A DNA stretch of 64,000 nucleotides from an uncultured Flavobacteriales bacterium (GCA_905479105.1 CAJQLE010000001.1:423628-487627), one strand, 5' to 3'. Shown: positions 1 through 64,000, counted from the stretch's first letter. The notes: generated by a model not told the origin, from the letters alone. Numbers and translations are program-made.

Positions 1-357
1 GAACTGGTAGGTGGAAACGTTAGTGGTGGTGGTGACAATGTTGTTCATGGCACAGTTCATTGGGATAACGATGGCACATATGCCAATTTTGGTGAAAAAA
101 ATTCATTGTCAAATGGAATTTTTGCCAATGAATTCCATGTCTTTTCAATTATTTGGAATGAGCAATCAATCAGTTGGTATCGAGATGATATTAAATACAA
201 TGAAATCGATATTACGCCATCAGCTTTAAGTGAATTTCACCAAGAATTCTTCTTTATTTTCAATGCAGCGGTTGGCGGAAATTGGCCTGGATCTCCAAAT
301 TCAGAAACCGTCTTTCCTCAAACTATGATCGTGGATTATGTGCGTGTTTTCCAATAA
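1..357 (+). CDS. GH16 family beta-glucanase, C-terminal part (5' end outside window)
   Basis: Reading frame 1 is open from the first base to a TAA at 355-357, giving the last 118 residues. The residues HVFSIIWNEQSISWYRDD and the closing MIVDYVRVFQ match the C-terminal jelly-roll strands of GH16 endo-beta-1,3-glucanases (laminarinases), where the chain usually ends in a DYVRVY-type strand. FNAAVGGNWPGSP is the usual Asn-containing segment before that strand. The catalytic ExDxxE motif lies upstream, outside the window. There is no T9SS sorting domain after the fold, so the product is probably a lipoprotein or Sec-exported enzyme. The next gene encodes sugar-binding-like modules, which fits a beta-glucan locus. 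Confidence 0.85.
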   Translation, partial: ELVGGNVSGGGDNVVHGTVHWDNDGTYANFGEKNSLSNGIFANEFHVFSIIWNEQSISWYRDDIKYNEIDITPSALSEFHQEFFFIFNAAVGGNWPGSPNSETVFPQTMIVDYVRVFQ

Positions 358-453
358 AATAGATTTAAACAGTTAGTTTACAGAACGATAAACTGAATAT
401 CTCTGAGGTTTTAGTCAATTATACTATAATTTAACAATTTTTTTTAGCTCCGT

Positions 454-481
454 AAGCCCTTTAAAATGAGGCTTTTTTGTT
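454..481 (+). terminator. Weak intrinsic terminator after the GH16 gene
   Basis: AAGCC (454-458) and GGCTT (470-474) can pair across an 11-base loop, followed by a run of T. The stem is only 5 bp, so this is a modest candidate, but it is the only one between the GH16 gene and the next gene. Confidence 0.45.
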
Positions 482-532
482 TTTACAGCTTTTTGAAACA
501 GTACTTATGGTATTTATAACCATATCTTTCGT

Positions 533-540
533 AATATTGT
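533..540 (+). promoter_or_regulatory. Candidate -7 element (TATCTTTC)
   Basis: The octamer differs by one base from the Bacteroidota -7 consensus TAnnTTTG and lies 21 bases before the ATG at 562. No convincing -33 TTTG is seen at the right spacing. Confidence 0.35.
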
Positions 541-561
541 ATTAATCAAAAAAAATTACAT

Positions 562-2277
562 ATGAAAAATTTTACTTTAACATGTTTGTCGTTCGTCCTT
601 GCATTAGGATTGAATGCTCAAACTCAAATTGATCTTCCTATTTCATGGGATAACGCCACGGTAAACTATACCACAACACCTTTTGAAGGTGGTCAATCTG
701 CAGCTGATGTTGATCCTTTAAATGCTACTAACAATGTTCTAAGATTCACTAAGCCAGTTGGCGCTCAACCATGGGCAGGGGTTACATTAAGCACACCTAC
801 TGGTTTGGCTTCTCTCATCCCATTTGACGCTAATAACAACATTATTTCCGTGATGGTTTATTCTCCAGCTGCGGGTCTTCCAATGAGACTGAAAGCCGAA
901 GTTGCGGGCACTCCAACACAAAGTGTTGAGACGGACGCGACAACCACTGTGGCCAATGCATGGGAGACATTAACATTTGATTTTTCAAATGAGGCTCCGG
1001 GAACAGCAGCTATTAATTATGCTTTTCAATTCAACATGCTTTCATTTTTCGGTGACTTTTTGACCGCTGCAAGTGGTCAAGTATTTTTCGTAGATGACGT
1101 TGTTTTCGGAGGTATTACACCACCACCTTCTGGCCTTGACACAATCGATCTTCCTATTTCTTGGGATGACACAGCAAACGTTGATTATACAACTACCGCA
1201 TTTGAAGGTGGTATTTCTGCTGCTGATATCGATCCAACTGATGCCTCTAACAATGTGTTAAAATTCACAAAGCCAGTAGGCGCTCAGCCTTGGGCAGGAG
1301 TTACTTTAGGAAACCAAACACTTAACAACCCTATCCCTTTTACAGCTGCAGAAAACATTGTATCAGTAAAAGTATATTCTCCAGCAGCAGGGCTTCCAAT
1401 AATGATGAAAGCAGAAGAAGCTGGTGGCGGGTTCGCTGAAGCAACAGTCAATACTACGGTAGCTAACGCTTGGGAAACTATCTTCTTTGATTTCTCTGCT
1501 CCAACTGCAGGTTCTCTTGATTACAATTTAAATTACGATGTGCTTTCGTTCTTTGGGGACTTTCTGACTGCTGCAAGTGGTCAAGAGTTCTATATCGATA
1601 GCGTGTTTTTTGGATTGCCAGTTCCTCCTAATCCAACAATCGACACAAACTCAGTTACATTTCAAGTTGACATGAGAGGTTACACAGGCAATTACACGAC
1701 TCCTGAGGTTAATGGTGTTTTTAATGGCTGGTGTGGAAACTGTAACCCAATGACTGACGTGAATAACGATAGTATTTGGGAAGCGACAATTGATATTCCA
1801 CTTGACACCATCGAATTCAAGTTTTCTCATGACGCTTGGACTGGTCAAGAAGAATTAGATTCAGCTTCTGCCTGCGTTTTAACCACAATTGATGGTAACA
1901 ATGTTTTTGTAAATAGACTCATCATTGTATCCTCAGATACTGTATTGCCAGTTGTATGTTGGAATTCTTGCGAGGCTTGTGTTGAAGTACCAGTTGACAC
2001 GAACGATACAGGAACAGGTATCTTCAGTCTTCCAAGTAATTTTGATCTAAATATTTATCCAAATCCAACTAATGGAATTGTAAATATTGAGACTGCTTCT
2101 TTTGAGTCATACGCTTTGACTATGATGGATGCTTTAGGAAGAGTAGTTTATACTTCTTCTAATGTGAACAACACTCTTGAAACAGTAGATGTTAGTTCAT
2201 TCGAAAATGGTATTTACATGGTTATTCTGAATGCAGATGATAAAATTCACACATCCAAAGTGATGGTGTCTAAGTAA
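562..2277 (+). CDS. T9SS-exported protein with two carbohydrate-binding-like modules and a Cys-rich CBM-like domain
   Basis: A 571-residue secreted protein. Residues 1-20 are a signal peptide ending in LNAQ. Residues ~22-187 and ~195-358 are two close copies of one module, both with PISWD, FTKPVGAQPWAGVTL, SPAAGLP and SFFGDFLTAASGQ. Similar modules occur in proteins encoded beside bacterial GH16 laminarinases, so I infer beta-glucan binding. Residues ~364-476 form a domain with TPEVNGVFNGWCGNC and six cysteines that resembles glycogen-binding (AMPK/CBM48-like) folds; the same domain is in the gene at 49258. Residues ~490-571 are a T9SS type A sorting domain (YPNPTNG, then a GIYMV strand and a terminal VSK). 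No catalytic domain is apparent, so it probably holds glucan at the cell surface. Confidence 0.8.
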   Translation: MKNFTLTCLSFVLALGLNAQTQIDLPISWDNATVNYTTTPFEGGQSAADVDPLNATNNVLRFTKPVGAQPWAGVTLSTPTGLASLIPFDANNNIISVMVYSPAAGLPMRLKAEVAGTPTQSVETDATTTVANAWETLTFDFSNEAPGTAAINYAFQFNMLSFFGDFLTAASGQVFFVDDVVFGGITPPPSGLDTIDLPISWDDTANVDYTTTAFEGGISAADIDPTDASNNVLKFTKPVGAQPWAGVTLGNQTLNNPIPFTAAENIVSVKVYSPAAGLPIMMKAEEAGGGFAEATVNTTVANAWETIFFDFSAPTAGSLDYNLNYDVLSFFGDFLTAASGQEFYIDSVFFGLPVPPNPTIDTNSVTFQVDMRGYTGNYTTPEVNGVFNGWCGNCNPMTDVNNDSIWEATIDIPLDTIEFKFSHDAWTGQEELDSASACVLTTIDGNNVFVNRLIIVSSDTVLPVVCWNSCEACVEVPVDTNDTGTGIFSLPSNFDLNIYPNPTNGIVNIETASFESYALTMMDALGRVVYTSSNVNNTLETVDVSSFENGIYMVILNADDKIHTSKVMVSK

Positions 2278-2312
2278 TTGTTCATATGTGATTTGTAGTT
2301 TGTTTTAAAGTT

Positions 2313-2345
2313 AAAAAGGCCTCAACCTCGGTTGAGGCCTTTTTG
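2313..2345 (+). terminator. Strong intrinsic terminator
   Basis: A near-perfect inverted repeat, AAAAAGGCCTCAAC then CTCG then GTTGAGGCCTTTTT, 36 bases after the stop codon at 2277. The A and T flanks make it usable from both strands. Confidence 0.88.
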
Positions 2346-2409
2346 TTTGTGATTGTCACTTAAACCTTAAAGGCAAGTTGTATGTTTATCAACAATACAT
2401 CTTGAATCA

Positions 2410-3459
2410 TTGCCTGTTTACATCAACCAAATAACCACAGCAGTTCCTTCACACAAATACCTTGCTGAAGAAATAAGCCTCTTCCTTGCCAATACTGCCG
2501 TAACCCCTACAGCGCAAAGAAAGGCCAGGATTGTTTCTTCGAAAAGCGGTATTGAGTCCCGATATTCTGTTCTCGAAGACTTCAGAAATAACAGTGATAA
2601 GACATTATTCAAAACTCCCGTTCCTTCTATTGAATCAAGATTGGAGCAATACAATTTTCACTCCTTGCCGCTAGCTCTGGATGCAATAAACCAGTTAGAC
2701 GGTTTCAGAGCTTCGGACATAACACACATCATAACCGTTTCCTGCACAGGCATGTCGGCACCAGGATTAGAACTTTGGCTTTCGAGGGCTCTAAAACTGA
2801 ACTCAACATGTGCTAAGCATGCCATTAATTTTATTGGTTGTCATGGTGCTTTTCATGCCATGAAAATAGCACATTCGATTATCAAGGCTGATTCTAATTC
2901 TAATGTCCTGATAGTATCGGTTGAACTGTGCAGCCTGCACTTTCAACCTTCTGATGATGACGATTCCATCTTAGCCAATGTCCTTTTTGGAGATGGAGCG
3001 GCAGCAATGCTCCTCAGCGCTAAAAACAACACAGATAAACCTACAATCGAGTTAATCGATTTTGAGCAGCAATTCATACCAAGCGATAACAGTATGATGG
3101 CATGGAATATTGACTCCAAAGGCTTTTTACTAAGACTAAGTTCTTATGTTCCTCAAGCCATTAAAGAAGGTGTTTTATCATTATATCAAACCTCAAAACC
3201 ATCAGACAAGGACTTGTGGGCTATTCATCCTGGAGGGAAAAACATTCTAGACTCTGTTGAAAGTGCATTAGACTTGAGTGAGGCTCAAATGAACCCATCT
3301 AGGCATGTATTGAAGCACTATGGAAACATGTCATCTGCAACTATAGTATTCGTTTTAAAAGAAATACTTGGTCAAGCAAAAGAGACCTCAATTTTGCATA
3401 GTTTGGGCTTTGGCCCTGGTCTCACAATAGAAAAATTGAAAGCAAAAATTCACGTCTAA
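2410..3459 (+). CDS. Type III polyketide synthase (chalcone/stilbene synthase family)
   Basis: A 349-residue enzyme with a TTG start (TTG-CCT-GTT). The type III PKS triad is visible: Cys112 in SCTGMSAPG, His273 in AIHPGGKN and Asn306 in YGNMSSAT. FGDGAAAML (193-201) and GFGPGLTIE (333-341) are further family signatures. Such enzymes condense an acyl-CoA starter with malonyl-CoA and cyclise the chain to resorcinols, pyrones or phloroglucinols; the product here cannot be read from sequence. The stop codon overlaps the next start by one base, and the next three genes also overlap, so four products are made together. A related logic is the Streptomyces SrsA-SrsB-SrsC set (PKS, methyltransferase, flavoprotein), which makes methylated, hydroxylated alkylresorcinols. 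The UbiA gene is an addition to that scheme. Confidence 0.92.
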   Translation: MPVYINQITTAVPSHKYLAEEISLFLANTAVTPTAQRKARIVSSKSGIESRYSVLEDFRNNSDKTLFKTPVPSIESRLEQYNFHSLPLALDAINQLDGFRASDITHIITVSCTGMSAPGLELWLSRALKLNSTCAKHAINFIGCHGAFHAMKIAHSIIKADSNSNVLIVSVELCSLHFQPSDDDDSILANVLFGDGAAAMLLSAKNNTDKPTIELIDFEQQFIPSDNSMMAWNIDSKGFLLRLSSYVPQAIKEGVLSLYQTSKPSDKDLWAIHPGGKNILDSVESALDLSEAQMNPSRHVLKHYGNMSSATIVFVLKEILGQAKETSILHSLGFGPGLTIEKLKAKIHV

Positions 3460-4163
3460 TGTTTTCGTTTAATCATAGACATCCCGGTCCGGAACTGATG
3501 GACAATCCGAATGTCAATGAAGATGAGCTGACGTTAAATTTAATTGAATTAGAAACCATCAATACGCTTCTTGGCGGTTACAAAACTACTTTCAAGGGTC
3601 TTGAAAAGTTGATGAAAGATCGCAGTCGCACATATCATATTCTGGATATTGGCTGTGGTGGCGGAGATACTATTGCTGCAACGTATGATTGGGCCACAAA
3701 AAAAAACATCAACGTGCAGTTCACCGGCTTGGACATGTCATCGGCAGCAATCAAGCAATCAATGAAAAGGTGCGCACATATTCAAGGAGCAGAATTTCTT
3801 AATCTCCCCTTTCAACAACTGGCCTCAACTGAAAAATCATTTGACATCGTTATGTGCAGTCTTTTCACGCATCACTTTTATGATGATGATCTAATAACTC
3901 TGCTCAAAGTCATGCATGATCGATCCAGCATCGGTTTCGTGATCAATGATTTAGAAAGAAATAAAATCGCCTGGGCTAGCATTTCACTTTTAACACAAAT
4001 ACTCTCAAAGTCACACCTTGTCAAGCATGACGCACCGTTATCTGTAAAAAGAGGGTTTATAAAAAGCGATTGGACAAAGCTTCTAGAAGAAGCTGGGATA
4101 AAAAACTACCAGATAAGTTGGAGTTGGGCTTTTCGTCATTGCATAATTTCAACCCATGCATGA
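3459..4163 (+). CDS. SAM-dependent methyltransferase of the type III PKS operon
   Basis: A 234-residue class I methyltransferase. The SAM-binding motif I is LDIGCGGGD (62-70), followed by an acidic motif in FTGLDMSSAAI. The N-terminal segment ELMDNP with a following LIELETINTLLGG is typical of small methyltransferases next to bacterial type III PKS genes. It probably O- or C-methylates the polyketide ring. It starts on the last base of the PKS stop codon and overlaps the next gene by 8 bases. SrsB of Streptomyces plays a comparable role but belongs to a different (membrane) methyltransferase family, so the parallel is functional only. Confidence 0.85.
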   Translation: MFSFNHRHPGPELMDNPNVNEDELTLNLIELETINTLLGGYKTTFKGLEKLMKDRSRTYHILDIGCGGGDTIAATYDWATKKNINVQFTGLDMSSAAIKQSMKRCAHIQGAEFLNLPFQQLASTEKSFDIVMCSLFTHHFYDDDLITLLKVMHDRSSIGFVINDLERNKIAWASISLLTQILSKSHLVKHDAPLSVKRGFIKSDWTKLLEEAGIKNYQISWSWAFRHCIISTHA

Positions 4164-5274
4164 TGTTGCAATAATCGGTGCGGGATTGGCTGGACTAGCT
4201 TCAAGCATTGAACTTAGTTCACAAGGATTTGATGTTGTGCTTTTCGAGAAAAACAGCTATCCTTTTCACAAGGTATGCGGAGAATATATATCCAACGAAT
4301 CCATTGAATATCTTACTTATTTAGGGGTTAATTTAAATGCCCTCGGTGTGGCGCATATCAATCGTTTTTCATTGTCAACAGAACAAGGCAGCCAAATGAG
4401 TGCGCAACTTCCACTTGGGGGAATCGGAATTAGCAGGTATAGGCTTGATCAAGAACTTGCAAATATTTCTAAAACAAAAGGCACCACTCTTATTGACAAT
4501 ACAACTGTGCTTGAAACCAATGGGAACAAAATCAAAACCACAGCAGGAGATTTTGAAGCACAGATTATCATTGGAGCGCATGGCAAACGATCCAATATCG
4601 ATAAACAACTAGATCGCGACTTTATAAAAACCCCCCTGCGTGAAAACCACAACTTTATAGGTGTTAAATATCATCTGCGTGCAGACTTGCCCAAAGACCT
4701 TATTGAATTACACCTGTTTAAAAACGGCTATTGCGGAATTTCAGCCATTGAAGAGGATAAATATTGCATGTGTTATTTAAGTAAGGCGAGTAACTTAAAA
4801 TCAGGAATGACCTTTGAAGAGATGGAAACTTCCGTGCTTGCGCAGAATTCAATTCTAAAAGACTACCTGAGTCGCTTTGAAAAAATCTATGATCAGCCTA
4901 AAGTGATATCACAAGTAAATTTTCAAAACAAAGAAAAAGGCAACTCCTCGATATTATTTGCAGGGGATGCCGCTGGGTTAATCGCTCCTTTAAGTGGAAA
5001 TGGAATGAGCATGGCGTTGCAAAGCGCGCACTTGCTTCAAAAAGAAGTTTCAAGTTTTCTAAATCAAAAACAGAGTTATGATTTAGCCCTCATCAATTAT
5101 TCAAAAGCTTGGAATCATGCATTGATTGGTCGTTTCAGGTTTTCTAAGCTGATGCAAAGCGTATTTTTCAACCCTTCCTTAATGAATCCATTGGTAAAAA
5201 CTGCTAACATCTTTCCACCTTTGGCAAAGACAATTATTAAACAAACGCATGGCAAAGCATTCTTCAAGGGATAA
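4156..5274 (+). CDS. FAD-dependent oxidoreductase (UbiH/geranylgeranyl-reductase-like) of the PKS operon
   Basis: A 372-residue flavoprotein. An N-terminal dinucleotide-binding motif GAGLAG (8-13) is followed by an acidic end at FEK and by FHKVCGEYIS, typical of the geranylgeranyl reductase/UbiH superfamily. The second FAD motif, FAGDAAGLIAPLSGNG, is near residues 268-283. In this setting it is either an aromatic-ring monooxygenase, giving a quinol or quinone, or a reductase of isoprenoid double bonds; sequence alone cannot separate these. It overlaps the methyltransferase by 8 bases and the UbiA gene by 26 bases, so translation is coupled. Confidence 0.85.
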   Translation: MHDVAIIGAGLAGLASSIELSSQGFDVVLFEKNSYPFHKVCGEYISNESIEYLTYLGVNLNALGVAHINRFSLSTEQGSQMSAQLPLGGIGISRYRLDQELANISKTKGTTLIDNTTVLETNGNKIKTTAGDFEAQIIIGAHGKRSNIDKQLDRDFIKTPLRENHNFIGVKYHLRADLPKDLIELHLFKNGYCGISAIEEDKYCMCYLSKASNLKSGMTFEEMETSVLAQNSILKDYLSRFEKIYDQPKVISQVNFQNKEKGNSSILFAGDAAGLIAPLSGNGMSMALQSAHLLQKEVSSFLNQKQSYDLALINYSKAWNHALIGRFRFSKLMQSVFFNPSLMNPLVKTANIFPPLAKTIIKQTHGKAFFKG

Positions 5275-6184
5275 CAGCAGCACTCAGATTTCAACGAGCT
5301 CGGAGAAAGATCGTGCTTGGCGGAATGCGCTAATTCTAATGCGCATTCCTTTTTCAGTTTTTTTAATGCCGGTGTTTTGGTTTGCTCTGAGTAATTCCAA
5401 TCAAGATTTCAATCATTGGACGGCATTTGCCGTGTTCATTATTATCCATGTTTTCATGTACCCTGCTAGCAATGGATATAACAGTTACCATGATAAAGAT
5501 GAGGAAAGCATAGGAGGATTAGAAAATCCGCCTCTTGTTAATCAAGAGCTTTTTTATTTGGTTATGCTTTTTGATGCAACCGCAATCATTGGAGCTTATC
5601 TGATTTCACCGCTCTTTGCTGCTATGGTTTTTGTTTATACCATGGTTTCTAAGGCTTACAGTTTTGATAAAATCAGGCTCAAAAGATATCCCATTGCAAG
5701 CACCGTTGTGGTTACGGTCTTTCAGGGAGCATTTACATACGGCATGGTACTCATAGCCCTGGGCTTGCCCATTGATAAAAATCAAATGATTTACGCAGCG
5801 ATAAGCACATTTTTAATCGCTGGATCTTATCCCTTGACACAAATATATCAGCATAAAGAAGACCGTGAAAGAGGTGATAAAACGCTCTCTTTGAAACTTG
5901 GAATCAAAGGCACATTTATCTTTTCTTCCTTTATGTTTCTATTAGGGTTTTCTGGAATTGTAGCTTCTTATTTCATGGAAAACAAAGTAGTGGATATCGC
6001 TGTTTTAATTATCGCCACAGCTCCTATTGGTTTTTACTTCTTCCGGTGGATGGTGCGATCTTGGAAAGATGATGATCACATAAACTTCAGAAACACCATG
6101 AACATGAATGCTATTTCTTCGATCGCCCTAAGTTTAGCTTTCATAACGATGCTCGTATTGCATCATTTTAACTTCATTTATTAG
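5249..6184 (+). CDS. UbiA-family prenyltransferase of the PKS operon
   Basis: A 311-residue membrane protein with about eight hydrophobic helices. The first metal/diphosphate motif is NGYNSYHDKDEE (residues 75-86), giving N78-xxx-D82-xxx-E86 where classic UbiA has NxxxDxxxD. The second is YQHKEDRERGDKTLSLKLG, matching the usual acidic cluster before a T-L-x-x-x-L-G strand. The family moves a polyprenyl group onto an aromatic acceptor, so this enzyme probably prenylates the polyketide phenol in the inner membrane. The first 24 residues are Ser-rich and polar. The ATG lies 26 bases inside the previous gene. Its 3' end overlaps convergent fbp by 4 bases, so no terminator fits between them. Confidence 0.88.
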   Translation: MAKHSSRDNSSTQISTSSEKDRAWRNALILMRIPFSVFLMPVFWFALSNSNQDFNHWTAFAVFIIIHVFMYPASNGYNSYHDKDEESIGGLENPPLVNQELFYLVMLFDATAIIGAYLISPLFAAMVFVYTMVSKAYSFDKIRLKRYPIASTVVVTVFQGAFTYGMVLIALGLPIDKNQMIYAAISTFLIAGSYPLTQIYQHKEDRERGDKTLSLKLGIKGTFIFSSFMFLLGFSGIVASYFMENKVVDIAVLIIATAPIGFYFFRWMVRSWKDDDHINFRNTMNMNAISSIALSLAFITMLVLHHFNFIY

Positions 6185-7146
6185 TCTTTCATCACTTCAT
6201 CCATCATAACCTTGCTTCCAAGATAGAGAGGTGATTTTTGATGCAGCTCTGTGGGCTGAAGCTTTAAGATATCATCCACGCCATTGGTCGCATATCCAGA
6301 AGCTTGAGATATTAGGTAAGCCATTGGAATACATTCATAAACCAACCTCAATTTGCCTTGGGGGGCTTCTCCTGTTGCAGGATAAACATAGATCCCACCT
6401 TTGAGTAAATTCCTGTGAAAATCTGACACCAATGATCCAATGTAACGACCAGTATACTGACGTTTACCTTTTTCATTTTTCTTATCCCGGCAGTATTGAA
6501 TAAAGCGTTTCAATTTCGGATCAAAATCGTCAAAATTTACTTCATTAATTGAATACACCTTGCCATCTTGAGGCGTGTGGACATGATCTAAAACACGGTG
6601 GTAAGATTTTTTCCATTGCTCAAGGGTAAAAACATGCAATCCATGGCCTGTACTCAACACCATTTGTGTGCTTACACTATATAACACATAACCCGCTGCG
6701 ATCATATGGCTCCCCTTCTGAAGAAAATCATTCAAGGTAACGGGAGCTCCAACCTTCGAGACTCGTTTATAAATTCCGAAAATCGTTCCAATAGAAACAT
6801 TTACGTCAATGTTAGAGGACCCATCCAAAGGATCAATGACAATAACATACTGGGCGTCCTTATTTTCTTCAAACGTTACAAACTTTTCACTTTCCTCACT
6901 GGCCCAGCCCGCTATTACGCCCGAACTTCTCAAAGCTCGTTCAAAGACATTATCGGCATAAACATCTAGCTTTTGTTGAGCATCTCCGGTAGAATTCTCT
7001 CCGCCATCCGCTCCCAATATATCAGCTCCCAATCCTTGATAACCGACTTCTTTGCTTAGAATGAATGATGCTTTTTCTATAGCACCAAAAATTTTCGCAA
7101 TCTCTGGCGTTGTCTCGGTAGAAAGGAAATTATTTAACTCAGTCAT
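6181..7146 (-). CDS. fbp: Fructose-1,6-bisphosphatase class I
   Basis: A 321-residue enzyme that hydrolyses fructose 1,6-bisphosphate to fructose 6-phosphate, the committed step of gluconeogenesis. Metal-binding signatures are SEESE (83-87) and DPLDGSSNID (105-114). NDFLQ, PATGEAPQGKLRLVYE and the C-terminal half are also typical of class I. Length is normal. Its start overlaps the end of the upstream secreted-protein gene by 8 bases, so the two are probably co-transcribed. The same window carries a disrupted pfkA (14989-15968), the opposing glycolytic enzyme. Confidence 0.95.
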   Translation of the reverse strand: MTELNNFLSTETTPEIAKIFGAIEKASFILSKEVGYQGLGADILGADGGENSTGDAQQKLDVYADNVFERALRSSGVIAGWASEESEKFVTFEENKDAQYVIVIDPLDGSSNIDVNVSIGTIFGIYKRVSKVGAPVTLNDFLQKGSHMIAAGYVLYSVSTQMVLSTGHGLHVFTLEQWKKSYHRVLDHVHTPQDGKVYSINEVNFDDFDPKLKRFIQYCRDKKNEKGKRQYTGRYIGSLVSDFHRNLLKGGIYVYPATGEAPQGKLRLVYECIPMAYLISQASGYATNGVDDILKLQPTELHQKSPLYLGSKVMMDEVMKD

Positions 7147-8083
7147 TCGACTTTAATTTCTGCAAAGGTGCTAATTCACGAATGTTTTTGCCGAGTGATT
7201 TTTTTTCCTCCTCTTCTACAATTGGTTTTAAGCCGGCTTGAAGAAACCGATAGCTATCAAGTGCATACACAATTTCATATCCTAATGGTAAATAGTGATA
7301 TCGAATAACATTTTCAAGATCATTCTCTTTGGATGAAAAGGGCTCTTTCTTAATGAGGGAAAACAATTCATTTCCGTCTTTATCGAAAACAGAAATGTGC
7401 GCTTTTATTATTCTTCCATAATCATCACTTTGGAGTTCTCTGTAATCTGTTGATGTAATAAGCATGTCGAGCTCGTTGACGAACACATAATAATCTACTG
7501 CATACTTCACAGAAAGTGAATCGGTGAGTTTTGAATTTAGAACTTTCACCTTCGTGATAAGCTCTCGATGGTCTGCGATGCTCACTATTTGACCTTGCTC
7601 TATGCGAGTGCCAGGATCAGGTTCATTGGCCACTTCGCCTTGAAGTTTCATCCAATACTCTGCCAGTCTTTTCTTAAATCCTTGATCCTCTTTAATAACC
7701 GGAGGTTCATATGGCACGACATACGGTCGGGTTAGATGATATACAAAGTCCAAATCCATATTCATTTCAGGATCATCAGCATGAAGGTTCACACAGTTAT
7801 TGTATTCTTTACCGGCTATGAGAATAGCATTGTCTAATCCCTTTCTGAAAAAGCCACGCGTGTGCTGATAGGTGTATTGTGTGCCCTTTGCAATATCCCG
7901 ATCGACCTCACTCATATACTTATCTGGATGGAATGGGATAGAAAGAATGGTTGGCTTTCCCAGCGCATTTATACTATCTCGTTTAAAACCCAAATAGAGA
8001 GAATCGTTCGTTGGGCCATAATTACTTTGCCCTTGACTGGAAAAAGCAATTATTAATAGAAGTAAAACAGTCGTCAATTTCAT
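7139..8083 (-). CDS. Secreted protein of unknown function upstream of fbp
   Basis: 314 residues with a clear signal peptide (MKLTTVLLLLIIAFSSQGQ). No catalytic motif was recognised. The mature part is acidic, with long polar helices, a segment ADHRELITKVKVLNSKLTDS and a predicted beta-rich region YAVDYYVFVNELDMLI. There is no lipobox Cys and no T9SS tail, so a periplasmic location is most likely. It overlaps fbp by 8 bases and looks like the first gene of a two-gene unit. The functional link to fbp is unknown. Confidence 0.75.
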   Translation of the reverse strand: MKLTTVLLLLIIAFSSQGQSNYGPTNDSLYLGFKRDSINALGKPTILSIPFHPDKYMSEVDRDIAKGTQYTYQHTRGFFRKGLDNAILIAGKEYNNCVNLHADDPEMNMDLDFVYHLTRPYVVPYEPPVIKEDQGFKKRLAEYWMKLQGEVANEPDPGTRIEQGQIVSIADHRELITKVKVLNSKLTDSLSVKYAVDYYVFVNELDMLITSTDYRELQSDDYGRIIKAHISVFDKDGNELFSLIKKEPFSSKENDLENVIRYHYLPLGYEIVYALDSYRFLQAGLKPIVEEEEKKSLGKNIRELAPLQKLKSND

Positions 8084-8211
8084 GCGTCTAAACTAGGCTT
8101 CAGCGAAACATTGCTTTAACCAAATACTTAATATTAAGAACATAAAGCTGTGAACTGATATTGGTCAGTCTTCCTATTATCCAAACATCATACTTTAGCG
8201 ACTCGACTTAT

Positions 8212-8219
8212 TAACTTTG
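8212..8219 (+). promoter_or_regulatory. -7 promoter element (TAACTTTG) of hmgA
   Basis: An exact TAnnTTTG match 22 bases before the hmgA ATG. No clear -33 partner is visible. Confidence 0.5.
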
Positions 8220-8241
8220 AAGCGGACGAAAACAAACGACT

Positions 8242-9402
8242 ATGCCATTCTATCATAAGCTGGGAAAGATCCCACCGAAAAGACACACACAATTTAGAAA
8301 AGCAGATGGTACGCTTTATCAAGAGCAGCTTTTCGGCACCGTAGGTTTCGATGGAATGTCGAGTAATCTTTATCATGTGCATGCCCCAACGCGCGTTAAA
8401 AGTGTAGGGGATCCTATAAGCATGAAGGCTGAAATTGCCTTTGACAACAACTTGACTTCAAGAATGCTAAGAGGTTGGGAAGTGGAAGCGAAAGATGATT
8501 ATCTAGAAAGTCGTGTGCCCGTATTAGTGAACAAGGATGTGCAAATCATTCTTGCTGCCCCAAAAAAATCATTGCGCTCCTATTTCTACAAAAATGCAGA
8601 CAGCGATGAATTGCTTTTCGTGCATAAAGGAAGTGGTAAATTGAGAACATTGGTTGGGAATATTGACTTTAAATATGGCGACTACTTGTTAATTCCTAGA
8701 GGAATGATTTATCAAATAGACTTTGATAATGAAGACAATAGGCTCTTCATCACAGAATCTCGTCAGCCGATTTATACTCCCAAAAAATACCGCAATTGGT
8801 TCGGTCAGTTATTGGAACATTCTCCTTTCTGCGAAAGAGATTTGAGGGCCCCGCACGAACTTGAAACACACGATGAGAAGGGTGAGTTCATCATGAAGGT
8901 GAAGAAAGGAGACGCGCTGCATACTTTAACATATGACCGCCATCCATTTGATGTTGTTGGGTGGGATGGGTTTAACTTTCCTTATGCATTTAGCATCCAC
9001 GATTTTGAGCCGATAACAGGCAGAATACATCAACCACCTCCCGTGCATCAAACATTCGAAACTTCAACATTTGTGGTTTGCTCGTTTGTACCTCGTTTAT
9101 ATGATTATCATCCTGACAGCGTTCCTGCTCCTTACAATCATAGCAACATTGACTCTGATGAAGTCCTGTATTATGTAGATGGCGATTTCATGAGCCGCAA
9201 CCATGTTGAAAAAGGATATATTTCGCTTCACCCTGCTGGAATTCCTCACGGCCCACATCCTGGGGCAATGGAAAGAAGTATTGGACAAAAAGAAACAAAA
9301 GAATTGGCTGTAATGGTCGACACATTTGCACCTTTGCAAATTACCAAGCAAGCCTTAGGTATAAATGATGATACTTATTGGAGCAGCTGGATTAACGATT
9401 AA
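8242..9402 (+). CDS. hmgA: Homogentisate 1,2-dioxygenase
   Basis: A 386-residue Fe(II) enzyme that opens the homogentisate ring to maleylacetoacetate. Cupin-fold signatures of the family are seen: PPPVHQTFET, RLYDYHPDSVPAPYNHSN, SDEVLYYVDGDF and LHPAGIPHGPHPG, which carry the His/Glu iron ligands. The start MPFYHKLG is typical for bacterial homologs. hppD follows 9 bases later and supplies the substrate, so the two genes form the core of tyrosine/phenylalanine degradation. The later steps (maleylacetoacetate isomerase, fumarylacetoacetase) are not in the window. Confidence 0.96.
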   Translation: MPFYHKLGKIPPKRHTQFRKADGTLYQEQLFGTVGFDGMSSNLYHVHAPTRVKSVGDPISMKAEIAFDNNLTSRMLRGWEVEAKDDYLESRVPVLVNKDVQIILAAPKKSLRSYFYKNADSDELLFVHKGSGKLRTLVGNIDFKYGDYLLIPRGMIYQIDFDNEDNRLFITESRQPIYTPKKYRNWFGQLLEHSPFCERDLRAPHELETHDEKGEFIMKVKKGDALHTLTYDRHPFDVVGWDGFNFPYAFSIHDFEPITGRIHQPPPVHQTFETSTFVVCSFVPRLYDYHPDSVPAPYNHSNIDSDEVLYYVDGDFMSRNHVEKGYISLHPAGIPHGPHPGAMERSIGQKETKELAVMVDTFAPLQITKQALGINDDTYWSSWIND

Positions 9403-9411
9403 GACAAGATT

Positions 9412-10560
9412 ATGGAAACATCAAAACGAGCGAACGTAAACTACGGCACCGACAAAATATTTGCAGACGCAGAAGACTTTTTGCCTCTTCTAGGTACAGA
9501 TTATGTTGAGTTGATTGTAGGTAATGCCAAGCAATCTGCTCTTTACTATAAGACTGCCTTTGGTTTTCAATCACACGCATATGCAGGACTCGAGACAGGA
9601 GTAAAGGATAGAACCTCCTATGTGCTTAAACAAGATAAAATTCGATTGATCCTAACCACACCTTTGACCGAAGAAAGCTGGATGAATAAGCATCTCGCAA
9701 AACATGGCGATGGTGTTAAAGTGGTTGCACTTTGGGTGAAAGATGCGACAAAAGCTTGGGAAGAAACTACGAGTAGAGGTGCCAAGTCTTTTATGGAACC
9801 TACCAGAGAAGAAGATGAGAATGGATATGTGATTCGCTCTGGAATTCACATCTATGGAGAAACGGTGCACATTTTTGTGGAACGTAGCAATTACAATGGT
9901 GTATTTCTTCCTGGCTTCAAAAAATGGAAATCACATTACAACCCTGAGCCAGTTGGCCTAAAGTTTATTGACCATATGGTAGGTAATGTTGGCTGGGGCG
10001 AAATGAATACCTGGGTTGATTTCTACGCTAAGGTCATGGGATTTGCGCAAATTGTAACCTTTGATGACAAGGATATTTCTACGGAGTACACTGCACTCAT
10101 GAGTAAGGTAATGTCTAATGGCAACGGTCGGATCAAGTTCCCGATCAACGAACCAGCCAAAGGCAGAAAAAAATCTCAAATCGAAGAGTATATTGAATTC
10201 TATAAAGACTCTGGCGTGCAGCACATAGCTGTGGCAACAGATGATATTGTAGCCACTGTAACTCAAATGAGAGATAGAGGTTTAGAGTTTCTTTATGTCC
10301 CAGACACCTATTATGATGACTTGAAAGATCGTGTGGGTGAAATTGATGAAGACATTGAAGTACTTAAGCAGCACGGCATTTTAGTGGACCGAGATGACGA
10401 AGGATATTTATTGCAGCTTTTCACTAAACCTGTAGTAGACCGACCTACCATGTTTTTTGAGATCATTCAAAGAAAAGGTGCATGGAGTTTTGGTAAGGGA
10501 AACTTCCAGGCATTATTCGAAGCTATCGAGCGAGAGCAGGAGGTAAGAGGAACATTATAA
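9412..10560 (+). CDS. hppD: 4-hydroxyphenylpyruvate dioxygenase
   Basis: 382 residues with the two-domain vicinal oxygen chelate fold. It converts 4-hydroxyphenylpyruvate to homogentisate. The Fe ligands are expected in KFIDHMVGNV, GVQHIAVATDDI and the C-terminal MFFEIIQRKG, where His, His and Glu are present. The C-terminal helix segment GKGNFQALFEAIEREQ is family-specific. It lies directly after hmgA in the order of a degradative operon and is followed 16 bases later by a small lipoprotein gene. Confidence 0.96.
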   Translation: METSKRANVNYGTDKIFADAEDFLPLLGTDYVELIVGNAKQSALYYKTAFGFQSHAYAGLETGVKDRTSYVLKQDKIRLILTTPLTEESWMNKHLAKHGDGVKVVALWVKDATKAWEETTSRGAKSFMEPTREEDENGYVIRSGIHIYGETVHIFVERSNYNGVFLPGFKKWKSHYNPEPVGLKFIDHMVGNVGWGEMNTWVDFYAKVMGFAQIVTFDDKDISTEYTALMSKVMSNGNGRIKFPINEPAKGRKKSQIEEYIEFYKDSGVQHIAVATDDIVATVTQMRDRGLEFLYVPDTYYDDLKDRVGEIDEDIEVLKQHGILVDRDDEGYLLQLFTKPVVDRPTMFFEIIQRKGAWSFGKGNFQALFEAIEREQEVRGTL

Positions 10561-10576
10561 ACCAACTATTTTTTTT

Positions 10577-10975
10577 ATGAAAGCAACTATTTTTTGGATA
10601 ATTCTTGTATTCCTAGCAATCGCGGCTTGTTCAAAGTCTAATAAAATTCAAGCAGATCATAATTCAGAGAATCCTCAGCCGGTGGAGCAAACTTTCGAAC
10701 GCGAGAAGGCTTATGAAGATTCAATTTTCAGGGTACAAAAAGAGCAAATCTTGAAATACGGAACCCCAGGAGAACTGCAGAATCACATGAACTCTCAGCA
10801 GGATTTATTTATACGGTATGAGAGGGAGTTTAAAATAATGATGATTGGAGAAACCTTGCCCGAAAACTTTCCTCAATATGACTCCGGAATGAGTGAAGAA
10901 TTATACATGGGCACTGTGAAAGGCTGGTTTAAAGATAATCCTCAACTCTTAAAACCTGAATATCGGTATCGATAA
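10577..10975 (+). CDS. Small lipoprotein of unknown function
   Basis: 132 residues. A lipoprotein signal ends in LAIAAC at residues 14-19, so Cys19 is the probable lipidation site. The rest is polar and charged, with a long helix EKAYEDSIFRVQKEQILKYGTPGELQ. No known domain was recognised. It sits 16 bases after hppD and may be transcribed with it, but no functional tie to tyrosine breakdown is apparent. Confidence 0.7.
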   Translation: MKATIFWIILVFLAIAACSKSNKIQADHNSENPQPVEQTFEREKAYEDSIFRVQKEQILKYGTPGELQNHMNSQQDLFIRYEREFKIMMIGETLPENFPQYDSGMSEELYMGTVKGWFKDNPQLLKPEYRYR

Positions 10976-10982
10976 TCGATAC
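10966..10982 (+). repeat. Perfect inverted repeat over a stop codon
   Basis: GTATCGAT, A, ATCGATAC: an 8-bp palindrome that spans the lipoprotein stop codon (10973-10975). There is no T-run after it, so it is not a standard terminator; it may stabilise the 3' end of the mRNA. Confidence 0.5.
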
Positions 10983-11102
10983 TCGATTTGTCGTGAATCT
11001 TGACTGCTAAACTTTAGTTTTTTTTATAGTTATTGACTCCCGTTAATTTCGAATTATTTCATTGAATATATGCGAATCTTAGCTTAATCAAGTTTATCAA
11101 TT

Positions 11103-12199
11103 ATGAAAAACCTATTGCCCTTTTTAGCTTCTGGCCTATATGGATTTGCGCGTTTCGGGCAGGTATACTGAGCCTCCAACGCAATTTCGACTGCTGACCC
11201 TAAAATAAGCCAAGTGACCTTGGTAGGCAACTCAACTACCTTGCAAACCCCTTTATCTCCTAATGGCGCAGGTGGTCAGTCATATACTAATTTCACTGCC
11301 TTGCCAGCCCCTGAATTATCATTGGTTCTTTCCTATAATCTTAACATTCAGACTAGAACAAGTGGTGGAACACAGCACGCCAAGTGCACAAAAGCTGGAA
11401 CAATGATGGAGACATCACCGATCCAGGGGAAGAACTAGGATTTATTTCTACCCCTTTTGGTACAATACCCCCTGTATTGATAATCCCATTTACGGTTCCT
11501 ATAATTGCCACTCCAGGCATTACTCCAAGAATGAGAATTGTTTGTAGAGAATCTGGAAGCGCTGCAACCACCCAACCTTGTGGCTCATATACTTGGAGTG
11601 AAACGGAAGGTTTTTCTATTTTCATACTTCCTTCAGGACTTACCCCCGTAGTTCCTGATACCATTACTTTGGCCAGTTATGGTGATATAAACGCTGACAT
11701 TATTCCAAATATCGTAGGTGGAACTTTACCTTACACTTAAGCTTGGTCAACGGGCATTAAAGCCCCTTGAATATTAGATTTAGGAGCTGGTAGCTATGAT
11801 TTAACAGTGACAGATGCCAACGGAGATATGGCCACTGCTTTTATAAAAGTTGTTCAATCTGATTCAATTGTTTTGTCAACTTCGGTTATTACATCACTAA
11901 TTTGTGATTATGATATTTCTGAAGCAGAGGCTAGTGGCACTGGAGAAAAAGCCTTAACAGATTATGCCTGGAATACTTCTGGTCTGCCTACTGCTGTTCT
12001 TAGGAGCAATAACTCTGTGAGCATTGTAAAAAACATCGGTTTAAACTTTGTATTCTTTGGTTATACGTTCAACGATTATTTAATATGATTCCCAAATTGA
12101 ATATCGTTTGATGCGACTAGTCCAACAGAATGTTTTGATGGTGATGCCATTCCTAACGCGAATGCTTTCGAACCAAGAAACGCAATCTATGCTGTTTAA
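11103..12199 (+). pseudogene. Decayed copy of the GEVED/SprB T9SS protein
   Basis: This region follows the protein at 12395 domain by domain but is broken. It begins with a signal peptide (MKNLLPFLASGLYGFARFGQ), then has TGA at 11169. The frame then stays open through LVGNSTTLQTPLSP until a frameshift near 11375-11390, where WNNDGDITDPGEELG (GEVED region) is in another frame. TAA after GGTLPYT and TGA after GIKAP interrupt the SprB-like part. The stretch SDSIVLSTSVITSLICDYD closely matches SDSIGLSTSVITNLICDYD of the intact gene. Two more TGA and a TAA follow, ending near EPRNAIYAV. Everything beyond, including the sorting domain, is missing. A terminator lies right after it. Confidence 0.9.
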
Positions 12200-12218
12200 A
12201 ACGTCAACCTAAGGAATC

Positions 12219-12254
12219 AAAAAGGACTTCTCTAAGTGGAGAAGTCCTTTTTTT
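12219..12254 (+). terminator. Intrinsic terminator after the GEVED pseudogene
   Basis: AAAGGACTTCTC (12221-12232) and GAGAAGTCCTTT (12239-12250) pair around a 6-base loop, followed by T7. Confidence 0.85.
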
Positions 12255-12394
12255 ATGATGAAAACACACACTCCACGAATACGCTCGAACGATTTATTTA
12301 ATCGACTAACATGCTTTATTTTTCGACTACATAAAAAAAATATTGCCATCTTCAAATTAAGTGTATTTTAGTAAACGATTTAAAATAATAAACT

Positions 12395-14917
12395 ATGAAA
12401 AAACACTTACTTTTTTTAGCGACTGGATTGATTCTAAGCGCTGCGAGCTTTGGGCAATACTGCACGTCTGGACTATATGGATCCGCTTGTAGCTTTGGTG
12501 ACAACCTTAACAACTTCAGTTTTTCCACGATTTCAAACCTAAATTCAGGTTGCGGTGGTGTTGGAGGATATAACAACTTCACAGCTCAGTCAACCACATT
12601 GGTTCCAGGAGTTGTCTACAATTGGAGTGCATCGACAAGTTATGGTTGTTGCGAGCATTTTGCTCTTTGGATTGACTTCAACAACGATCAGGATTTTAAT
12701 GATGCTGGAGAGCAAATTTACACCTCAGGTGCCACTGGCACTTCTTGGAGCGGAACTTTCGCATGTCCTCCAACTCCTGGCACTTTTAGAATGCGGGCCA
12801 GAGTAAAATATGCTGGTTCCTCAATGTCTTCAACTCAAGCGTGTTCGTATTTCTCTTACGGTGAAGTCGAAGATTACACTGTGACAATTTTACCTCCAGC
12901 TTTAACAGCTGTTGTTTCTAGTCCTATCGATCTGACTTGTTATGGTGATACAACTGCAACACTTTCTGCGAACATCTTTGGCGGCACTTTACCATATACG
13001 TACGCTTGGTCTAACGGTTCTATAGACAGCGCTCAGTTTAACATGGGCGGTGGAACATACACTTTGACAGTTACTGATGGTGTTGGAGATACTAATTCAG
13101 CATCTATAGTTGTATCTGAGCCTGATTCAATTGGTTTATCAACTTCAGTTATTACAAACCTAATTTGTGATTACGATGTTTCTCAAGGTTTTGCTAATGG
13201 TTCAGGAGGAACGGAAATTTCTGAAGCCTACACAATGGACACAGCATCGGCTAATTATAACTGGGATTCCTCAGGGACATGCACTGTAGTTCCTCTTCCC
13301 GGAAGTAGTGTTGTTTCTGGAGTTTTGGGCATTGGTTTTGATTTTGTTTTCTATGGAGACACATTTGATGAATTCCAAATCGCAAGAAATGGCTACATAG
13401 GATTTGGTGGCAACTTAGATAATGGATGTTGTTCTGGCGAACCTGTTCCTCATAACAGCATATATGAGCCAAATAACGCAATCTTCGCAGCTTGGTTTGA
13501 TGTTGATGCAGATCAAGGTATTTCATATTGTCTTAGTGGAGATGCTCCGTTCAGAAAATTGATTGTGAATTTTGTGGCTTTGGGTGATCAAGGCGTTGAT
13601 GACAATTACACAGGTCAAATCATACTGCATGAAACATCTAATTGCATAGAAATACAAACAGACTATATGCAATATCAAGGGTCTTATAACCAATATGACG
13701 ACTGCACTCAAGGTATTACAAATATGGGTAGCACACTTGGTCAAGCATATCCTGGCAGAAATGCTGACGAAGGAGGAGCATCAGGTGGATGGGAAGCAGA
13801 TGATTCTTATGTTCAGTTTTGTCCAGTTGACACTACAGGGTTAGCTTATACATGGTCTACAGGTGATGTAGGTGCAACTGTTTATGGTTTACCTGCAGGA
13901 ACTTACACTGTTACTGCTACTGATGGAAACGGGTGCATAAATACGTCAGATTTGACCATTGATCCTGCGATAAGCAATCTAGTATCTGCCTTAGATGCAA
14001 TAGATGTGTCTTGCTTTGGTTTTGATGATGCTACTATCAATCCTGCAATCACAGGAGGTGTTAGCCCAGTAAACTATACTTGGAGCAATGGCGCTTCTAG
14101 TGCAACTCTTGCTAGCCTTCAGCCAGGCACATATTCTGTGAGTGCAGAAGATGCCGTTGGATGTACCATCGAAGTGAATAACATTACCATCATGGAACCA
14201 GCAATTTTAGTTGGTTCTGTATATGATTTACAAAATGTTATTTGTTCGAATGATGAAAATGGTAGTGCTTCTATAGTTGTTTCAGGTGGTGTTCCTCCAT
14301 ACAGCCCAGTTTGGTCTAATGGTGAAATTGCTTACACGGCAACAAGCTTATCTGCAGGTGCTAACTATGTTCTTGTTACTGACGCAAATGGATGTGAGGC
14401 TTTCTTAAGTGTGAACGTTCTTTCTGACTTTGACAGCCCAACTCCTAGTATCGGAAACAGCTTCATCAGTGCAAATGGCGCTGGTGTTACTCTAAATACT
14501 CAACCTAGCTTGTACAACAGTTACCTTTGGAATACTGGTGCAACATCTGCATCTATTCTTGCTGCAAATACTGGTTTTTACTGGGTTGAAGTAACCAACT
14601 CTGCTGGATGTATTGGATCAGACACAGCTTTTGTAGAGGTTTGGCCTACTGGAGTTGCTGAACTTAAGGAGCTTGCAGGTGTAACTATGTATCCTAATCC
14701 TGCTAGAGACATGATTAATTTCAACATCAGTTCTGAAATTAATTCTTTAACTGTATCTATTGTGGATTCTAAAGGATCAATCGTTGCAACTAGTATATTC
14801 AACAATTCAGGTATTCAAAATATCAGTCTTGAGAATATTGCAGCTGGTATTTACTCTGTTCAATTCTCTGATGAGAATGGTCAGATGAGCACCAAGCGAT
14901 TAGTACTTTCTAAGTAA
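12395..14917 (+). CDS. Large T9SS-exported surface protein with GEVED, SprB-like and nidogen-like domains
   Basis: 840 residues. Signal peptide 1-20 (ends ASFGQ). Residues ~21-168 form a GEVED domain (WIDFNNDQDFNDAGE, then FSYGEVEDYTV). Residues ~170-245 are a SprB-like repeat (GGTLPYTYAWSNG, GTYTLTVTDG). Residues ~252-480 carry a nidogen-like beta region (GIGFDFVFYGDTFDEFQIARNG, NAIFAAWFDVD). At least three more SprB-like repeats follow (YTWSTGD, YTWSNGASS, SPVWSNGE). Residues ~690-752 are Ig-like, and ~765-840 are a T9SS type A sorting domain (MYPNPARDM, terminal VLSK). Adhesion or surface coating is inferred; no enzyme domain is seen. A degraded copy lies just upstream. Confidence 0.85.
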   Translation: MKKHLLFLATGLILSAASFGQYCTSGLYGSACSFGDNLNNFSFSTISNLNSGCGGVGGYNNFTAQSTTLVPGVVYNWSASTSYGCCEHFALWIDFNNDQDFNDAGEQIYTSGATGTSWSGTFACPPTPGTFRMRARVKYAGSSMSSTQACSYFSYGEVEDYTVTILPPALTAVVSSPIDLTCYGDTTATLSANIFGGTLPYTYAWSNGSIDSAQFNMGGGTYTLTVTDGVGDTNSASIVVSEPDSIGLSTSVITNLICDYDVSQGFANGSGGTEISEAYTMDTASANYNWDSSGTCTVVPLPGSSVVSGVLGIGFDFVFYGDTFDEFQIARNGYIGFGGNLDNGCCSGEPVPHNSIYEPNNAIFAAWFDVDADQGISYCLSGDAPFRKLIVNFVALGDQGVDDNYTGQIILHETSNCIEIQTDYMQYQGSYNQYDDCTQGITNMGSTLGQAYPGRNADEGGASGGWEADDSYVQFCPVDTTGLAYTWSTGDVGATVYGLPAGTYTVTATDGNGCINTSDLTIDPAISNLVSALDAIDVSCFGFDDATINPAITGGVSPVNYTWSNGASSATLASLQPGTYSVSAEDAVGCTIEVNNITIMEPAILVGSVYDLQNVICSNDENGSASIVVSGGVPPYSPVWSNGEIAYTATSLSAGANYVLVTDANGCEAFLSVNVLSDFDSPTPSIGNSFISANGAGVTLNTQPSLYNSYLWNTGATSASILAANTGFYWVEVTNSAGCIGSDTAFVEVWPTGVAELKELAGVTMYPNPARDMINFNISSEINSLTVSIVDSKGSIVATSIFNNSGIQNISLENIAAGIYSVQFSDENGQMSTKRLVLSK

Positions 14918-14938
14918 GCTACCGAATAGCTCATAACA

Positions 14939-14970
14939 TAAAAAAGGCGACCAATTGGTCGCCTTTTTTT
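14939..14970. terminator. Bidirectional terminator between convergent genes
   Basis: AAAAAGGCGACC, AATT, GGTCGCCTTTTT: a perfect palindrome with A and T flanks. It serves the T9SS gene on the plus strand and can also serve the minus strand, although the pfkA stop lies beyond it. Confidence 0.85.
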
Positions 14971-14988
14971 GTTTCTATAACACGCTGA

Positions 14989-15968
14989 CTAAACAGATAA
15001 ATAATCTGAAATTCGAAGTAACTCCTCGTTCAAACCATTTCTTTCATTCACCGCTTTTTCAATAGGTGTAAGAACCATTTTTCGGTTAATCACTCCTACC
15101 ATCAAACCACACATTCCTTGAATTAGAGACTCAACAGCAAAGGTTCCTAGTTCAGCTGCTAAAACACGATCAGCAGCAGTAGGAGAACCTCCTCGTTGGA
15201 TATGGCCTATTAACGAAACCCTGATTTCATAAGACGACTGTAATTTTTGTAATTTATCAGCAACCTCAAATGCATTGCCAGTTGGGTTACCCTCCGCTAC
15301 AATAACAATATTAGAAGACTTGTTCTTTGATTTCAAATAAGACAGATGTTCATGAAGCTCTTTGACGGACATTGGTCCTTCTGGAACAAGCACAGCTACA
15401 GCGCCTGTAGCAATTGCAGTGCGCAAAGCAATATGCCCGGTATCCCTTCCCATCACTTCTACCAGAAAAAGTCGGTCTTGAGAGCTCGCTGTGTCCCTGA
15501 TTTTATCAATGCACTCAACAGCAACATTCACGGCAGTATCAAAGCCAATCGCAAAATCGGTACCGAAGATGTCATTATCAATGGTTCCCGGTATTCCAAT
15601 AACTGGAATACTATATTCCTCTTGAAATATTTTCGCGCCTGTCATCGATCCATCTCCACCTATAACAATTACGGCATCCATTTCATACCTCTGAAGGACT
15701 TTAAAAGCCTTTTTTCGTCCTACTTTAGTGCGGAAGTCTTAACTACGAGAGCTTTTCAGCATCGTGCCACCGGGTGAGATAATGTAATTTACATCCCGCA
15801 TAGTTAGTACTTCTATCTCATCATTAACCAACCCATTTTAGCCATGACAAATTCCTGAAATTTTGAGCCCTTTAGCAATTGCGGTTCGCAAAGCAGCCTA
15901 GATAGCGGCATTCATTCCTGGAGCATCTCCACCAGACGTTAAGACTCCTATGTGATTAATTTCTTCAT
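14989..15968 (-). pseudogene. pfkA: 6-phosphofructokinase, disrupted in its N-terminal third
   Basis: The last 230 codons (to 15681) read as a normal ATP-PFK: IGGDGSMTGA, the catalytic GTIDNDI, EVMGRDTGHIAL and HIQRGGSPTAADR. Upstream the frame still encodes IGVLTSGGDAPGMNAAI and GGTMLKSSRS, but in-frame stops replace a residue after MNAAI (TAG), after GICHG (TAA) and after KSSRS (TAA). The only ATG near the start (15968-15966, two bases after the ClC gene stop) is out of frame by one base; one missing A in ATGAAGAAATT would explain it. Four lesions lie in about 290 bases and none in the next 690. A product from the internal ATG would lack the nucleotide-binding Gly loop and could not be a normal PFK. 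Local sequence error is the main alternative. Confidence 0.88.
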
Positions 15969-15969
15969 A

Positions 15970-17817
15970 CTATTCAGAATAAAATTCCTTGAGCATACCT
16001 CGATAGGCACTAAATATCTTCGATTTTGACACAAAACCTAAATAGTGACCTTGATCATCAAGAACAGGAAGGTTCCAAGCCATGCTCGTTTCAAACTTAT
16101 TCATAACCATGTCCATGGTATCCTCTTTTCTAACGTACTCAGGAGCGTCATTCATAAGGTCGTGCACAAAAGTGGTTTCATACAGTTCCTGATTGAAGAT
16201 TATATGACGTACTTCATTCAAGTTGACAACACCAATAAAACTATTGCTGGCATCAACTACAGGAAACAAATTTCGTTTTGATTTCGAAATCACTTTCACG
16301 AGTTCACCAAGTTTGTCATAAGGATCAACACACGTAAAGTCTGTTTCAATTTCTCTATGCAGCTTCATAAGAGTCAAGACCGCTTGATCCTTATCATGGG
16401 TGATTAACTCGCCTCTTCTGGCCAATTGAGCCGTATAAATACTATGTGGAACAAACTGCTTAACAGTAACAAACGAAATTGAAGCAGTAAGCATCAAAGG
16501 AACAAAGAGCTCATATCCACCTGTAATTTCAGCAATAAGGAAAATTGCCATCAAGGGTGCGTGAAGGTTTCCGGCCATCAATCCTGCCATAGCCACCAAT
16601 GTGAAATTACTTTCAGGCAAATCTCCCAAACCGAAGTAATTAATAGACTTGGCAAAGAAGAACCCAAACATCGCCCCCATAAATAGCGTAGGAGCAAAGG
16701 TTCCGCCAATACCTCCGGCTCTAAAGGTGAGTGTTGTAGCGACCACTTTAAATAAACCCAACGCGAAAACAAAGGCCAATAAGACGAGTATATTATCCTT
16801 ATAGCCATCAAAAAGGGAATTGCTAAGAATATCAAATGGCCGTCCTTCTATGATCGAATTAATTACTTGATATCCTTCGCCATACAAGGGTGGCATGGCA
16901 AAGAGCAAAAGACCCAAAGAAGCTCCACCGACAATAGTCTTCATTCTTTGTGTTTTCATTCTATCGAAAACCTTACTTATTGAAGTATAGGTACGGTAGA
17001 AAAACACTGAAGCAAGCCCCGTAAAAACTCCCAAACCCATGTAATATGGAAGATGCCTCATTCCAAAATTCTCGGTAATGTTAAAATGAAACAAGATATC
17101 ATCCCCTAAAAAGAAATAAGAGGTTATTGTAGCTGAAGCACTCGCCAAGAGCAGGGGAATGAGAGATGCTGTGGTAAGGTCAAGCATTATTACCTCAATC
17201 GAAAAAACGATGGCAGCAATAGGTGCATTAAATAATGACGCCATAGCAGCAGATGCTGCACAGCCAATCAATAGTGTCCTGGTTTTATAGGGCAACTTAA
17301 AAAGCGTTCCAATGTTTGCTCCCCATGCTGAGGTTGTGCCAACTGTAGGCCCCTCTAATCCAGCACTTCCACCAAAACCAACCGTCATCGCTGCCGAAAC
17401 AACGGATGAATAAAGGTTATGCTTCCTGACCAAACCATTCTTTTTGGAAATGGCATGTAACGTGTTAGGAATTCCGTGATTTACCTTCTGCTTTACAACT
17501 TTTCTAATAAACCATTGGGCTAAGAATATTCCAACAATTGGATAAAAAATGTACAACACATAGTTATACTCTTGGAAAAACCCACCCGTTAATATGCGTT
17601 CAATAACATGTACAGAGTTCTTCATTATGAGGGCAATAATTCCGGACAACACGCCTACAACTACGGCCAACACGTATGTAAACTGTCTCTCCGAGATATG
17701 CTCTCTTCTCCAGTCATTAATCCATAAAACCCAAGAGTAAAAGCGATTATTCGCCTCCCTTAAAAAAGGATCAACTTGAGATTTGGTTTTATCGATTAAC
17801 TCGCTGGCTTTAGACAC
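15970..17817 (-). CDS. ClC-type chloride channel/antiporter with C-terminal CBS domains
   Basis: 615 residues with some ten or more membrane helices. The selectivity and gating signature GGSAGLEGP lies near residue 148; its Glu corresponds to the gating glutamate of ClC proteins. Other family segments are GCAASAAMASLFNAPIAA, AGGIGGTFAPTLF and AGLMAGNLHAPLMAIFLIAE. Residues ~460-600 hold two CBS domains, which often sense adenine nucleotides. It could be a Cl-/H+ antiporter or a channel. It follows aspS by 11 bases and leads into the broken pfkA with no gap, so the three were one transcription unit. Confidence 0.92.
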   Translation of the reverse strand: MSKASELIDKTKSQVDPFLREANNRFYSWVLWINDWRREHISERQFTYVLAVVVGVLSGIIALIMKNSVHVIERILTGGFFQEYNYVLYIFYPIVGIFLAQWFIRKVVKQKVNHGIPNTLHAISKKNGLVRKHNLYSSVVSAAMTVGFGGSAGLEGPTVGTTSAWGANIGTLFKLPYKTRTLLIGCAASAAMASLFNAPIAAIVFSIEVIMLDLTTASLIPLLLASASATITSYFFLGDDILFHFNITENFGMRHLPYYMGLGVFTGLASVFFYRTYTSISKVFDRMKTQRMKTIVGGASLGLLLFAMPPLYGEGYQVINSIIEGRPFDILSNSLFDGYKDNILVLLAFVFALGLFKVVATTLTFRAGGIGGTFAPTLFMGAMFGFFFAKSINYFGLGDLPESNFTLVAMAGLMAGNLHAPLMAIFLIAEITGGYELFVPLMLTASISFVTVKQFVPHSIYTAQLARRGELITHDKDQAVLTLMKLHREIETDFTCVDPYDKLGELVKVISKSKRNLFPVVDASNSFIGVVNLNEVRHIIFNQELYETTFVHDLMNDAPEYVRKEDTMDMVMNKFETSMAWNLPVLDDQGHYLGFVSKSKIFSAYRGMLKEFYSE

Positions 17818-17828
17818 TAAATTTTAGA

Positions 17829-19577
17829 TTATTTTATTTCAACTTTCAGGTTTAACTCTTCCAACTGCTCATCGCTGATAACAGATGGAGAATCAATCAT
17901 TAAGTCACGCCCAGAATTATTCTTTGGAAAAGCTATATAATCACGAATGCTGTCCGTTCCACCAAACATTGCTGCCAGTCTATCAAATCCAAATGCTATG
18001 CCACCATGAGGAGGCGCACCATATTTAAAAGCCCCCATTAAGAAACCAAACTGGTTTTCTGCTTCTTCATCGCTAAAACCTAAAATATTGAACATTTTAG
18101 CCTGTAAATCCCGGTCATGTATACGAATAGATCCACCTCCTAGCTCTACTCCATTTATTACAAGATCATACGCATTGGCATTCACTTTCTTTGGATCGAT
18201 TGAAAGCATCTCAATATGCTCAGATTTAGGAGCAGTGAAAGGGTGATGCATTGCATAAAACCTATCTGTCTGCTCATCCCACTCTAATAATGGAAAGTCT
18301 AATACCCAAAGAGGCTTATAATCCACGCCTTTTCTCAAGCCCAATTGAGATCCCATTTCAAGCCTTAGCTCATTCATCTGCTTCCTGACCTTAGCTGTGT
18401 TTCCTGCTAACAAAAGAATGAGATCACCGGTTGATGCATCGCATGACTTAGCCCAATCGGCTAGCTTGTCTTGGTCAAAAAACTTATCGACTGACGACTT
18501 AAACGAACCATCCTCATTCACTTTACAATAAATAAGCCCTTGAGCGCCTATTTGCGGACGCTTCACAAAATCCGTCAGCGCATCCAACTGCTTTCTAGAA
18601 TACTCTCCTGCACCTTTTGCGCAGATGCCAAGAACCAACTCAGCATCATCAAATAATTTGAATCCTTTATTCTGAGTTAGTTCATTCATTTCAACAAACT
18701 CCATCCCAAATCTTAAATCTGGTTTGTCTGAACCGTACATTGCCATTGCGTCAGCGTAAGTCATTCTTTTAAATTCAGGTAACTGAACTCCCTTAACTGA
18801 CTCAAATAAATGACGGATTAACCCCTCAAACGTCTTGAGGATATCTTCCTGCTCAACAAAGGCCATTTCGCAGTCAATTTGTGTAAACTCTGGCTGTCTA
18901 TCGGCTCGCAAATCCTCATCTCGGAAGCATCTTACGATCTGAAAATAGCGATCATAACCACTGATCATCAAGAGCTGCTTAAAGGTTTGTGGAGACTGCG
19001 GTAACGCATAAAATTGACCTTCATTCATTCTCGATGGCACCACAAAATCACGAGCACCTTCCGGAGTAGATTTTATTAAATACGGAGTTTCTATTTCCAT
19101 GAAGTTTAATCCGTCCATGTACTTGCGTGTTTCTATGGCCAATTTATGTCTCAGCTCAAGATTCTTACGCAATGGGTTTCTTCTTAAATCAATGTAGCGG
19201 TACTTCATTCGTATTTCCTCTCCGCCATCTGTTTCATCATCAACGGTAAACGGAGGTACAGAAGAAGCATTCAAAATATCTAGAGCCAAGACTTTAAGCT
19301 CGATTTCTCCCGTTTCCATTTGCATGTTTTTACTCTCGCGCTCTATAACTTCCCCGCTCACTTGAACGACAAACTCTCTGCCAAGCTTTCTGGCCTTTTC
19401 ACCAATTTGAGCATCTAACTCCATATTGAATCCAAGCTGAGTTATGCCATAACGATCCCTAAGGTCAATAAATATCATACCACCTATATTCCTAACGCGC
19501 TGAACCCATCCAGCTAGGGTAACGTTTTCACCAATATTTTCAATGCGCAATTCTCCGCACGTATGAGTTCTGTACAT
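17829..19577 (-). CDS. aspS: Aspartyl-tRNA synthetase
   Basis: 582 residues, class II synthetase of bacterial type. It begins with [11 protein letters not shown], then an OB-fold anticodon-binding domain ([20 protein letters not shown]). Motif 2 is seen in [18 protein letters not shown], a GAD-like insertion lies in the middle, and motif 3 is [15 protein letters not shown]. It charges tRNA-Asp. It is the first gene of the aspS-ClC-pfkA unit and has a -7 element 19 bases upstream. Confidence 0.97.
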
Positions 19578-19596
19578 AGCATGTAATTTGAGGGCG

Positions 19597-19604
19597 CGAA
19601 GTTA
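19597..19604 (-). promoter_or_regulatory. -7 promoter element (TAACTTCG) of aspS
   Basis: A TAnnTTCG octamer on the minus strand, 19 bases before the aspS ATG. Confidence 0.45.
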
Positions 19605-19734
19605 ATCCATCAATTATTCTAAATGGTTTCAATTGAGGAGTTTATTCGATCTGAGGACAATCAAACTTGATCTTGAGACATATCATATTTTTTCCTTTTG
19701 ATTTTCGCCCACTTTGTGAAATAAAACAGGCTCA

Positions 19735-20127
19735 ATGACAACTAATAAAACCAACAGCAACCTTCACATAGAGGACCTTCACTTTGAGCACTCCCAATGG
19801 ATCAGAAAATTAAAATTCTTAAAGGACGAGTTAAAGTTTTTTGTGGCTAGACTTGAAGAAGTGGCGGTCAGATATACTTCTATGGAAGTGCTGAAAGAAC
19901 TTGAGCAATTTCAAAATAAAATTTACATCGAGTCAAATATTCTGGACGAATGGATTCATGATACAAATGAACATTAACTTGCTAGATATGCCAAGTAAAA
20001 TCCAATTGCCATTGATCGTGTCACTTTCGATGACCACTCTCCTCTAAGAGATAGAATTGAACGGAATCGCGAAATGCAAATTGAGTTTGAAAAAGACTAT
20101 TTGAGGTTCTTGGCCAAATGGCTATAA
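19735..20127 (+). pseudogene. Small helical protein gene with two in-frame TAA codons
   Basis: The frame begins MTTNKTNSNLHIEDLHFEHS and, apart from TAA at 19975-19977 and 19996-19998, stays open for 130 codons to a TAA at 20125. The part after the first stop (LARYAK-stop-NPIAIDRVTFDDH) continues a small, heptad-rich protein of a kind I associate with Bacteroidota; glutamate is the likely original residue at both stops (GAA to TAA). It looks like a recently inactivated gene. The first 80 codons could still give a short peptide. Its role is unknown. Confidence 0.7.
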
Positions 20128-20152
20128 AGGAACTCTTGATTCACTTAAAATC

Positions 20153-20380
20153 ATGGTTGACAAAACAATAGGTGAGGTCAGAAATAAGCACAATTCTGGT
20201 GAAGTTAGCATTCATGGAAATCAGAAGGTATCCACCTTAGAATCGAACTTCCACGACACATTTGGATTGAACGTACAAGTTTTTAGAAGAAGCGCTAACC
20301 TATGGTTACAAACCACGGTTACGGATGAATGGACATTAAGCCAGCAAAACGAAACTGCCAAAGAGTTTTCATTACGCTGA
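20153..20380 (+). CDS. Conserved small protein of unknown function
   Basis: 75 residues, soluble. The segment STLESNFHDTFGLNVQVFRRSANLWLQTTVTDEWTL is split over a helix and beta strands and resembles a family of small Bacteroidota proteins with an FGL-x-VRVYR core. The ATG at 20153 comes 25 bases after the preceding pseudogene, and the two may have been one operon. No function is known to me. Because its partner is broken, this gene may be drifting as well, although its own frame is intact. Confidence 0.55.
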   Translation: MVDKTIGEVRNKHNSGEVSIHGNQKVSTLESNFHDTFGLNVQVFRRSANLWLQTTVTDEWTLSQQNETAKEFSLR

Positions 20381-20412
20381 TAAATAAATCTTGGTTTTTT
20401 GTTTGGCTTGGA

Positions 20413-20451
20413 GTCGACTAGTGAATAAAATCACAGTCGGCTTCATTTTTT
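20413..20451 (+). terminator. Possible intrinsic terminator
   Basis: GTCGACT-A-GTGA can pair with TCAC-AGTCGGC around ATAAAA, with one bulge and one G-T pair, then TTCATTTTTT. It sits between convergent genes. The T-run is interrupted and overlaps the lgt stop codon. Confidence 0.42.
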
Positions 20452-21240
20452 CATTAATGCTCTCAAAAAGAAGAAAGCTCCAACAGCCACCATAGGAATG
20501 CTTAAAAGTTGACCCATGTTCAATGCCATATCTGCTTCGAACTCAACCTGCACTTCTTTAAAGTATTCAATAATAAACCGCGCTGAAAACAACCCGATTA
20601 AAAACAATCCACATAGCATTCCTCTCTTCTCGGCTGCATTGGTTTTGTAGTAAAGTGTGAACAACAACCCGAACAGGCATAGATAAGTCAGGGCTTCATA
20701 AATCTGTGCAGGATGACGCGGTACCAGCTGAGCATATCCTGCTTTAGTAAATAGAAATGCCCACGGACCATCCCATGGTGCTCCCACTATTTCATGATTC
20801 ATTAGGTTTCCTGTTCTGATAAAAACTGCGGCAAGAGCCACAGTAATTACAATCCGGTCGAGCACCCAAAGCAACGGAAGTTTTGAGATTTTTCTACTCC
20901 AAAACCAAAGAGAAGCAAGTATTCCAATAGCTGCACCATGACTCGCTAAGCCTCCTTTCCAAATCTGAACTATCTCAATAAGATTATGCTGATAATAATC
21001 CCATTGATAGAAGAAAACATGGCCTAATCGAGCGCCAGCGATGGTGCCAATCATCATGTACATCAGTAAACTATCCATCCATTCAACAGGTAACTTCTCC
21101 CTTTTCAAGAAGTTTTGCATGATGTAATAGCCAATTAAAAAGGCCATAGCAAAAAACAAACCATACCAGCGTACAGCCAGCGGCCCAAATTCAAAAAGTA
21201 TAGGGTCAACTTCCCAAGTAATATACAATAGACTATTCAT
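20443..21240 (-). CDS. lgt: Prolipoprotein diacylglyceryl transferase
   Basis: 265 residues with seven predicted membrane helices. It transfers diacylglycerol from phosphatidylglycerol to the lipobox Cys of prelipoproteins, the first step for the many lipoproteins in this window. Signatures are GARLGHVFFYQWDYY, GGLASHGAAIGI, FIRTGNLMNHEIVG (the Lgt signature region) and PRHPAQIYEAL. Length is typical. Confidence 0.95.
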   Translation of the reverse strand: MNSLLYITWEVDPILFEFGPLAVRWYGLFFAMAFLIGYYIMQNFLKREKLPVEWMDSLLMYMMIGTIAGARLGHVFFYQWDYYQHNLIEIVQIWKGGLASHGAAIGILASLWFWSRKISKLPLLWVLDRIVITVALAAVFIRTGNLMNHEIVGAPWDGPWAFLFTKAGYAQLVPRHPAQIYEALTYLCLFGLLFTLYYKTNAAEKRGMLCGLFLIGLFSARFIIEYFKEVQVEFEADMALNMGQLLSIPMVAVGAFFFLRALMKK

Positions 21241-21254
21241 GCAGTGTCAAATCT

Positions 21255-21262
21255 TAACTTCG
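21255..21262 (+). promoter_or_regulatory. -7 promoter element (TAACTTCG) of hemB
   Basis: A TAnnTTCG octamer 23 bases before the ATG at 21286. It lies downstream of the possible GTG at 21244, which argues for the later start. Confidence 0.5.
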
Positions 21263-21285
21263 TGGGCAAATATAGAATTAGCATT

Positions 21286-22257
21286 ATGCTTCGCAGACCA
21301 AGAAGAAATAGAAAAAACGAAGTTATTAGAAGTCAAACGAGAGAAACAAATATCAGCGTTGACAATTTGATCTATCCATTATTTGTGGTAGACGGTCAGA
21401 ATAAGAAATCAGAGGTTAAATCATTGCCAGGTCAATTCAGACTTTCATTAGACCATCTTCTAAAAGAAGTTGAAGAGTGCATGAACCTCGGGGTTAAATG
21501 CTTCGACCTTTTCCCAGCTGTTGATGACTCACTGAAAGATGCTAGAGGAACATATGGATACTCATCAAAAAACTTCTACTTAAAATACATCAAAGAAGTC
21601 AAGTCGCGCTTTCCTGAAGCCCAAATCATGACTGATGTAGCTATGGATCCATATAGCAGTGATGGTCATGATGGTCTTGTAAAAGATGGCAAGATATTAA
21701 ATGATGAAACATTAGAAATTCTTGCTAAAATGAGTATAGCTCAAGCCGAGGCTGGTGCTGATATTATCGGACCATCAGACATGATGGATGGACGGGTTTC
21801 ATACATAAGAGAAGAATTAGATATGGCGGGCTTTACTGACGTGAGTATCATGTCCTATACCGCAAAATATGCCAGTGCATTTTATGGCCCTTTCAGAGAT
21901 GCACTAGACTCTGCTCCAAAATTTGGCGATAAGAAGAGCTACCAGATGGACCCCGCCAATAAAAAAGAAGCCCTCGTTGAAGCAGAATTGGATTATATGG
22001 AAGGGGCTGATTATTTAATGGTGAAACCTGCCTTGTGCTATTTAGATGTCATTCATATGCTTAAAGAAGAGTTTCCCATTCCGATCGCAGCATACAATGT
22101 AAGCGGTGAATATGCAATGCTCAAAGCCGCAGCGCAAAATGGATGGCTTGAACATGATAGAGCCATGAACGAAATGCTTCTAAGCATCAAACGAGCTGGC
22201 GCTGATGTTATTCTCACCTATTTCGCAAAAGAATTTGCTCAATTGCATAAAAAGTGA
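21286..22257 (+). CDS. hemB: Delta-aminolevulinic acid dehydratase (porphobilinogen synthase)
   Basis: 323 residues from ATG 21286, giving the usual MLRRPRRNRKNEV start. It joins two 5-aminolevulinate molecules to porphobilinogen in haem synthesis. The two active-site lysines are seen in MSYTAKYASAFYGPFRDA (near residue 195) and LMVKPALCYLDVI (near residue 247). A GTG at 21244 would add 14 residues, but a promoter element lies inside that extension. hemJ, a later pathway step, is also in the window but not linked. Confidence 0.96.
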   Translation: MLRRPRRNRKNEVIRSQTRETNISVDNLIYPLFVVDGQNKKSEVKSLPGQFRLSLDHLLKEVEECMNLGVKCFDLFPAVDDSLKDARGTYGYSSKNFYLKYIKEVKSRFPEAQIMTDVAMDPYSSDGHDGLVKDGKILNDETLEILAKMSIAQAEAGADIIGPSDMMDGRVSYIREELDMAGFTDVSIMSYTAKYASAFYGPFRDALDSAPKFGDKKSYQMDPANKKEALVEAELDYMEGADYLMVKPALCYLDVIHMLKEEFPIPIAAYNVSGEYAMLKAAAQNGWLEHDRAMNEMLLSIKRAGADVILTYFAKEFAQLHKK

Positions 22258-22344
22258 GTCGCATGACTTGACACGGTAATTCTATCTCGATAAACTATCC
22301 GAGTTCTTTCATTAATCTCCGCAAGAGTTTTCTTGCTTTAATGT

Positions 22345-23442
22345 CTAGGTCACTGCATACATTTTTCCAGGTAAAGTCTTAATCAAGCCCTTGAACTCCA
22401 ACTCCAATAGAATGGTGGATGTTTTGCTCACCGTCCAATCACACTTCAAGCTGAGATTATCTAATGATTGTTTTTTATTGTCTTTAAGCGCCTCAAAAAG
22501 TTTCTGTTCTTCCTCGTTCAATTCCACGAAGAGTTGTTTTTGAGGAGAGTGCGTTGACTCTTCTTTTTGCCAGCCCATTAAATAAATAAGGTCGGCACAG
22601 CTTTCAATAAGTGCGGCTTGATTTGTTTTGATCAAATAATTACACCCAGCAGAAAATGGTGCATCAATTGGACCAGGAAAGGCGGCAACATCCCGATTAT
22701 AACTTGTAGCCAATCGGGCCGTTATCATAGAGCCCCCTTTAACACCAGACTCCACAACTATCGTCACATCTGACATACCAGCTACTATCCTATTTCTTTG
22801 CGGGAAATTCATTCTATCCGGCTGCGTACCACTTTCAAACTCGGAAAGTAAGCCTCCATTCTCGAGCATTTTTTCAGCCAAAGACCTGTTACTATTTGGA
22901 TAAATGCGGTCTAAAGAATTTCCGAGAACACCAACGGTTTGCAAACCCTGATGAATAGCCGAACGGTGCGAAATTGTATCGATTCCGTAAGCTAATCCAC
23001 TCACAATTAACGGGTCATATGGTCTAAGTTCTTCTACCAGTCTTTCGGTTATTCTTGAGCCATACTCCGTGCAATCACGTGTACCTACTATACTCACTGA
23101 ATAAGGCTTATTCAAATCCATATTCCCTTTTGAGTACAACAGCACTGGACCGTCATCGCAATAACGTAGGCGGTTAGGATACTCTTCGTCAAGGAAAAAG
23201 ACTGTTTTAAGTTGCTTCTTTTCTAAGAACCTCAGCTCTTCTTCGGCTAACCTCATAGCGGTCGTCCTTTCCAGCTTTTTAACTATCAAAGTCCCAATAC
23301 CTGGAATGAGCGCTAATTTTCTATCAGATAATTCAAATAACTCTTTGACGCCACCAGCATAAGAAACAAGTTTCTTCGCCCTATGAGCTCCCACGCCATT
23401 GAGTTTCTTTAGCGCAATTTTATATTGAAGATTATCATCCAT
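22345..23442 (-). CDS. dprA: DNA processing protein DprA
   Basis: 365 residues. An N-terminal helix-hairpin-helix region (GVGAHRAKKLV, IPGIGTLIVKKLE) is followed by the DprA Rossmann domain: SIVGTRDCTEYGSRI, SGLAYGIDTISHR, FPQRNRIVAGMSD and ESGVKGGSMITARLA. The C-terminal ~60 residues form a winged helix. DprA loads RecA on incoming single-stranded DNA in natural transformation. It is divergent from kdsB with only about 57 bases between start codons. Confidence 0.95.
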   Translation of the reverse strand: MDDNLQYKIALKKLNGVGAHRAKKLVSYAGGVKELFELSDRKLALIPGIGTLIVKKLERTTAMRLAEEELRFLEKKQLKTVFFLDEEYPNRLRYCDDGPVLLYSKGNMDLNKPYSVSIVGTRDCTEYGSRITERLVEELRPYDPLIVSGLAYGIDTISHRSAIHQGLQTVGVLGNSLDRIYPNSNRSLAEKMLENGGLLSEFESGTQPDRMNFPQRNRIVAGMSDVTIVVESGVKGGSMITARLATSYNRDVAAFPGPIDAPFSAGCNYLIKTNQAALIESCADLIYLMGWQKEESTHSPQKQLFVELNEEEQKLFEALKDNKKQSLDNLSLKCDWTVSKTSTILLELEFKGLIKTLPGKMYAVT

Positions 23443-23451
23443 AGCAATGAA

Positions 23452-23459
23452 CGAAAGTA
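23452..23459 (-). promoter_or_regulatory. -7 promoter element (TACTTTCG) of dprA
   Basis: A TAnnTTCG octamer 9 bases before the dprA ATG on the minus strand, so the mRNA would have almost no leader. Confidence 0.45.
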
Positions 23460-23482
23460 ATGCAGTCTCTACATTTGATGAT

Positions 23483-23490
23483 TACCTTCG
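23483..23490 (+). promoter_or_regulatory. -7 promoter element (TACCTTCG) of kdsB
   Basis: A TAnnTTCG octamer 9 bases before the kdsB ATG, back to back with the dprA element. Confidence 0.45.
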
Positions 23491-23499
23491 TTGCCAATT

Positions 23500-24243
23500 A
23501 TGAAAATTTTAGGGATAATTCCTTCTCGATACGACTCTACCCGCTTTCCTGGCAAGCCTTTAGTAGACATTCAAGGTAAAACCATGATACAGCGTGTTTA
23601 TGAGCGGGCAAGTGAAAGCGAACAGCTTGACAAAGTGATTATTGCCACAGACGACAGTCGAATTTTTGAGCATGTTAAGGCTTTTGGGGGAGAAGCAGTA
23701 ATGACTTCTTCTTCTCATCTAAGTGGCACAGATCGATGTGTCGAAGCTTACCAATTATTAAACGAGAAATATGATGCGGTAATTAATATTCAAGGTGATG
23801 AACCTGTTATTAAGCCCTGTCAATTGAATCTTTTGGCATTTTGTTTCAATGACGATGATTGCGAAATAGCTACTCTAGCTGTAAAGATTAGAACTACAGA
23901 CATTCTTTTTGATTCAAGTAAAATCAAATTGGTGCTCGACAGCTATAACAATGCCATCTACTTCAGTAGGCATCCTATTCCATATCAGCAAAAACCAGCG
24001 GAGACTTGGCTTGAAAACCATGATTACCTCAAGCATGTAGGTATATATGGCTTTAGATCAGATATACTTTTAGAACTGGGGAAAATCCCAGCCTCTAGCC
24101 TTGAATTAGCTGAATCACTCGAGCAATTAAGATGGATGGAAAATGGCTATAAAATCAAAGTTAAGACGACCGATTTTGACAGTATTTCAGTTGATTTACC
24201 AACCGATCTTTATCGCGTCAATGAGATTTTAAATCAAGCTTAA
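23500..24243 (+). CDS. kdsB: 3-deoxy-manno-octulosonate cytidylyltransferase
   Basis: 247 residues. It activates KDO with CTP for lipopolysaccharide core synthesis. Family motifs are IIPSRYDSTRFPGKPL, HLSGTDRCVEA and VINIQGDEPVI, with a C-terminal ESLEQLRWMENGYKI. ATG 23500 was preferred to a TTG three codons earlier because MKILGIIPSR is the standard start. It indicates a KDO-containing outer membrane. Confidence 0.96.
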   Translation: MKILGIIPSRYDSTRFPGKPLVDIQGKTMIQRVYERASESEQLDKVIIATDDSRIFEHVKAFGGEAVMTSSSHLSGTDRCVEAYQLLNEKYDAVINIQGDEPVIKPCQLNLLAFCFNDDDCEIATLAVKIRTTDILFDSSKIKLVLDSYNNAIYFSRHPIPYQQKPAETWLENHDYLKHVGIYGFRSDILLELGKIPASSLELAESLEQLRWMENGYKIKVKTTDFDSISVDLPTDLYRVNEILNQA

Positions 24244-24279
24244 TAATCAGCGAGTATTTTTTTACTTTGTTATTGACCT

Positions 24280-25419
24280 TTGAATCTAGAAAACTACATA
24301 TCAGAATTATTAGAAAATCATGATTGCGTGATTGTTCCAGCATTTGGCGGATTCGTTGCCAACTATGCTCCAGCAAGTATCAATCCTATCAATGATCGAT
24401 TTGACCCTCCTTACCGAAAGGTTAGTTTCAATAAATTTCTAGTTCATAATGATGGTCTATTGGCGGCATATGTTGCCCAAAAGAAACAAGAGGAATATGA
24501 AAAGTCACTTGAAAGAGTAAAGAATTATGCGCTTTACCTTAAGAAAGAATTAAAGGATCACAAGCGCGTTTCAATCAATAAGGTAGGAATCATCTATCTG
24601 CAACAAGATGGAACTTTCAGGTTTGAGCAAATAAAGAATGCTGACTTTTTCAAATCAGCTTTTGGCCTTGAATCATTCTTTGCATCAAGAATAGAGAGGA
24701 CACCTTCACGCCAGGTCAGCATTGATCCAAAAACGGAAGAAGAAAAAAACAATGTCAAAGCTCAACCCAAAGTAATTGCCCTTCCTATCTCAAAGCAGGT
24801 TGAGTCCGAAAAGAAACCTGAGATTCAAGCCTCTCCGAAAAAAGAAATTCCCGAAGAAAAAGTTTCAGAAGAGCCTCACCCAAAGAAAAAACGAAACTGG
24901 GCAGCTGCAGCTGCAATTATCAGCTTACCATTAATTGGATTGGGAATTTGGTTGGGATTAGGACGTCCATTGCTGAATGATCAAGCGTTTAATTACTCTA
25001 ATCTTAACCCTTTTACAGCGAACGTTTCCTCAACCTATGAAGCAAGAACTTTTAGCTATAGTCCCGAAGATTTTAAAGCTGTTGAAGATTTTAATACAGA
25101 ATCAAGTGCGGGCTTCATTAAGATTGACCTTGGAAATGAGGCTGATAAAACATTAGTAGTAAGCCTTTCCAAATCTGAAAAGCCGGCTTCAGCAATGAAC
25201 CTTCATTACCATATAATGGGAGGCTGCTTTAGCGTAGAAGAAAACGCTACTGGCTTGGTAGACACTTATAATAGAAAAGGCACCAATGCCTCACTTATTG
25301 ATATTAAAGGGAATTTGCATCGAGTAAGTATTGCAAGTTTTGCCACTAAAAAAGAGGCTAAAGCCGCCCTTGCCTCTTTCCAAAATGATATACCAGGTGC
25401 CTGGATTCTTTATAAGTAA
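24280..25419 (+). CDS. CCDC81-HU-like and SPOR domain envelope protein
   Basis: 379 residues, TTG start (NLENYISELLENHDCVIVPA). Residues ~1-65 and ~66-130 are the two prokaryotic CCDC81/HU-like domains found fused to SPOR domains in Bacteroidota (VPAFGGFVANY, INKVGIIYLQQDGTFRFEQ). A charged linker precedes one membrane helix (~206-228), and a C-terminal SPOR domain (~300-379, HYHIMGGCFSVEENA) follows. SPOR domains bind denuded glycan strands of septal peptidoglycan, so a role in division or envelope work is likely. It lies 37 bases after kdsB and overlaps convergent rpoD by 10 bases. Confidence 0.85.
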   Translation: MNLENYISELLENHDCVIVPAFGGFVANYAPASINPINDRFDPPYRKVSFNKFLVHNDGLLAAYVAQKKQEEYEKSLERVKNYALYLKKELKDHKRVSINKVGIIYLQQDGTFRFEQIKNADFFKSAFGLESFFASRIERTPSRQVSIDPKTEEEKNNVKAQPKVIALPISKQVESEKKPEIQASPKKEIPEEKVSEEPHPKKKRNWAAAAAIISLPLIGLGIWLGLGRPLLNDQAFNYSNLNPFTANVSSTYEARTFSYSPEDFKAVEDFNTESSAGFIKIDLGNEADKTLVVSLSKSEKPASAMNLHYHIMGGCFSVEENATGLVDTYNRKGTNASLIDIKGNLHRVSIASFATKKEAKAALASFQNDIPGAWILYK

Positions 25420-26270
25420 TTCTTAAGTAAGTGGCTATTGGCCTTTTTTCTTAAACTTCTTAATCCTTTTTCTCTAATCTGACGAATTCGCTCTCTGGTC
25501 AATCCAAGATTATTTGCGATTTCTTCTAAAGTCATAGGCTGCACCCCATTCAATCCAAAAGACAAACGAAGTACATCAGCCTCTCTTTCCTTCAAGTTAA
25601 CTAGCACACGCTCTATATCACTTCTTAAAGATTCATGCATCAAGGTGTCTGTTGGCACATCTGAATCGGTATTTGCCATAACATTCAACAGGCTATTGTC
25701 TTCGCCTTCCATCAAAGGAGCATCAACAGAAACTTGCTTTTGAGAGTAAACAAATAAATCTCCAACACTTTCTGGATTGGACTCTAGTAATTCACCAATT
25801 TCATCGTTCGATGGCGGTCGTTCAAATCTTTGTTCAAGAGAAGCGTATGCCTGAGCAACTTTTTGAATTGCACTTACTTTGTTCAATGGCAGTCGAACTA
25901 CTCGACTATTCTCAGCAATTGCTTGCATGATACTCTGGCGAATCCACCAAACAGCGTAAGAAATAAACTTGAATCCTTTTGTTTCATCGAATCTTTTAGC
26001 TGCAATAATCAACCCTATATTACCTTCAGCAATAAGATCTTCAAGCTTCAAACCATGGCCTTGATACTGTTTGGATACTGATATAACAAACCTCAAATTT
26101 GCACTAACGAGCTTATTCAAAGCCAATACATCGCCTTGTTTTATTCTTACCGCTAGCCTAACTTCTTCCTCTGCGTTGATCATTTCTTCTTTAGAAACAT
26201 CGCTGAGATATTTATCAATTGACCGACTGCCTCGGTTCGTTAACTGCTTGGTTATTTTGAGTTGACGCAT
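25410..26270 (-). CDS. rpoD: Primary RNA polymerase sigma factor (RpoD/SigA)
   Basis: 286 residues, the short form typical of Bacteroidota, lacking the long region 1.1 of Proteobacteria. Region 1.2/2 contains NLRFVISVSKQYQGHGL, LEDLIAEGNIGLIIAAKRFDE and FKFISYAVWWIRQSI. Region 3 and region 4 follow, the latter with MTLEEIANNLGLTRERIRQI, the -35/-33-binding helix-turn-helix. In this phylum it reads TTTG/TAnnTTTG promoters, and many such -7 elements are visible in the window. The 145 bases upstream hold no gene. Confidence 0.96.
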   Translation of the reverse strand: MRQLKITKQLTNRGSRSIDKYLSDVSKEEMINAEEEVRLAVRIKQGDVLALNKLVSANLRFVISVSKQYQGHGLKLEDLIAEGNIGLIIAAKRFDETKGFKFISYAVWWIRQSIMQAIAENSRVVRLPLNKVSAIQKVAQAYASLEQRFERPPSNDEIGELLESNPESVGDLFVYSQKQVSVDAPLMEGEDNSLLNVMANTDSDVPTDTLMHESLRSDIERVLVNLKEREADVLRLSFGLNGVQPMTLEEIANNLGLTRERIRQIREKGLRSLRKKANSHLLKNYL

Positions 26271-26415
26271 AGGTTACATAGTTTGGTTAATTAGCAAAAG
26301 GTTGCTGAATGTAAAAAAAAATTACTAATTAAAAATTCGCTCTTTAAAACTTTCGCTTTTATCGCGCGAAGCGACCTAACCTATGTTTGATGAATATTAA
26401 GTGTGGGTCAGCGTT

Positions 26416-26868
26416 CTAGCCTCGCCATTTATCTAAAAAAATGTTCAACGTTTTAGCCTCTTCAATGGATATTGCATGAAGATTTTCCTCCCATTTCATC
26501 AGCTCAACATCTATCTCTTCCAATACCTTTAAACCTTTCTCAGTAATCTTCACGTCAACTTGTCTACGGTCATGTTTGCATGGCTTTCGAGTAACCAAGT
26601 CTTTTACCTTGAGTTTGTCAATAATACGAGATACGTTACTCATTTTATCGATCATCCGATCCTTTAAAAGATTTACAGAAGCAGCCTCTGGATATTGGCC
26701 TCGTAAAATTCTTAATGAATTAAATTGCTGAGATGTCAATTTGTGATCTTTAAAAACAACACTTTGCAAAGAATTAAGCCAACTAGAGGTGTAAAGCACA
26801 TTAACCATAAGCTTGCTATACTCACTACTAAACTTTTTTTGCTTGATTTCTTCACCAATACTTGCCAT
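26416..26868 (-). CDS. MarR family transcriptional regulator
   Basis: 150 residues from the ATG at 26868; a TTG six codons earlier is possible. The winged-helix core is QQFNSLRILRGQYPEAASVNLLKDRM, then IDKMSNVSRIIDKLKVKDLV (recognition helix) and KHDRRQVDVKITEKG (wing). It is a dimeric repressor or activator whose ligand cannot be deduced. It lies 48 bases downstream of hemJ on the same strand and might be co-transcribed with it. Confidence 0.85.
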   Translation of the reverse strand: MASIGEEIKQKKFSSEYSKLMVNVLYTSSWLNSLQSVVFKDHKLTSQQFNSLRILRGQYPEAASVNLLKDRMIDKMSNVSRIIDKLKVKDLVTRKPCKHDRRQVDVKITEKGLKVLEEIDVELMKWEENLHAISIEEAKTLNIFLDKWRG

Positions 26869-26916
26869 AAGGAATTGTTTTGGCAAAAATATGTATTTAC
26901 ATTATATGTACGTGTA

Positions 26917-27441
26917 TTAATTCCTCAGCCTTTTGTACGTCTTAATGGCAATCATCAATACTACACCAACAAGAAAAAATCCAACCGTTCCATAAATCCA
27001 ATTGAGCGTACCCTTTAAAATCACAACAAATACAATGGCAACAAGCCACAAAGTAGCGACCTCATTCCAGAGACGCAATTGGTTTGATGTCCAAATGATC
27101 TGGTTATTCTGAAGACGATTATACAATCGGTGAGTATATAAATGATATACCCAAAGCAGAAAGGTAAGTCCAAGCTTCACCATCATCCAAGGTTGAGTCC
27201 ACAGATTGAGGTCAATTACCATCCAGACACCAAAAATTGTTGCAAGTATTGCGGCCGGCCATGCAATGATAAACCACAGGCGATTCTCCATTATTTTAAA
27301 TTGGTTTTGCAGCACTTTTCTTTCTCCATCAAGTTTGTCTTCAGCCTCGGTATGATAGATGAAGAGTCTAATGATATAGAACAAGCCAGCAAACCAACTG
27401 ACAACAAAAATGATGTGTAAAGCTTTCAGATATAAATACAT
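26917..27441 (-). CDS. hemJ: Protoporphyrinogen IX oxidase HemJ (UPF0093/CopD-like)
   Basis: 174 residues with four predicted membrane helices. The first helix MYLYLKALHIIFVVSWFAGL carries the conserved His9, and WMMVKLGL carries the conserved Lys89; both residues are important in known HemJ proteins. It oxidises protoporphyrinogen IX to protoporphyrin IX in haem synthesis. It has its own -7 element 5 bases upstream and is divergent from the thioesterase gene. Confidence 0.9.
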   Translation of the reverse strand: MYLYLKALHIIFVVSWFAGLFYIIRLFIYHTEAEDKLDGERKVLQNQFKIMENRLWFIIAWPAAILATIFGVWMVIDLNLWTQPWMMVKLGLTFLLWVYHLYTHRLYNRLQNNQIIWTSNQLRLWNEVATLWLVAIVFVVILKGTLNWIYGTVGFFLVGVVLMIAIKTYKRLRN

Positions 27442-27446
27442 CGACT

Positions 27447-27454
27447 CGAAGGTA
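27447..27454 (-). promoter_or_regulatory. -7 promoter element (TACCTTCG) of hemJ
   Basis: A TAnnTTCG octamer ends 5 bases before the hemJ ATG on the minus strand, predicting a leaderless or nearly leaderless mRNA. Confidence 0.45.
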
Positions 27455-27472
27455 AGCAGAAGCTTGAGATTC

Positions 27473-27480
27473 TACCTTTG
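27473..27480 (+). promoter_or_regulatory. -7 promoter element (TACCTTTG) of the thioesterase-mrp unit
   Basis: An exact TAnnTTTG match 23 bases before the ATG at 27504. Confidence 0.5.
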
Positions 27481-27503
27481 CACTAAAATAAATTGAAAAC
27501 GAA

Positions 27504-28025
27504 ATGAAGTCAAAATTTGCTTCAGAATCAACCGCCACATCTACACACATTGTCTTACCTGATGATACTAATACATTAGGCAATCTAATGGGAGGAAGAT
27601 TAATGTATTGGATGGACGTAATTGCTGCCGTTGCCGCGCACAGGCATTCACGAAGAATTGTAGTAACCGCTTCTGTAAACAACATATCATTCAATCAACC
27701 TATCAAGCTTGGTGACATTCTAACACTAGAAGCGAGCGTTACGAGGTCTTTTAACTCTAGCATGGAAGTGTTTATCGAAGTATACACTGATGACCCCCGA
27801 ACGGGTGCCAAGAAGAAGAGCAATGAAGCAATTTTCACATTTGTGGCTGTTGACCAGCTTGCTAATGCCATTGAAGTGCCCGAACTAATTCCTGAAACAG
27901 CTGTTGAAAAACAGAGGTTTGAGGCAGCATTGAGGAGAAAACAGTTGAGTCTAATTTTAGCTGGTAAAATGAAACCGAAAGATGCGACAGAACTAAAAGC
28001 AATATTTGAAGATTTAGCAGAATAA
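27504..28025 (+). CDS. Acyl-CoA thioesterase, hotdog fold
   Basis: 173 residues. HIVLPDDTNTLGNLMGGRLMYWMD is the conserved hotdog helix region with the catalytic Asn/Asp surroundings of YciA/ACOT-type enzymes, followed by TASVNNISFNQPIKLGD. It hydrolyses acyl-CoA to free acid and CoA; chain length is not predictable. It precedes mrp by 2 bases. A second, different hotdog thioesterase is encoded at 51739. Confidence 0.88.
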   Translation: MKSKFASESTATSTHIVLPDDTNTLGNLMGGRLMYWMDVIAAVAAHRHSRRIVVTASVNNISFNQPIKLGDILTLEASVTRSFNSSMEVFIEVYTDDPRTGAKKKSNEAIFTFVAVDQLANAIEVPELIPETAVEKQRFEAALRRKQLSLILAGKMKPKDATELKAIFEDLAE

Positions 28026-28027
28026 GA

Positions 28028-29092
28028 ATGGCAACCAATAACGAAAAATTAATGGAGGCGCTCAGTTATGTGATTGAGCCGGAATTGAAAAAAGATATTG
28101 TAAGTCTTGGATTAGTTTCAAATGTAAAAGTTGAGGGAAATACTGTTTCATTTCATGTAAAATCAAGCAATCCTGCAATGCATTACCGAAAGCGCATCGA
28201 AGAAGCTTGCATTCATCAGGTTAGAAGGTTTCTAGGGGATGATGTAGCGGTGATGATAGAAGTTGACTCACTTCCAAAAAGCAGTAAACGTCCAATTGAA
28301 CAGCGAAAATTTCTTCCGGGTGTAAAAAAATTCATTGCGGTAGCTTCTGGAAAAGGTGGAGTAGGCAAAAGCACCATTTGCGCAAATATTGCTGCTGGAT
28401 TAGCAAAAAGAGGTTATAAAGTTGGCTTGGTAGATGCTGATATCTACGGGCCATCAATGCCGTTGATGTTCGATGTTGTTGATCAAAAGCCGGGATTGTC
28501 TGGCCCAGGCGAAAACAACAAAATGTTGCCCGTAGAAAACTATGGGGTTAAGATGCTTTCCATCGGTTTCTTTGCTGAAGCAAATCAAGCCATCGTTTGG
28601 CGTGGACCAATGGCCAGTAAAGCTCTAAAGCAAATGTTTGCTGACGTTGAGTGGGGTGAATTGGACTTTATGCTCATCGATCTACCTCCCGGCACTGGTG
28701 ACGTGCACTTATCATTGGTTCAAGACATTCCATTAGATGGAGTAGTTATTGTAAGTACGCCACAAAACGTGGCTTTAGCTGATGCTCGGAAAGGTGTTGG
28801 TATGTTTAAACTGCCAGAAATCAACGTTCCTGTGCTTGGGATTGTAGAAAACATGAGTTGGTTTACACCTGCTGAACTCCCTAAAAACAAGTATTACATC
28901 TTTGGTCAAGAAGGTGCAAAGCGTTTGGCTGAAGAACTGGGCGTAGCTCTGCTTGGTCAGATCCCACTGGTGCAGAGTATCAGAGAATCTGGAGATGCAG
29001 GAAGGCCCGCTGTGCTCCAAGAAAATACGCCACAATCATCAGCGCTGAACGATATGATTGATCAAGTATTGAAATCCGTTGAAATTGACTAG
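28028..29092 (+). CDS. apbC: Mrp/ApbC-type Fe-S cluster carrier ATPase
   Basis: 354 residues. Residues ~1-95 are a DUF59/MIP18 domain, and a deviant P-loop GKGGVGKST follows near residues 108-116, then LVDADIYGPSMP and IDLPPGTGDVHLSL. The family delivers Fe-S clusters to apoproteins. The C-terminal CxxC that binds a bridging cluster in many homologs is absent; the corresponding stretch reads ENMSWFTPAELPKNKYYIFG, as I recall from other Bacteroidota. The adjacent nfu gene makes a cluster carrier that does have CxxC. Confidence 0.93.
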   Translation: MATNNEKLMEALSYVIEPELKKDIVSLGLVSNVKVEGNTVSFHVKSSNPAMHYRKRIEEACIHQVRRFLGDDVAVMIEVDSLPKSSKRPIEQRKFLPGVKKFIAVASGKGGVGKSTICANIAAGLAKRGYKVGLVDADIYGPSMPLMFDVVDQKPGLSGPGENNKMLPVENYGVKMLSIGFFAEANQAIVWRGPMASKALKQMFADVEWGELDFMLIDLPPGTGDVHLSLVQDIPLDGVVIVSTPQNVALADARKGVGMFKLPEINVPVLGIVENMSWFTPAELPKNKYYIFGQEGAKRLAEELGVALLGQIPLVQSIRESGDAGRPAVLQENTPQSSALNDMIDQVLKSVEID

Positions 29093-29099
29093 CAGTTCT

Positions 29100-29107
29100 T
29101 AACTTTG
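29100..29107 (+). promoter_or_regulatory. -7 promoter element (TAACTTTG) of nfu
   Basis: An exact TAnnTTTG match 8 bases before the nfu ATG, with GTTG 18 bases upstream as a possible -33 element. Confidence 0.5.
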
Positions 29108-29115
29108 AACCTTCT

Positions 29116-29376
29116 ATGGCAACTCCAAGACAAGAATTATTAGTTAGAGTAATCGAAGCACTTGATGAAATCCGTCCCTTTCTAAATGAAGACGGAGGAG
29201 ATCTAAGTGTTGTTGATATTACTGAAGATGGCATTTTAAAAATTGAGTTTATGGGTGCATGCAGTTCTTGCTCCATGAATAATATGACTTTTAAAAATGG
29301 TGTGGAAGATGCTATCAAGCGTTTAGTTCCGGAAATAAAAAGCGTGGAGCCGGTAAATTTTGCTTTATCTAATTAA
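29116..29376 (+). CDS. NifU-like (Nfu) Fe-S scaffold protein
   Basis: 86 residues, the stand-alone C-terminal NifU domain. FLNEDGGDLSVVDI and MGACSSCSMNNMTFKNGVE carry the conserved C49-SS-C52 motif, which binds a [4Fe-4S] cluster between two subunits. It lies directly after mrp, so the pair probably works in Fe-S cluster delivery. Confidence 0.93.
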   Translation: MATPRQELLVRVIEALDEIRPFLNEDGGDLSVVDITEDGILKIEFMGACSSCSMNNMTFKNGVEDAIKRLVPEIKSVEPVNFALSN

Positions 29377-29497
29377 TTTCCTTCTCTCCCCCAACCCTTT
29401 TATAATTTCTTGCGTGATAAGCTTTGGAAGGCAAAAGACCTCCGCTTATGAGTAGGAAATAATGAACGAGGGTTCACAGAAAATCTTTGAAAAAGCA

Positions 29498-29519
29498 ACG
29501 CAACCTATTAGAGTTGCGT
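29498..29519 (+). repeat. Inverted repeat before the ECF sigma factor gene
   Basis: ACGCAAC, 8 bases, GTTGCGT, ending 10 bases before the ATG at 29530. It could be an operator or an RNA hairpin that occludes the ribosome site. The rest of the 153-base gap contains nothing else recognised. Confidence 0.5.
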
Positions 29520-29529
29520 ATCTTAAAGC

Positions 29530-30096
29530 ATGCAAGCAGATTCCGATTTATTGGCGCGCTGTCGAAAGAACGACCGCAAAGCTCACAATGAGCTCTATCG
29601 TCAGTGTTTCGGTTATTTGCTAGTTATCTGTCGCAGATACAGCAACAATAAGGAAGATGCTGAGGCATTGCTCAACCAAGGGTTTTTAAAAATTATAACC
29701 AATCTCGATAAGTTTAAAGAGGAAGTGCCTTTCGGTTCTTGGATCGGACGAATTATGGTCAATACAATCATTGATCAATTCAGAAGAGATAAGAAAAGAA
29801 GAGAAAACATGAGTGGTCTCGAAATCGATGAAGTTCATTCAATGAAAAACGTTGATTTTAATGAGGCATCTCAAAATTTAGACGCAGAAGCTTTGGAGCA
29901 AATGATTCAACAATTACCAGAAACAAGTAAAAAGGTCTTCAACCTTTATGCTATTGACGGCTATACTCACAAAGAAATTGGTGAGATGTTGAATATTAGT
30001 GATGGCACGAGTAAATGGCATGTTTCTCATGCCAGGAAAGTTCTTCAAGAAATGCTTAAAAAGACGATGCACAATATGATGACGATAACGCTTTAA
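29530..30096 (+). CDS. ECF-type RNA polymerase sigma factor
   Basis: 188 residues. Region 2 is seen in NELYRQCFGYLLVICRRYSNN, DAEALLNQGFLKIITNLDKF and PFGSWIGRIMVNTIIDQFRR. Region 4 is LPETSKKVFNLYAIDGYTHKEIGEMLNISDGTSKWHVSHARKVL with a helix-turn-helix. It directs transcription of a small regulon. The next gene, 5 bases on, encodes a membrane-anchored protein with an outer-membrane barrel and probably controls or is controlled by this factor. Confidence 0.9.
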   Translation: MQADSDLLARCRKNDRKAHNELYRQCFGYLLVICRRYSNNKEDAEALLNQGFLKIITNLDKFKEEVPFGSWIGRIMVNTIIDQFRRDKKRRENMSGLEIDEVHSMKNVDFNEASQNLDAEALEQMIQQLPETSKKVFNLYAIDGYTHKEIGEMLNISDGTSKWHVSHARKVLQEMLKKTMHNMMTITL

Positions 30097-30101
30097 GTTA
30101 A

Positions 30102-31403
30102 ATGAACAGCAAGCACGACATAGACAATCTGTTTAGAGTAAAGCTCCAAGGTCAAGAGATTCAAGGCGCTTATTCTGATGGTGCCTGGAAAGGAGCTAAT
30201 GCTCTTCTGAATAAGCACTTCAAAGCCCTTTTCTTCAAAAAAGTTGCCTTTATTGGTATTCCACTCTTAGTCGGAATTACTGCGATTTCTTTATTCCTGA
30301 TAGAGGAAAATAAGGAATCAAGGCTGACAACTGAGGCTGTAGCAAGTTCATCTCCAAAATCAACTAATATTCAGCCTTTTATTGAAGAGACGAATGCTGA
30401 ATTCACTAAAAAGAAGACAGCGGTAAAGGTTCAGTCCAAGGCAACAACTTCTTCAACTGAAATAACAGAGGCCAGCTCTGCGATTGTTTCGTCTACAGCT
30501 TTAAATGCATCTGTTACTTCTATTGTTCCAAGTTCATCCTATAATTCAGGAAATCAGCTTGAACCAATTGCAGTTGCTGCTCGAACATCAAATAATCTAA
30601 GCGTAAATACGCCTGCTATTTCGTCCATTAAAACATCAAATTCCACCGTAAAAGCGGTTGAAAATAAATTGCAAGAAAGTCTTAGAAATGAAGAACTGCA
30701 ATCGATGCCCGTGTTTAGCATTGGTGGTATGGCAAACAATAGCATTGCGGCAAATATTCCACTTCGAAGCAGCCCAACACATGAAAGTTTGATGCAAAAA
30801 CTTAGAAAAATTGAACTTGGTTTTACAGCAGGAACATTAGTGTCAAATGGACTGAAAAACGTGAATCAAAAACGTGAAAGTCCTTCGATTGGAGTGTTCG
30901 TTGGTTTAACCGCAGCTTATCACATTAACGCTCGTTTGTTTGTGTCTTCAGGAGTTATAGTTCATGAACGAAGTAAATTAGCAAGTAAGCAACTAGAACA
31001 AACCTCTCCGGCTGGAGCTGTTTATTCGCTTGCTCAAAACCTTACTTACGTAGATATTCCTCTTCAAATAGGTTATAACATTGGAGCAAGACACTCTGTG
31101 TTGTTTGGTATGACCTTTAGTCCTTTGGTTGGTTACGTGCCATCTACTGAAGTGAACAATGTCGACAACTCAAGCTCTGAAACAACGAGAGCAAAATCTT
31201 TTGATCGGGATGGCTTTGCCAATTTTGATGTAGCAGGTGCTTTAGGTTATCGTTTCCAATTGACGCATAAGCTAGACTTGACTTCAGACCTGAGATATGG
31301 CTTATTTGATGTTACGGATAATCAGTATTTCAATACTGGCTTGGTTGATGATCGAAACCATCAATTCAGAGTGGGAATTAACTACCGATTTATCAATCGT
31401 TAA
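30102..31403 (+). CDS. Membrane-anchored protein with C-terminal beta-barrel, paired with the ECF sigma factor
   Basis: 433 residues. Residues 1-43 are polar (cytoplasmic side), with a helix KKVAFIGIPLLVGITAISLFLI at ~46-67. Then comes a Ser/Thr-rich linker of about 150 residues, and ~225-433 is an outer-membrane beta-barrel-like region (GVFVGLTAAYHINARLFVSSG, ending FRVGINYRFINR). The layout suggests an envelope-spanning anti-sigma-like sensor, a gene pair common in Bacteroidota, but the N-terminal region shows no classical zinc anti-sigma motif. It overlaps convergent recJ by 11 bases. Confidence 0.72.
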   Translation: MNSKHDIDNLFRVKLQGQEIQGAYSDGAWKGANALLNKHFKALFFKKVAFIGIPLLVGITAISLFLIEENKESRLTTEAVASSSPKSTNIQPFIEETNAEFTKKKTAVKVQSKATTSSTEITEASSAIVSSTALNASVTSIVPSSSYNSGNQLEPIAVAARTSNNLSVNTPAISSIKTSNSTVKAVENKLQESLRNEELQSMPVFSIGGMANNSIAANIPLRSSPTHESLMQKLRKIELGFTAGTLVSNGLKNVNQKRESPSIGVFVGLTAAYHINARLFVSSGVIVHERSKLASKQLEQTSPAGAVYSLAQNLTYVDIPLQIGYNIGARHSVLFGMTFSPLVGYVPSTEVNNVDNSSSETTRAKSFDRDGFANFDVAGALGYRFQLTHKLDLTSDLRYGLFDVTDNQYFNTGLVDDRNHQFRVGINYRFINR

Positions 31404-33129
31404 ACCTGATGTCCTTCACCATTATCTGAAGAGACGTTTGGCCTCTGTATTCATTTTTCTCTAGAGAGTAGGCGAGGCTAAACCGTCTTCCTTTTTGAAC
31501 TTCTTTTTCATGCTCTCCCAACCCGAAGCCTATTCCACCAAAAGCTTTATGGTCGGCTCCGTCCTGAGTTACTTCGAATTTGAGATGAGACCCATCTCCT
31601 ACACATTTAGATCTTCCCGTATCTTTTAGGTTATGCGTTACAAAAACGGGTGTCATATTATTCGGCCCAAAAGGTGCCATGCGTTGAATTTGATTGAAAA
31701 AATTCATCGTCAATTGATCTAGGTTAACTTCTAAATCAACCTCAATAGATGGAATCAACTGATCATCGGTAATGGTCTCTGAGACCGCTTTTTCGAATCG
31801 TGTTCGAAACTCATCGATTAAATTTAATTCTAACGTCATTCCGGCAGCAGCGGGATGACCCCCAAAAGATGTCAATAGATCAGAACATTTTTCAATAGCG
31901 GCATGCACGTCAAAACCCAAAACAGAGCGCGCTGAACCAGATGCTTTTCCATTTGATTCGGTAAGAATAATAGTTGGACGATAATAGTGATCTTGAATGC
32001 GTGATGCTGCAATACCAATAACGCCCTTATGCCAATGAGGCGCAAAAAGCATGGTAGATTTTGTGCTCTGCATTTCATTATTGCTTTGAATCATTTCTAG
32101 TGCCGCATCAAGTGTTTGCAAATCAACCTCGCGTCTGTCAGTATTCTTTTGATTTACATCAGCCGCAGGCACTTCTGCTTGTTTTTGAGTCTTAGAAATA
32201 AGTAAATCCACGGCTAGACTTCCGTGCTTCATTCTTCCAGCGGCATTGATTCGCGGACCGATCTTAAAGACCACATCGGTAACCGTCAGCTCTTTTTTAA
32301 TTAACGCGCCATCTTGAGCTAAGCCAGCACCCTCCAGTAATTGCGCCAAACCGGGTCTTAAGGTCTTTTCCATAAGCTTCATGCCGAAGTAAGTCAAAAC
32401 ACGGTTTTCACCAGTCATTGGCACAATATCAGATGCAGAAGCAATGGCCACTAAATCGATATATTTTAATGGTTCTTCCTTATCTAAATCCCAAGTTAGA
32501 GAAAGTGCTTGAACCAACTTAAATCCGATACCGCATCCGCATAGCGACTTATATGGATACTCACAATCCGATTGCAATGGGTTCAAAATGGCGAATGCTT
32601 TTGGAAGAGATTTTCCAGGAAGGTGATGATCGCAAATGATGAAGTCGATTCCTTTTTCATTCGCGTAATCAACTTGATTGATGGCTTTAATTCCACAATC
32701 TAAGGCAATCATAAGCGTCACGCCATTATCGTAGGCAAAGTCAATTCCCTGCATGCTCACTCCATAGCCTTCGGCATAACGATCCGGAATGTAATAGCTC
32801 ACATTCTCGTAATGCTCTATCAAGAAACCGTAAAGCAAGGAAACAGCAGTGGTACCATCCACATCATAATCGCCATAAACCAAAATTTTCTCTCCGTTTT
32901 CGATGGCTTCAGAAATTCTCGTGACGGCCTTCTCCATATCCTTCATCAAAAAAGGATTATGAAGATGTTTTAAAGAAGGGTTAAAAAAGGACTTGGCTCT
33001 TTCAAAATCGGTAATTCCACGTTGAAGTAAGAGACTTGCTAATGCTGCGCTCGCATTGATTCCTCGCATCAGATCTTGCAAAGCTTGATCTTCCGGTAAA
33101 GTCTTATGATTCCAACGTTTTTGCAGCAT
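31393..33129 (-). CDS. recJ: Single-stranded-DNA-specific exonuclease RecJ
   Basis: 578 residues. DHH-family phosphoesterase motifs are YGDYDVDGTTAVSLL (near 84-98), ALDCGIKAI and CDHHLPG (near 165); the DHHA1 part includes HKGVIGIAASRI and SFGGHPAAAGMTLE. RecJ degrades single strands 5' to 3' in recombination and mismatch repair. It is the last gene of the DAHP synthase-LysM-recJ run, 23 bases after the LysM gene. Confidence 0.95.
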   Translation of the reverse strand: MLQKRWNHKTLPEDQALQDLMRGINASAALASLLLQRGITDFERAKSFFNPSLKHLHNPFLMKDMEKAVTRISEAIENGEKILVYGDYDVDGTTAVSLLYGFLIEHYENVSYYIPDRYAEGYGVSMQGIDFAYDNGVTLMIALDCGIKAINQVDYANEKGIDFIICDHHLPGKSLPKAFAILNPLQSDCEYPYKSLCGCGIGFKLVQALSLTWDLDKEEPLKYIDLVAIASASDIVPMTGENRVLTYFGMKLMEKTLRPGLAQLLEGAGLAQDGALIKKELTVTDVVFKIGPRINAAGRMKHGSLAVDLLISKTQKQAEVPAADVNQKNTDRREVDLQTLDAALEMIQSNNEMQSTKSTMLFAPHWHKGVIGIAASRIQDHYYRPTIILTESNGKASGSARSVLGFDVHAAIEKCSDLLTSFGGHPAAAGMTLELNLIDEFRTRFEKAVSETITDDQLIPSIEVDLEVNLDQLTMNFFNQIQRMAPFGPNNMTPVFVTHNLKDTGRSKCVGDGSHLKFEVTQDGADHKAFGGIGFGLGEHEKEVQKGRRFSLAYSLEKNEYRGQTSLQIMVKDIRFND

Positions 33130-33152
33130 TACTAACTTCTAATTTTCTTACT

Positions 33153-34280
33153 TCAATAATCACTGAATTCCTCCAATTCGAGAAGCTTTCTGTCATCCAT
33201 AGTTCCTGAAATGATCCCAAAAGGATTGTATTCAAACTTATCATGAATGCTGATAAAAGTCTCTCCTTCAAGAATAACAACTTTAAACTTTCCATGCAAT
33301 GTTTCAACCGGTTTTGACGATCTAATCAAATCAATATACCCCTGTCTTGAATCCTGAAATTCAGCCGGAAATGACTTTTCAATGATTTTAATTTTTCCTT
33401 TTTTAACCTTGACATGAAACCGTACTCTATTCACTTCAGCATTTATACCAACCGGTATAATCATACCGCGAAACGATTCAATACTATCATTAATATATCT
33501 CCCTTTTATATCATTCATGTCAAGAAAGTTGGTGTTTGAGTTGGTCTCCGAACGCTCGTCTCTAAGGTTTGTCACAACACCTTCGGGATTAACGCGTAAT
33601 AAAAAATACTCCTTCAAATAAAGGGAGCTTTCCCCTTCCTTTTTAAACAATTTCAAACGATCATCAATCACAGCAGAAACAGGAGTGTTTTTTGGCTCGA
33701 TTGCTTCTTTTGGCTCTCCTAAGAGAACTTCCTCCTTTTGAAACCCTTCCTTATCCAACACAGGCTTTTCATTAATCTCTTCCTGTAATATTTCAAGGTC
33801 CGTCAATCCTTCAGAAAGGGTCTTTGACAGTTCAGATAATATCGCAATCTGTTCTTCATCTGCATCAGGAACTGGTTTCTTAACTTCCTCTTCGAGAATC
33901 AGCAATTCGGTCGCCTCTTCAATGGCTTTTTGGTCCTTTTTCTTTTCGCGTTTAGTCTTTGTGCCTGTAGTCTCCGCCAACCCCATTTCCGCAGCCACTT
34001 CCATCATTCTAGCAGCTGACTCATCGGTATAGGGAATACGAATATTGATGCGAATAATAAGAGGATCTGTCAGCGCTGAATTTTCCTTTTTTATGGCTTC
34101 AAGGTTTGCGTTATACGCTGATGCAATCGCTTCTAGCGTTTGGCCTTCTAGAACCTCATGAATGTAAAAAGGGTCTCCAACAAAAATCTTTATTAAAGGA
34201 TTGATATTATTGATCTCTTGAGCCTCTGAATAAGCACTTAAAAGAATGGAAAAAATTAATATTGCAAGACGCCAGGTCAT
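33153..34280 (-). CDS. Exported LysM-domain protein
   Basis: 375 residues. Signal peptide 1-21 (ILLSAYSEAQ). One LysM domain at ~38-85 (FYIHEVLEGQTLEAIASAYNA) suggests peptidoglycan binding. Residues ~105-200 are very rich in Lys and Glu (coiled-coil-like). The rest shows beta character with VSAVIDDRLKLFKKEGESSLY; no enzyme motif was recognised. Its start overlaps the end of the DAHP synthase gene by 4 bases (ATGA), so translation is coupled, although no functional tie is obvious. Confidence 0.75.
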   Translation of the reverse strand: MTWRLAILIFSILLSAYSEAQEINNINPLIKIFVGDPFYIHEVLEGQTLEAIASAYNANLEAIKKENSALTDPLIIRINIRIPYTDESAARMMEVAAEMGLAETTGTKTKREKKKDQKAIEEATELLILEEEVKKPVPDADEEQIAILSELSKTLSEGLTDLEILQEEINEKPVLDKEGFQKEEVLLGEPKEAIEPKNTPVSAVIDDRLKLFKKEGESSLYLKEYFLLRVNPEGVVTNLRDERSETNSNTNFLDMNDIKGRYINDSIESFRGMIIPVGINAEVNRVRFHVKVKKGKIKIIEKSFPAEFQDSRQGYIDLIRSSKPVETLHGKFKVVILEGETFISIHDKFEYNPFGIISGTMDDRKLLELEEFSDY

Positions 34281-35398
34281 GCATCGAAAATATCTCTTTC
34301 GTTCAAATTTCGATTGACAATTTCAGTTTGGCGTTTAATGGAGGCATTGTGAATGAGAGTCCACATTTCCTTGATCAGCGACTCCTCCATTCCTTGCTCT
34401 TGCCCATATTTCATGCGATCTTGTATGATTTGAATCCATCGTTCAAGCTGGAACACTGTTACTCCAGAATCCGCTTTATACTGTCCTATCTCATCTACGA
34501 TGTCTAATCTCCGTTTCAGGTTCTCCAATAAATTGTAGTCTATCTCATCAATTAAAGACCTCAATCGCTCAAGTTTGTCAATGCTTACAGCGTCTACAAA
34601 ATGTGTCTTTCTAAATTCCAACTCATTTAAAAACGAATCGAAATTGGAGAGTACGATCTGTTGTTTAGGGTCGCTTAAAGCTTCGTCAGGATTTGGATGA
34701 ACTTCTATCATCAATCCATCAAAGGCTAAATCCAAGGCTTTCTGTGATACTTGATGAAGCAAGTTTCTTTTGCCTGCAATATGACTGGGATCAACGACTA
34801 TTTCAAGTTGTGGTAACTTGGTCTTGAGCTCAATTGGAATTTCCCAATTTGGCGAATTCCTGAATATATGGTCTTGGTAAGTATTAAACCCTCGGTGCAC
34901 AGCAACCAATTTGTTCAACCCCGCTTTTGAAAACCTTTCGAATGCCCCAATCCACAATTCTAAATCTGGGTTTAACGGATTCTTAATAAAAACAGGAATA
35001 TCCTCCCCTTCAAGGGCATTGGCTATTTCTTGCACAGAAAAAGGATTCACAGTGGTTCTGGCTCCAATCCACACAATTTCAATTCCAGCATCTAGAGCCA
35101 ATCTAACATGCTCTTCATTGGCCACTTCAACCATCCATTTTACACCAAATTGTTCTTGCGCTTTTCTAAGCCATGGCAGCGCTTCAGCTCCCATTCCTTC
35201 AAAGGTATTTGGTCTTGTACGCGGCTTCCAAATGCCTGCTCGCATCAAACGAACCTTTCCAGAGTTTGCAAAACTCTCTGCAATCTGCATGATCTGTGAT
35301 TCACTTTCAGCACTGCATGGCCCAGCAATGATTAATGGCTTAGCGTCTGGCTTTAGCCATTCAGAAGTAGGTATAATATGAATGTTTTCGGTTCCCAC
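34277..35398 (-). CDS. Bifunctional DAHP synthase / chorismate mutase
   Basis: 373 residues. Residues ~10-260 are a type I-beta DAHP synthase, like the KDO8P synthase fold (AGPCSAESESQ, RAGIWKPRTRPNTFEG, KNPLNPDLELWIGA, DPSHIAGKR). Residues ~275-365 are an AroQ chorismate mutase (LERLRSLIDEIDYNLLENLKRRLDI). It makes the first shikimate intermediate and also converts chorismate to prephenate, a fusion known in Bacteroidota and Firmicutes that lets prephenate feed back on the first step. Tyrosine made this way is the substrate class broken down by the hppD-hmgA pair elsewhere in the window. Confidence 0.93.
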   Translation of the reverse strand: MGTENIHIIPTSEWLKPDAKPLIIAGPCSAESESQIMQIAESFANSGKVRLMRAGIWKPRTRPNTFEGMGAEALPWLRKAQEQFGVKWMVEVANEEHVRLALDAGIEIVWIGARTTVNPFSVQEIANALEGEDIPVFIKNPLNPDLELWIGAFERFSKAGLNKLVAVHRGFNTYQDHIFRNSPNWEIPIELKTKLPQLEIVVDPSHIAGKRNLLHQVSQKALDLAFDGLMIEVHPNPDEALSDPKQQIVLSNFDSFLNELEFRKTHFVDAVSIDKLERLRSLIDEIDYNLLENLKRRLDIVDEIGQYKADSGVTVFQLERWIQIIQDRMKYGQEQGMEESLIKEMWTLIHNASIKRQTEIVNRNLNERDIFDA

Positions 35399-35443
35399 AA
35401 TGTAAAAACGAATGTAAGGATCGAAAGTTTGAATTGGACAGGA

Positions 35444-37876
35444 TTAAATGCGCACTTGCAACGTCATAAACATCATTCTACGCTGAGCTGGAATAATTCC
35501 AGGACCGGGATAACCAGTCGCTCTTCTTGTAAAATATATCTGGTCTGAAATGTTATTTAAACTTCCTTCCAACTTGATTCGCTTCCAAGAATAGCTCATA
35601 CTCGCATCCAGCACTTGATAAGAAGGAATAACACCTACAGTGGCATCAGGAAAATACTCTGCATTACTTGCATCCGTATACTGATCTCCGATCCAAGTGA
35701 ATTGCACTCCCGATGCAAATCTTCCTTTCTTAAAGTTCACTCCTGTTTTATAATTGAATACGGGTACATTTTCCACTCTATTCCCATTGAATTCCTCCAC
35801 CTCAGCATTTTCGTAGCGCGCGTCAACAAGGGCTATATTGTTAAACCAAGTCAGCCGCCAAGTTGCATCAGGAGATAACCATTGTGTAAAGTCAATTTCT
35901 TCAACTACTTCGACCCCAATAAAGCGCGCATCAGCTATGTTATCGCGGTAGTTCACAATTCGAGAAACTCCTTCTTCATTTTCAATCGTGGTCAAAGACT
36001 CCCCTATCCGGTTCCTGTATTGCATTAAAAACACACTTGCATCAAAGCTCACGACTTCTCTGAAGAATTTTCCTTTCGCTCCTAAATCGACAGTATAACC
36101 TTTCTCATCTTGCATATTTGGCGCAATCACGATATTGGGATTACTGACATAGATATCAGAGAAATTCATGGCACGATAGTTCTCTGAAGCATTCGCATAA
36201 AGTTCAATATCCCCTCTGCATCGCCAAGCCACACCCATGCCCATCAGGATAATGTTTCGTTCTCTTTGAGTGGAGGCATTATAGCTATTTTGACTCAACA
36301 ATTCACCCGTCAATGGATGCCTATTTTGTTCTGTATAATATCCATCAGATTGAGTTGTGATGTGCTCAAATCGCGCTCCTGGAGTGAGGAACCAACATGA
36401 AGAAAGAGGAATTAGCACTTCCGTAAAAAGCGCTACATTTTGTGACGGAAAGCGAAAATCAGACCCTTCAAGAACTTCTGGATGCAGAAATGAATAATTT
36501 GGGTTATCGTCACCTCCAGCCTTGCCTTGACGATTTCTAGTATCCCCTTGATAAAGTCTTGATCCAATCAATATTGCTCCAGGATTTCCTTTGATATTAT
36601 AGCGTTGAATCAATCGCGTTTCATTCCCAATATTGTTAAACTCACCCAAAATCAGGTCGCGAGCACCACCAGTATCTGTTCTTGCTATACTTCCCAAAAA
36701 GCCAAGTGCTGCCCGACTACTTGAGAGCACGAAAGTTTTGCTATTGATGGTCAGGTTCTTTGAAAGTTGGCCGTTTATGGTCGCGCTAGCTACGTTCCAA
36801 TTTACTTGAAACCAATTTCGATCTCTCAGGCTCACGCTTGGATCAACTTCGAATTGACGATCAGTTAAACCTCCTGCTTGCTGTGTATTATAATAATTAT
36901 GTGTAAAAGCAAGGTCTACCGACCACTTAGATCCAAGCTTTCTGCCTATTTGCGCGTAGAATCCGTTGTTTATAAAATCGGTATTTGGCCTCCACCCTGA
37001 ACCTTCTTTGTGGAGAAAATAACCATAGTAATTCCACTCCCCAGCAGAACCTCCAATGCTATTAAAAGACCCTAAATAGTTATAGCTTCCTATTGTTTGT
37101 CGACTGATGATTTCTAGCGGTTTGTCTGCATTGCCTCGTTTCATCTTAAAATTTAGCAAGCCTCCAAACTGAGTTCCATATTGCAAGGAAGCGGCACCTC
37201 GAACCAACTCAATTTTTTCGACCGCTTCTATAGCTGGAGTATAATAGCTCTCTGGATACCCAAGTGCGTCAGCGCTAATATCATAACCGTCTTGCCTCGT
37301 ATTGAAGTTTGTGGTCCGCTTAGGATCTAATCCGCGTGCACCAATTCCCATTTGCAACCCTCCTGCGTCCGTTTCTTGAATGTTTACTCCAGCCACTTTC
37401 GAAAATATCTGTCGACTATTATTGGTGGACTTGTTAACGGACATTTCATCAGGAAGAATAATTTCATTTTTCTTCGCTGCGTACAGTCCATCAACCTCGA
37501 TGTATTTAAGGTGCGTCATTCCCAAAGAAGACCGATTTTCATTAACTACTTCAATCTCTTTTAGATCATAAGAAATCTTTACTAACTCAACTTTATAAAC
37601 CGGAAATGGAAGTCCGTCTGATGCATTCACTTCCAATGATTTTGACTGATAACCTTCAGCAAAAACAGTGAGAATATGGCCTCCTTCTTCAATATTTCGA
37701 ACTTGAATCTTTCCTTTAGTATCAGACAAAAAACTTTGATCCGTATTATCCAAAAACACCTCAACTCCTACTGAAGACTTACTGTGAAGGACAACATTAA
37801 CATCAAACCCCGACTTCTGGGCGTGCATTAGCGTTGCTGAGCAAATCAAGGAAAATAAGAGCGCAATTATCCTCAT
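35444..37876 (-). CDS. FecA-type TonB-dependent outer-membrane receptor
   Basis: 810 residues from ATG 37876, which overlaps the HTTM gene stop in an ATGA; an upstream in-frame start would add 15 unneeded residues before the signal peptide (MRIIALLFSLICSATLMHAQ). After a ~95-residue carboxypeptidase-like beta domain comes the plug (IFSKVAGVNIQE, GIGARGLDPKRTTNFNTRQD, EKIELVRGAASLQYG), then a 22-strand-type barrel ending MMFMTLQVRI. The GARGLDPKR...YDISAD signature resembles FecA-like ferric-chelate receptors. It is the last gene of a four-gene coupled operon with imelysin-like and HTTM proteins, so iron or another metal chelate is the likely cargo. Confidence 0.9.
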   Translation of the reverse strand: MRIIALLFSLICSATLMHAQKSGFDVNVVLHSKSSVGVEVFLDNTDQSFLSDTKGKIQVRNIEEGGHILTVFAEGYQSKSLEVNASDGLPFPVYKVELVKISYDLKEIEVVNENRSSLGMTHLKYIEVDGLYAAKKNEIILPDEMSVNKSTNNSRQIFSKVAGVNIQETDAGGLQMGIGARGLDPKRTTNFNTRQDGYDISADALGYPESYYTPAIEAVEKIELVRGAASLQYGTQFGGLLNFKMKRGNADKPLEIISRQTIGSYNYLGSFNSIGGSAGEWNYYGYFLHKEGSGWRPNTDFINNGFYAQIGRKLGSKWSVDLAFTHNYYNTQQAGGLTDRQFEVDPSVSLRDRNWFQVNWNVASATINGQLSKNLTINSKTFVLSSSRAALGFLGSIARTDTGGARDLILGEFNNIGNETRLIQRYNIKGNPGAILIGSRLYQGDTRNRQGKAGGDDNPNYSFLHPEVLEGSDFRFPSQNVALFTEVLIPLSSCWFLTPGARFEHITTQSDGYYTEQNRHPLTGELLSQNSYNASTQRERNIILMGMGVAWRCRGDIELYANASENYRAMNFSDIYVSNPNIVIAPNMQDEKGYTVDLGAKGKFFREVVSFDASVFLMQYRNRIGESLTTIENEEGVSRIVNYRDNIADARFIGVEVVEEIDFTQWLSPDATWRLTWFNNIALVDARYENAEVEEFNGNRVENVPVFNYKTGVNFKKGRFASGVQFTWIGDQYTDASNAEYFPDATVGVIPSYQVLDASMSYSWKRIKLEGSLNNISDQIYFTRRATGYPGPGIIPAQRRMMFMTLQVRI

Positions 37877-39216
37877 ATCTGCTCTGATTTTTGAGGAAGA
37901 ATCCATTGTTTGTGCGACCAACTATCCGTTTGAGAAGCCAAGTCTATGTTCGGATCAATAAAAGGAGCGCTGGCGCGTCCATTGAGTGTTACAAAGACAT
38001 CCGCCTTGACGGCAGCAGCGTCCATTCCAAGATTTGAATAATGAGCTTTCAAGTATTGGGCATATTGTATCATAAAATCAGGCTGCGTGCTCATCATCTT
38101 TTCTTGCACGGGCGTCAGGAATTCACTGTTATCAATAAGAATTTTTCTCCCTTCAGAATCTTCTACTTTAAATTGAGCATACCCCGCTTTCTCCGCTAAC
38201 ATCACTCTCCATCCAAATCGATAACCCTGTTCGTGCCAAAACATATTCCCTGGGTAAAGCAAGTATCGAAAAGGCAGCGCTATTTGCACACAGATGAAAA
38301 GAGATACGGCAATAAGAACCGGCTTTGATAAATAAGTGGATTTCCTTGAGTAATCGGAAAGCTTCACCCTGCCTCCAAGGAAAGAATGAATGGTATGATG
38401 AAAATCAGCAGAAAAGAAAATCAACGTTGCACCGATCATAATGAATGGAAACATCCCGATTTGAAATAAAAACCATGTCATTAAATGAAACCCTATAACA
38501 GCCAAATAACCCAGCCATCTCAAACGACTGCTGAGCAAAACAAAAGGAATCAATAAATCATAGAACATTCCTCCCCAACTAAAGGCAAATGCGGTAAGCT
38601 TATATTGAAATAAAGACCCAATCAGCGGAAAATCATCCTGAGCAGGAAGCCATATGGATAGTGGCATCGCTTCAAAAAGCCAATCAGAATTAATCTTTGC
38701 TATTCCCGCAAGAAAATAGACCAACCCCAACTGAAACATGATCAAGTAAATTGACAATGCAGGAACTGAGTCACGGAGTTTAATCAATCCAAGGCGCACA
38801 TCCAATGAATACATTCTGTGAGCAGGCACGAAAATCAATAAAAACGAAATGACACTGACTAAATAGTAATGATTGAGGTAATAGGTCGCGTCTATTAATT
38901 CTATTCCTGTAAACAGGATAAAAAAGAGGGTGGCAGATATGCGATAAAAGGCTCCTAAAGCAATTCCTAGGGCAGACAAAGCCATAAGAGCAAAGCTTAA
39001 ATAATAGCCCCAATCAGGTAGATTGGGCACCCAATAAAAGCCGAAATATTTAAAATGGAAATCAGGAATTATATACTGTTCTTCAATCCACCCATTAAAC
39101 CAAAAGCGAAGAATACTTGCAAGCATAATAAGTCCAAAAACCACGCGAAACGTTACCAATGGTGCGATGGAAATATGCCTGAAAAGACTAGTATTTATAG
39201 CCTGTCTAATCCCCAT
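37873..39216 (-). CDS. HTTM (vitamin K-dependent gamma-carboxylase-like) membrane protein
   Basis: 447 residues. The N-terminal ~290 residues form a multi-helix membrane domain of the HTTM/VKGC superfamily, followed by a ~150-residue soluble part. YFLAGIAKINSDWL includes Lys174 at the place of the catalytic Lys218 of human gamma-carboxylase (YF-x-AG-x-K-K/x-D-x-DW), and YLNHYYL has His116 near the position of its conserved His. The known enzyme carboxylates glutamate using reduced vitamin K; bacterial homologs are mostly uncharacterised. It overlaps the imelysin gene by 11 bases and the TonB receptor gene by 4, so it is built with an uptake system. Confidence 0.85.
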   Translation of the reverse strand: MGIRQAINTSLFRHISIAPLVTFRVVFGLIMLASILRFWFNGWIEEQYIIPDFHFKYFGFYWVPNLPDWGYYLSFALMALSALGIALGAFYRISATLFFILFTGIELIDATYYLNHYYLVSVISFLLIFVPAHRMYSLDVRLGLIKLRDSVPALSIYLIMFQLGLVYFLAGIAKINSDWLFEAMPLSIWLPAQDDFPLIGSLFQYKLTAFAFSWGGMFYDLLIPFVLLSSRLRWLGYLAVIGFHLMTWFLFQIGMFPFIMIGATLIFFSADFHHTIHSFLGGRVKLSDYSRKSTYLSKPVLIAVSLFICVQIALPFRYLLYPGNMFWHEQGYRFGWRVMLAEKAGYAQFKVEDSEGRKILIDNSEFLTPVQEKMMSTQPDFMIQYAQYLKAHYSNLGMDAAAVKADVFVTLNGRASAPFIDPNIDLASQTDSWSHKQWILPQKSEQI

Positions 39217-40282
39217 CGTTATCCTGATAGGTTATCTGCACTCCGAGTTGAGAAGGCATATCTGTTTTCAACAGGACAACAAGATTTTGCAATTCTGTAT
39301 GCAGCGCTTCTACCGCTGATGGATTATTCTCTATCTCAGATTTTAGCGAGCTATTAAGCGCACTAATTTTAGTTTCACAATTATCAAACCTATTGATAAT
39401 GGCTTGGCTCAAATTTTCGTTGCCATATTTTGCGTCTAAATTATCGAGGTAATCATCAATCCCTTGACCTTCAGCTCCGATAAATAAATTCTTTATGCCA
39501 ATTAAGTTGGCCAAAAGCAATTCTTTCGATTTGTCTGAATAAACGGCTTCAACAAGCTCAGGTTGAGCTACTCCAAGAGTTTTAAGCCCTAGTGGAATTG
39601 CCACTTTAGCATTTTTCAATAACTCAAAATCAAAATTGAGTTCATTCACCATCAGGCCAAGTGAGCTTCCTACAGAAGTTCCTGAATTTGATGCAAATTC
39701 TTGATCGTAACCATCATTCCATTTAGAAATCACCGTGTTGAGTTTCTCTGAGATTAAATCAAGATTTTGTTCGAAGTATAATAGTGCCTTTTCTTGAGTG
39801 AATTGCTCTAGACTATCATTTCTAAATAATAAGAAATCCAAAGCCGGAAAGCCTTTCGCATCGCTGTTTTGTGCTGAGAATAGGTCATAAGAACCTGATT
39901 CCATATTTGCCTTAAGTTGCGATGTATCCAATGGAAAAGTATTAAGCATCAAACGCAAGCTTTCTTCTGCGGCTGGACCTACCTCAAATGGAGAGCAAGA
40001 TTGCCACGAAACATAAGCCGCGATAAACGAGGTTCTGACCGCAATAAATTCTTGTTGGTTAGGCGAAGATTTAAACATTTCAAAATCAGCTTCGAGCTGC
40101 TGAACATCTGATAGAAGCTTGCTGTAAGATGGCATTATTACATTCTCAGCCATTTCTTTAAGCATGTCTTCACGCGCAAAAGGAGACCCAACTGGCTCTC
40201 CTGGGTTATTGTCTTTACAGCCTATCGATGCTTGCATGAAAACAGCTGCTATGATGGCGAAGGGAATGGCTTTAATGGACAT
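39206..40282 (-). CDS. Imelysin-like (peptidase M75 family) lipoprotein
   Basis: 358 residues. Lipobox ASIGC gives Cys22 as the anchor. The helical mature part (NVIMPSYSKLLSDVQQL, AVRTSFIAAYVSWQSCSPFEVGP, GFPALDFLLF) is that of imelysin-like proteins, a family tied to iron uptake (IrpA, EfeO relatives). The family motif GxHxxE reads GFPALD at 144-149, so the His and Glu are replaced; a metal-binding role through that motif is doubtful. It starts on the last base of the DUF4856 gene stop and overlaps the HTTM gene by 11 bases. Confidence 0.88.
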   Translation of the reverse strand: MSIKAIPFAIIAAVFMQASIGCKDNNPGEPVGSPFAREDMLKEMAENVIMPSYSKLLSDVQQLEADFEMFKSSPNQQEFIAVRTSFIAAYVSWQSCSPFEVGPAAEESLRLMLNTFPLDTSQLKANMESGSYDLFSAQNSDAKGFPALDFLLFRNDSLEQFTQEKALLYFEQNLDLISEKLNTVISKWNDGYDQEFASNSGTSVGSSLGLMVNELNFDFELLKNAKVAIPLGLKTLGVAQPELVEAVYSDKSKELLLANLIGIKNLFIGAEGQGIDDYLDNLDAKYGNENLSQAIINRFDNCETKISALNSSLKSEIENNPSAVEALHTELQNLVVLLKTDMPSQLGVQITYQDNDGD

Positions 40283-41367
40283 TATAATGCGCTTTTAATA
40301 TTGTCCATTTCATAAATGGTCGAAAGTTGATCGCGAGCTGATTGCAGGTCTTGAGCGCTTACCTCGTAAAAATTAGCGCCAATTTTGGTCAGCACTTCAT
40401 CCAACTCATTGTTGGAAATGATTTTATCTGGGTTATAGAACAACGATTCAATAAATACATACGCTTCAGATAGAACATGATTTCTGGTGTGATCATCGCC
40501 CAAATTGTCCACCGCTTCATTCAAGTGGTGAATGATGGTGGCAACACAGCCCTTTTCCCAATTTTTGCGCACTTCAACAATAGCCGCATCACGCAAATCA
40601 TATTCCTTATTGTCTATTGCGGCTCTTCCCATTCTAAACGCTTCACTAAGTGATGCATTAGAAGAAAGTAAATCATTTCGTCTGTCACAGTATTTGCCCC
40701 AAAACCTCAAACTTTCAGTACTTGCAGGAAAGTCATTTGAAACTCCCAAATAACCATACGCCTCATCCCAATGGTGTTGCATAGCTGTCCCTTGTCCTTC
40801 AACAACGGTCTCATTATCAACATTCATTTTATCATTATCGAGATAAACTGCCGTTGCTTGATAATAGAATACAGCACCCATGATGGTTTTCTCAATCATC
40901 TCGGACAATTCCACCCCATTTTCATCATATAATCGGATGCTTCCCGAAGTATTCTCAGAAAAACCCGCCACACCATTAACCGCTTCATTCTGGCTGGTAC
41001 TAATCAATTCGATTTGATCAAAGTACGCTTCCACCTTTTGAACGTGTGGGCCAAAACATTTATCTGATAGCTGCTTCGAAGAAGAAAATGAGAAGTTACC
41101 TCCGCCATTTTCATTGGCATTTGAGAACATTTCCATCAATACCTCAGACTCGATTTGATCTTTGGCTTTAATGGCAGTTTCAATATATGAAACCATCTCA
41201 TCCAATTGATCAAGCCTTGCTATTTGACCGCTATAATCAACATTATCAAAGGAATAAGTAGAGGGAACTGTAAACTTCTTCTCGCGTATTTGAACTTCGT
41301 CCTTACAAGAAGAAACCCCCAATAGTAAAGCCATACAAGTCAGCGGAAACAATTTTGATACGAGCAT
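40282..41367 (-). CDS. DUF4856 lipoprotein
   Basis: 361 residues, first gene of the operon. Lipobox LGVSSC gives Cys21. YSFDNVDYSGQIARLDQLDEM, AMQHHWDEAYGYLGV and RFWGKYCDRRN are typical of the DUF4856 family, known mainly from Bacteroidota and found with imelysin-like proteins. It is all-helical, with HH-W-DEA as a possible metal-binding feature. Its function is unknown; a periplasmic or surface binding partner of the TonB receptor is a reasonable inference. Confidence 0.85.
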   Translation of the reverse strand: MLVSKLFPLTCMALLLGVSSCKDEVQIREKKFTVPSTYSFDNVDYSGQIARLDQLDEMVSYIETAIKAKDQIESEVLMEMFSNANENGGGNFSFSSSKQLSDKCFGPHVQKVEAYFDQIELISTSQNEAVNGVAGFSENTSGSIRLYDENGVELSEMIEKTIMGAVFYYQATAVYLDNDKMNVDNETVVEGQGTAMQHHWDEAYGYLGVSNDFPASTESLRFWGKYCDRRNDLLSSNASLSEAFRMGRAAIDNKEYDLRDAAIVEVRKNWEKGCVATIIHHLNEAVDNLGDDHTRNHVLSEAYVFIESLFYNPDKIISNNELDEVLTKIGANFYEVSAQDLQSARDQLSTIYEMDNIKSAL

Positions 41368-41400
41368 TATTTTTATTTAGACTGATTTTAAATAACAATG

Positions 41401-41408
41401 CAAACATA
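41401..41408 (-). promoter_or_regulatory. -7 promoter element (TATGTTTG) of the DUF4856-imelysin-HTTM-TonB operon
   Basis: An exact TAnnTTTG on the minus strand, 33 bases before the ATG at 41367, with ATTG 20 bases upstream as a possible -33 element. Confidence 0.55.
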
Positions 41409-41430
41409 TCAGCAGGAGCTACTCAAGGCA

Positions 41431-41448
41431 ATACCCTATTTGGGGTAT
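41431..41448 (-). promoter_or_regulatory. Inverted repeat, candidate operator for the TonB/HTTM operon
   Basis: ATACCC, 6 bases, GGGTAT: a perfect 6+6 inverted repeat overlapping the putative -33 region of the operon promoter. It is separate from the terminator hairpin next to it. It does not look like a Fur box (GATAAT repeats). Confidence 0.5.
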
Positions 41449-41451
41449 ATT

Positions 41452-41487
41452 CAAAAAAAAGCCCTGACAAAATATGCCAGGGCTTTC
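41452..41487 (-). terminator. Intrinsic terminator after the PKD lipoprotein gene
   Basis: Minus strand: AAAGCCCTG and CAGGGCTTT pair around an 11-base loop, followed by a T-run. It separates the PKD gene from the downstream operon. Confidence 0.82.
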
Positions 41488-41509
41488 AGTATAACTTGAA
41501 GTAAATAAT

Positions 41510-42487
41510 TTACTCCACTGTAACGATTTTGCTTGCTACTGATTCATTTACCATATAGTATTTCTTGCCACCAAGAGACTGGTTTGCAATATTAAATGAA
41601 GCTATCTGCAAGATCGCGGTGCCCTCTCCAAGCGTACTCATTTCAGCTGAGGAAAAAGTTACACTAGGCGTTGAGCCAGCAACTCTTCTAAGCAAACTAG
41701 CATCAGTTCCATAGATCGAATAATACGTTGAATCAGCATTGTTGATTGACCCATCGTGATTCAAAGTGTAACTAGAAGCTCCATCGATAGTAGATGATGT
41801 TTCAATAATCTTTTTAGTGCTAGGAAAAGGAAATTGATTAGATAATCCGTTTACAGGAGAGTGTCCATTACCGCCAGCTATACTCCATAAAACCCCGCCT
41901 GATGTACTAAATCCCATTGGTGGTATTCCATCTTCAACGTAGGTGTAAGAGTTGTTAGGATTTACATCAAGTGAACCGCTCAGGCCTCCTGACTGTGTGA
42001 AAGAGACATCCCCAACGCTCACGAAATCAGTTCCTCCATCTACAAACCACGCTACTCCTACACCTGTTCTTAATGTAGTTTCAAAACCAGATGTTTCAGT
42101 TACTGTCACTGTATTTATAGCATAAACGGCTCCGTCTGCATCCCCAAATGAAAGCTCTGGACTTTCTGCTGCGGGAGCTGGAGATTCAACTATTACACTT
42201 TGCGTTTCTGAATCAGATCCCTCATCATTCTCAACACTTAATTCAACTGAATATGTCCCAGCCGCACTGTAGGTGTGTGAAGGGTTTTCTTGAGTGCTTG
42301 TGCCACCATCTCCGAAGTCCCATGCATAAGTATCCGCATCCGTACTTGAAGATGAAAAAGTAACGGTGAGTTCATCTGCCGAATAAGTAAATCCAGCAAC
42401 TGGCTCCTCAGCCTTATTACAATTTGATAAAAAAGCCACCGAAAGGACAGCAGCAATAGTAAAAGTGAATAGTTTTAAAGGTCTCAT
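41510..42487 (-). CDS. PKD-domain lipoprotein
   Basis: 325 residues from ATG 42487; a start 19 codons earlier would only precede the signal peptide. The signal MRPLKLFTFTIAAVLSVAFLSNC has Cys23 for lipidation. Residues ~28-105 are a PKD domain (YAWDFGDGGTSTQENPSHTYSAAGTYSV). The remainder (~110-325) is beta-rich, low in charge and rich in Ser, Gly and Thr, with no known enzyme motif. It probably sits on the cell surface and binds protein or glycan. A clear terminator follows it. Confidence 0.8.
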   Translation of the reverse strand: MRPLKLFTFTIAAVLSVAFLSNCNKAEEPVAGFTYSADELTVTFSSSSTDADTYAWDFGDGGTSTQENPSHTYSAAGTYSVELSVENDEGSDSETQSVIVESPAPAAESPELSFGDADGAVYAINTVTVTETSGFETTLRTGVGVAWFVDGGTDFVSVGDVSFTQSGGLSGSLDVNPNNSYTYVEDGIPPMGFSTSGGVLWSIAGGNGHSPVNGLSNQFPFPSTKKIIETSSTIDGASSYTLNHDGSINNADSTYYSIYGTDASLLRRVAGSTPSVTFSSAEMSTLGEGTAILQIASFNIANQSLGGKKYYMVNESVASKIVTVE

Positions 42488-42565
42488 AATGTAATGTTTA
42501 GTTTGATATATTGCGAATATAAGAACTCCAACACCACAATTCATACGTTATGAAATATGTAGTAA

Positions 42566-42904
42566 TTATTCATTCGGTTTAATGATCCCCATCTTGTGTC
42601 CCATTTCTAAAGCAAATTCTTTCATTTCAGCCGAAACCTTTGAATCACCTGTGGCACGTGCATATGTATCGCTCATGCTCAACATCATTTGATGAAAGAA
42701 GATTTGCATGTCATCAACCATCATGTCCTTGGTCCATAAATCAATGCGTAATGTGTTTTTCTCCTTCTTATCCCATATGGTTAAAAATGCTGCGTCACAA
42801 ATTCCCTTTTCTTCAGAGTCGCTTGCCACCCATTCGATGTATTCTGGAATTTGATTTTCGTCCATTTTTATCTTAAACGTAATCTCTGATGTTTGTTCTG
42901 ACAT
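42566..42904 (-). CDS. gldC: Gliding motility protein GldC
   Basis: 112 residues. ITFKIKMDENQIPEYIEWVASD and IFFHQMMLSMSDTYARATGD match the small cytoplasmic GldC proteins of Flavobacteriia. In Flavobacterium johnsoniae GldC is not essential but improves gliding and is encoded with GldB. It starts 2 bases after the gldB stop codon. Confidence 0.93.
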   Translation of the reverse strand: MSEQTSEITFKIKMDENQIPEYIEWVASDSEEKGICDAAFLTIWDKKEKNTLRIDLWTKDMMVDDMQIFFHQMMLSMSDTYARATGDSKVSAEMKEFALEMGHKMGIIKPNE

Positions 42905-42906
42905 TT

Positions 42907-43938
42907 CTACGGCTTGTATTTACTATTATTTAATATGTGTTGAGCATCATTCTCCTTCAATAATGCAGCTAAGTCTATGGTCTCTTGCTTATCCATGTAA
43001 GCCCTTACAATTTGCCACCCGATATAATAACCCATTCGAGAAGGTGATTCTTTGGCCAAGTCTACCGTGAAGGGCCCGTCATTGGTGAATTTGGCGATTT
43101 GAGTGGGTAAGGTGGAGAATAGTAATTCATTATCAATAAAATATGCCCATACATATTCTTCATGTTCTTGTGCCCATCCCATCTGCTCTTCTGTGTATGC
43201 GATTTTCAATGAATCTTCCATGAATGGAAATAAGGCATCCAAACAATACAAAATCTTCCCCTGATTGATAATGATTTCGAGCAAAGTCCCGTTTGGATTA
43301 TCTTCAATAAACTCAGACTCTATCCAACCTTTGATGACTGTAGGCGAAATATGTTTTGAAGTCATCCTATTTCTCAGGTAAACAGGCATTTGCAAATAAT
43401 CATAATACACGCTTTTAGTGCCCAGAAACATCTCCAATGCGATTCCAACACCATTTTCCGTCAAAATTGCTGGAGTATTAAAGCCTCCTATCACGGAAAT
43501 ATGCTGTGGTATTGATTTACTTGGAAAATAGTGCTGATAGTAACTCCATGCCGATGTTAGCTCGTGGCGCAAATCATTGAGGTCGGGGTAAGTCTTTAAC
43601 ACTTGAGTTTGAACTTCCAAAATACTAGGATCCGAAACGAAACGACCAATCTGTACATCAATGTTTGAGTCTGCGACACTTCCCAGCTGCAAGACATTCT
43701 CAACGTATCGCTGATAGACTTCACCATATGCCTCGATGTTAGAATCATTCAACTTTTTGAAGTTCTCACTTGAAACCTCAAACCAACTTCTGTCAATTCT
43801 TTCTATCAAAACCCACTCAACCTGCTCTGGGTCAACTTGTTGCAAACGATTCACCTCCTGACAAGATGGGGCCGAGAAAGCAATCGTTATTAAACAAAGA
43901 AATGTTTGAAGAGCAGAGCCTTTCAATCTTCTTATCAT
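42907..43938 (-). CDS. gldB: Gliding motility lipoprotein GldB
   Basis: 343 residues. Lipobox region IAFSAPSC. Family segments are VEWVLIERIDRSWFEV, HYFPSKSIPQHISVIGGFNT and SPSRMGYYIGWQIVRAYMDKQ. GldB is needed for gliding and T9SS function in Flavobacterium johnsoniae and sits in the cell envelope. It is followed directly by gldC. nadE, a common neighbour of gldBC in Flavobacteriia, lies on the opposite strand here beyond an outer-membrane gene. Confidence 0.93.
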   Translation of the reverse strand: MIRRLKGSALQTFLCLITIAFSAPSCQEVNRLQQVDPEQVEWVLIERIDRSWFEVSSENFKKLNDSNIEAYGEVYQRYVENVLQLGSVADSNIDVQIGRFVSDPSILEVQTQVLKTYPDLNDLRHELTSAWSYYQHYFPSKSIPQHISVIGGFNTPAILTENGVGIALEMFLGTKSVYYDYLQMPVYLRNRMTSKHISPTVIKGWIESEFIEDNPNGTLLEIIINQGKILYCLDALFPFMEDSLKIAYTEEQMGWAQEHEEYVWAYFIDNELLFSTLPTQIAKFTNDGPFTVDLAKESPSRMGYYIGWQIVRAYMDKQETIDLAALLKENDAQHILNNSKYKP

Positions 43939-43949
43939 TAGTGAGATCG

Positions 43950-43957
43950 TAATTTTG
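43950..43957 (+). promoter_or_regulatory. -7 promoter element (TAATTTTG) of the barrel-nadE unit
   Basis: An exact TAnnTTTG 20 bases before the ATG at 43978. Confidence 0.5.
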
Positions 43958-43960
43958 CAA

Positions 43961-43968
43961 CAAATGTA
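43961..43968 (-). promoter_or_regulatory. -7 promoter element (TACATTTG) of gldB
   Basis: An exact TAnnTTTG on the minus strand, 22 bases before the gldB ATG. It lies 3 bases from the opposite-strand element, so the divergent promoters interleave. Confidence 0.5.
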
Positions 43969-43977
43969 ATTGGGCTT

Positions 43978-44796
43978 ATGGGAATCATACTAAGAATAAC
44001 ACTCAGTCTTTTCTTGAGTTTACTTTTTTCTCAAAATGTTTTTTCTCAAGAAAGCGACATGGATGACAGAAAAGTTAGATTTGGACTATTAGCGTCCCCG
44101 AATTTAGGTTGGATGACGCCAAATATTTCAGATTTTGACAAATCTGGACTGCAATCACGGCTAGGATTTGGATATGGGCTCATGCTAGATTACAAATTCA
44201 GCAACAGCCCTAACTATTTGCTGTCCACCGGAATAAACCTTGCAACCAACGGTGGTGGGTTGATTGAAGCTATAGATTCTAATTATGTTGGCCTAAATGA
44301 CACTTTGCCGCCAACATACTTTACTGGAACCTTGAATAGAACCTATCGCTTTCAGTATGTGAATATTCCGATTCTTCTAAAAATGCGAACCAATGAGATT
44401 GGCTACATGACCTATTTTGGCGCTATTGGATTTGATTTAGGAATACGAACAAGAGCATTTGCCAATGATGCTTTTGATTGGGAGCCAGGCGTTATTCCTG
44501 GACCTTCAGACGAAAAAGACGTCAACATTCAAGATCGAATCAATCTGTTTCGACTCGGAATAAACTTAACCTTAGGTGGCGAGTTTAACCTCAGCGGAAA
44601 CACGAATGCCTACTTTGGTATTGGCTGGCATAATACTTTCACCAATATTTTCAGAAAAACTGCGGCAAATAAAATTTTAATTGCTGACTCTGATGGAAAT
44701 CCAACGATAAATGAGGCTACTAAACGCGCGATTGTGGGTGAATACAAATCTGCCGTGAGCAACTACATTTCAATTGATTTGGGAATTTATTTTTAG
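43978..44796 (+). CDS. Outer-membrane beta-barrel protein (PorT-like family)
   Basis: 272 residues. Signal peptide to about residue 23 (LLFSQNVFSQ). The rest alternates hydrophobic strands, with VRFGLLASPNLGWMTP, FGYGLMLDYKFSN, YRFQYVNIPILLKMRTNEIG and a C-terminal ISIDLGIYF ending in Phe, as in 8-10-strand outer-membrane barrels of the PorT/OMP_b-brl_2 group. It is not clear whether it is the T9SS PorT itself. Its stop directly touches the nadE start, and it is divergent from gldBC, which hints at an envelope or secretion role. Confidence 0.75.
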   Translation: MGIILRITLSLFLSLLFSQNVFSQESDMDDRKVRFGLLASPNLGWMTPNISDFDKSGLQSRLGFGYGLMLDYKFSNSPNYLLSTGINLATNGGGLIEAIDSNYVGLNDTLPPTYFTGTLNRTYRFQYVNIPILLKMRTNEIGYMTYFGAIGFDLGIRTRAFANDAFDWEPGVIPGPSDEKDVNIQDRINLFRLGINLTLGGEFNLSGNTNAYFGIGWHNTFTNIFRKTAANKILIADSDGNPTINEATKRAIVGEYKSAVSNYISIDLGIYF

Positions 44797-45573
44797 ATGA
44801 ACGCACTAGCAGTATCAAATCATATTTCAGATTGGCTTTATAGCTATAACCAATCCGCCAAAACAAAAGGATTCGTAATTGGTGTTTCTGGAGGCATCGA
44901 TTCGGCTGTGACATCAACTCTCGCGGCAAGAACGGGACTTCCTGTATTATGTCTTGAAATGCCCATTCATCAATCAATTGATCAAGTGAGTCGAGCTATG
45001 GATCACATAGAGTGGTTGAAATTGAACCACGACAATGTGCAAATGGAAAGTGTTGATCTTACCAAAAACTTCGATGCGTTTATTGCTTCACTTCCCGCCA
45101 CAAATTTGGAGGCTAGAGATATGGCCTTGGTAAATGCTCGAGCCAGATTAAGAATGACGACTTTATACTATTTCGCTGCATTGAATGGAATGTTGGTCGC
45201 AGGAACAGGAAATAAAATTGAAGATTTCGGGATTGGTTTCTTTACTAAATATGGTGACGGTGGCGTTGATCTCAGCCCAATAGCCGACTTGAAAAAAACG
45301 GAAGTTTATGCCATTGGCAAAGAACTCGGTGTAAGCGCATCAATCATGAAAGCTCCTCCTACGGATGGTTTATGGGGGGATGACCGAACAGACGAAGATC
45401 AGATTGGCGCAAGCTATGCTGAATTAGAATGGGCAATGGATTTTAACGGTGATCAAGAAACACTGGACGATCGTCAAAAGGTCGTGTTAAACATCTATAA
45501 CAATTTGCATCGCGCTAATAATCACAAAATGGAGCCTGTACCCGTTTGCAAGATTCCTTCAGAATTAAAGTAG
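44797..45573 (+). CDS. nadE: NH3-dependent NAD+ synthetase
   Basis: 258 residues, amidotransferase-free form. The ATP-pyrophosphatase loop SGGIDSA is at 31-37. GTGNKIEDFGIGFFTKYGDGG and ADLKKTEVYAIGKELGV are family signatures. It amidates nicotinate adenine dinucleotide with ammonia to form NAD+. Its ATG immediately follows the stop of the barrel gene. It converges on korB with a 16-base gap and no obvious terminator. Confidence 0.95.
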   Translation: MNALAVSNHISDWLYSYNQSAKTKGFVIGVSGGIDSAVTSTLAARTGLPVLCLEMPIHQSIDQVSRAMDHIEWLKLNHDNVQMESVDLTKNFDAFIASLPATNLEARDMALVNARARLRMTTLYYFAALNGMLVAGTGNKIEDFGIGFFTKYGDGGVDLSPIADLKKTEVYAIGKELGVSASIMKAPPTDGLWGDDRTDEDQIGASYAELEWAMDFNGDQETLDDRQKVVLNIYNNLHRANNHKMEPVPVCKIPSELK

Positions 45574-45589
45574 TTGTTTTAGATTCCTG

Positions 45590-46618
45590 TTACACTTTCC
45601 AAGTCGAAGAACCTCGAATCAATTTATCAAGATCTCCTTTTCCCTTCAAGCTAATTGCCCGATCAATTTGTTCATTCATTGCCTCTTCATATCGAAAGCG
45701 GTCTTCTTGATAGAAAACCCCAAACGGACGAGGCATAGCCCCTTCTGATCCAGGTTCATCGAACATCTTCGATAAGAAATAAGCTTTTGTTTCATCTTTA
45801 GAATCATGAATCCATAAGTCGTCCTTACTGACGTCACTCAAAGAAACTATCACCGGCTTCATCCCCTCAAATCGAATTCCTTTATCAGAGTCAGCACCAA
45901 AAATCAATGGTTGACCTTCTTCAAGCAAAATCACATTATCAGCTTTCGTTCCTTTATCCGTAAACACCTCAAAAGCACCATCGTTGAAGACGTTGCAATT
46001 CTGATATATCTCAATAAACGAAGTACCCTTGTGTGAATCTGCAGCCTTTAAAATTTCACGCATGTGTTTTGGATCGCGATCCATAGATCGAGCTACAAAT
46101 GTTGCACTGGCTCCCAGTACCAATGCGGCTGGATTAAAAGGATGATCCAAAGATCCCATCGGACTCGACTTTGTTGTTTGCCCTTTTGGTGATGTTGGTG
46201 AATACTGTCCTTTGGTCAATCCATAAATCTCATTGTTAAACATGAGAATATTGACATCAAAGTTTCTTCTTAAGAGGTGAATCAAGTGATTTCCACCGAT
46301 TGATAATGAGTCCCCATCACCCGTAATAATCCAAACACTTAAATCAGGTCTTGAAGCTTTTAATCCACTAGCCAAGGCAGTTGCCCGGCCATGAATGGAG
46401 TGAATACCATACGTATCCATATAATATGGAAATCTCGATGAACAGCCTATTCCGCTTACAAAAACGGTGTCTTCCTTTGAAATATTAGCTTCAGCTAGAG
46501 TGGATTGGAGTTGCTTTAAAATAGAGTAATCTCCACAGCCAGGGCACCATCTAACATCTTGGTCAGTCGCTAAGTCCTTAGCCGTAAGATTTACTTGTAT
46601 ATCGTTGGTCTTGGTCAT
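45590..46618 (-). CDS. korB: 2-oxoacid:ferredoxin oxidoreductase beta subunit
   Basis: 342 residues. WCPGCGDYSILKQLQ carries Fe-S cluster cysteines, and TGDGDSLSIGGNHLIHLLRRN with FNNEIYGLTKGQYSPTS is the thiamine-diphosphate/Mg site of the KorB type. It oxidises a 2-oxoacid, most likely 2-oxoglutarate, to the acyl-CoA while reducing ferredoxin, together with the alpha subunit 11 bases upstream. Confidence 0.93.
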   Translation of the reverse strand: MTKTNDIQVNLTAKDLATDQDVRWCPGCGDYSILKQLQSTLAEANISKEDTVFVSGIGCSSRFPYYMDTYGIHSIHGRATALASGLKASRPDLSVWIITGDGDSLSIGGNHLIHLLRRNFDVNILMFNNEIYGLTKGQYSPTSPKGQTTKSSPMGSLDHPFNPAALVLGASATFVARSMDRDPKHMREILKAADSHKGTSFIEIYQNCNVFNDGAFEVFTDKGTKADNVILLEEGQPLIFGADSDKGIRFEGMKPVIVSLSDVSKDDLWIHDSKDETKAYFLSKMFDEPGSEGAMPRPFGVFYQEDRFRYEEAMNEQIDRAISLKGKGDLDKLIRGSSTWKV

Positions 46619-46629
46619 GTTTTCTTTCT

Positions 46630-48480
46630 TTAGCTCAAAAGCTCAAGCAATTTCTCTTTTATTTCACGGGATGTAAACGGCAAGCCTTTGATTTTATTAA
46701 ACGGAATTGCCCTTAAGTCATACTTCGCGTTGATCAAATTGATCAATTGGCCATTGTTGATCTCAGGAATCAAAACCTTATCAAAGTTCTTCATTACGTC
46801 AAACAAATTCTTTGGAAAAGGATTTAGGTACTTTATGTGCGCTTGACTCACTTTATGTCCTTCGTTAATCAATTCTCTAACCGCTGTTCGGGATGCTCCA
46901 TATGTTGATCCCCATCCAATTACAAGTATGTCACCTTGATCTTCGCCTTGTTCAATTTTCTGCTCGGGGATAAAGTCAGCGATTCTATCAACCTTTTCTT
47001 GACGAACCTTCACCATTCTCTCATGATTGGCTGGGTCATAGCTCACATTTCCCGATTTAAAGTCTTTTTCAAGACCACCAACACGATGTTGTAAGTCTTT
47101 CATTCCAGGAGTAGCCCATTCGCGCACTAAGCGCTCATCTCTTGCGTATGGATAAAATGCCCCGTCTTCCAATGACTTTTCAGCATCTGCAAAATTTGGT
47201 TTGATCTCCTTAATATCTTCGGCAGCCGGGAATTTCCAAGGCTCAGAACCATTGGCAATGAATCCATCACTTAAATACATCACCGGCACCATATGCTCTA
47301 TTGAAATTCGAGTAGCTTCAATTATTGTATGAAAACAATCTGACGGAGAATGAGGAGCAATCACAACTAAAGGTGCTTCACCATTTCTCCCGTTGATAGC
47401 CTGCATTAAGTCTGATTGTTCAGTTTTGGTGGGAAGACCAGTGGATGGCCCTCCTCGTTGAACATTTATAATCACTAAAGGAATTTCGAGCATTACGGCC
47501 AATCCTATCGCTTCTCCTTTTAATGCTATACCGGGGCCGCTAGAAGCTGTAACGCCTATTGCGCCACCATAACTGGCGCCAATGGAAGCACAAACTGCCG
47601 CAATTTCATCTTCAGCTTGAAATGTTTTAACTCCGTAATTTTTATGCCGCGCCAATTCATGTAATATGTCTGATGCGGGCGTAATTGGATATGAACCATA
47701 AAACAAATCGAGGTTTGCCTTTTTAGCAGCAACGATTAATCCAATTGCTGTGGCTTGGTTGCCCATGATACTCCGGTATTCGCCTTTTGGCAAATGAGCA
47801 GACTCCACTTCAAATCTAGTCGTGAACGTTTCATTGGTATCACCGAAAAAATAACCCGACTTCAGTACTTTAATGTTAGCATCTCTTATATCAGGCTTCT
47901 TGGCAAATTTTTCCTTGATGAAGGTTTCTGTGTTTTCTAAGGTTCTGTTGTACATCCAGAATAAAAACCCTAGCACATACATATTCTTACATCGATCTAC
48001 TTCCTTCGTTCCCAATCCACTATCAACTAGCGCTTCACGCGTCATTTTAGAAACATCTAGCTCAATAACCCTAAACTTATCTAAGGACTTATCAAGAAGT
48101 GGACTTTGCTCATTATCATACTTAGCCAACCGCAAGTTCTTTTTATCAAACCCCGCAGTATTTGCAATGATCGTTCCGCCAATTTTCAGTTGATGCAAGT
48201 TAGCCTTGAGTGCTGCCGCATTCATTGCCACTAGCACCTCAACATCATCTCCAGGAGTAAAAATATCAACGCTAGCAAAGTGCAACTTAAAACCAGAAAC
48301 CCCAGCTACTGTGCCTAGAGGTGCTCGGATTTCCGCTGGAAAATCAGGGAATGTACTTATGTCATTCCCATAGAGTGCCGATGTATTTGTAAAAAGACTT
48401 CCCGTCAATTGCATCCCATCTCCAGAATCACCTGCGAATAGGATTATGACGTCTTCTTTCTTCTCTGTAACTTTAGTCAT
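46630..48480 (-). CDS. korA: 2-oxoacid:acceptor oxidoreductase alpha subunit (fused gamma-alpha)
   Basis: 616 residues from ATG 48480 (MTKVTEKKEDV); a TTG five codons upstream is less likely. Residues ~1-190 are the gamma domain (FAGDSGDGMQLTGSLF, DIFTPGDDVEVLVAMN). Residues ~200-616 are the alpha domain with NQATAIGLIVAAKKA, YPITPASDILHELARH, SGPGIALKGEAIGLAV and QRGGPSTGLPTKTEQSD. The fused arrangement is usual for KorA in Bacteroidota. It forms the enzyme with KorB and links the TCA cycle to reduced ferredoxin. Confidence 0.93.
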   Translation of the reverse strand: MTKVTEKKEDVIILFAGDSGDGMQLTGSLFTNTSALYGNDISTFPDFPAEIRAPLGTVAGVSGFKLHFASVDIFTPGDDVEVLVAMNAAALKANLHQLKIGGTIIANTAGFDKKNLRLAKYDNEQSPLLDKSLDKFRVIELDVSKMTREALVDSGLGTKEVDRCKNMYVLGFLFWMYNRTLENTETFIKEKFAKKPDIRDANIKVLKSGYFFGDTNETFTTRFEVESAHLPKGEYRSIMGNQATAIGLIVAAKKANLDLFYGSYPITPASDILHELARHKNYGVKTFQAEDEIAAVCASIGASYGGAIGVTASSGPGIALKGEAIGLAVMLEIPLVIINVQRGGPSTGLPTKTEQSDLMQAINGRNGEAPLVVIAPHSPSDCFHTIIEATRISIEHMVPVMYLSDGFIANGSEPWKFPAAEDIKEIKPNFADAEKSLEDGAFYPYARDERLVREWATPGMKDLQHRVGGLEKDFKSGNVSYDPANHERMVKVRQEKVDRIADFIPEQKIEQGEDQGDILVIGWGSTYGASRTAVRELINEGHKVSQAHIKYLNPFPKNLFDVMKNFDKVLIPEINNGQLINLINAKYDLRAIPFNKIKGLPFTSREIKEKLLELLS

Positions 48481-48560
48481 TCGATTATTTTTCAATGCTC
48501 ACAGCAAACCTTCTAATTACCTGATGCGGGTAACACTCATCAAACTGTTAAACTTGGCGT

Positions 48561-48584
48561 CAAAAATAGCTGTTATTTACAGCT
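48561..48584 (-). promoter_or_regulatory. Candidate -7 element with overlapping hairpin upstream of korA
   Basis: TATTTTTG (minus strand, 48561-48568) fits TAnnTTTG about 80 bases before korA. AGCTGT, TATTT, ACAGCT (48568-48584) forms a 6-bp inverted repeat touching it, a possible operator. Confidence 0.35.
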
Positions 48585-48641
48585 TTTACATGCGCCAGTA
48601 CTTGTCTTTTTAAGAATCACGTTTGAGTGATAATTAAGTTC

Positions 48642-49227
48642 TTGAATAACAGAATTTACCTCGCATCCATCGCGCTTTTGGCAGTCATATCCTTTTCTTG
48701 AAGAAGAAAAATTTGAACGCCCAATTGTAGAAAACGAAATATTAACTCCTTTTCCCACTACGAAACTAACAATCAACCAAATTGTTCCAGACACTTTAAG
48801 AGAAACTGCTGATAATGGTTTTGTCTCATTGGTATACCGAAACCCGCTTTACTCAGCAGCTCTGAGTTCGTTTCAAGAACTTGAAACGAGAGAGTTTAAC
48901 CAAACAGCAAAACTCAAAAGTCTTACCCATTCCCCTCGGTCTGCCATTCGCTCTGTATCCGCAGGTCAAGTTGCTGAAGAAGGAGGAGGGATCATAGGCC
49001 AATTTATTATCAACTCTAATGGCAGTAATTCTCCGATACCGCCCATTTCCAATCTAGCTTTTGGTCCCTTGACGGTTGATGGAACTGCATTTTTCGAAAC
49101 GGTGACCCTTGACTCAGGCTATATGGACGTCAATATAGAAAATCAGTTACCTGACTCAATCCCACCAACAAGGCTTTTTTCTAATACAAAAAAATTTACC
49201 ATATGTTACATGTCATTTAATATTTAA
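48642..49227 (+). pseudogene. Truncated, frameshifted lipoprotein gene
   Basis: Translation from 48642 gives NNRIYLASIALLAVISFS, a lipoprotein signal that should end in Cys. There the frame breaks (two bases appear lost) and EEEKFERPIVENEILTPF continues in another frame through ETADNGFVSLVYRNPLYSA and LAFGPLTVDGTAFFETVTLDSGYMDV. This matches the N-terminal part of a family of roughly 500-residue Bacteroidota lipoproteins as I recall it. The frame ends at 49227 after only about 190 codons, and the ATG has become TTG. Loss of the start, a frameshift and truncation mark it as dead. Function unknown. Confidence 0.72.
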
Positions 49228-49257
49228 CGTACCTTTAAGTTATAAAAACAACAAACT

Positions 49258-50514
49258 ATGAAAAAATTTACTCTTTTAGCAGCGAGTCTTTGCGCTGCAC
49301 TCGTTTCATTCGGCCAATGGTCCGAAAACTTTGATTCTTATACTGTAGGCGACTACATGGGCGTTGTCGGAGCAGGCAGTGGTTGGACCACATGGTCTGG
49401 TTCTGGTGCAGGAACCGCAGAAGATGTTCAAGTGTCTGCTGGTCAAGCACAAAGTGGCAACAATTCTATTTACTTCGATGGAGCACCAGGTGGAGGACCA
49501 CATGATGTTGTTCTAGACTTTGGTGGAGAATATGCTGACGGAACCTTCCATTTAGATATGGCCATCTACGCTGATAGTGGTTTCTACTTTAATTTACAGG
49601 GTAACTCTGCAATTGGAACTTCTTTTCCTCTTCAAGTAGCTTTAATAGATGATACGGTTCAAGTTGATGATGGTACTGCTATTTATGCACGAGTTGGATT
49701 TCCAAGTGCTAACCAATGGGCTACCATTGATATTGATGTTGATCTTGACAACAATGTATGGTCTATTTCATGGGGCGGAACCGAGATTGCCAATTTTGCA
49801 AATGCAAACATCAATCAAGTTGCAGGTATGGACATATACCCTTTAGATGGTAACCATGATTTTTACATTGATGATGTAAACTGGGACTATACTCCAGCTC
49901 AAACATCTCAAATGGTTACTTTCAAGGTGGATATGAACTACTACACAGCAGCTGCATTTACTACTCCTGAAGTGAATGGTACTTTCAACGGATGGTGTGG
50001 ATCATGTAATGTACTTGCTGATGGTGATGGCGATGGTATCTGGGAAGGAACTTATGAAGTTCTTGGAGATTCTATCGAATACAAATTTTCTTATGATAAC
50101 TGGACGGGCGAAGAAAGCCTAACTTCAGGTTCTGCTTGTACTAAGACTACTGGCGAATTCACTAACAGATTCTTAATGCTAGACGGAACTGATCTTGAGC
50201 TAGACGTTGTATGTTGGGAGCAATGCATCGAATGTGCTGAACCAGCAGGTGTGAACTCTCTTAAGGGTGCAGCTGGAGTTTCGGTTTATCCAAACCCTGC
50301 CACTGACCTACTTACAATTGAATTTGGTGAAGAAGCTTCAGAAATGACTATTGCTATTGTTGATGTAATGGGAAGAACTGTTATGCCAACTATGAATCAA
50401 TTCAGTGGAAATAGAACTGAAATTAGCGTGAATGAGCTTCCTCAAGGTGCTTATTTCATCACTGGAACAAGTGAAGGATACAGCTTCAAGAAGTCAATCA
50501 TGATTACTAAGTAA
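49258..50514 (+). CDS. T9SS-exported protein with lectin-like N-domain and Cys-rich CBM-like domain
   Basis: 418 residues. Signal peptide 1-20 (LVSFGQ). Residues ~21-215 begin WSENFDSYTVGDYMG and contain TWSGSGAGTAEDVQVS, a beta-sandwich of concanavalin-like type common in Bacteroidota exports. Residues ~219-328 (MVTFKVDMNYY, TPEVNGTFNGWCGSC, VCWEQCIEC) are the same six-cysteine domain as residues ~364-476 of the protein at 562. Residues ~338-418 are a T9SS sorting domain (VYPNPATDLL, ending MITK). A role in surface glycan binding is inferred. A strong terminator follows, then a broken copy of the N-domain. Confidence 0.82.
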   Translation: MKKFTLLAASLCAALVSFGQWSENFDSYTVGDYMGVVGAGSGWTTWSGSGAGTAEDVQVSAGQAQSGNNSIYFDGAPGGGPHDVVLDFGGEYADGTFHLDMAIYADSGFYFNLQGNSAIGTSFPLQVALIDDTVQVDDGTAIYARVGFPSANQWATIDIDVDLDNNVWSISWGGTEIANFANANINQVAGMDIYPLDGNHDFYIDDVNWDYTPAQTSQMVTFKVDMNYYTAAAFTTPEVNGTFNGWCGSCNVLADGDGDGIWEGTYEVLGDSIEYKFSYDNWTGEESLTSGSACTKTTGEFTNRFLMLDGTDLELDVVCWEQCIECAEPAGVNSLKGAAGVSVYPNPATDLLTIEFGEEASEMTIAIVDVMGRTVMPTMNQFSGNRTEISVNELPQGAYFITGTSEGYSFKKSIMITK

Positions 50515-50534
50515 GAGTTAACTTAACTAAACAT

Positions 50535-50567
50535 AAAAAGGGCGCCCAATTGGGCGCCCTTTTTTTT
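50535..50567 (+). terminator. Strong intrinsic terminator
   Basis: AAAAAGGGCGCCC, AATT, GGGCGCCCTTTTT with further T: a perfect 30-base palindrome 20 bases after the stop codon. It shares the CCAATTGG centre with the terminator at 14939. Confidence 0.9.
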
Positions 50568-50654
50568 GCCAAAAAATGTTGGTTAAATAATACGTCCTTC
50601 AATATTCGAAAGCTCAATAATGAGCTATATTCGATCAAACTTAACTTACCAAAT

Positions 50655-50935
50655 ATGAAAAAGCCTCTTCTTTTGGCAGCTAGTCTGCTAGTTGCCGCAA
50701 CTTCTATTAGCCAAACAAATTGGGTAGATGATTTTGAATCTTACTCCGCTGGAGACTTCATTGGTGCTTTCGGAACAGGAAACTATTGGAGCACTTGGTC
50801 CGGAGCCGCAAATGGAGCCGAAGACGCCCAAGTTTCAAATGCTGAATCTGTGAGCGGAGCTAAAATTCTCTTTATTTTGATTGTCAAGCAGGCGGGGGGC
50901 CACAAGACATCGTGCTAACATTTCCATTTCCATAG
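50655..50935 (+). pseudogene. Truncated copy of the N-terminal domain of the T9SS protein at 49258
   Basis: The ATG frame gives MKKPLLLAASLLVAATSISQ and WVDDFESYSAGDFIGAFGTG, closely parallel to the intact neighbour. After SVSGAK the frame shifts: SLYFDCQAGGGPQDIVLTF continues one frame over, matching SIYFDGAPGGGPHDVVLDF of the intact gene, and ends at TAG 50933. All of the remaining ~320 residues are gone, and ccoS begins its 3' end at once. It is a tandem-duplicate remnant. Confidence 0.88.
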
Positions 50936-50936
50936 A

Positions 50937-51098
50937 TTAAGGTTTTTGATTTTTAGATTCTTGGTCATCAAATAGGATGAGCACTGAAGGCGAATAGTCA
51001 TCATCATATTGATTGGTTTTAATCGCCCAAATAAATGCTCCCAGAAATCCTAAGGCAATAATTAGGCTGACTACTATATGTAATATCATGACACTCAT
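50937..51098 (-). CDS. ccoS: cbb3-type cytochrome oxidase assembly protein CcoS
   Basis: 53 residues from ATG 51098 (MSVMILHIVVSLIIALGFLGAF), one membrane helix followed by IWAIKTNQYDDDYSPSVLILFDD, the typical CcoS pattern. An upstream in-frame start would add nine polar residues. CcoS is needed to install cofactors in cbb3 oxidase. The usual neighbours ccoNOP are absent; ccoI lies 4.8 kb away on the same strand. An FNR-type palindrome is 76 bases upstream. Confidence 0.88.
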   Translation of the reverse strand: MSVMILHIVVSLIIALGFLGAFIWAIKTNQYDDDYSPSVLILFDDQESKNQKP

Positions 51099-51173
51099 CT
51101 GATGTAGGTTTTTTGTTGGAGACAAAGGTGCGTCCCCGCCAATATTCGTTTAATGACCTCGGTCTGATGAAAA

Positions 51174-51189
51174 GCTGATATTTATCAGC
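51174..51189 (-). promoter_or_regulatory. FNR-like palindrome upstream of ccoS
   Basis: GCTGATA, TT, TATCAGC: a perfect palindrome with the core TGAT-N4-ATCA of FNR-type sites (51176-51187). It lies between divergent ccoS and the S4-protein gene. It lacks a T-run, so it is not a terminator. Confidence 0.5.
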
Positions 51190-51287
51190 CTGTTTTAATC
51201 ACTGGTAGCATCATAGTCTCGATTTAATTGACCCTCAATTAGAATCCGCTGCTGCCTTTTTTCATCTTTGTCGGCAAGTTCAATTCT

Positions 51288-51506
51288 ATGACTCAACATA
51301 AGTTTTCTCTAACAGAAGGTTACGACCACATTCAACTGGATCATCTTTTAAAAATATTAGGCATTGTTTCTTCGGGAGGTGAAGCGCATCAAGTAATAGA
51401 AGAAGGCTTAGTTAAGGTCAATAGTGACGTTGAGCTAAGAAAACGCAAGAAGCTTCGACCAGGAGACACTATTCAATTTGAAACCAATACTGTAACCATA
51501 GAATGA
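51288..51506 (+). CDS. Small S4-domain RNA-binding protein (YbcJ-like)
   Basis: 72 residues, a single S4 domain: FSLTEGYDHIQLDHLLKILGIV, GGEAHQVIEEGLVKVNS and ELRKRKKLRPGDTIQF. It binds structured RNA; the target is unknown. The stop codon overlaps the start of the next small gene in an ATGA. Confidence 0.88.
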   Translation: MTQHKFSLTEGYDHIQLDHLLKILGIVSSGGEAHQVIEEGLVKVNSDVELRKRKKLRPGDTIQFETNTVTIE

Positions 51507-51703
51507 TGAACGGACAGCAACGTGCAGATATTTCAGTAGGCAGTGAGGTTCAAATAGTGCTTAAAAAAGATCAACGATCAAGCGAGTTAACGCATGGTTT
51601 TGTTCAAGACATTTTGACTAAATCTCCATCCCACTCTCATGGAATTAAGGTGCGATTGGAAGACGGTCAAGTGGGCCGTGTGAAAGAAATTATAATTGAA
51701 TAA
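51503..51703 (+). CDS. YwbE family protein
   Basis: 66 residues. RADISVGSEVQIVLKKDQRS and LTHGFVQDILTKSPSHSHGIKVRLEDGQVGRVKEI match the YwbE/DUF2196 family, small beta proteins of unknown function. It is coupled to the S4-protein gene by a 4-base overlap. Confidence 0.88.
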   Translation: MMNGQQRADISVGSEVQIVLKKDQRSSELTHGFVQDILTKSPSHSHGIKVRLEDGQVGRVKEIIIE

Positions 51704-51726
51704 TCTGCACTTGGCATGGTAATAAT

Positions 51727-51734
51727 TACCTTTC
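51727..51734 (+). promoter_or_regulatory. -7 promoter element (TACCTTTC) of the second thioesterase
   Basis: One base from TAnnTTTG, 4 bases before the ATG at 51739; predicts a leaderless mRNA if used. Confidence 0.38.
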
Positions 51735-51738
51735 TGCC

Positions 51739-52284
51739 ATGGCACTAAAATTCAAACACAAACTTGATTCTGAGGTAACCATTTCAGAACTCATGAGCCC
51801 GTCTCATTCAAACTTTAGTGGAAAAATTCATGGAGGATATATCCTGTCGATGATGGATTCAGTTGCCTTTGCATGTGCATCAAAACATTCTGGGAATTAC
51901 TGCGTGACCGCTTCTGTGAACACGGTAGACTTTTTGGCTCCTATTGAAGTAGGAGAACTCGTTTCAATGAAGTCAATGGTAAATTATGTAGGCAACAGCT
52001 CAATGGTTGTTGGCATTCGTGTGGAAGCTGAAAACATTAAAACCGGAGCTGTTAAACACTGCAATTCCAGCTATTTCACAATGGTAGCAATGGATGACGA
52101 TGGGAATAATGCTGAAATTCCAGGATTGATCATGGAAACAGCTGAAGATGTCCGTAGATTTTTACGTAGCATAGAGCGAATGCGCGTTAAAAAGCAGCGA
52201 TCAACCGAATACGGGCATGAAGGGTTCGATCTCAAGAAGCACCTGCACAAGCTTGATAAATACAAGGTGCAAGTTGAACTTTAG
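51739..52284 (+). CDS. Acyl-CoA thioesterase, hotdog fold
   Basis: 181 residues. ISELMSPSHSNFSGKIHGGYILSMMDSVAFACASKH contains the hotdog helix, followed by ASVNTVDFLAPIEVGELVSM. It resembles the cytosolic acyl-CoA hydrolase group. The basic C-terminal tail (FLRSIERMRVKKQRS, KKHLHKLDKYKVQ) is longer than in the paralog at 27504. Substrate unknown. Confidence 0.86.
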   Translation: MALKFKHKLDSEVTISELMSPSHSNFSGKIHGGYILSMMDSVAFACASKHSGNYCVTASVNTVDFLAPIEVGELVSMKSMVNYVGNSSMVVGIRVEAENIKTGAVKHCNSSYFTMVAMDDDGNNAEIPGLIMETAEDVRRFLRSIERMRVKKQRSTEYGHEGFDLKKHLHKLDKYKVQVEL

Positions 52285-52318
52285 CAGTATAAGTGCTATT
52301 TGATATAAAAACCTAAAT

Positions 52319-52326
52319 TAGCTTCG
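52319..52326 (+). promoter_or_regulatory. -7 promoter element (TAGCTTCG) of the cyclophilin gene
   Basis: A TAnnTTCG octamer 16 bases before the ATG at 52343. Confidence 0.4.
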
Positions 52327-52342
52327 AACTAACTCCTACACT

Positions 52343-53221
52343 ATGAAACACGTTACCCCTATTCTATTACTCATTATTTCTTCATTGGCTGTAAATGCTC
52401 AAACGCAAATCAGATTCTACACCACCATGGGAGAATTTACAGTTGAAATGTCTGATTCTCTTACGCCCATCACCTCTGGGAATTTCCTTGATCTGACAGA
52501 GCAGGGTTATTATGATGGAATCATTTTTCATCGTGTTATTGATAATTTTATGATTCAGGGAGGTGATCCAACAGGAACTGGCTCTGGCGGTCCTGGATAT
52601 ACAATTGAAGATGAGTTTGACTCAACAGGAACTTTAAGCAATATTCAAAAGACAATCTCTATGGCTAACACAGGCCAACCAAATAGCGGGGGAAGTCAAT
52701 TTTTCATCAATTTAGTTAACAATACCTACCTTGATTTCGATCAAGCTCCTTTGACATCAAAGCATCCTGTATTTGGAATGGTAATTGAAGGCTTCAATAT
52801 TGTAGAAGACATAGGGAACGTTTCTGTGAACGCACAAAACCGCCCAATAACGCCTGTTGTAATGGACAGCTTAAGGATTATTATTGAAAACAACGACACA
52901 GTCGACTCTCTTCCTCCGACAGAGCCAGAAGGAATTTCATTCTCAGAAAACATATCACTAAAAACGAAAGTGTTTCCTAATCCTGTTGGAGAACAGTCCA
53001 TTGTTACGATAGAGTCAGGGATAAGCGGTGATGCTATTATCAGCATCGTTGATATAAATGGTAGAGTTGTAAGTCAATTTAACCATTCACTGAGAGTGGG
53101 TATGAATCGTATAGCATCACAGTCCATCTCGAGTGAGGCTCTTGGTGCTGGCGTCTACACAATATTAGTGAGCACTCCCAACCATTCATCACGCACTAAA
53201 TTCGTTACCACAGGACAGTAG
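52343..53221 (+). CDS. Cyclophilin-type peptidyl-prolyl isomerase with a T9SS-like C-terminal domain
   Basis: 292 residues. Signal peptide 1-20 (LAVNAQ). Residues ~22-180 are a cyclophilin domain: YYDGIIFHRVIDNFMIQGGDPTG, SMANTGQPNSGGSQFFI and PVFGMVIEGF, with the catalytic Arg and the QFF signature present. Residues ~205-292 resemble a T9SS sorting domain (VFPNPVGEQ, VDINGRVVSQF, GAGVYTILVS). The last residues, TTGQ, are atypical, but the PNP and GVYT features are clear. It probably helps folding of exported proteins at the outer membrane or surface. Confidence 0.88.
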   Translation: MKHVTPILLLIISSLAVNAQTQIRFYTTMGEFTVEMSDSLTPITSGNFLDLTEQGYYDGIIFHRVIDNFMIQGGDPTGTGSGGPGYTIEDEFDSTGTLSNIQKTISMANTGQPNSGGSQFFINLVNNTYLDFDQAPLTSKHPVFGMVIEGFNIVEDIGNVSVNAQNRPITPVVMDSLRIIIENNDTVDSLPPTEPEGISFSENISLKTKVFPNPVGEQSIVTIESGISGDAIISIVDINGRVVSQFNHSLRVGMNRIASQSISSEALGAGVYTILVSTPNHSSRTKFVTTGQ

Positions 53222-53231
53222 TAAACGTTGC

Positions 53232-53771
53232 ATGGAGGAAATAGTGACCTTACATGAGCTCTTAAATGGCTTCTCGAACATCCAAAGGCGTTCATTAATA
53301 ATTGATAGAGGCGAATTCTTATTAAGACAAGGAGAAGTAGAAAGTCACATCTATTATATCCACTCAGGAGCAATTCATGCTTTTTATGTGTCAGACCATG
53401 AAGAGCATACAATACGGTTTGGATATAAAGGTTCTTTGATCACTTCTATTCCTTCATTTTACAATGGACAGCCATCAGAGTTGTTTTTACAAGCCATTAG
53501 AAAAACAGAAATTACCGCATATTCAAGGTGATCGTTTTTCAAAGCAATAGAAACCTCTGCAGAATTGCGGTCATTTTATTTAACCTCACTCGAACAGTTG
53601 GCTGCTCAGCAAATGGAGCGAGAGCTCGACTTACTCACCTCGTCTCCGCATGAACGCATACAACGTGTATTAAAACGAAGTCCTCAAGTTTTTCAGGAAA
53701 TTCCTGCTAAATACATAGCATCTTACCTCCGTATGACTCCTGAAACACTCAGCAGAATTCTTAATTCTTGA
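53232..53771 (+). pseudogene. Crp/Fnr family regulator with an in-frame TGA
   Basis: One frame of 179 codons, broken only by TGA at 53529-53531. Before it are the cyclic-nucleotide-like beta roll segments GEFLLRQGEVESHIYYIHSGAIHAFY and HTIRFGYKGSLITS. After it come the dimer helix and a winged helix (YIASYLRMTPETLSRIL). The recognition helix has E-x-x-S-R (ETLSR), as in FNR, which reads TTGAT half-sites. A perfect TTGAT-N4-ATCAA site overlaps its stop codon. A single C-to-T change of CGA, or a changed TGG, would give the TGA; a sequence error or read-through remain possible. Confidence 0.78.
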
Positions 53772-53781
53772 TTTGAATCAA
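53768..53781 (+). promoter_or_regulatory. Perfect FNR-type box before dinB
   Basis: TTGAT-TTGA-ATCAA, identical to the FNR consensus TTGATnnnnATCAA and symmetric to the flanking C and G. It lies 35 bases before the ATG at 53817. Confidence 0.6.
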
Positions 53782-53816
53782 GCTTTATAAAATCAAGGTG
53801 CTTGACTTTTGGCCTT

Positions 53817-54359
53817 ATGAAACAAATAGAACTAATTGCAGATTTAAAGGCCAGAACTTCAGAATTAATTAAAGAAGCTGAAGCTTTTAAGCAACTCCCC
53901 GCTGAACGTCTTAATCAGAAATCATCATCTACTTCTTGGAGTGTTCTTGAGTGTCTGGAGCACCTCAATTTATACGGAGATTTTTACTCGCCTGAGATTG
54001 AGTCTTGCATTATTGACGGAGAAAAAATAAATCAGGATCCTAATTTCAAAAGTGGCTGGTTTGGTGAGAAAACTGTTCAAGATATGCTTCCAAAAAATGA
54101 TAAAGTGATAAAAATGAGCACATTCAAAGACAAGAATCCCATAAATTCTGATTTAAGTATCGCCACCATTGACCGATTTATAAAACAACAAGAAGGAATG
54201 CTCAGATTGCTTGACTTGGCTTCATCTGTTCATCTTGAAAAGGTTAAAACCAAGATCACTCTACCCCTCATTAAGTTCAAACTAGGAACTACGTTTCGTT
54301 TTGTCATCTATCACAATCAAAGACATCTTTGGCAGGCAAACAATCTGCCAAAGAACTAA
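53817..54359 (+). CDS. DinB-like (YfiT/DinB superfamily) protein
   Basis: 180 residues from ATG 53817; a TTG five codons earlier is possible. A four-helix bundle with the likely metal ligands His in LECLEHLNLYGDFY and in YHNQRHLWQANN (H-x3-H), the usual three-His pattern. Function in this group varies (thiol transferases, small-molecule modification) and cannot be set here. It lies 45 bases after the Crp/Fnr pseudogene with an FNR-type site between them. Confidence 0.82.
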   Translation: MKQIELIADLKARTSELIKEAEAFKQLPAERLNQKSSSTSWSVLECLEHLNLYGDFYSPEIESCIIDGEKINQDPNFKSGWFGEKTVQDMLPKNDKVIKMSTFKDKNPINSDLSIATIDRFIKQQEGMLRLLDLASSVHLEKVKTKITLPLIKFKLGTTFRFVIYHNQRHLWQANNLPKN

Positions 54360-54377
54360 GAATCCAATAGCTGTGGT

Positions 54378-54385
54378 TATTTTTG
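54378..54385 (+). promoter_or_regulatory. -7 promoter element (TATTTTTG)
   Basis: An exact TAnnTTTG 19 bases before the ATG at 54405. Confidence 0.48.
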
Positions 54386-54404
54386 AGGGAACTAATCTCT
54401 CGCT

Positions 54405-55892
54405 ATGAAGAAATTGATATTCTTACTACTTCTGTTCTCGTTCGCTTATTCTAATGGCAGTTTTGCCCAAGGCACTCTTACTTTCGAGGGCGAATATGAA
54501 TCTGGCAAAGCAACCTACGAGTATGTTCAAGGTGACATGCAGCAGCGTCTTCTGAGCGGAAAATTCCAATACAAGGAAATCAGGGATATCCCAACACGAA
54601 ATAGTGAAAATGAAATCCTTATTACTGGTAATTTCATCAATGATAAAAAGCATCTAGCATGGGGATACACCATTAAATCTATGGTTGATACTGGACTTAC
54701 TGAAAGTATCATAGGAAACTATCTGGAAGGTCAAAAATCTGGCCTTTGGACGCAGCGCATACGCAGTAATGCTGATGATCATGAAGTAAAGGTTGTTCAG
54801 GCTTCCTTCATTAAAAATCAATTCCGCGGTCCGTTTAAATTCACCTTCGAAAACCCGATTTCCGTCAACATTAAAAAACTCAACATTACAGGGAGTTTTG
54901 ATGCTAAAGGGCTCATGGATGGAGATTGGAACATCAATTACACCAATGGTATTGACGAGGAATTTAAAGATGTAATGAAGTTTCAGCATGGTGTAATGGC
55001 TTACAGAAGCTTTCACAATATGACAAAAGGCGAGGTGTTAGAAACAGTCAACGAAGTAGACTTTTTGAATTCATTTTTCATTAACCTCGATCGACTTGAC
55101 TCCTTTTCTATTGTTGATGATAAGAAGTACGGCTCAAAGTCTAAAACAATAGATCACCCCATACTCAAGGAGGTTTTCAAAGTTTGGACAGAACTAACGC
55201 CAGTTAATATAACCAATGAGTACAACGCCTCAATTCCAAATGGAATCATCAAAAAAGGCGAAATGGTGAGCAAAAAGGTGTTGGAAATGAATGCAGAAAT
55301 CATCGATTGGAAGGAAACACCAAAAGGCAAGAAGGAGTACGAAAAACAATTGTCCATTCAAAAAGCTTATGACACTAAAATCAATGTTGCCAATATTCAA
55401 TACGATCAAAAAAATTACCGTCAAGCACTTCCTCTCTACAAAGAAGCACTAGCCATTAAAAATGAATCCTTCGCAAACAAAAGAATAGCCGTCATCAATG
55501 AATTTCTTAAAGTGGAAGAAGAGAAAAAGCAATTTATCACCGTTATTAATTCACGCTATGAGTTGTGGAAGGGAAACGAAAAAATGTTAGCCGCTGAAGA
55601 TTATTACGGTAAAAAGAATCACCTCTATGAAGCGTCAATCATTGCATTAGATTTTGAGAAAAAGCAACTATTGTCGGCTCACCAAGAAACTAGAGCCTTT
55701 ATTGAGCGCAGAGCAATGGATGAACTCACGGTAGAGTCTTTACGTGGGTTCCAGACTGTATTGGATGAGGTGATTCGTCTTCAAGACCAAATAAAGGCAC
55801 TTACAAAACGAGAAGACACCAAAGAGCTAGAAAAAACGCTCAAGAAGATGGAGGATGCCTCTGCCATTTCGAAGACAATAATGGCAGGATGA
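54405..55892 (+). CDS. Secreted helical-repeat protein of unknown function
   Basis: 495 residues with a signal peptide (LLLLFSFAYSNGSFAQ). Residues ~25-210 are beta-rich with MORN-like pieces (GNYLEGQKSGLWTQ, GSFDAKGLMDGDWNINY). Residues ~320-360 look like a TPR (YDQKNYRQALPLYKEALAIKN). The C-terminal ~130 residues are charged coiled coil (EDYYGKKNHLYEAS, LEKTLKKMEDAS). No enzyme motif and no T9SS tail. A periplasmic scaffold is possible. Its 3' end meets ccoI with a 6-base gap. Confidence 0.72.
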   Translation: MKKLIFLLLLFSFAYSNGSFAQGTLTFEGEYESGKATYEYVQGDMQQRLLSGKFQYKEIRDIPTRNSENEILITGNFINDKKHLAWGYTIKSMVDTGLTESIIGNYLEGQKSGLWTQRIRSNADDHEVKVVQASFIKNQFRGPFKFTFENPISVNIKKLNITGSFDAKGLMDGDWNINYTNGIDEEFKDVMKFQHGVMAYRSFHNMTKGEVLETVNEVDFLNSFFINLDRLDSFSIVDDKKYGSKSKTIDHPILKEVFKVWTELTPVNITNEYNASIPNGIIKKGEMVSKKVLEMNAEIIDWKETPKGKKEYEKQLSIQKAYDTKINVANIQYDQKNYRQALPLYKEALAIKNESFANKRIAVINEFLKVEEEKKQFITVINSRYELWKGNEKMLAAEDYYGKKNHLYEASIIALDFEKKQLLSAHQETRAFIERRAMDELTVESLRGFQTVLDEVIRLQDQIKALTKREDTKELEKTLKKMEDASAISKTIMAG

Positions 55893-55898
55893 TAGTAT

Positions 55899-58298
55899 TC
55901 AGCCTCTTGGCCGAATAGCTGACGTTAGAAAACTCACAAATGCAACCACTGTCACTGAGCTAAGTGGCATCAGAATAGCCGCCACGATTGGCGTGAGTAG
56001 TCCTTGAACTGTGAAGAACGACCCAACAACGTTGTATAGAAGGGAAATCACAATGTTCATCTTAACTATGTTGATACTTCGCTTAATATACCTTAGAAAG
56101 TCTGCCAATTGAGCTAAGCGACCTGCTTGCAAAATGGCATCACAAACCGGTGAGAAGCTAAACACATCGTCAGCCACTGCAATACCCACTTCAGCTTTTT
56201 TTAGAGCGCCTGCATCGTTTAATCCATCACCAAGCATGATCACTTGATGATTGTTGCTCTGTAAGCCTCGAATAAAGTCAAGCTTATCCATCGGGGATTG
56301 CTTGAATCGCATGGTCGCATTTTTCCTGAAATTTTTTTCCATCCTTTCACGCTCACCTTCATGATCGCCACTGAGCAAATAAGTCTCAGCATTGACTTGT
56401 AACTCTCGCACTAAGTCAGGAATTCCTTTTCTAATTTCTTTCTCAATTAAAAAATATCCTTGATGAGCGTCATCAATCCAGGCGTGCACCACTGACTCAT
56501 TGAAGGCTCCTTCTGGTAATTTTTGAGTGACACTATCTGGCATAAGTGAAAGTGCTCCGTGCAAGACTTTCCTATCACCTACTATTGCCTTGATACCTTT
56601 TCCTGCCGCTTCTTCAAACTGGTCAACCATTTTAATTGGACCAGCTAAATGATCTCGGATCGCCACACTCAATGGGTGAGTAGAATTTGAAACAACAGAC
56701 TTGATCATCTCCACTTGTGCCTGTGATAGAATTTTACCTTCAAATCTTACACTCGTAGTATGTGATTTGGTTAGCGTGCCTGTTTTATCAAACACCACAG
56801 TATCGGTATTCGCCATCCGCTCGATTGTAGAGGAATTCTTGACAAAGAAGCCAAGCTCCCCGAGGATAAGCGAGACATTGCCGGAGGCAAACGGCATACT
56901 TAATGCCAATACACATGGACATGCAATGATCAGCACTGCCGTGAACGCATCAAATGCCTCTGTAGGATCTGCCCAAAGCCAAAAAGCCAATGTGAGCAAA
57001 GCGATGCTTAAAATTCCAATGCTAAAATACCGGCTCACCCGATCAATCAAGGCAGAAAATCGCTTTTCATCGGCTTGCTCACTAAATGTTGATTGGTTCC
57101 AAAGTCCTGTGAGGTAACTCTGTGAAACTTCCTTGATCACCTCCACCTCAATAGCTCCTCCTGTTTGCCTTCCTCCAGCGTATAAGTAATCGCCTTCTCG
57201 TTTTTCTACGAGATCACTTTCTCCATTTACAAAACTGTAATCTACGGAAGCGATTCCCTTAATAAGAATAGCGTCAGCAGGAATAACTTGGTTATTGAGT
57301 AATCGCAATCGATCGCCTTGTTCTATGTTTTCCAACATGCAGACTTCCTCTTTATCATCTTTAATTCTATTGACCGCAATTGGAAAATACGATTTGAAAT
57401 CACGATCAAAAGCCAATGCCTCATAGGTTCTGCTTTGATACCATTTACCTACCAAAAGAAAGAATACAAGACCAGCAAATGAATCAAAATAACCGGGTCC
57501 TGATCCGCTGAGAATATCAAACGCACTGCGGCCAAAAAGTGTGATTATTCCGAGTGCAATTGGCACGTCAATGGTCAAAAACCTAACTTTCAAACTCTTC
57601 CATGCGCTCTTTATAAAATCAACACTAGAGTATAAAAGCACAGGAATGGCCAAGCCTAAATTCAAGTAATTAAAGAGCACTTTAAAGCTATCTAAGGAAG
57701 CATCATCAAGCGATAGGTATTCCGGGAAACTGAAAAGCATGATATTGCCAAAAGCAAAGCCCGCGACACCCAATTTGAGCAATAGTTTCTTGCTTTCCTT
57801 ACTTCCTTCTCTTTTGGTACGATCGCGCTGTAAATCAGCAGGATACCCCAAGTCTTCCAACAAAATGACAAGCTCTTTCAACGAAACGACATCACTATTG
57901 AAATGAATCGTGACCTCTTTCCTTAAAAAATTCACTTCTGAACGATAGACTCCTGGATTGAGTTGCTCCATCTTTTCAAGCAGCCAAATACAGGCAGCAC
58001 AATGAATTGATGGTAAATAAAGGGTGACTTTATTTCTACTCCCCTCTGTAAAATCTATGAACTGTCGTTTTACTTCTTCAAGATCAAGAAAGTCTTTATT
58101 GGTGTGATTAGATTTTATGGTTGAGCCTGGTGAGTCTTTGTCAATTTCATAATAGCTAATTAATCCAGTATCGTTAAGCAACGTATATACTGTCTTGCAG
58201 CCATGACAGCAAAAGTCATGGTCATCAAGCAAAATGACACCATCATTGCAGTCTTCACCACAATGGAAACATGATTTGATTTGTTCGGCTTTGTCCAT
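55899..58298 (-). CDS. ccoI: Copper-type P1B ATPase for cbb3 oxidase assembly (CcoI/FixI)
   Basis: 799 residues. Residues ~1-45 are a Cys-rich metal-binding region (CFHCGEDC, CCHGC). HMA domain with C100-AA-C103 (IHCAACIWLLEKM). Eight membrane helices; the metal motif CPC in IIACPCVLALSMPFA near residue 459. Phosphorylation site DKTGTLT near 502 and GDGLND near 689. This N-terminal layout is that of CcoI/FixI, which export Cu for cbb3 oxidase. It is not next to ccoS or ccoNOP as usual. A terminator-like hairpin ends directly at its ATG. Confidence 0.92.
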   Translation of the reverse strand: MDKAEQIKSCFHCGEDCNDGVILLDDHDFCCHGCKTVYTLLNDTGLISYYEIDKDSPGSTIKSNHTNKDFLDLEEVKRQFIDFTEGSRNKVTLYLPSIHCAACIWLLEKMEQLNPGVYRSEVNFLRKEVTIHFNSDVVSLKELVILLEDLGYPADLQRDRTKREGSKESKKLLLKLGVAGFAFGNIMLFSFPEYLSLDDASLDSFKVLFNYLNLGLAIPVLLYSSVDFIKSAWKSLKVRFLTIDVPIALGIITLFGRSAFDILSGSGPGYFDSFAGLVFFLLVGKWYQSRTYEALAFDRDFKSYFPIAVNRIKDDKEEVCMLENIEQGDRLRLLNNQVIPADAILIKGIASVDYSFVNGESDLVEKREGDYLYAGGRQTGGAIEVEVIKEVSQSYLTGLWNQSTFSEQADEKRFSALIDRVSRYFSIGILSIALLTLAFWLWADPTEAFDAFTAVLIIACPCVLALSMPFASGNVSLILGELGFFVKNSSTIERMANTDTVVFDKTGTLTKSHTTSVRFEGKILSQAQVEMIKSVVSNSTHPLSVAIRDHLAGPIKMVDQFEEAAGKGIKAIVGDRKVLHGALSLMPDSVTQKLPEGAFNESVVHAWIDDAHQGYFLIEKEIRKGIPDLVRELQVNAETYLLSGDHEGERERMEKNFRKNATMRFKQSPMDKLDFIRGLQSNNHQVIMLGDGLNDAGALKKAEVGIAVADDVFSFSPVCDAILQAGRLAQLADFLRYIKRSINIVKMNIVISLLYNVVGSFFTVQGLLTPIVAAILMPLSSVTVVAFVSFLTSAIRPRG

Positions 58299-58328
58299 AA
58301 AAAAGCGAGGTCACAAAAGTGCCTCGCC
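58299..58328 (-). terminator. Terminator-like hairpin whose T-run touches the ccoI start codon
   Basis: Minus strand: GCGAGG-CAC, TTTT, GTG-A-CCTCGC, then T6, then the ccoI ATG with no gap. It follows the T9SS gene ending at 58376 and would terminate it, but it also lies in the ccoI leader. Confidence 0.7.
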
Positions 58329-58340
58329 TAAAAGTATTAG

Positions 58341-58360
58341 AAACTGATCTGAGTCAGTTT
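58341..58360 (-). promoter_or_regulatory. Palindrome upstream of ccoI, FNR-like
   Basis: AAACTGA, 6 bases, TCAGTTT, with inner CTGAC-N4-ATCAG on the minus strand, one base off the CTGAT-N4-ATCAG palindrome near ccoS. Confidence 0.4.
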
Positions 58361-58375
58361 TGATTCCATTTTATA

Positions 58376-59869
58376 TCAATGCCTGATTGTAATCTTATTG
58401 ACAAATGTTCCTTGGGCGGTAGCCACTTCAATAATATAAATCCCTGCAGAAAGCTGAGAAGTAGAAACCTGTGTGCTTACTGCATTTGGCGATGCAATAA
58501 CTACCTCATTGCCGAGCAAATCGGTAATCCTATAGCGTTGAATTACTGCGCTGCTTGTAAGATAAATCTCTTCGTTTGCTGGGTTTGGATAAGCTCTGAA
58601 TCCCGCTTCACCGATGGTTTCGACACCCGTAAGAATAACTGTAAAATCTTGTGTAGCTCCACAACCATTGGCGTCTGCGGCCATGAGAGTATAAACACCA
58701 GGAGCAAGACCTGAAAGATCGGCTGTAGATGCCGCGAATGAATCCGGGCCAATCCATCCGTAAGAATATGCGCCAGTTCCTCCTGATACTGTTACATCAA
58801 TCGCTCCATCTGATCCTGTGTTTGAACCTTGAACAGCCCCAGCAATAACAAGTGCCGATGGTTCATTGACTTCCACATTCAACACATAAGAACCCGTATC
58901 ATTATCTTCAATTGTAACGGTATAAGAGCCAGCACACAAATCAGAAACAGTGGCTGTATTGTCTCCTGTAGACCACGTGTAAGTATATGGTGGAACGCCT
59001 CCAATAGCGAATACAGATGCAGAACCGTTGCAGCCTCCATTACACGAAGGACCAAAAACACCATCCGCAAATGCCAATACTTGAGCACCAATGATAAATT
59101 CAGCAGAAACTATATCTCCTCCTGGAGCATCCGCCACTGCACTCAAAACAGGCCATTTTTCTCCATTGGCCATCCATCTATAGTTATGATTGGTAGATAA
59201 AGAATCATTAAAAAGCGTCCATCCGAAAAGTGGCACCTTGATCCAAACAGTATCTGTATTGTCTTCTCTAAAATATTGTCGAACACTTTCAAATGTTCCT
59301 CCCGGAGTACTAACCATTCCATGAGCATCAATAGAACCAGTTCCAATTAATGTTCTTTTTAAGCGTGCAGAATCGCAAACACCTCCAAACCCAAAAACAT
59401 CACAATCCACGATTGTATCAAAAACAGCCGTGTCAATAAGGGTCGAACCCAATGACGAGGGAAACTCGATTTGGGTTGAATTTGGGTTGAAATTCGCCAC
59501 TATGTTTACTCCCAGTCCAAAACCAGAACCTGAAACTCCGTCCAATAAAAACGAAGAAACTGATGACTGAAAAAATAGCGTATCTGCAGCTCTTTCTATC
59601 GCCAAGTCAGCATTCGGAAACTGACTTCCACTTATGGTGTTAGCCGGGTCAACAAAATTCAATGAGTTGATATTACTTAAAGATAGAGATGTGAAATCCC
59701 ATGTTTGAAGTCCTGTTCCTCCTACATTTAATCCTGCTGGAGGATTTAAATCGTTTCCTATTGTAAGACTATCTCCAGCCTGACCGTAATCAGCTTGAGT
59801 AATTGTGATTTGTGCTGCTAATGGCAGACTCAACAAAACAGACAAAAAAGGAAGTAGCAATTTTCTCAT
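58376..59869 (-). CDS. T9SS-exported protein with SprB-like repeats
   Basis: 497 residues from ATG 59869; an in-frame ATG further up would only add residues before the signal peptide (MRKLLLPFLSVLLSLPLAAQ). The first ~250 residues are beta-rich (GTGLQTWDFTSLSLSNINS, SLSTNHNYRWMANG) with no recognised domain. Residues ~270-345 and ~350-410 are SprB-like repeats (GGVPPYTYTWSTGDNT, GGTGAYSYGWIGPD). Residues ~415-497 are a T9SS type A sorting domain (YPNPANEEIYL, AGIYIIEVA). Surface adhesion is the likely role. Confidence 0.84.
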   Translation of the reverse strand: MRKLLLPFLSVLLSLPLAAQITITQADYGQAGDSLTIGNDLNPPAGLNVGGTGLQTWDFTSLSLSNINSLNFVDPANTISGSQFPNADLAIERAADTLFFQSSVSSFLLDGVSGSGFGLGVNIVANFNPNSTQIEFPSSLGSTLIDTAVFDTIVDCDVFGFGGVCDSARLKRTLIGTGSIDAHGMVSTPGGTFESVRQYFREDNTDTVWIKVPLFGWTLFNDSLSTNHNYRWMANGEKWPVLSAVADAPGGDIVSAEFIIGAQVLAFADGVFGPSCNGGCNGSASVFAIGGVPPYTYTWSTGDNTATVSDLCAGSYTVTIEDNDTGSYVLNVEVNEPSALVIAGAVQGSNTGSDGAIDVTVSGGTGAYSYGWIGPDSFAASTADLSGLAPGVYTLMAADANGCGATQDFTVILTGVETIGEAGFRAYPNPANEEIYLTSSAVIQRYRITDLLGNEVVIASPNAVSTQVSTSQLSAGIYIIEVATAQGTFVNKITIRH

Positions 59870-59895
59870 AGTGTAGCTTTTTAAGCAATTTAATT

Positions 59896-59903
59896 CGAAG
59901 GTA
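59896..59903 (-). promoter_or_regulatory. -7 promoter element (TACCTTCG) of the SprB-repeat gene
   Basis: A TAnnTTCG octamer on the minus strand, 26 bases before the ATG at 59869. Confidence 0.42.
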
Positions 59904-59945
59904 AGACGCAAAATTAAGTCTGATGGTTTAGGCGACATCATTTAA

Positions 59946-59953
59946 TACTTTTG
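59946..59953 (+). promoter_or_regulatory. -7 promoter element (TACTTTTG) of rbfA
   Basis: An exact TAnnTTTG only 4 bases before the rbfA ATG; a leaderless mRNA is predicted. Confidence 0.5.
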
Positions 59954-59957
59954 CTGA

Positions 59958-60293
59958 ATGGAAAGTGTACGACAACAAAAGGTTTCAAGACTTCTGCAGA
60001 AGGAATTGGGAATGCTTTTTCAAAAGGAATTTCAACACCTATCTCAAGGTAATATTATCTCTATCACAACTGTGCGTATCACCCCCGATTTGGGTTATGC
60101 CAAAGTATATGTGAGCGCCTTCCCTACCAAAGACCCGAAAGCTTTGGTCGAAAACCTCAATACCAACATTCATGAAATCAGTCACACCTTGAATCAAAGG
60201 GTGAAAAATCAGTTTCGAGTTATGCCAGAACTGCGTTTTTATCATGATGATTCCATGGAGTATGCGCAACGCATTGATGAACTGTTAAAGTAG
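59958..60293 (+). CDS. rbfA: Ribosome-binding factor A
   Basis: 111 residues, KH-like fold. RQQKVSRLLQKELGMLFQKE, ITTVRITPDLGYAKVYVSAF and LRFYHDDSMEYAQRIDELL are standard RbfA segments. It matures the 16S rRNA 5' end in 30S assembly and is important in the cold. The permease gene follows 6 bases later. Confidence 0.94.
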   Translation: MESVRQQKVSRLLQKELGMLFQKEFQHLSQGNIISITTVRITPDLGYAKVYVSAFPTKDPKALVENLNTNIHEISHTLNQRVKNQFRVMPELRFYHDDSMEYAQRIDELLK

Positions 60294-60299
60294 AATTCT

Positions 60300-61526
60300 G
60301 TGAGCCTCAGTTTCTCCATTGCAAAACGCTACCTTTTTTCAAAAGGTAACCGCAATGTGATCAATATAATTTCTGGGATTGCTGCTGCTGGTGTTGCCAT
60401 CGGGAGCTTGGCAATGATCATTGTGTTGAGTGCTTTCAACGGTCTAGAAACATTAGTTGCGGACCTCTATACTTCCGTTGACCCAGACATTAGAATCGCT
60501 CCTGCTAAAGGCAAAACTCTGTCTTTAGACTCCGTGAACTTGGATGATATTATTCGTTGGGATGAATTAGAAGCTATTGCTCCAACGCTGGAAGAAACTG
60601 TTTTCTTGCAGTTTAAAGATCAACAATCAATCGTCACTCTGCGAGGAGTTTCAGAATCTTATCTACCTTATTTGGGATTAGAAGAGCATTTGGTGGAAGG
60701 TGAGATAGGCATTACTTGGAATGGATATCCAAGAGCTCTCCTAGGTTATGGAATAGCCGATAATCTAAATCTTTTCATAAGCGATGGCTATGACGGCATC
60801 AAAGTGTTCGCAGCAAAACGCGATGGTGCCAACTCCCTTAATCCAGAAAGCAAGTTCATTCAAGAGCGAATAGTGCCCATGGGTATTGTTTCTCTAAACC
60901 CAGAATTTGACTATACCTATTTCTATGTTCCGTTTGATTTTGCCTCAAACTTGCTGCAATATGAAAATCAGGCCTCCTTTTTAGATATGACATTAACGTC
61001 AGGAACTGATGCCGTTTTAGTTAAGGAAAAACTTGAAAATATGCTCGGTGCAAAGTATGAAGTGAAAACTCGAATGGAGCTGAACGATGTACTTTTCAAA
61101 ACCAACGCCACTGAAAAGTGGGTCACCTTCTTCATCTTAAGCTTCATACTCATTGTTGCAACCTTTAACCTCATCGGCAGTCTCACCATGCTAATAATTG
61201 ACAAGAAAAAAGATATTTCACTGCTGCGATCTCTTGGTCAAACTGCCAAAGATGTGCAGCGCGTATTCCTTTACGAAGGTTTGCTTATCACAAGCCTAGG
61301 CGCATTTGTTGGGATGGGATTGGGAATAAGTCTAATTCTCATTCAACAGTATATTGGCTTCTTTCCACTGCAAGGTGGTTTGGTAGATTTCTATCCCGTG
61401 GAATTGCATTTGGTGGACGTATTGGCTGTTTCAGGAGTGGTATTTACCATCGGTCTTTTAGCAAGCGTAATTCCTGTGAAAACCTTACTAAATCAAAAAC
61501 GACTTCACAAAGTGACTTCTTCGTAA
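60300..61526 (+). CDS. LolC/E-like ABC transporter permease (FtsX superfamily)
   Basis: 408 residues, GTG start. A first helix (INIISGIAAAGVAIGSLAMIIVLSAFNGLE) is followed by a large periplasmic domain (~50-270) and three C-terminal helices (FFILSFILIVATFNLIGSLTMLII). This is the MacB/LolCE layout. KDISLLRSLGQTAKDVQRVFLYEG is the usual FtsX coupling region. In this phylum single LolCE-like permeases are thought to move lipoproteins out of the inner membrane with a separate ATPase. It overlaps dusB by 22 bases at the 3' ends. Confidence 0.88.
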   Translation: MSLSFSIAKRYLFSKGNRNVINIISGIAAAGVAIGSLAMIIVLSAFNGLETLVADLYTSVDPDIRIAPAKGKTLSLDSVNLDDIIRWDELEAIAPTLEETVFLQFKDQQSIVTLRGVSESYLPYLGLEEHLVEGEIGITWNGYPRALLGYGIADNLNLFISDGYDGIKVFAAKRDGANSLNPESKFIQERIVPMGIVSLNPEFDYTYFYVPFDFASNLLQYENQASFLDMTLTSGTDAVLVKEKLENMLGAKYEVKTRMELNDVLFKTNATEKWVTFFILSFILIVATFNLIGSLTMLIIDKKKDISLLRSLGQTAKDVQRVFLYEGLLITSLGAFVGMGLGISLILIQQYIGFFPLQGGLVDFYPVELHLVDVLAVSGVVFTIGLLASVIPVKTLLNQKRLHKVTSS

Positions 61527-62494
61527 TTGGTTGTTACTGCTGCTAAAATTTGCATTAATGCTTTAGGATCCATCTCCGTCACCAATTGCATTCTAGTTTC
61601 TTTAAAATGTGAAATCCCTTTAAAGTAATTGGAATAATGCCTTCTCATTTCTAGCACACCCAACGTTTCGCCTTTCCACTTTATGGATCGCTCAAGATGC
61701 TCTTTGGCCGCAGCTGCTCTTTGTTCTATTGTGGGTTTATCTAGATGTTCACCTGTGGCCATGAAGTGTTTGATTTCATTAAAAATCCACGGATAACCTA
61801 TCGCTGCGCGTCCAATCATCACCCCATCCACACCAAACCTTGAACGCATCTCAATCGCCTTTTCTGGCGTGTTAACATCCCCATTACCAAATACGGGAAT
61901 CTGAATTCTAGGATTATTCTTTACTTCTCCAATCAATGTCCAATCGGCTTCCCCTTTATACATCTGAACTCGTGTACGGCCATGGATGGAAATCGCCTTA
62001 ATACCTATGTCTTGGAGACGCTCAGCAACTTCAACGATCTTTTTAGTGCTGTCATCCCAACCCAATCGTGTTTTCACCGTGACTGGAAGTTTCGTGCTAT
62101 CAACAATAGCTTTGGTGAGGCTCACCATTTTAGGAATATTCTTCAATATTCCCGCTCCAGCGTCTTTGCAAACCACCTTTTTTACTGGACAACCAAAGTT
62201 GATGTCTAAAATATCGGGATTAGTGCGCTCAACGATCTCAGCTGATTCACGCATCGGGCCTTCTTCACCTCCAAAAATTTGAATTCCGATTGGTCGCTCC
62301 TCATCATAAATGTCAAGCTTCTGAACACTTTTAGCTGCATCACGAATCAGCCCTTCAGAGCTAATAAACTCTGTATACATAAGGTCTGCTCCATATCTTT
62401 TGCACAGCGTTCTGAAAGGTGGATCACTCACATCTTCCATTGGCGCTAGCAACAGCGGAAATTCACCTAGCTCTATGTCTCCGATCTTCACCAT
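61505..62494 (-). CDS. dusB: tRNA dihydrouridine synthase (DusB type)
   Basis: 329 residues, FMN TIM barrel. LLAPMEDVSDPPFRTLCKRYGADLMYTEFI, INFGCPVKKVVCKDAGAGIL (with the catalytic Cys), KTRLGWDD, ISIHGRTRVQMYKGEADW and VMIGRAAIGYPWIF are Dus motifs. It reduces uridines in tRNA to dihydrouridine. It is divergent from the CPBP gene and has a -7 element 10 bases upstream. Confidence 0.95.
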   Translation of the reverse strand: MVKIGDIELGEFPLLLAPMEDVSDPPFRTLCKRYGADLMYTEFISSEGLIRDAAKSVQKLDIYDEERPIGIQIFGGEEGPMRESAEIVERTNPDILDINFGCPVKKVVCKDAGAGILKNIPKMVSLTKAIVDSTKLPVTVKTRLGWDDSTKKIVEVAERLQDIGIKAISIHGRTRVQMYKGEADWTLIGEVKNNPRIQIPVFGNGDVNTPEKAIEMRSRFGVDGVMIGRAAIGYPWIFNEIKHFMATGEHLDKPTIEQRAAAAKEHLERSIKWKGETLGVLEMRRHYSNYFKGISHFKETRMQLVTEMDPKALMQILAAVTTNYEEVTL

Positions 62495-62504
62495 TTTTGC
62501 GCTG

Positions 62505-62512
62505 CAAAGTTA
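62505..62512 (-). promoter_or_regulatory. -7 promoter element (TAACTTTG) of dusB
   Basis: An exact TAnnTTTG on the minus strand, 10 bases before the dusB ATG. Confidence 0.48.
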
Positions 62513-62529
62513 CATTCAATTCTAATCTT

Positions 62530-63477
62530 ATGCGAGACGCTCTTAAAAATGCTCATCCTCTAGTACAATTATCTGCATTGGTGCTGATTGGCTTTGTGTC
62601 CATGTTCATTTTACTAGGCTTCGTGATGGTTGCATTTGTAATCAGCGGATCATCTATTGGCTTTCTCAGTAACCCAGGTTCAATATCTGACCCCAATGAA
62701 CCGGCAGTATTCGCATTGAAAGTCATGCAAATCATGCAGGCGATTGGCTTATTTGTAATCCCTTACATCCTTTACAGATCATTACACAAATCGGATAATC
62801 CATACAAACTGATTCACACAAAAGGACGGCTCGGTATGGCGCTCATTTTTGCGTTGACAATGCTTTCTGCCTTGCCGTTGATAAACTATTTAGCAGAATG
62901 GAACAGCAGTCTATCCTTGCCAGAATCACTGCAAGGAATTGAGCATTGGATGCGTGAGATGGAAACAAATGCTGAGAACCTAATCAGAATCTTTTTGAAT
63001 ATGGAAACGGTTGGAGATTTGGTCTTTAACCTTCTTCTGGTTGCCATCATCCCAGCCGTTGCAGAAGAGGTGTTCTTCCGAGGCACCATGCAGCCTTTGT
63101 TTCTAAAGGTGACCAAGAACTATCACATAGCTATTTGGATCACTGCCTTCTTGTTCTCCTTCTTTCATATGCAATTTTTGGGCTTCTTTCCGCGCATGGT
63201 TTTAGGGGCTGTATTTGGCTATGCTGCTCATTGGTCGGGAACTCTTATACTCCCAATGATTGGCCATTTGATCAACAATGGGGTTGCTGTCTTGATCATG
63301 TGGTATATCGGTCAAGAAGCAATTGAAGAAAGCATTGAAACCATTGGGGCTAATGAAGGTGATGGTTTGTTCGCACTTATGAGCACCGCTGTGCTTTTAT
63401 CAGGTTTAGCCGCGGTATATTTCTCTTCAAGAAAGCTCAAAAGAAAAGCCCCAGAAACCGAAGTCTCTGAGGCTTAA
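62530..63477 (+). CDS. CPBP-family intramembrane metalloprotease
   Basis: 315 residues from ATG 62530; an earlier in-frame start would lie inside dusB. Eight predicted helices. CPBP motifs are EEVFFRGTMQPLF (EExxxR), FSFFHMQF (FxxxH) and MIGHLINNGVAV (HxxxN-type). Such membrane proteases resemble Rce1/ABI enzymes and can cleave prenylated proteins or process peptides; the substrate is unknown. Confidence 0.88.
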   Translation: MRDALKNAHPLVQLSALVLIGFVSMFILLGFVMVAFVISGSSIGFLSNPGSISDPNEPAVFALKVMQIMQAIGLFVIPYILYRSLHKSDNPYKLIHTKGRLGMALIFALTMLSALPLINYLAEWNSSLSLPESLQGIEHWMREMETNAENLIRIFLNMETVGDLVFNLLLVAIIPAVAEEVFFRGTMQPLFLKVTKNYHIAIWITAFLFSFFHMQFLGFFPRMVLGAVFGYAAHWSGTLILPMIGHLINNGVAVLIMWYIGQEAIEESIETIGANEGDGLFALMSTAVLLSGLAAVYFSSRKLKRKAPETEVSEA

Positions 63478-63494
63478 TCAAATCCAAATTCTAT

Positions 63495-63962
63495 TTATTT
63501 TTTAACCACCTTCTCTTTTGTCGAGTAGTTGATCTTTAATGCTTGAACTTTTCTGAGTTTTTGCTTCACTTCAGTCACAATTCCCATCTTGGTTTCTTTG
63601 TCAACTTTGAGTGAAACCGTGATTTTACCTTGAAGTTTTTCATCTCTATCTGCTCTTCTAGCAATGATATAGTCTTGAACGTCTTCGATGGTAGCAAAAT
63701 CATCGTCCAATTGAATTTTTGGGACTGTACCATACAGCTCGCTATTCATTGCTTCACCGATATAGATATAATCTACAAGCGCCTTATCTTCCAACTTATC
63801 AATTTCAGTTGCTTCTGGTTGGTCTAATTTAATTTTTAGATCAACTTCTCTCATCACAGTGGTAACCATGAAGAAGAATAAAAGCATGAAAACGATATCA
63901 GGAAGAGAAGCCGTGCTTACTGCCGGTGTTCCTTTACTATTATCCTTTTTAAATTTTGACAT
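63495..63962 (-). CDS. exbD: ExbD/TolR family biopolymer transport protein
   Basis: 155 residues. One N-terminal helix (LPDIVFMLLFFFMVTTVMREVD) with the conserved Asp at its start, then a periplasmic domain (TVSLKVDKETKMGIVTEVKQKLRKV). With ExbB it couples the proton gradient to TonB-dependent uptake. A GGAGGG sequence lies 5 bases before the ATG, an unusually good Shine-Dalgarno for this phylum, located at the end of the previous gene. Confidence 0.9.
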   Translation of the reverse strand: MSKFKKDNSKGTPAVSTASLPDIVFMLLFFFMVTTVMREVDLKIKLDQPEATEIDKLEDKALVDYIYIGEAMNSELYGTVPKIQLDDDFATIEDVQDYIIARRADRDEKLQGKITVSLKVDKETKMGIVTEVKQKLRKVQALKINYSTKEKVVKK

Positions 63963-63964
63963 AA

Positions 63965-64000
63965 TTACCCTCCGATATCTTTAGGTTCTGCTTCTGAAAT
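63965..64000 (-). CDS. C-terminal end of an upstream gene, probably another ExbD (5' end outside window)
   Basis: On the minus strand the last 11 codons, ISEAEPKDIGG, run to a TAA 2 bases before the exbD ATG. Paired exbD genes are usual in Bacteroidota, so a first ExbD paralog is likely, but only the tail is visible. Confidence 0.45.
   Translation of the reverse strand: MSEAEPKDIGG

What the first reader, a model, noticed from the sequence alone, without database searches (positions are those of the whole stretch)
35444..41367. DUF4856-imelysin-HTTM-TonB operon: gamma-carboxylase-like enzyme built into an uptake system
Seen: four genes overlapping by 1, 11 and 4 bases, with their own promoter. 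The HTTM protein keeps a Lys (174) and a His (116) where human gamma-carboxylase has catalytic and conserved residues. Known: imelysin-like proteins and FecA receptors are linked to iron; VKGC carboxylates Glu to a metal-binding residue. Inferred: the HTTM protein could modify the two lipoproteins, for example to form metal-binding carboxyglutamate, or act as a membrane redox partner. None of these roles is proven in Bacteroidota.
Basis: partly seen in the sequence, partly recalled or inferred. Interest (0 to 1): 0.72.

Follow-up and report, generated by a model that had tools for sequence, protein, structure and literature searches.

The report
Iron-controlled vitamin K carboxylase operon
Many Bacteroidota carry a bacterial relative of the human blood-clotting enzyme that uses vitamin K to modify proteins, locked into a four-gene, iron-controlled uptake operon, so bacteria may use this chemistry to help capture iron.

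Summary
Four overlapping minus-strand genes (DUF4856 lipoprotein, imelysin lipoprotein, HTTM protein, TonB-dependent receptor) lie behind their own promoter. The third is not a generic HTTM protein but a vitamin K-dependent gamma-carboxylase (VKGC) homologue over its whole length; its AF2 model matches human GGCX 42-511 at Z 33.5. The base K218 (K174), N159/H160 (N115/H116) and the core of the menaquinol pocket are kept, most of it invariant in 59 of 59 operon-type homologues. Human residues 512-758, including most of the propeptide-binding part, are missing.

In 296 Bacteroidota genomes, 60 of 78 VKGC copies sit beside an imelysin and 46 beside DUF4856. In a second set, 69 of 80 loci show DUF4856-imelysin-VKGC-TBDR in this exact order. 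A Fur box lies upstream in 112 of 125 operons (background 2.6%). In Riemerella, four consecutive genes annotated the same way rise 2-3-fold in low iron (PMC5609570).

So the iron link is close to certain and the catalytic site is intact. Glu carboxylation of an operon partner is the leading mechanism but unproven: no Gla-like Glu cluster exists and no substrate is known.

The parts
40282..41367 (-). DUF4856 lipoprotein, first gene of the operon
   Evidence: PF16148 E 1.1e-37; lipobox Cys21 invariant in 50 sequences; invariant G135, K160, Y226, H297, E301; AF2 pLDDT 91, pTM 0.87, mostly helical
39206..40282 (-). Imelysin (M75) lipoprotein with GFPALD in place of the GxHxxE motif and an invariant C-terminal DGD
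   Evidence: PF09375 E 3e-36; relatives 3n8u and 3pf0; C22, E220, E245, D356-G357-D358 invariant in 46 sequences
37873..39216 (-). Vitamin K-dependent gamma-carboxylase homologue (HTTM plus VKGC lumenal domain), 447 aa
   Evidence: PF05090 4e-74 and PF22777 4e-54; phmmer to human GGCX E 3e-32; AF2 pLDDT 94, Z 33.5 over 435 residues to 9wf3; active site kept
35444..37876 (-). TonB-dependent receptor (siderophore-receptor-like) with weak CarbopepD-reg domain; ATG ends at 37876, 4-base overlap with VKGC
   Evidence: PF00593, PF07715; PF13715 below its cut-off; best NCBIfam TIGR01783, below its cut-off; start codon options
41375..41393 (-). Fur box ATTTAAAATCAGTCTAAAT, 7 bases before the DUF4856 ATG
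   Evidence: 16/19 to the Riemerella Fur box; one of 3 perfect pattern matches in the 2.79 Mb genome
41401..41408 (-). -7 element TATGTTTG (TAnnTTTG type)
   Evidence: sequence; 20 bp from a TTG at 41429-41431; the element itself is found near the box in only 18 of 112 operons (null 4.5%)
41429..41431 (-). -33 element TTG
   Evidence: sequence; weak on its own
41459..41485 (-). terminator-like hairpin followed by a T-run that closes the upstream PKD gene, so the operon probably starts its own transcript
   Evidence: sequence AAGCCCTGGCATATTTTGTCAGGGCTT followed by a T-run

Best explanation
This is a Fur-repressed iron-acquisition operon whose inner-membrane enzyme is a true VKGC-family protein that most likely still uses menaquinol, O2 and CO2 to carboxylate Glu on the periplasmic side. 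When iron is short, Fur leaves the box and the four genes are made. VKGC takes menaquinol from the membrane, deprotonates it with K174, and uses the oxygenated quinol as a strong base on a Glu held by N115/H116/Y332. The Glu belongs to an operon partner in transit to the outer membrane: most likely the DUF4856 lipoprotein, otherwise the imelysin or the receptor. The resulting Gla gives a malonate-like Fe ligand, so the lipoproteins can hand iron to the TonB receptor. Shown: operon, Fur box, catalytic residues, predicted fold, a menaquinone synthesis gene; published: iron response of the Riemerella counterpart. Inferred: topology, carboxylation, which partner is the substrate, that Gla binds iron.
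For: Conserved order DUF4856-imelysin-VKGC-TBDR. Fur box in 112/125 operons against 2.6% of 893 other genes and none directly before 15 non-operon VKGC genes; the same motif precedes SUF genes and, with one mismatch, an FTR1 gene in this genome. A VKGC copy that lost its partner genes (L094) still has the box. Riemerella: four consecutive genes rise 2.1-3.1x at low iron and 1.4-1.9x in the fur mutant (PMC5609570). N159, H160, K218, W223, G259, F286, H287, F294, F299, W390 invariant in 59/59, Y395 is Y or F, matching the quinol and Glu sites in the GGCX-MK4 structure paper (PMC12589487). GGCX fold over the whole length. Positive-inside counts put the active site in the periplasm, 14 K+R inside against 3 in the short outside loops. 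menD present. All 68 VKGC genomes have COX1, as an O2-using enzyme needs (weak). The operon-type VKGC is one clade, 100/100.
Against: No Gla-like cluster: at most 6 Glu per 30 residues in DUF4856 and 5 in imelysin, with only 1-2 invariant Glu each. Human 512-758 is absent, K217 is Ala, the C99-C450 disulfide and Y425/R436 are not kept. No partner is strictly constant: Roseivirga keep DUF4856+VKGC only, others VKGC+TBDR. No VKOR in this genome and no VKOR association in the phylum. From memory, the Leptospira homologue was reported without carboxylation activity (Rishavy 2005; paper not held).
Confidence: 0.42

Rival explanations
1. The enzyme keeps the menaquinol-oxygenase half of the reaction but not protein carboxylation; it serves as a quinol-linked redox partner for iron handling, for example reduction of ferric iron held by the lipoproteins.
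For: Propeptide-binding region missing; no Gla-like Glu clusters; canonical imelysin clusters contain a di-haem oxidoreductase (DHOR), and in L188 a DHOR gene sits in one operon with VKGC; Leptospira report recalled from memory.
Against: The Glu-holding residues N159 and H160 are invariant in 59/59 and Y395 is Y/F, which a pure redox role would not need; no haem or flavin site seen.
Confidence: 0.22
2. VKGC carboxylates a small molecule or short peptide (such as an iron chelator) in the periplasm rather than a large protein, and the receptor and lipoproteins handle that product.
For: Propeptide exosite absent, while animal GGCX can act on short peptides without it (own knowledge); VKGC with the TBDR but no lipoprotein in L135 and L185.
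Against: No recurrent biosynthesis genes in the operon in the loci seen.
Confidence: 0.13
3. VKGC is a non-catalytic maturation or insertion factor for the lipoproteins, as HTTM proteins without the lumenal domain may be.
For: Tight co-expression and gene overlap; HTTM proteins occur in peptide export or modification loci (own knowledge).
Against: Invariant catalytic lysine and quinol pocket over the whole clade and in non-operon paralogues.
Confidence: 0.09
4. The unit imports a metal other than iron, or haem, and the Fur-box signal reflects a related metalloregulator.
For: Imelysins of the solved structures showed no specific iron or haem binding (PMC3143127).
Against: Riemerella genes respond to iron and fur; in this genome the motif precedes SUF and FTR1 genes.
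Confidence: 0.07

Closest known systems
Human gamma-glutamyl carboxylase (GGCX; PF05090 plus PF22777; PDB 9wf3, 9bvk, 9l6q)
   Same: Fold of human 42-511 at Z 33.5, rmsd 2.8 A over 435 residues; K218, N159, H160, W223, F286, F294, F299, H287, W390 all kept
   Different: Ends at human 511; K217 is Ala; no C99-C450 disulfide; M401 is Val; iron-regulated operon; no Gla-domain substrate known
Riemerella anatipestifer RAYM_09779-09794 (PMC5609570)
   Same: TonB receptor, 'vitamin K-dependent gamma-carboxylase', imelysin lipoprotein, hypothetical protein as four consecutive iron- and Fur-responsive genes
   Different: Listed in a table without comment; that RAYM_09794 is DUF4856 was not checked here
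Imelysin-DHOR iron operons (ICMP/IrpA, PA4370-PA4373; IPPA 3pf0; PMC3143127)
   Same: Imelysin lipoprotein in a Fur-linked operon; a Pro replaces the His of GxHxxE as in IPPA; the IPPA chain also ends in DGD
   Different: No di-haem oxidoreductase in the window operon; VKGC, DUF4856 and TBDR instead
XusABC iron-piracy system of Bacteroides (PMC13142918)
   Same: Iron-starvation-induced outer-membrane receptor with partner lipoprotein in Bacteroidota
   Different: No VKGC mentioned in the abstract read here; the lipoproteins were not compared

Membership tests
VKGC / GGCX family | HTTM transmembrane domain plus VKGC lumenal domain | tested here: met
   PF05090 4.4e-74 and PF22777 4e-54; Z 33.5 to 9wf3
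VKGC / GGCX family | Catalytic base K218 | tested here: met
   K174, invariant in 59 operon-type and 16 other homologues
VKGC / GGCX family | Glu-holding N159, H160, Y395 | tested here: met
   N115, H116, Y332; N and H invariant, Y/F at the third in operon-type rows
VKGC / GGCX family | Vitamin K pocket (F286, F294, F299, W223, V210, A214, G259) | tested here: met
   F243, F251, F256, W179, V166, A170, G216; M401 is V338
VKGC / GGCX family | Propeptide-binding exosite: PBD-2, Y425, C99-C450 disulfide (animal GGCX) | tested here: not met
   Model ends at human 511; C99 is F55, C450 is Y388, Y425 is L360. Animal-type propeptide recognition is therefore not claimed
VKGC / GGCX family | Menaquinone available in the cell | tested here: met
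   menD TIGR00173 E 8e-98 in G000; the rest of the pathway not checked
VKGC / GGCX family | Glu gamma-carboxylation activity | not testable with these tools
   needs enzyme assay or mass spectrometry
Fur regulon | Fur box at the promoter | tested here: met
   41375-41393, 16/19; 112/125 operons at 15/19 or better
Fur regulon | Induction by low iron / fur deletion in this organism | not tested
   published only for the Riemerella counterpart
Imelysin (M75) | PF09375 match | tested here: met
   E 3e-36; 3pf0 E 4e-6
Imelysin, IrpA/ICMP subfamily | GxHxxE motif | tested here: not met
   GFPALD at 144-149; P146 and D149; filed as IPPA-like, not IrpA-like
EfeUOB / imelysin-DHOR system | DHOR or FTR1 partner in the operon | tested here: not met
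   Gene maps; DHOR shares an operon with VKGC in L188 and adjoins the operon in L134
DUF4856 | PF16148 match | tested here: met
   130 bits against a cut-off of 22

The most novel reading that the evidence does not exclude
A bacterial vitamin K reaction serves iron capture: a Fur-controlled, menaquinol-driven carboxylase without the animal propeptide exosite makes gamma-carboxyglutamate on an outer-membrane iron-capture lipoprotein or receptor, so Gla would act as an iron ligand in bacteria.
Probability: 0.35. Interest if true: 0.92.

Novelty: new variant of a known kind. Interest (0 to 1): 0.74.

Why it matters
What bacterial VKGC homologues do is an open question as far as could be found here. 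This gives a defined test system: an iron-inducible operon, an intact catalytic site, three candidate substrates and a clear readout (+44 Da, iron uptake). If carboxylation is confirmed, Gla would be a bacterial modification used for iron, and GGCX would have a functional bacterial counterpart that recognises its substrate without the animal propeptide site. Even if carboxylation is absent, a widespread Fur-controlled VKGC needs explaining.

Tried and rejected
(1) DUF4856 as a hidden imelysin: hhalign gave probability 90, but after trimming the signal peptide it fell to 1, so the hit came mainly from the signal peptide; not supported. (2) A known fold for DUF4856: Foldseek E above 0.8; VIA best Z 9.6 to FliS over 94 residues in the C-terminal four-helix bundle, within chance for helical bundles; imelysin chains were not listed, which does not exclude them. 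(3) A Gla domain in the lipoproteins: none. (4) A VKGC-specific Glu in the imelysin: E220 is fixed in VKGC-linked copies and mostly D in IrpA-type copies, but 3pf0 of Psychrobacter also has E there, so it is not diagnostic. (5) VKOR as recycling partner: 16 of 68 VKGC genomes against 72 of 296 overall, p = 1. (6) A surface-export signal on both lipoproteins: acidic residues at +2..+6 are enriched in DUF4856 (0.33 against 0.13 overall), weakly in imelysin (0.19 against 0.12); only suggestive (signal described in PMC5080379, found, start of abstract only). (7) The Leptospira VKGC paper was not held.

Full report
Observation. The TBDR start is the ATG ending at 37876; the longer ORF to 37921 begins with TTG. 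Pfam gives DUF4856, imelysin, HTTM plus VKGC lumenal domain, and TonB plug plus barrel. Upstream of DUF4856 are a terminator-like hairpin with a T-run, a -33/-7 pair of Bacteroidota type and a 19-bp near-palindrome ATTTAAAATCAGTCTAAAT.

The enzyme. It matches human GGCX by sequence (phmmer E 3e-32, two stretches), and its AF2 model (pLDDT 94, pTM 0.92) superposes on GGCX residues 42-511 with Z 33.5, rmsd 2.8 A over 435 residues, while unrelated rows fall to Z 7.9 and below. Against the residues named in the GGCX-MK4 structure paper (PMC12589487), the window keeps K218, N159, H160, Y395, F286, F294, F299, W223, V210, A214 and G259. In 59 operon-type homologues K218, N159, H160, W223, A214, G259 and the three Phe are invariant. 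Lost are K217 (Ala in 59/59), the C99-C450 disulfide, Y425 and R436, and everything after human 511 (most of the propeptide-binding domain and the arch-like domain). So the catalytic site looks intact and substrate recognition must differ. Positive-inside counts place the active site in the periplasm. The genome has menD and no VKOR.

Conservation of the unit. In 296 Bacteroidota genomes VKGC occurs in 68, DUF4856 in 50 and imelysin in 70. Of 78 VKGC copies, 60 have an imelysin within 6 kb (57 with it only upstream on the same strand) and 46 a DUF4856; only 4 of the counted DUF4856 genes lie apart from VKGC. Related species are not independent, so the p-values overstate, but the pattern covers many families. 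Gene maps and a second set of 80 named loci (69 in full order; the closest relatives of the query, and a few genomes may be shared with the first set) show the same four genes in the same order, including Salibacteraceae, Flavobacteriaceae, Hymenobacter, Saprospiraceae, Fodinibius and Kapabacteria. The maximum-likelihood tree puts operon-type VKGC in one clade, support 100/100, apart from a second VKGC group, most of it next to ribF.

Iron control. Scored against the Riemerella Fur box, 112 of 125 operons have a site of 15/19 or better around the DUF4856 start. Dinucleotide shuffles give 1.6%; 893 other genes in the same loci give 2.6%; VKGC genes of the second group lack it, except that one ribF neighbour scores 15. 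The window's genome has three perfect pattern matches: this operon, a SUF operon and a TPR lipoprotein gene; single-mismatch sites precede an FTR1-cytochrome c permease gene and a multihaem cytochrome gene, among others, and the reversed control pattern also hits about half as often at two mismatches, so the weaker sites are partly chance. In L094 the partner genes are gone but VKGC and its box remain. In Riemerella anatipestifer, RAYM_09779, 09784, 09789 and 09794 rise 2.11, 2.64, 3.07 and 2.41-fold at low iron, and 1.36-1.93-fold in the fur mutant in iron. They stay iron-responsive in the fur mutant, so iron control is not by Fur alone there. That paper lists the VKGC in its table only, and no paper in the held library mentions DUF4856.

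Mechanism. The chain from low iron to expression is well supported. That the enzyme performs quinol-driven base chemistry is supported by invariant residues. That it carboxylates a Glu is inferred from the invariant Glu-holding residues. That the substrate is DUF4856 is a guess from Roseivirga loci, where only DUF4856 and VKGC remain behind a Fur-like box; in L135 and L185 only VKGC and the receptor remain, without a box, so the receptor is a fair alternative. No Glu cluster exists, so modification of one or two positions is expected: candidates are DUF4856 E301 or E153 and imelysin E220 or E245. O2 use agrees with the presence of COX1 in all 68 VKGC genomes, but only 16 genomes lack COX1 and most of those are of one family.

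Verdict. Real, widespread, iron-controlled, with an intact VKGC catalytic site; modification unproven. Novel as a setting and variant of VKGC rather than as a new fold.

Noticed in passing
window 39206-39217 (imelysin C-terminus): All 46 VKGC-linked imelysins end in Asp-Gly-Asp at the C-terminus; Psychrobacter IPPA (3pf0) also ends in DGD, while IrpA-type copies do not.
   Followed up: partly
L091-L102 (second VKGC group): A second VKGC group in one family (f5, Flavobacteriaceae-like) sits just after ribF, in many cases before serS, without a Fur box, yet keeps the catalytic residues; its role is unknown.
   Followed up: partly
L094 6983-8353: A VKGC of the operon clade whose DUF4856, imelysin and receptor genes are gone, but whose Fur box remains, between similar flanking genes as in L060.
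   Followed up: partly
L188 2147-9782: Two imelysins, a di-haem oxidoreductase, VKGC and TBDR in one row, joining the classical imelysin iron operon with VKGC.
   Followed up: partly
L229 475-8075: DUF4856 in a genome without COX1 or VKGC lies in a SusD-type locus with DUF4302 and Peptidase_Mx1 lipoproteins.
   Followed up: no
L210 2501-3927 (G000:C1:512900): A perfect Fur-box copy identical to the window's lies in front of a TPR lipoprotein gene of unknown role.
   Followed up: no
L230 5476-7344 (Paracoccus albus plasmid): A VKGC homologue (34% identity, 98% cover) outside Bacteroidota, next to a divergent DUF393 gene and without iron genes nearby.
   Followed up: no
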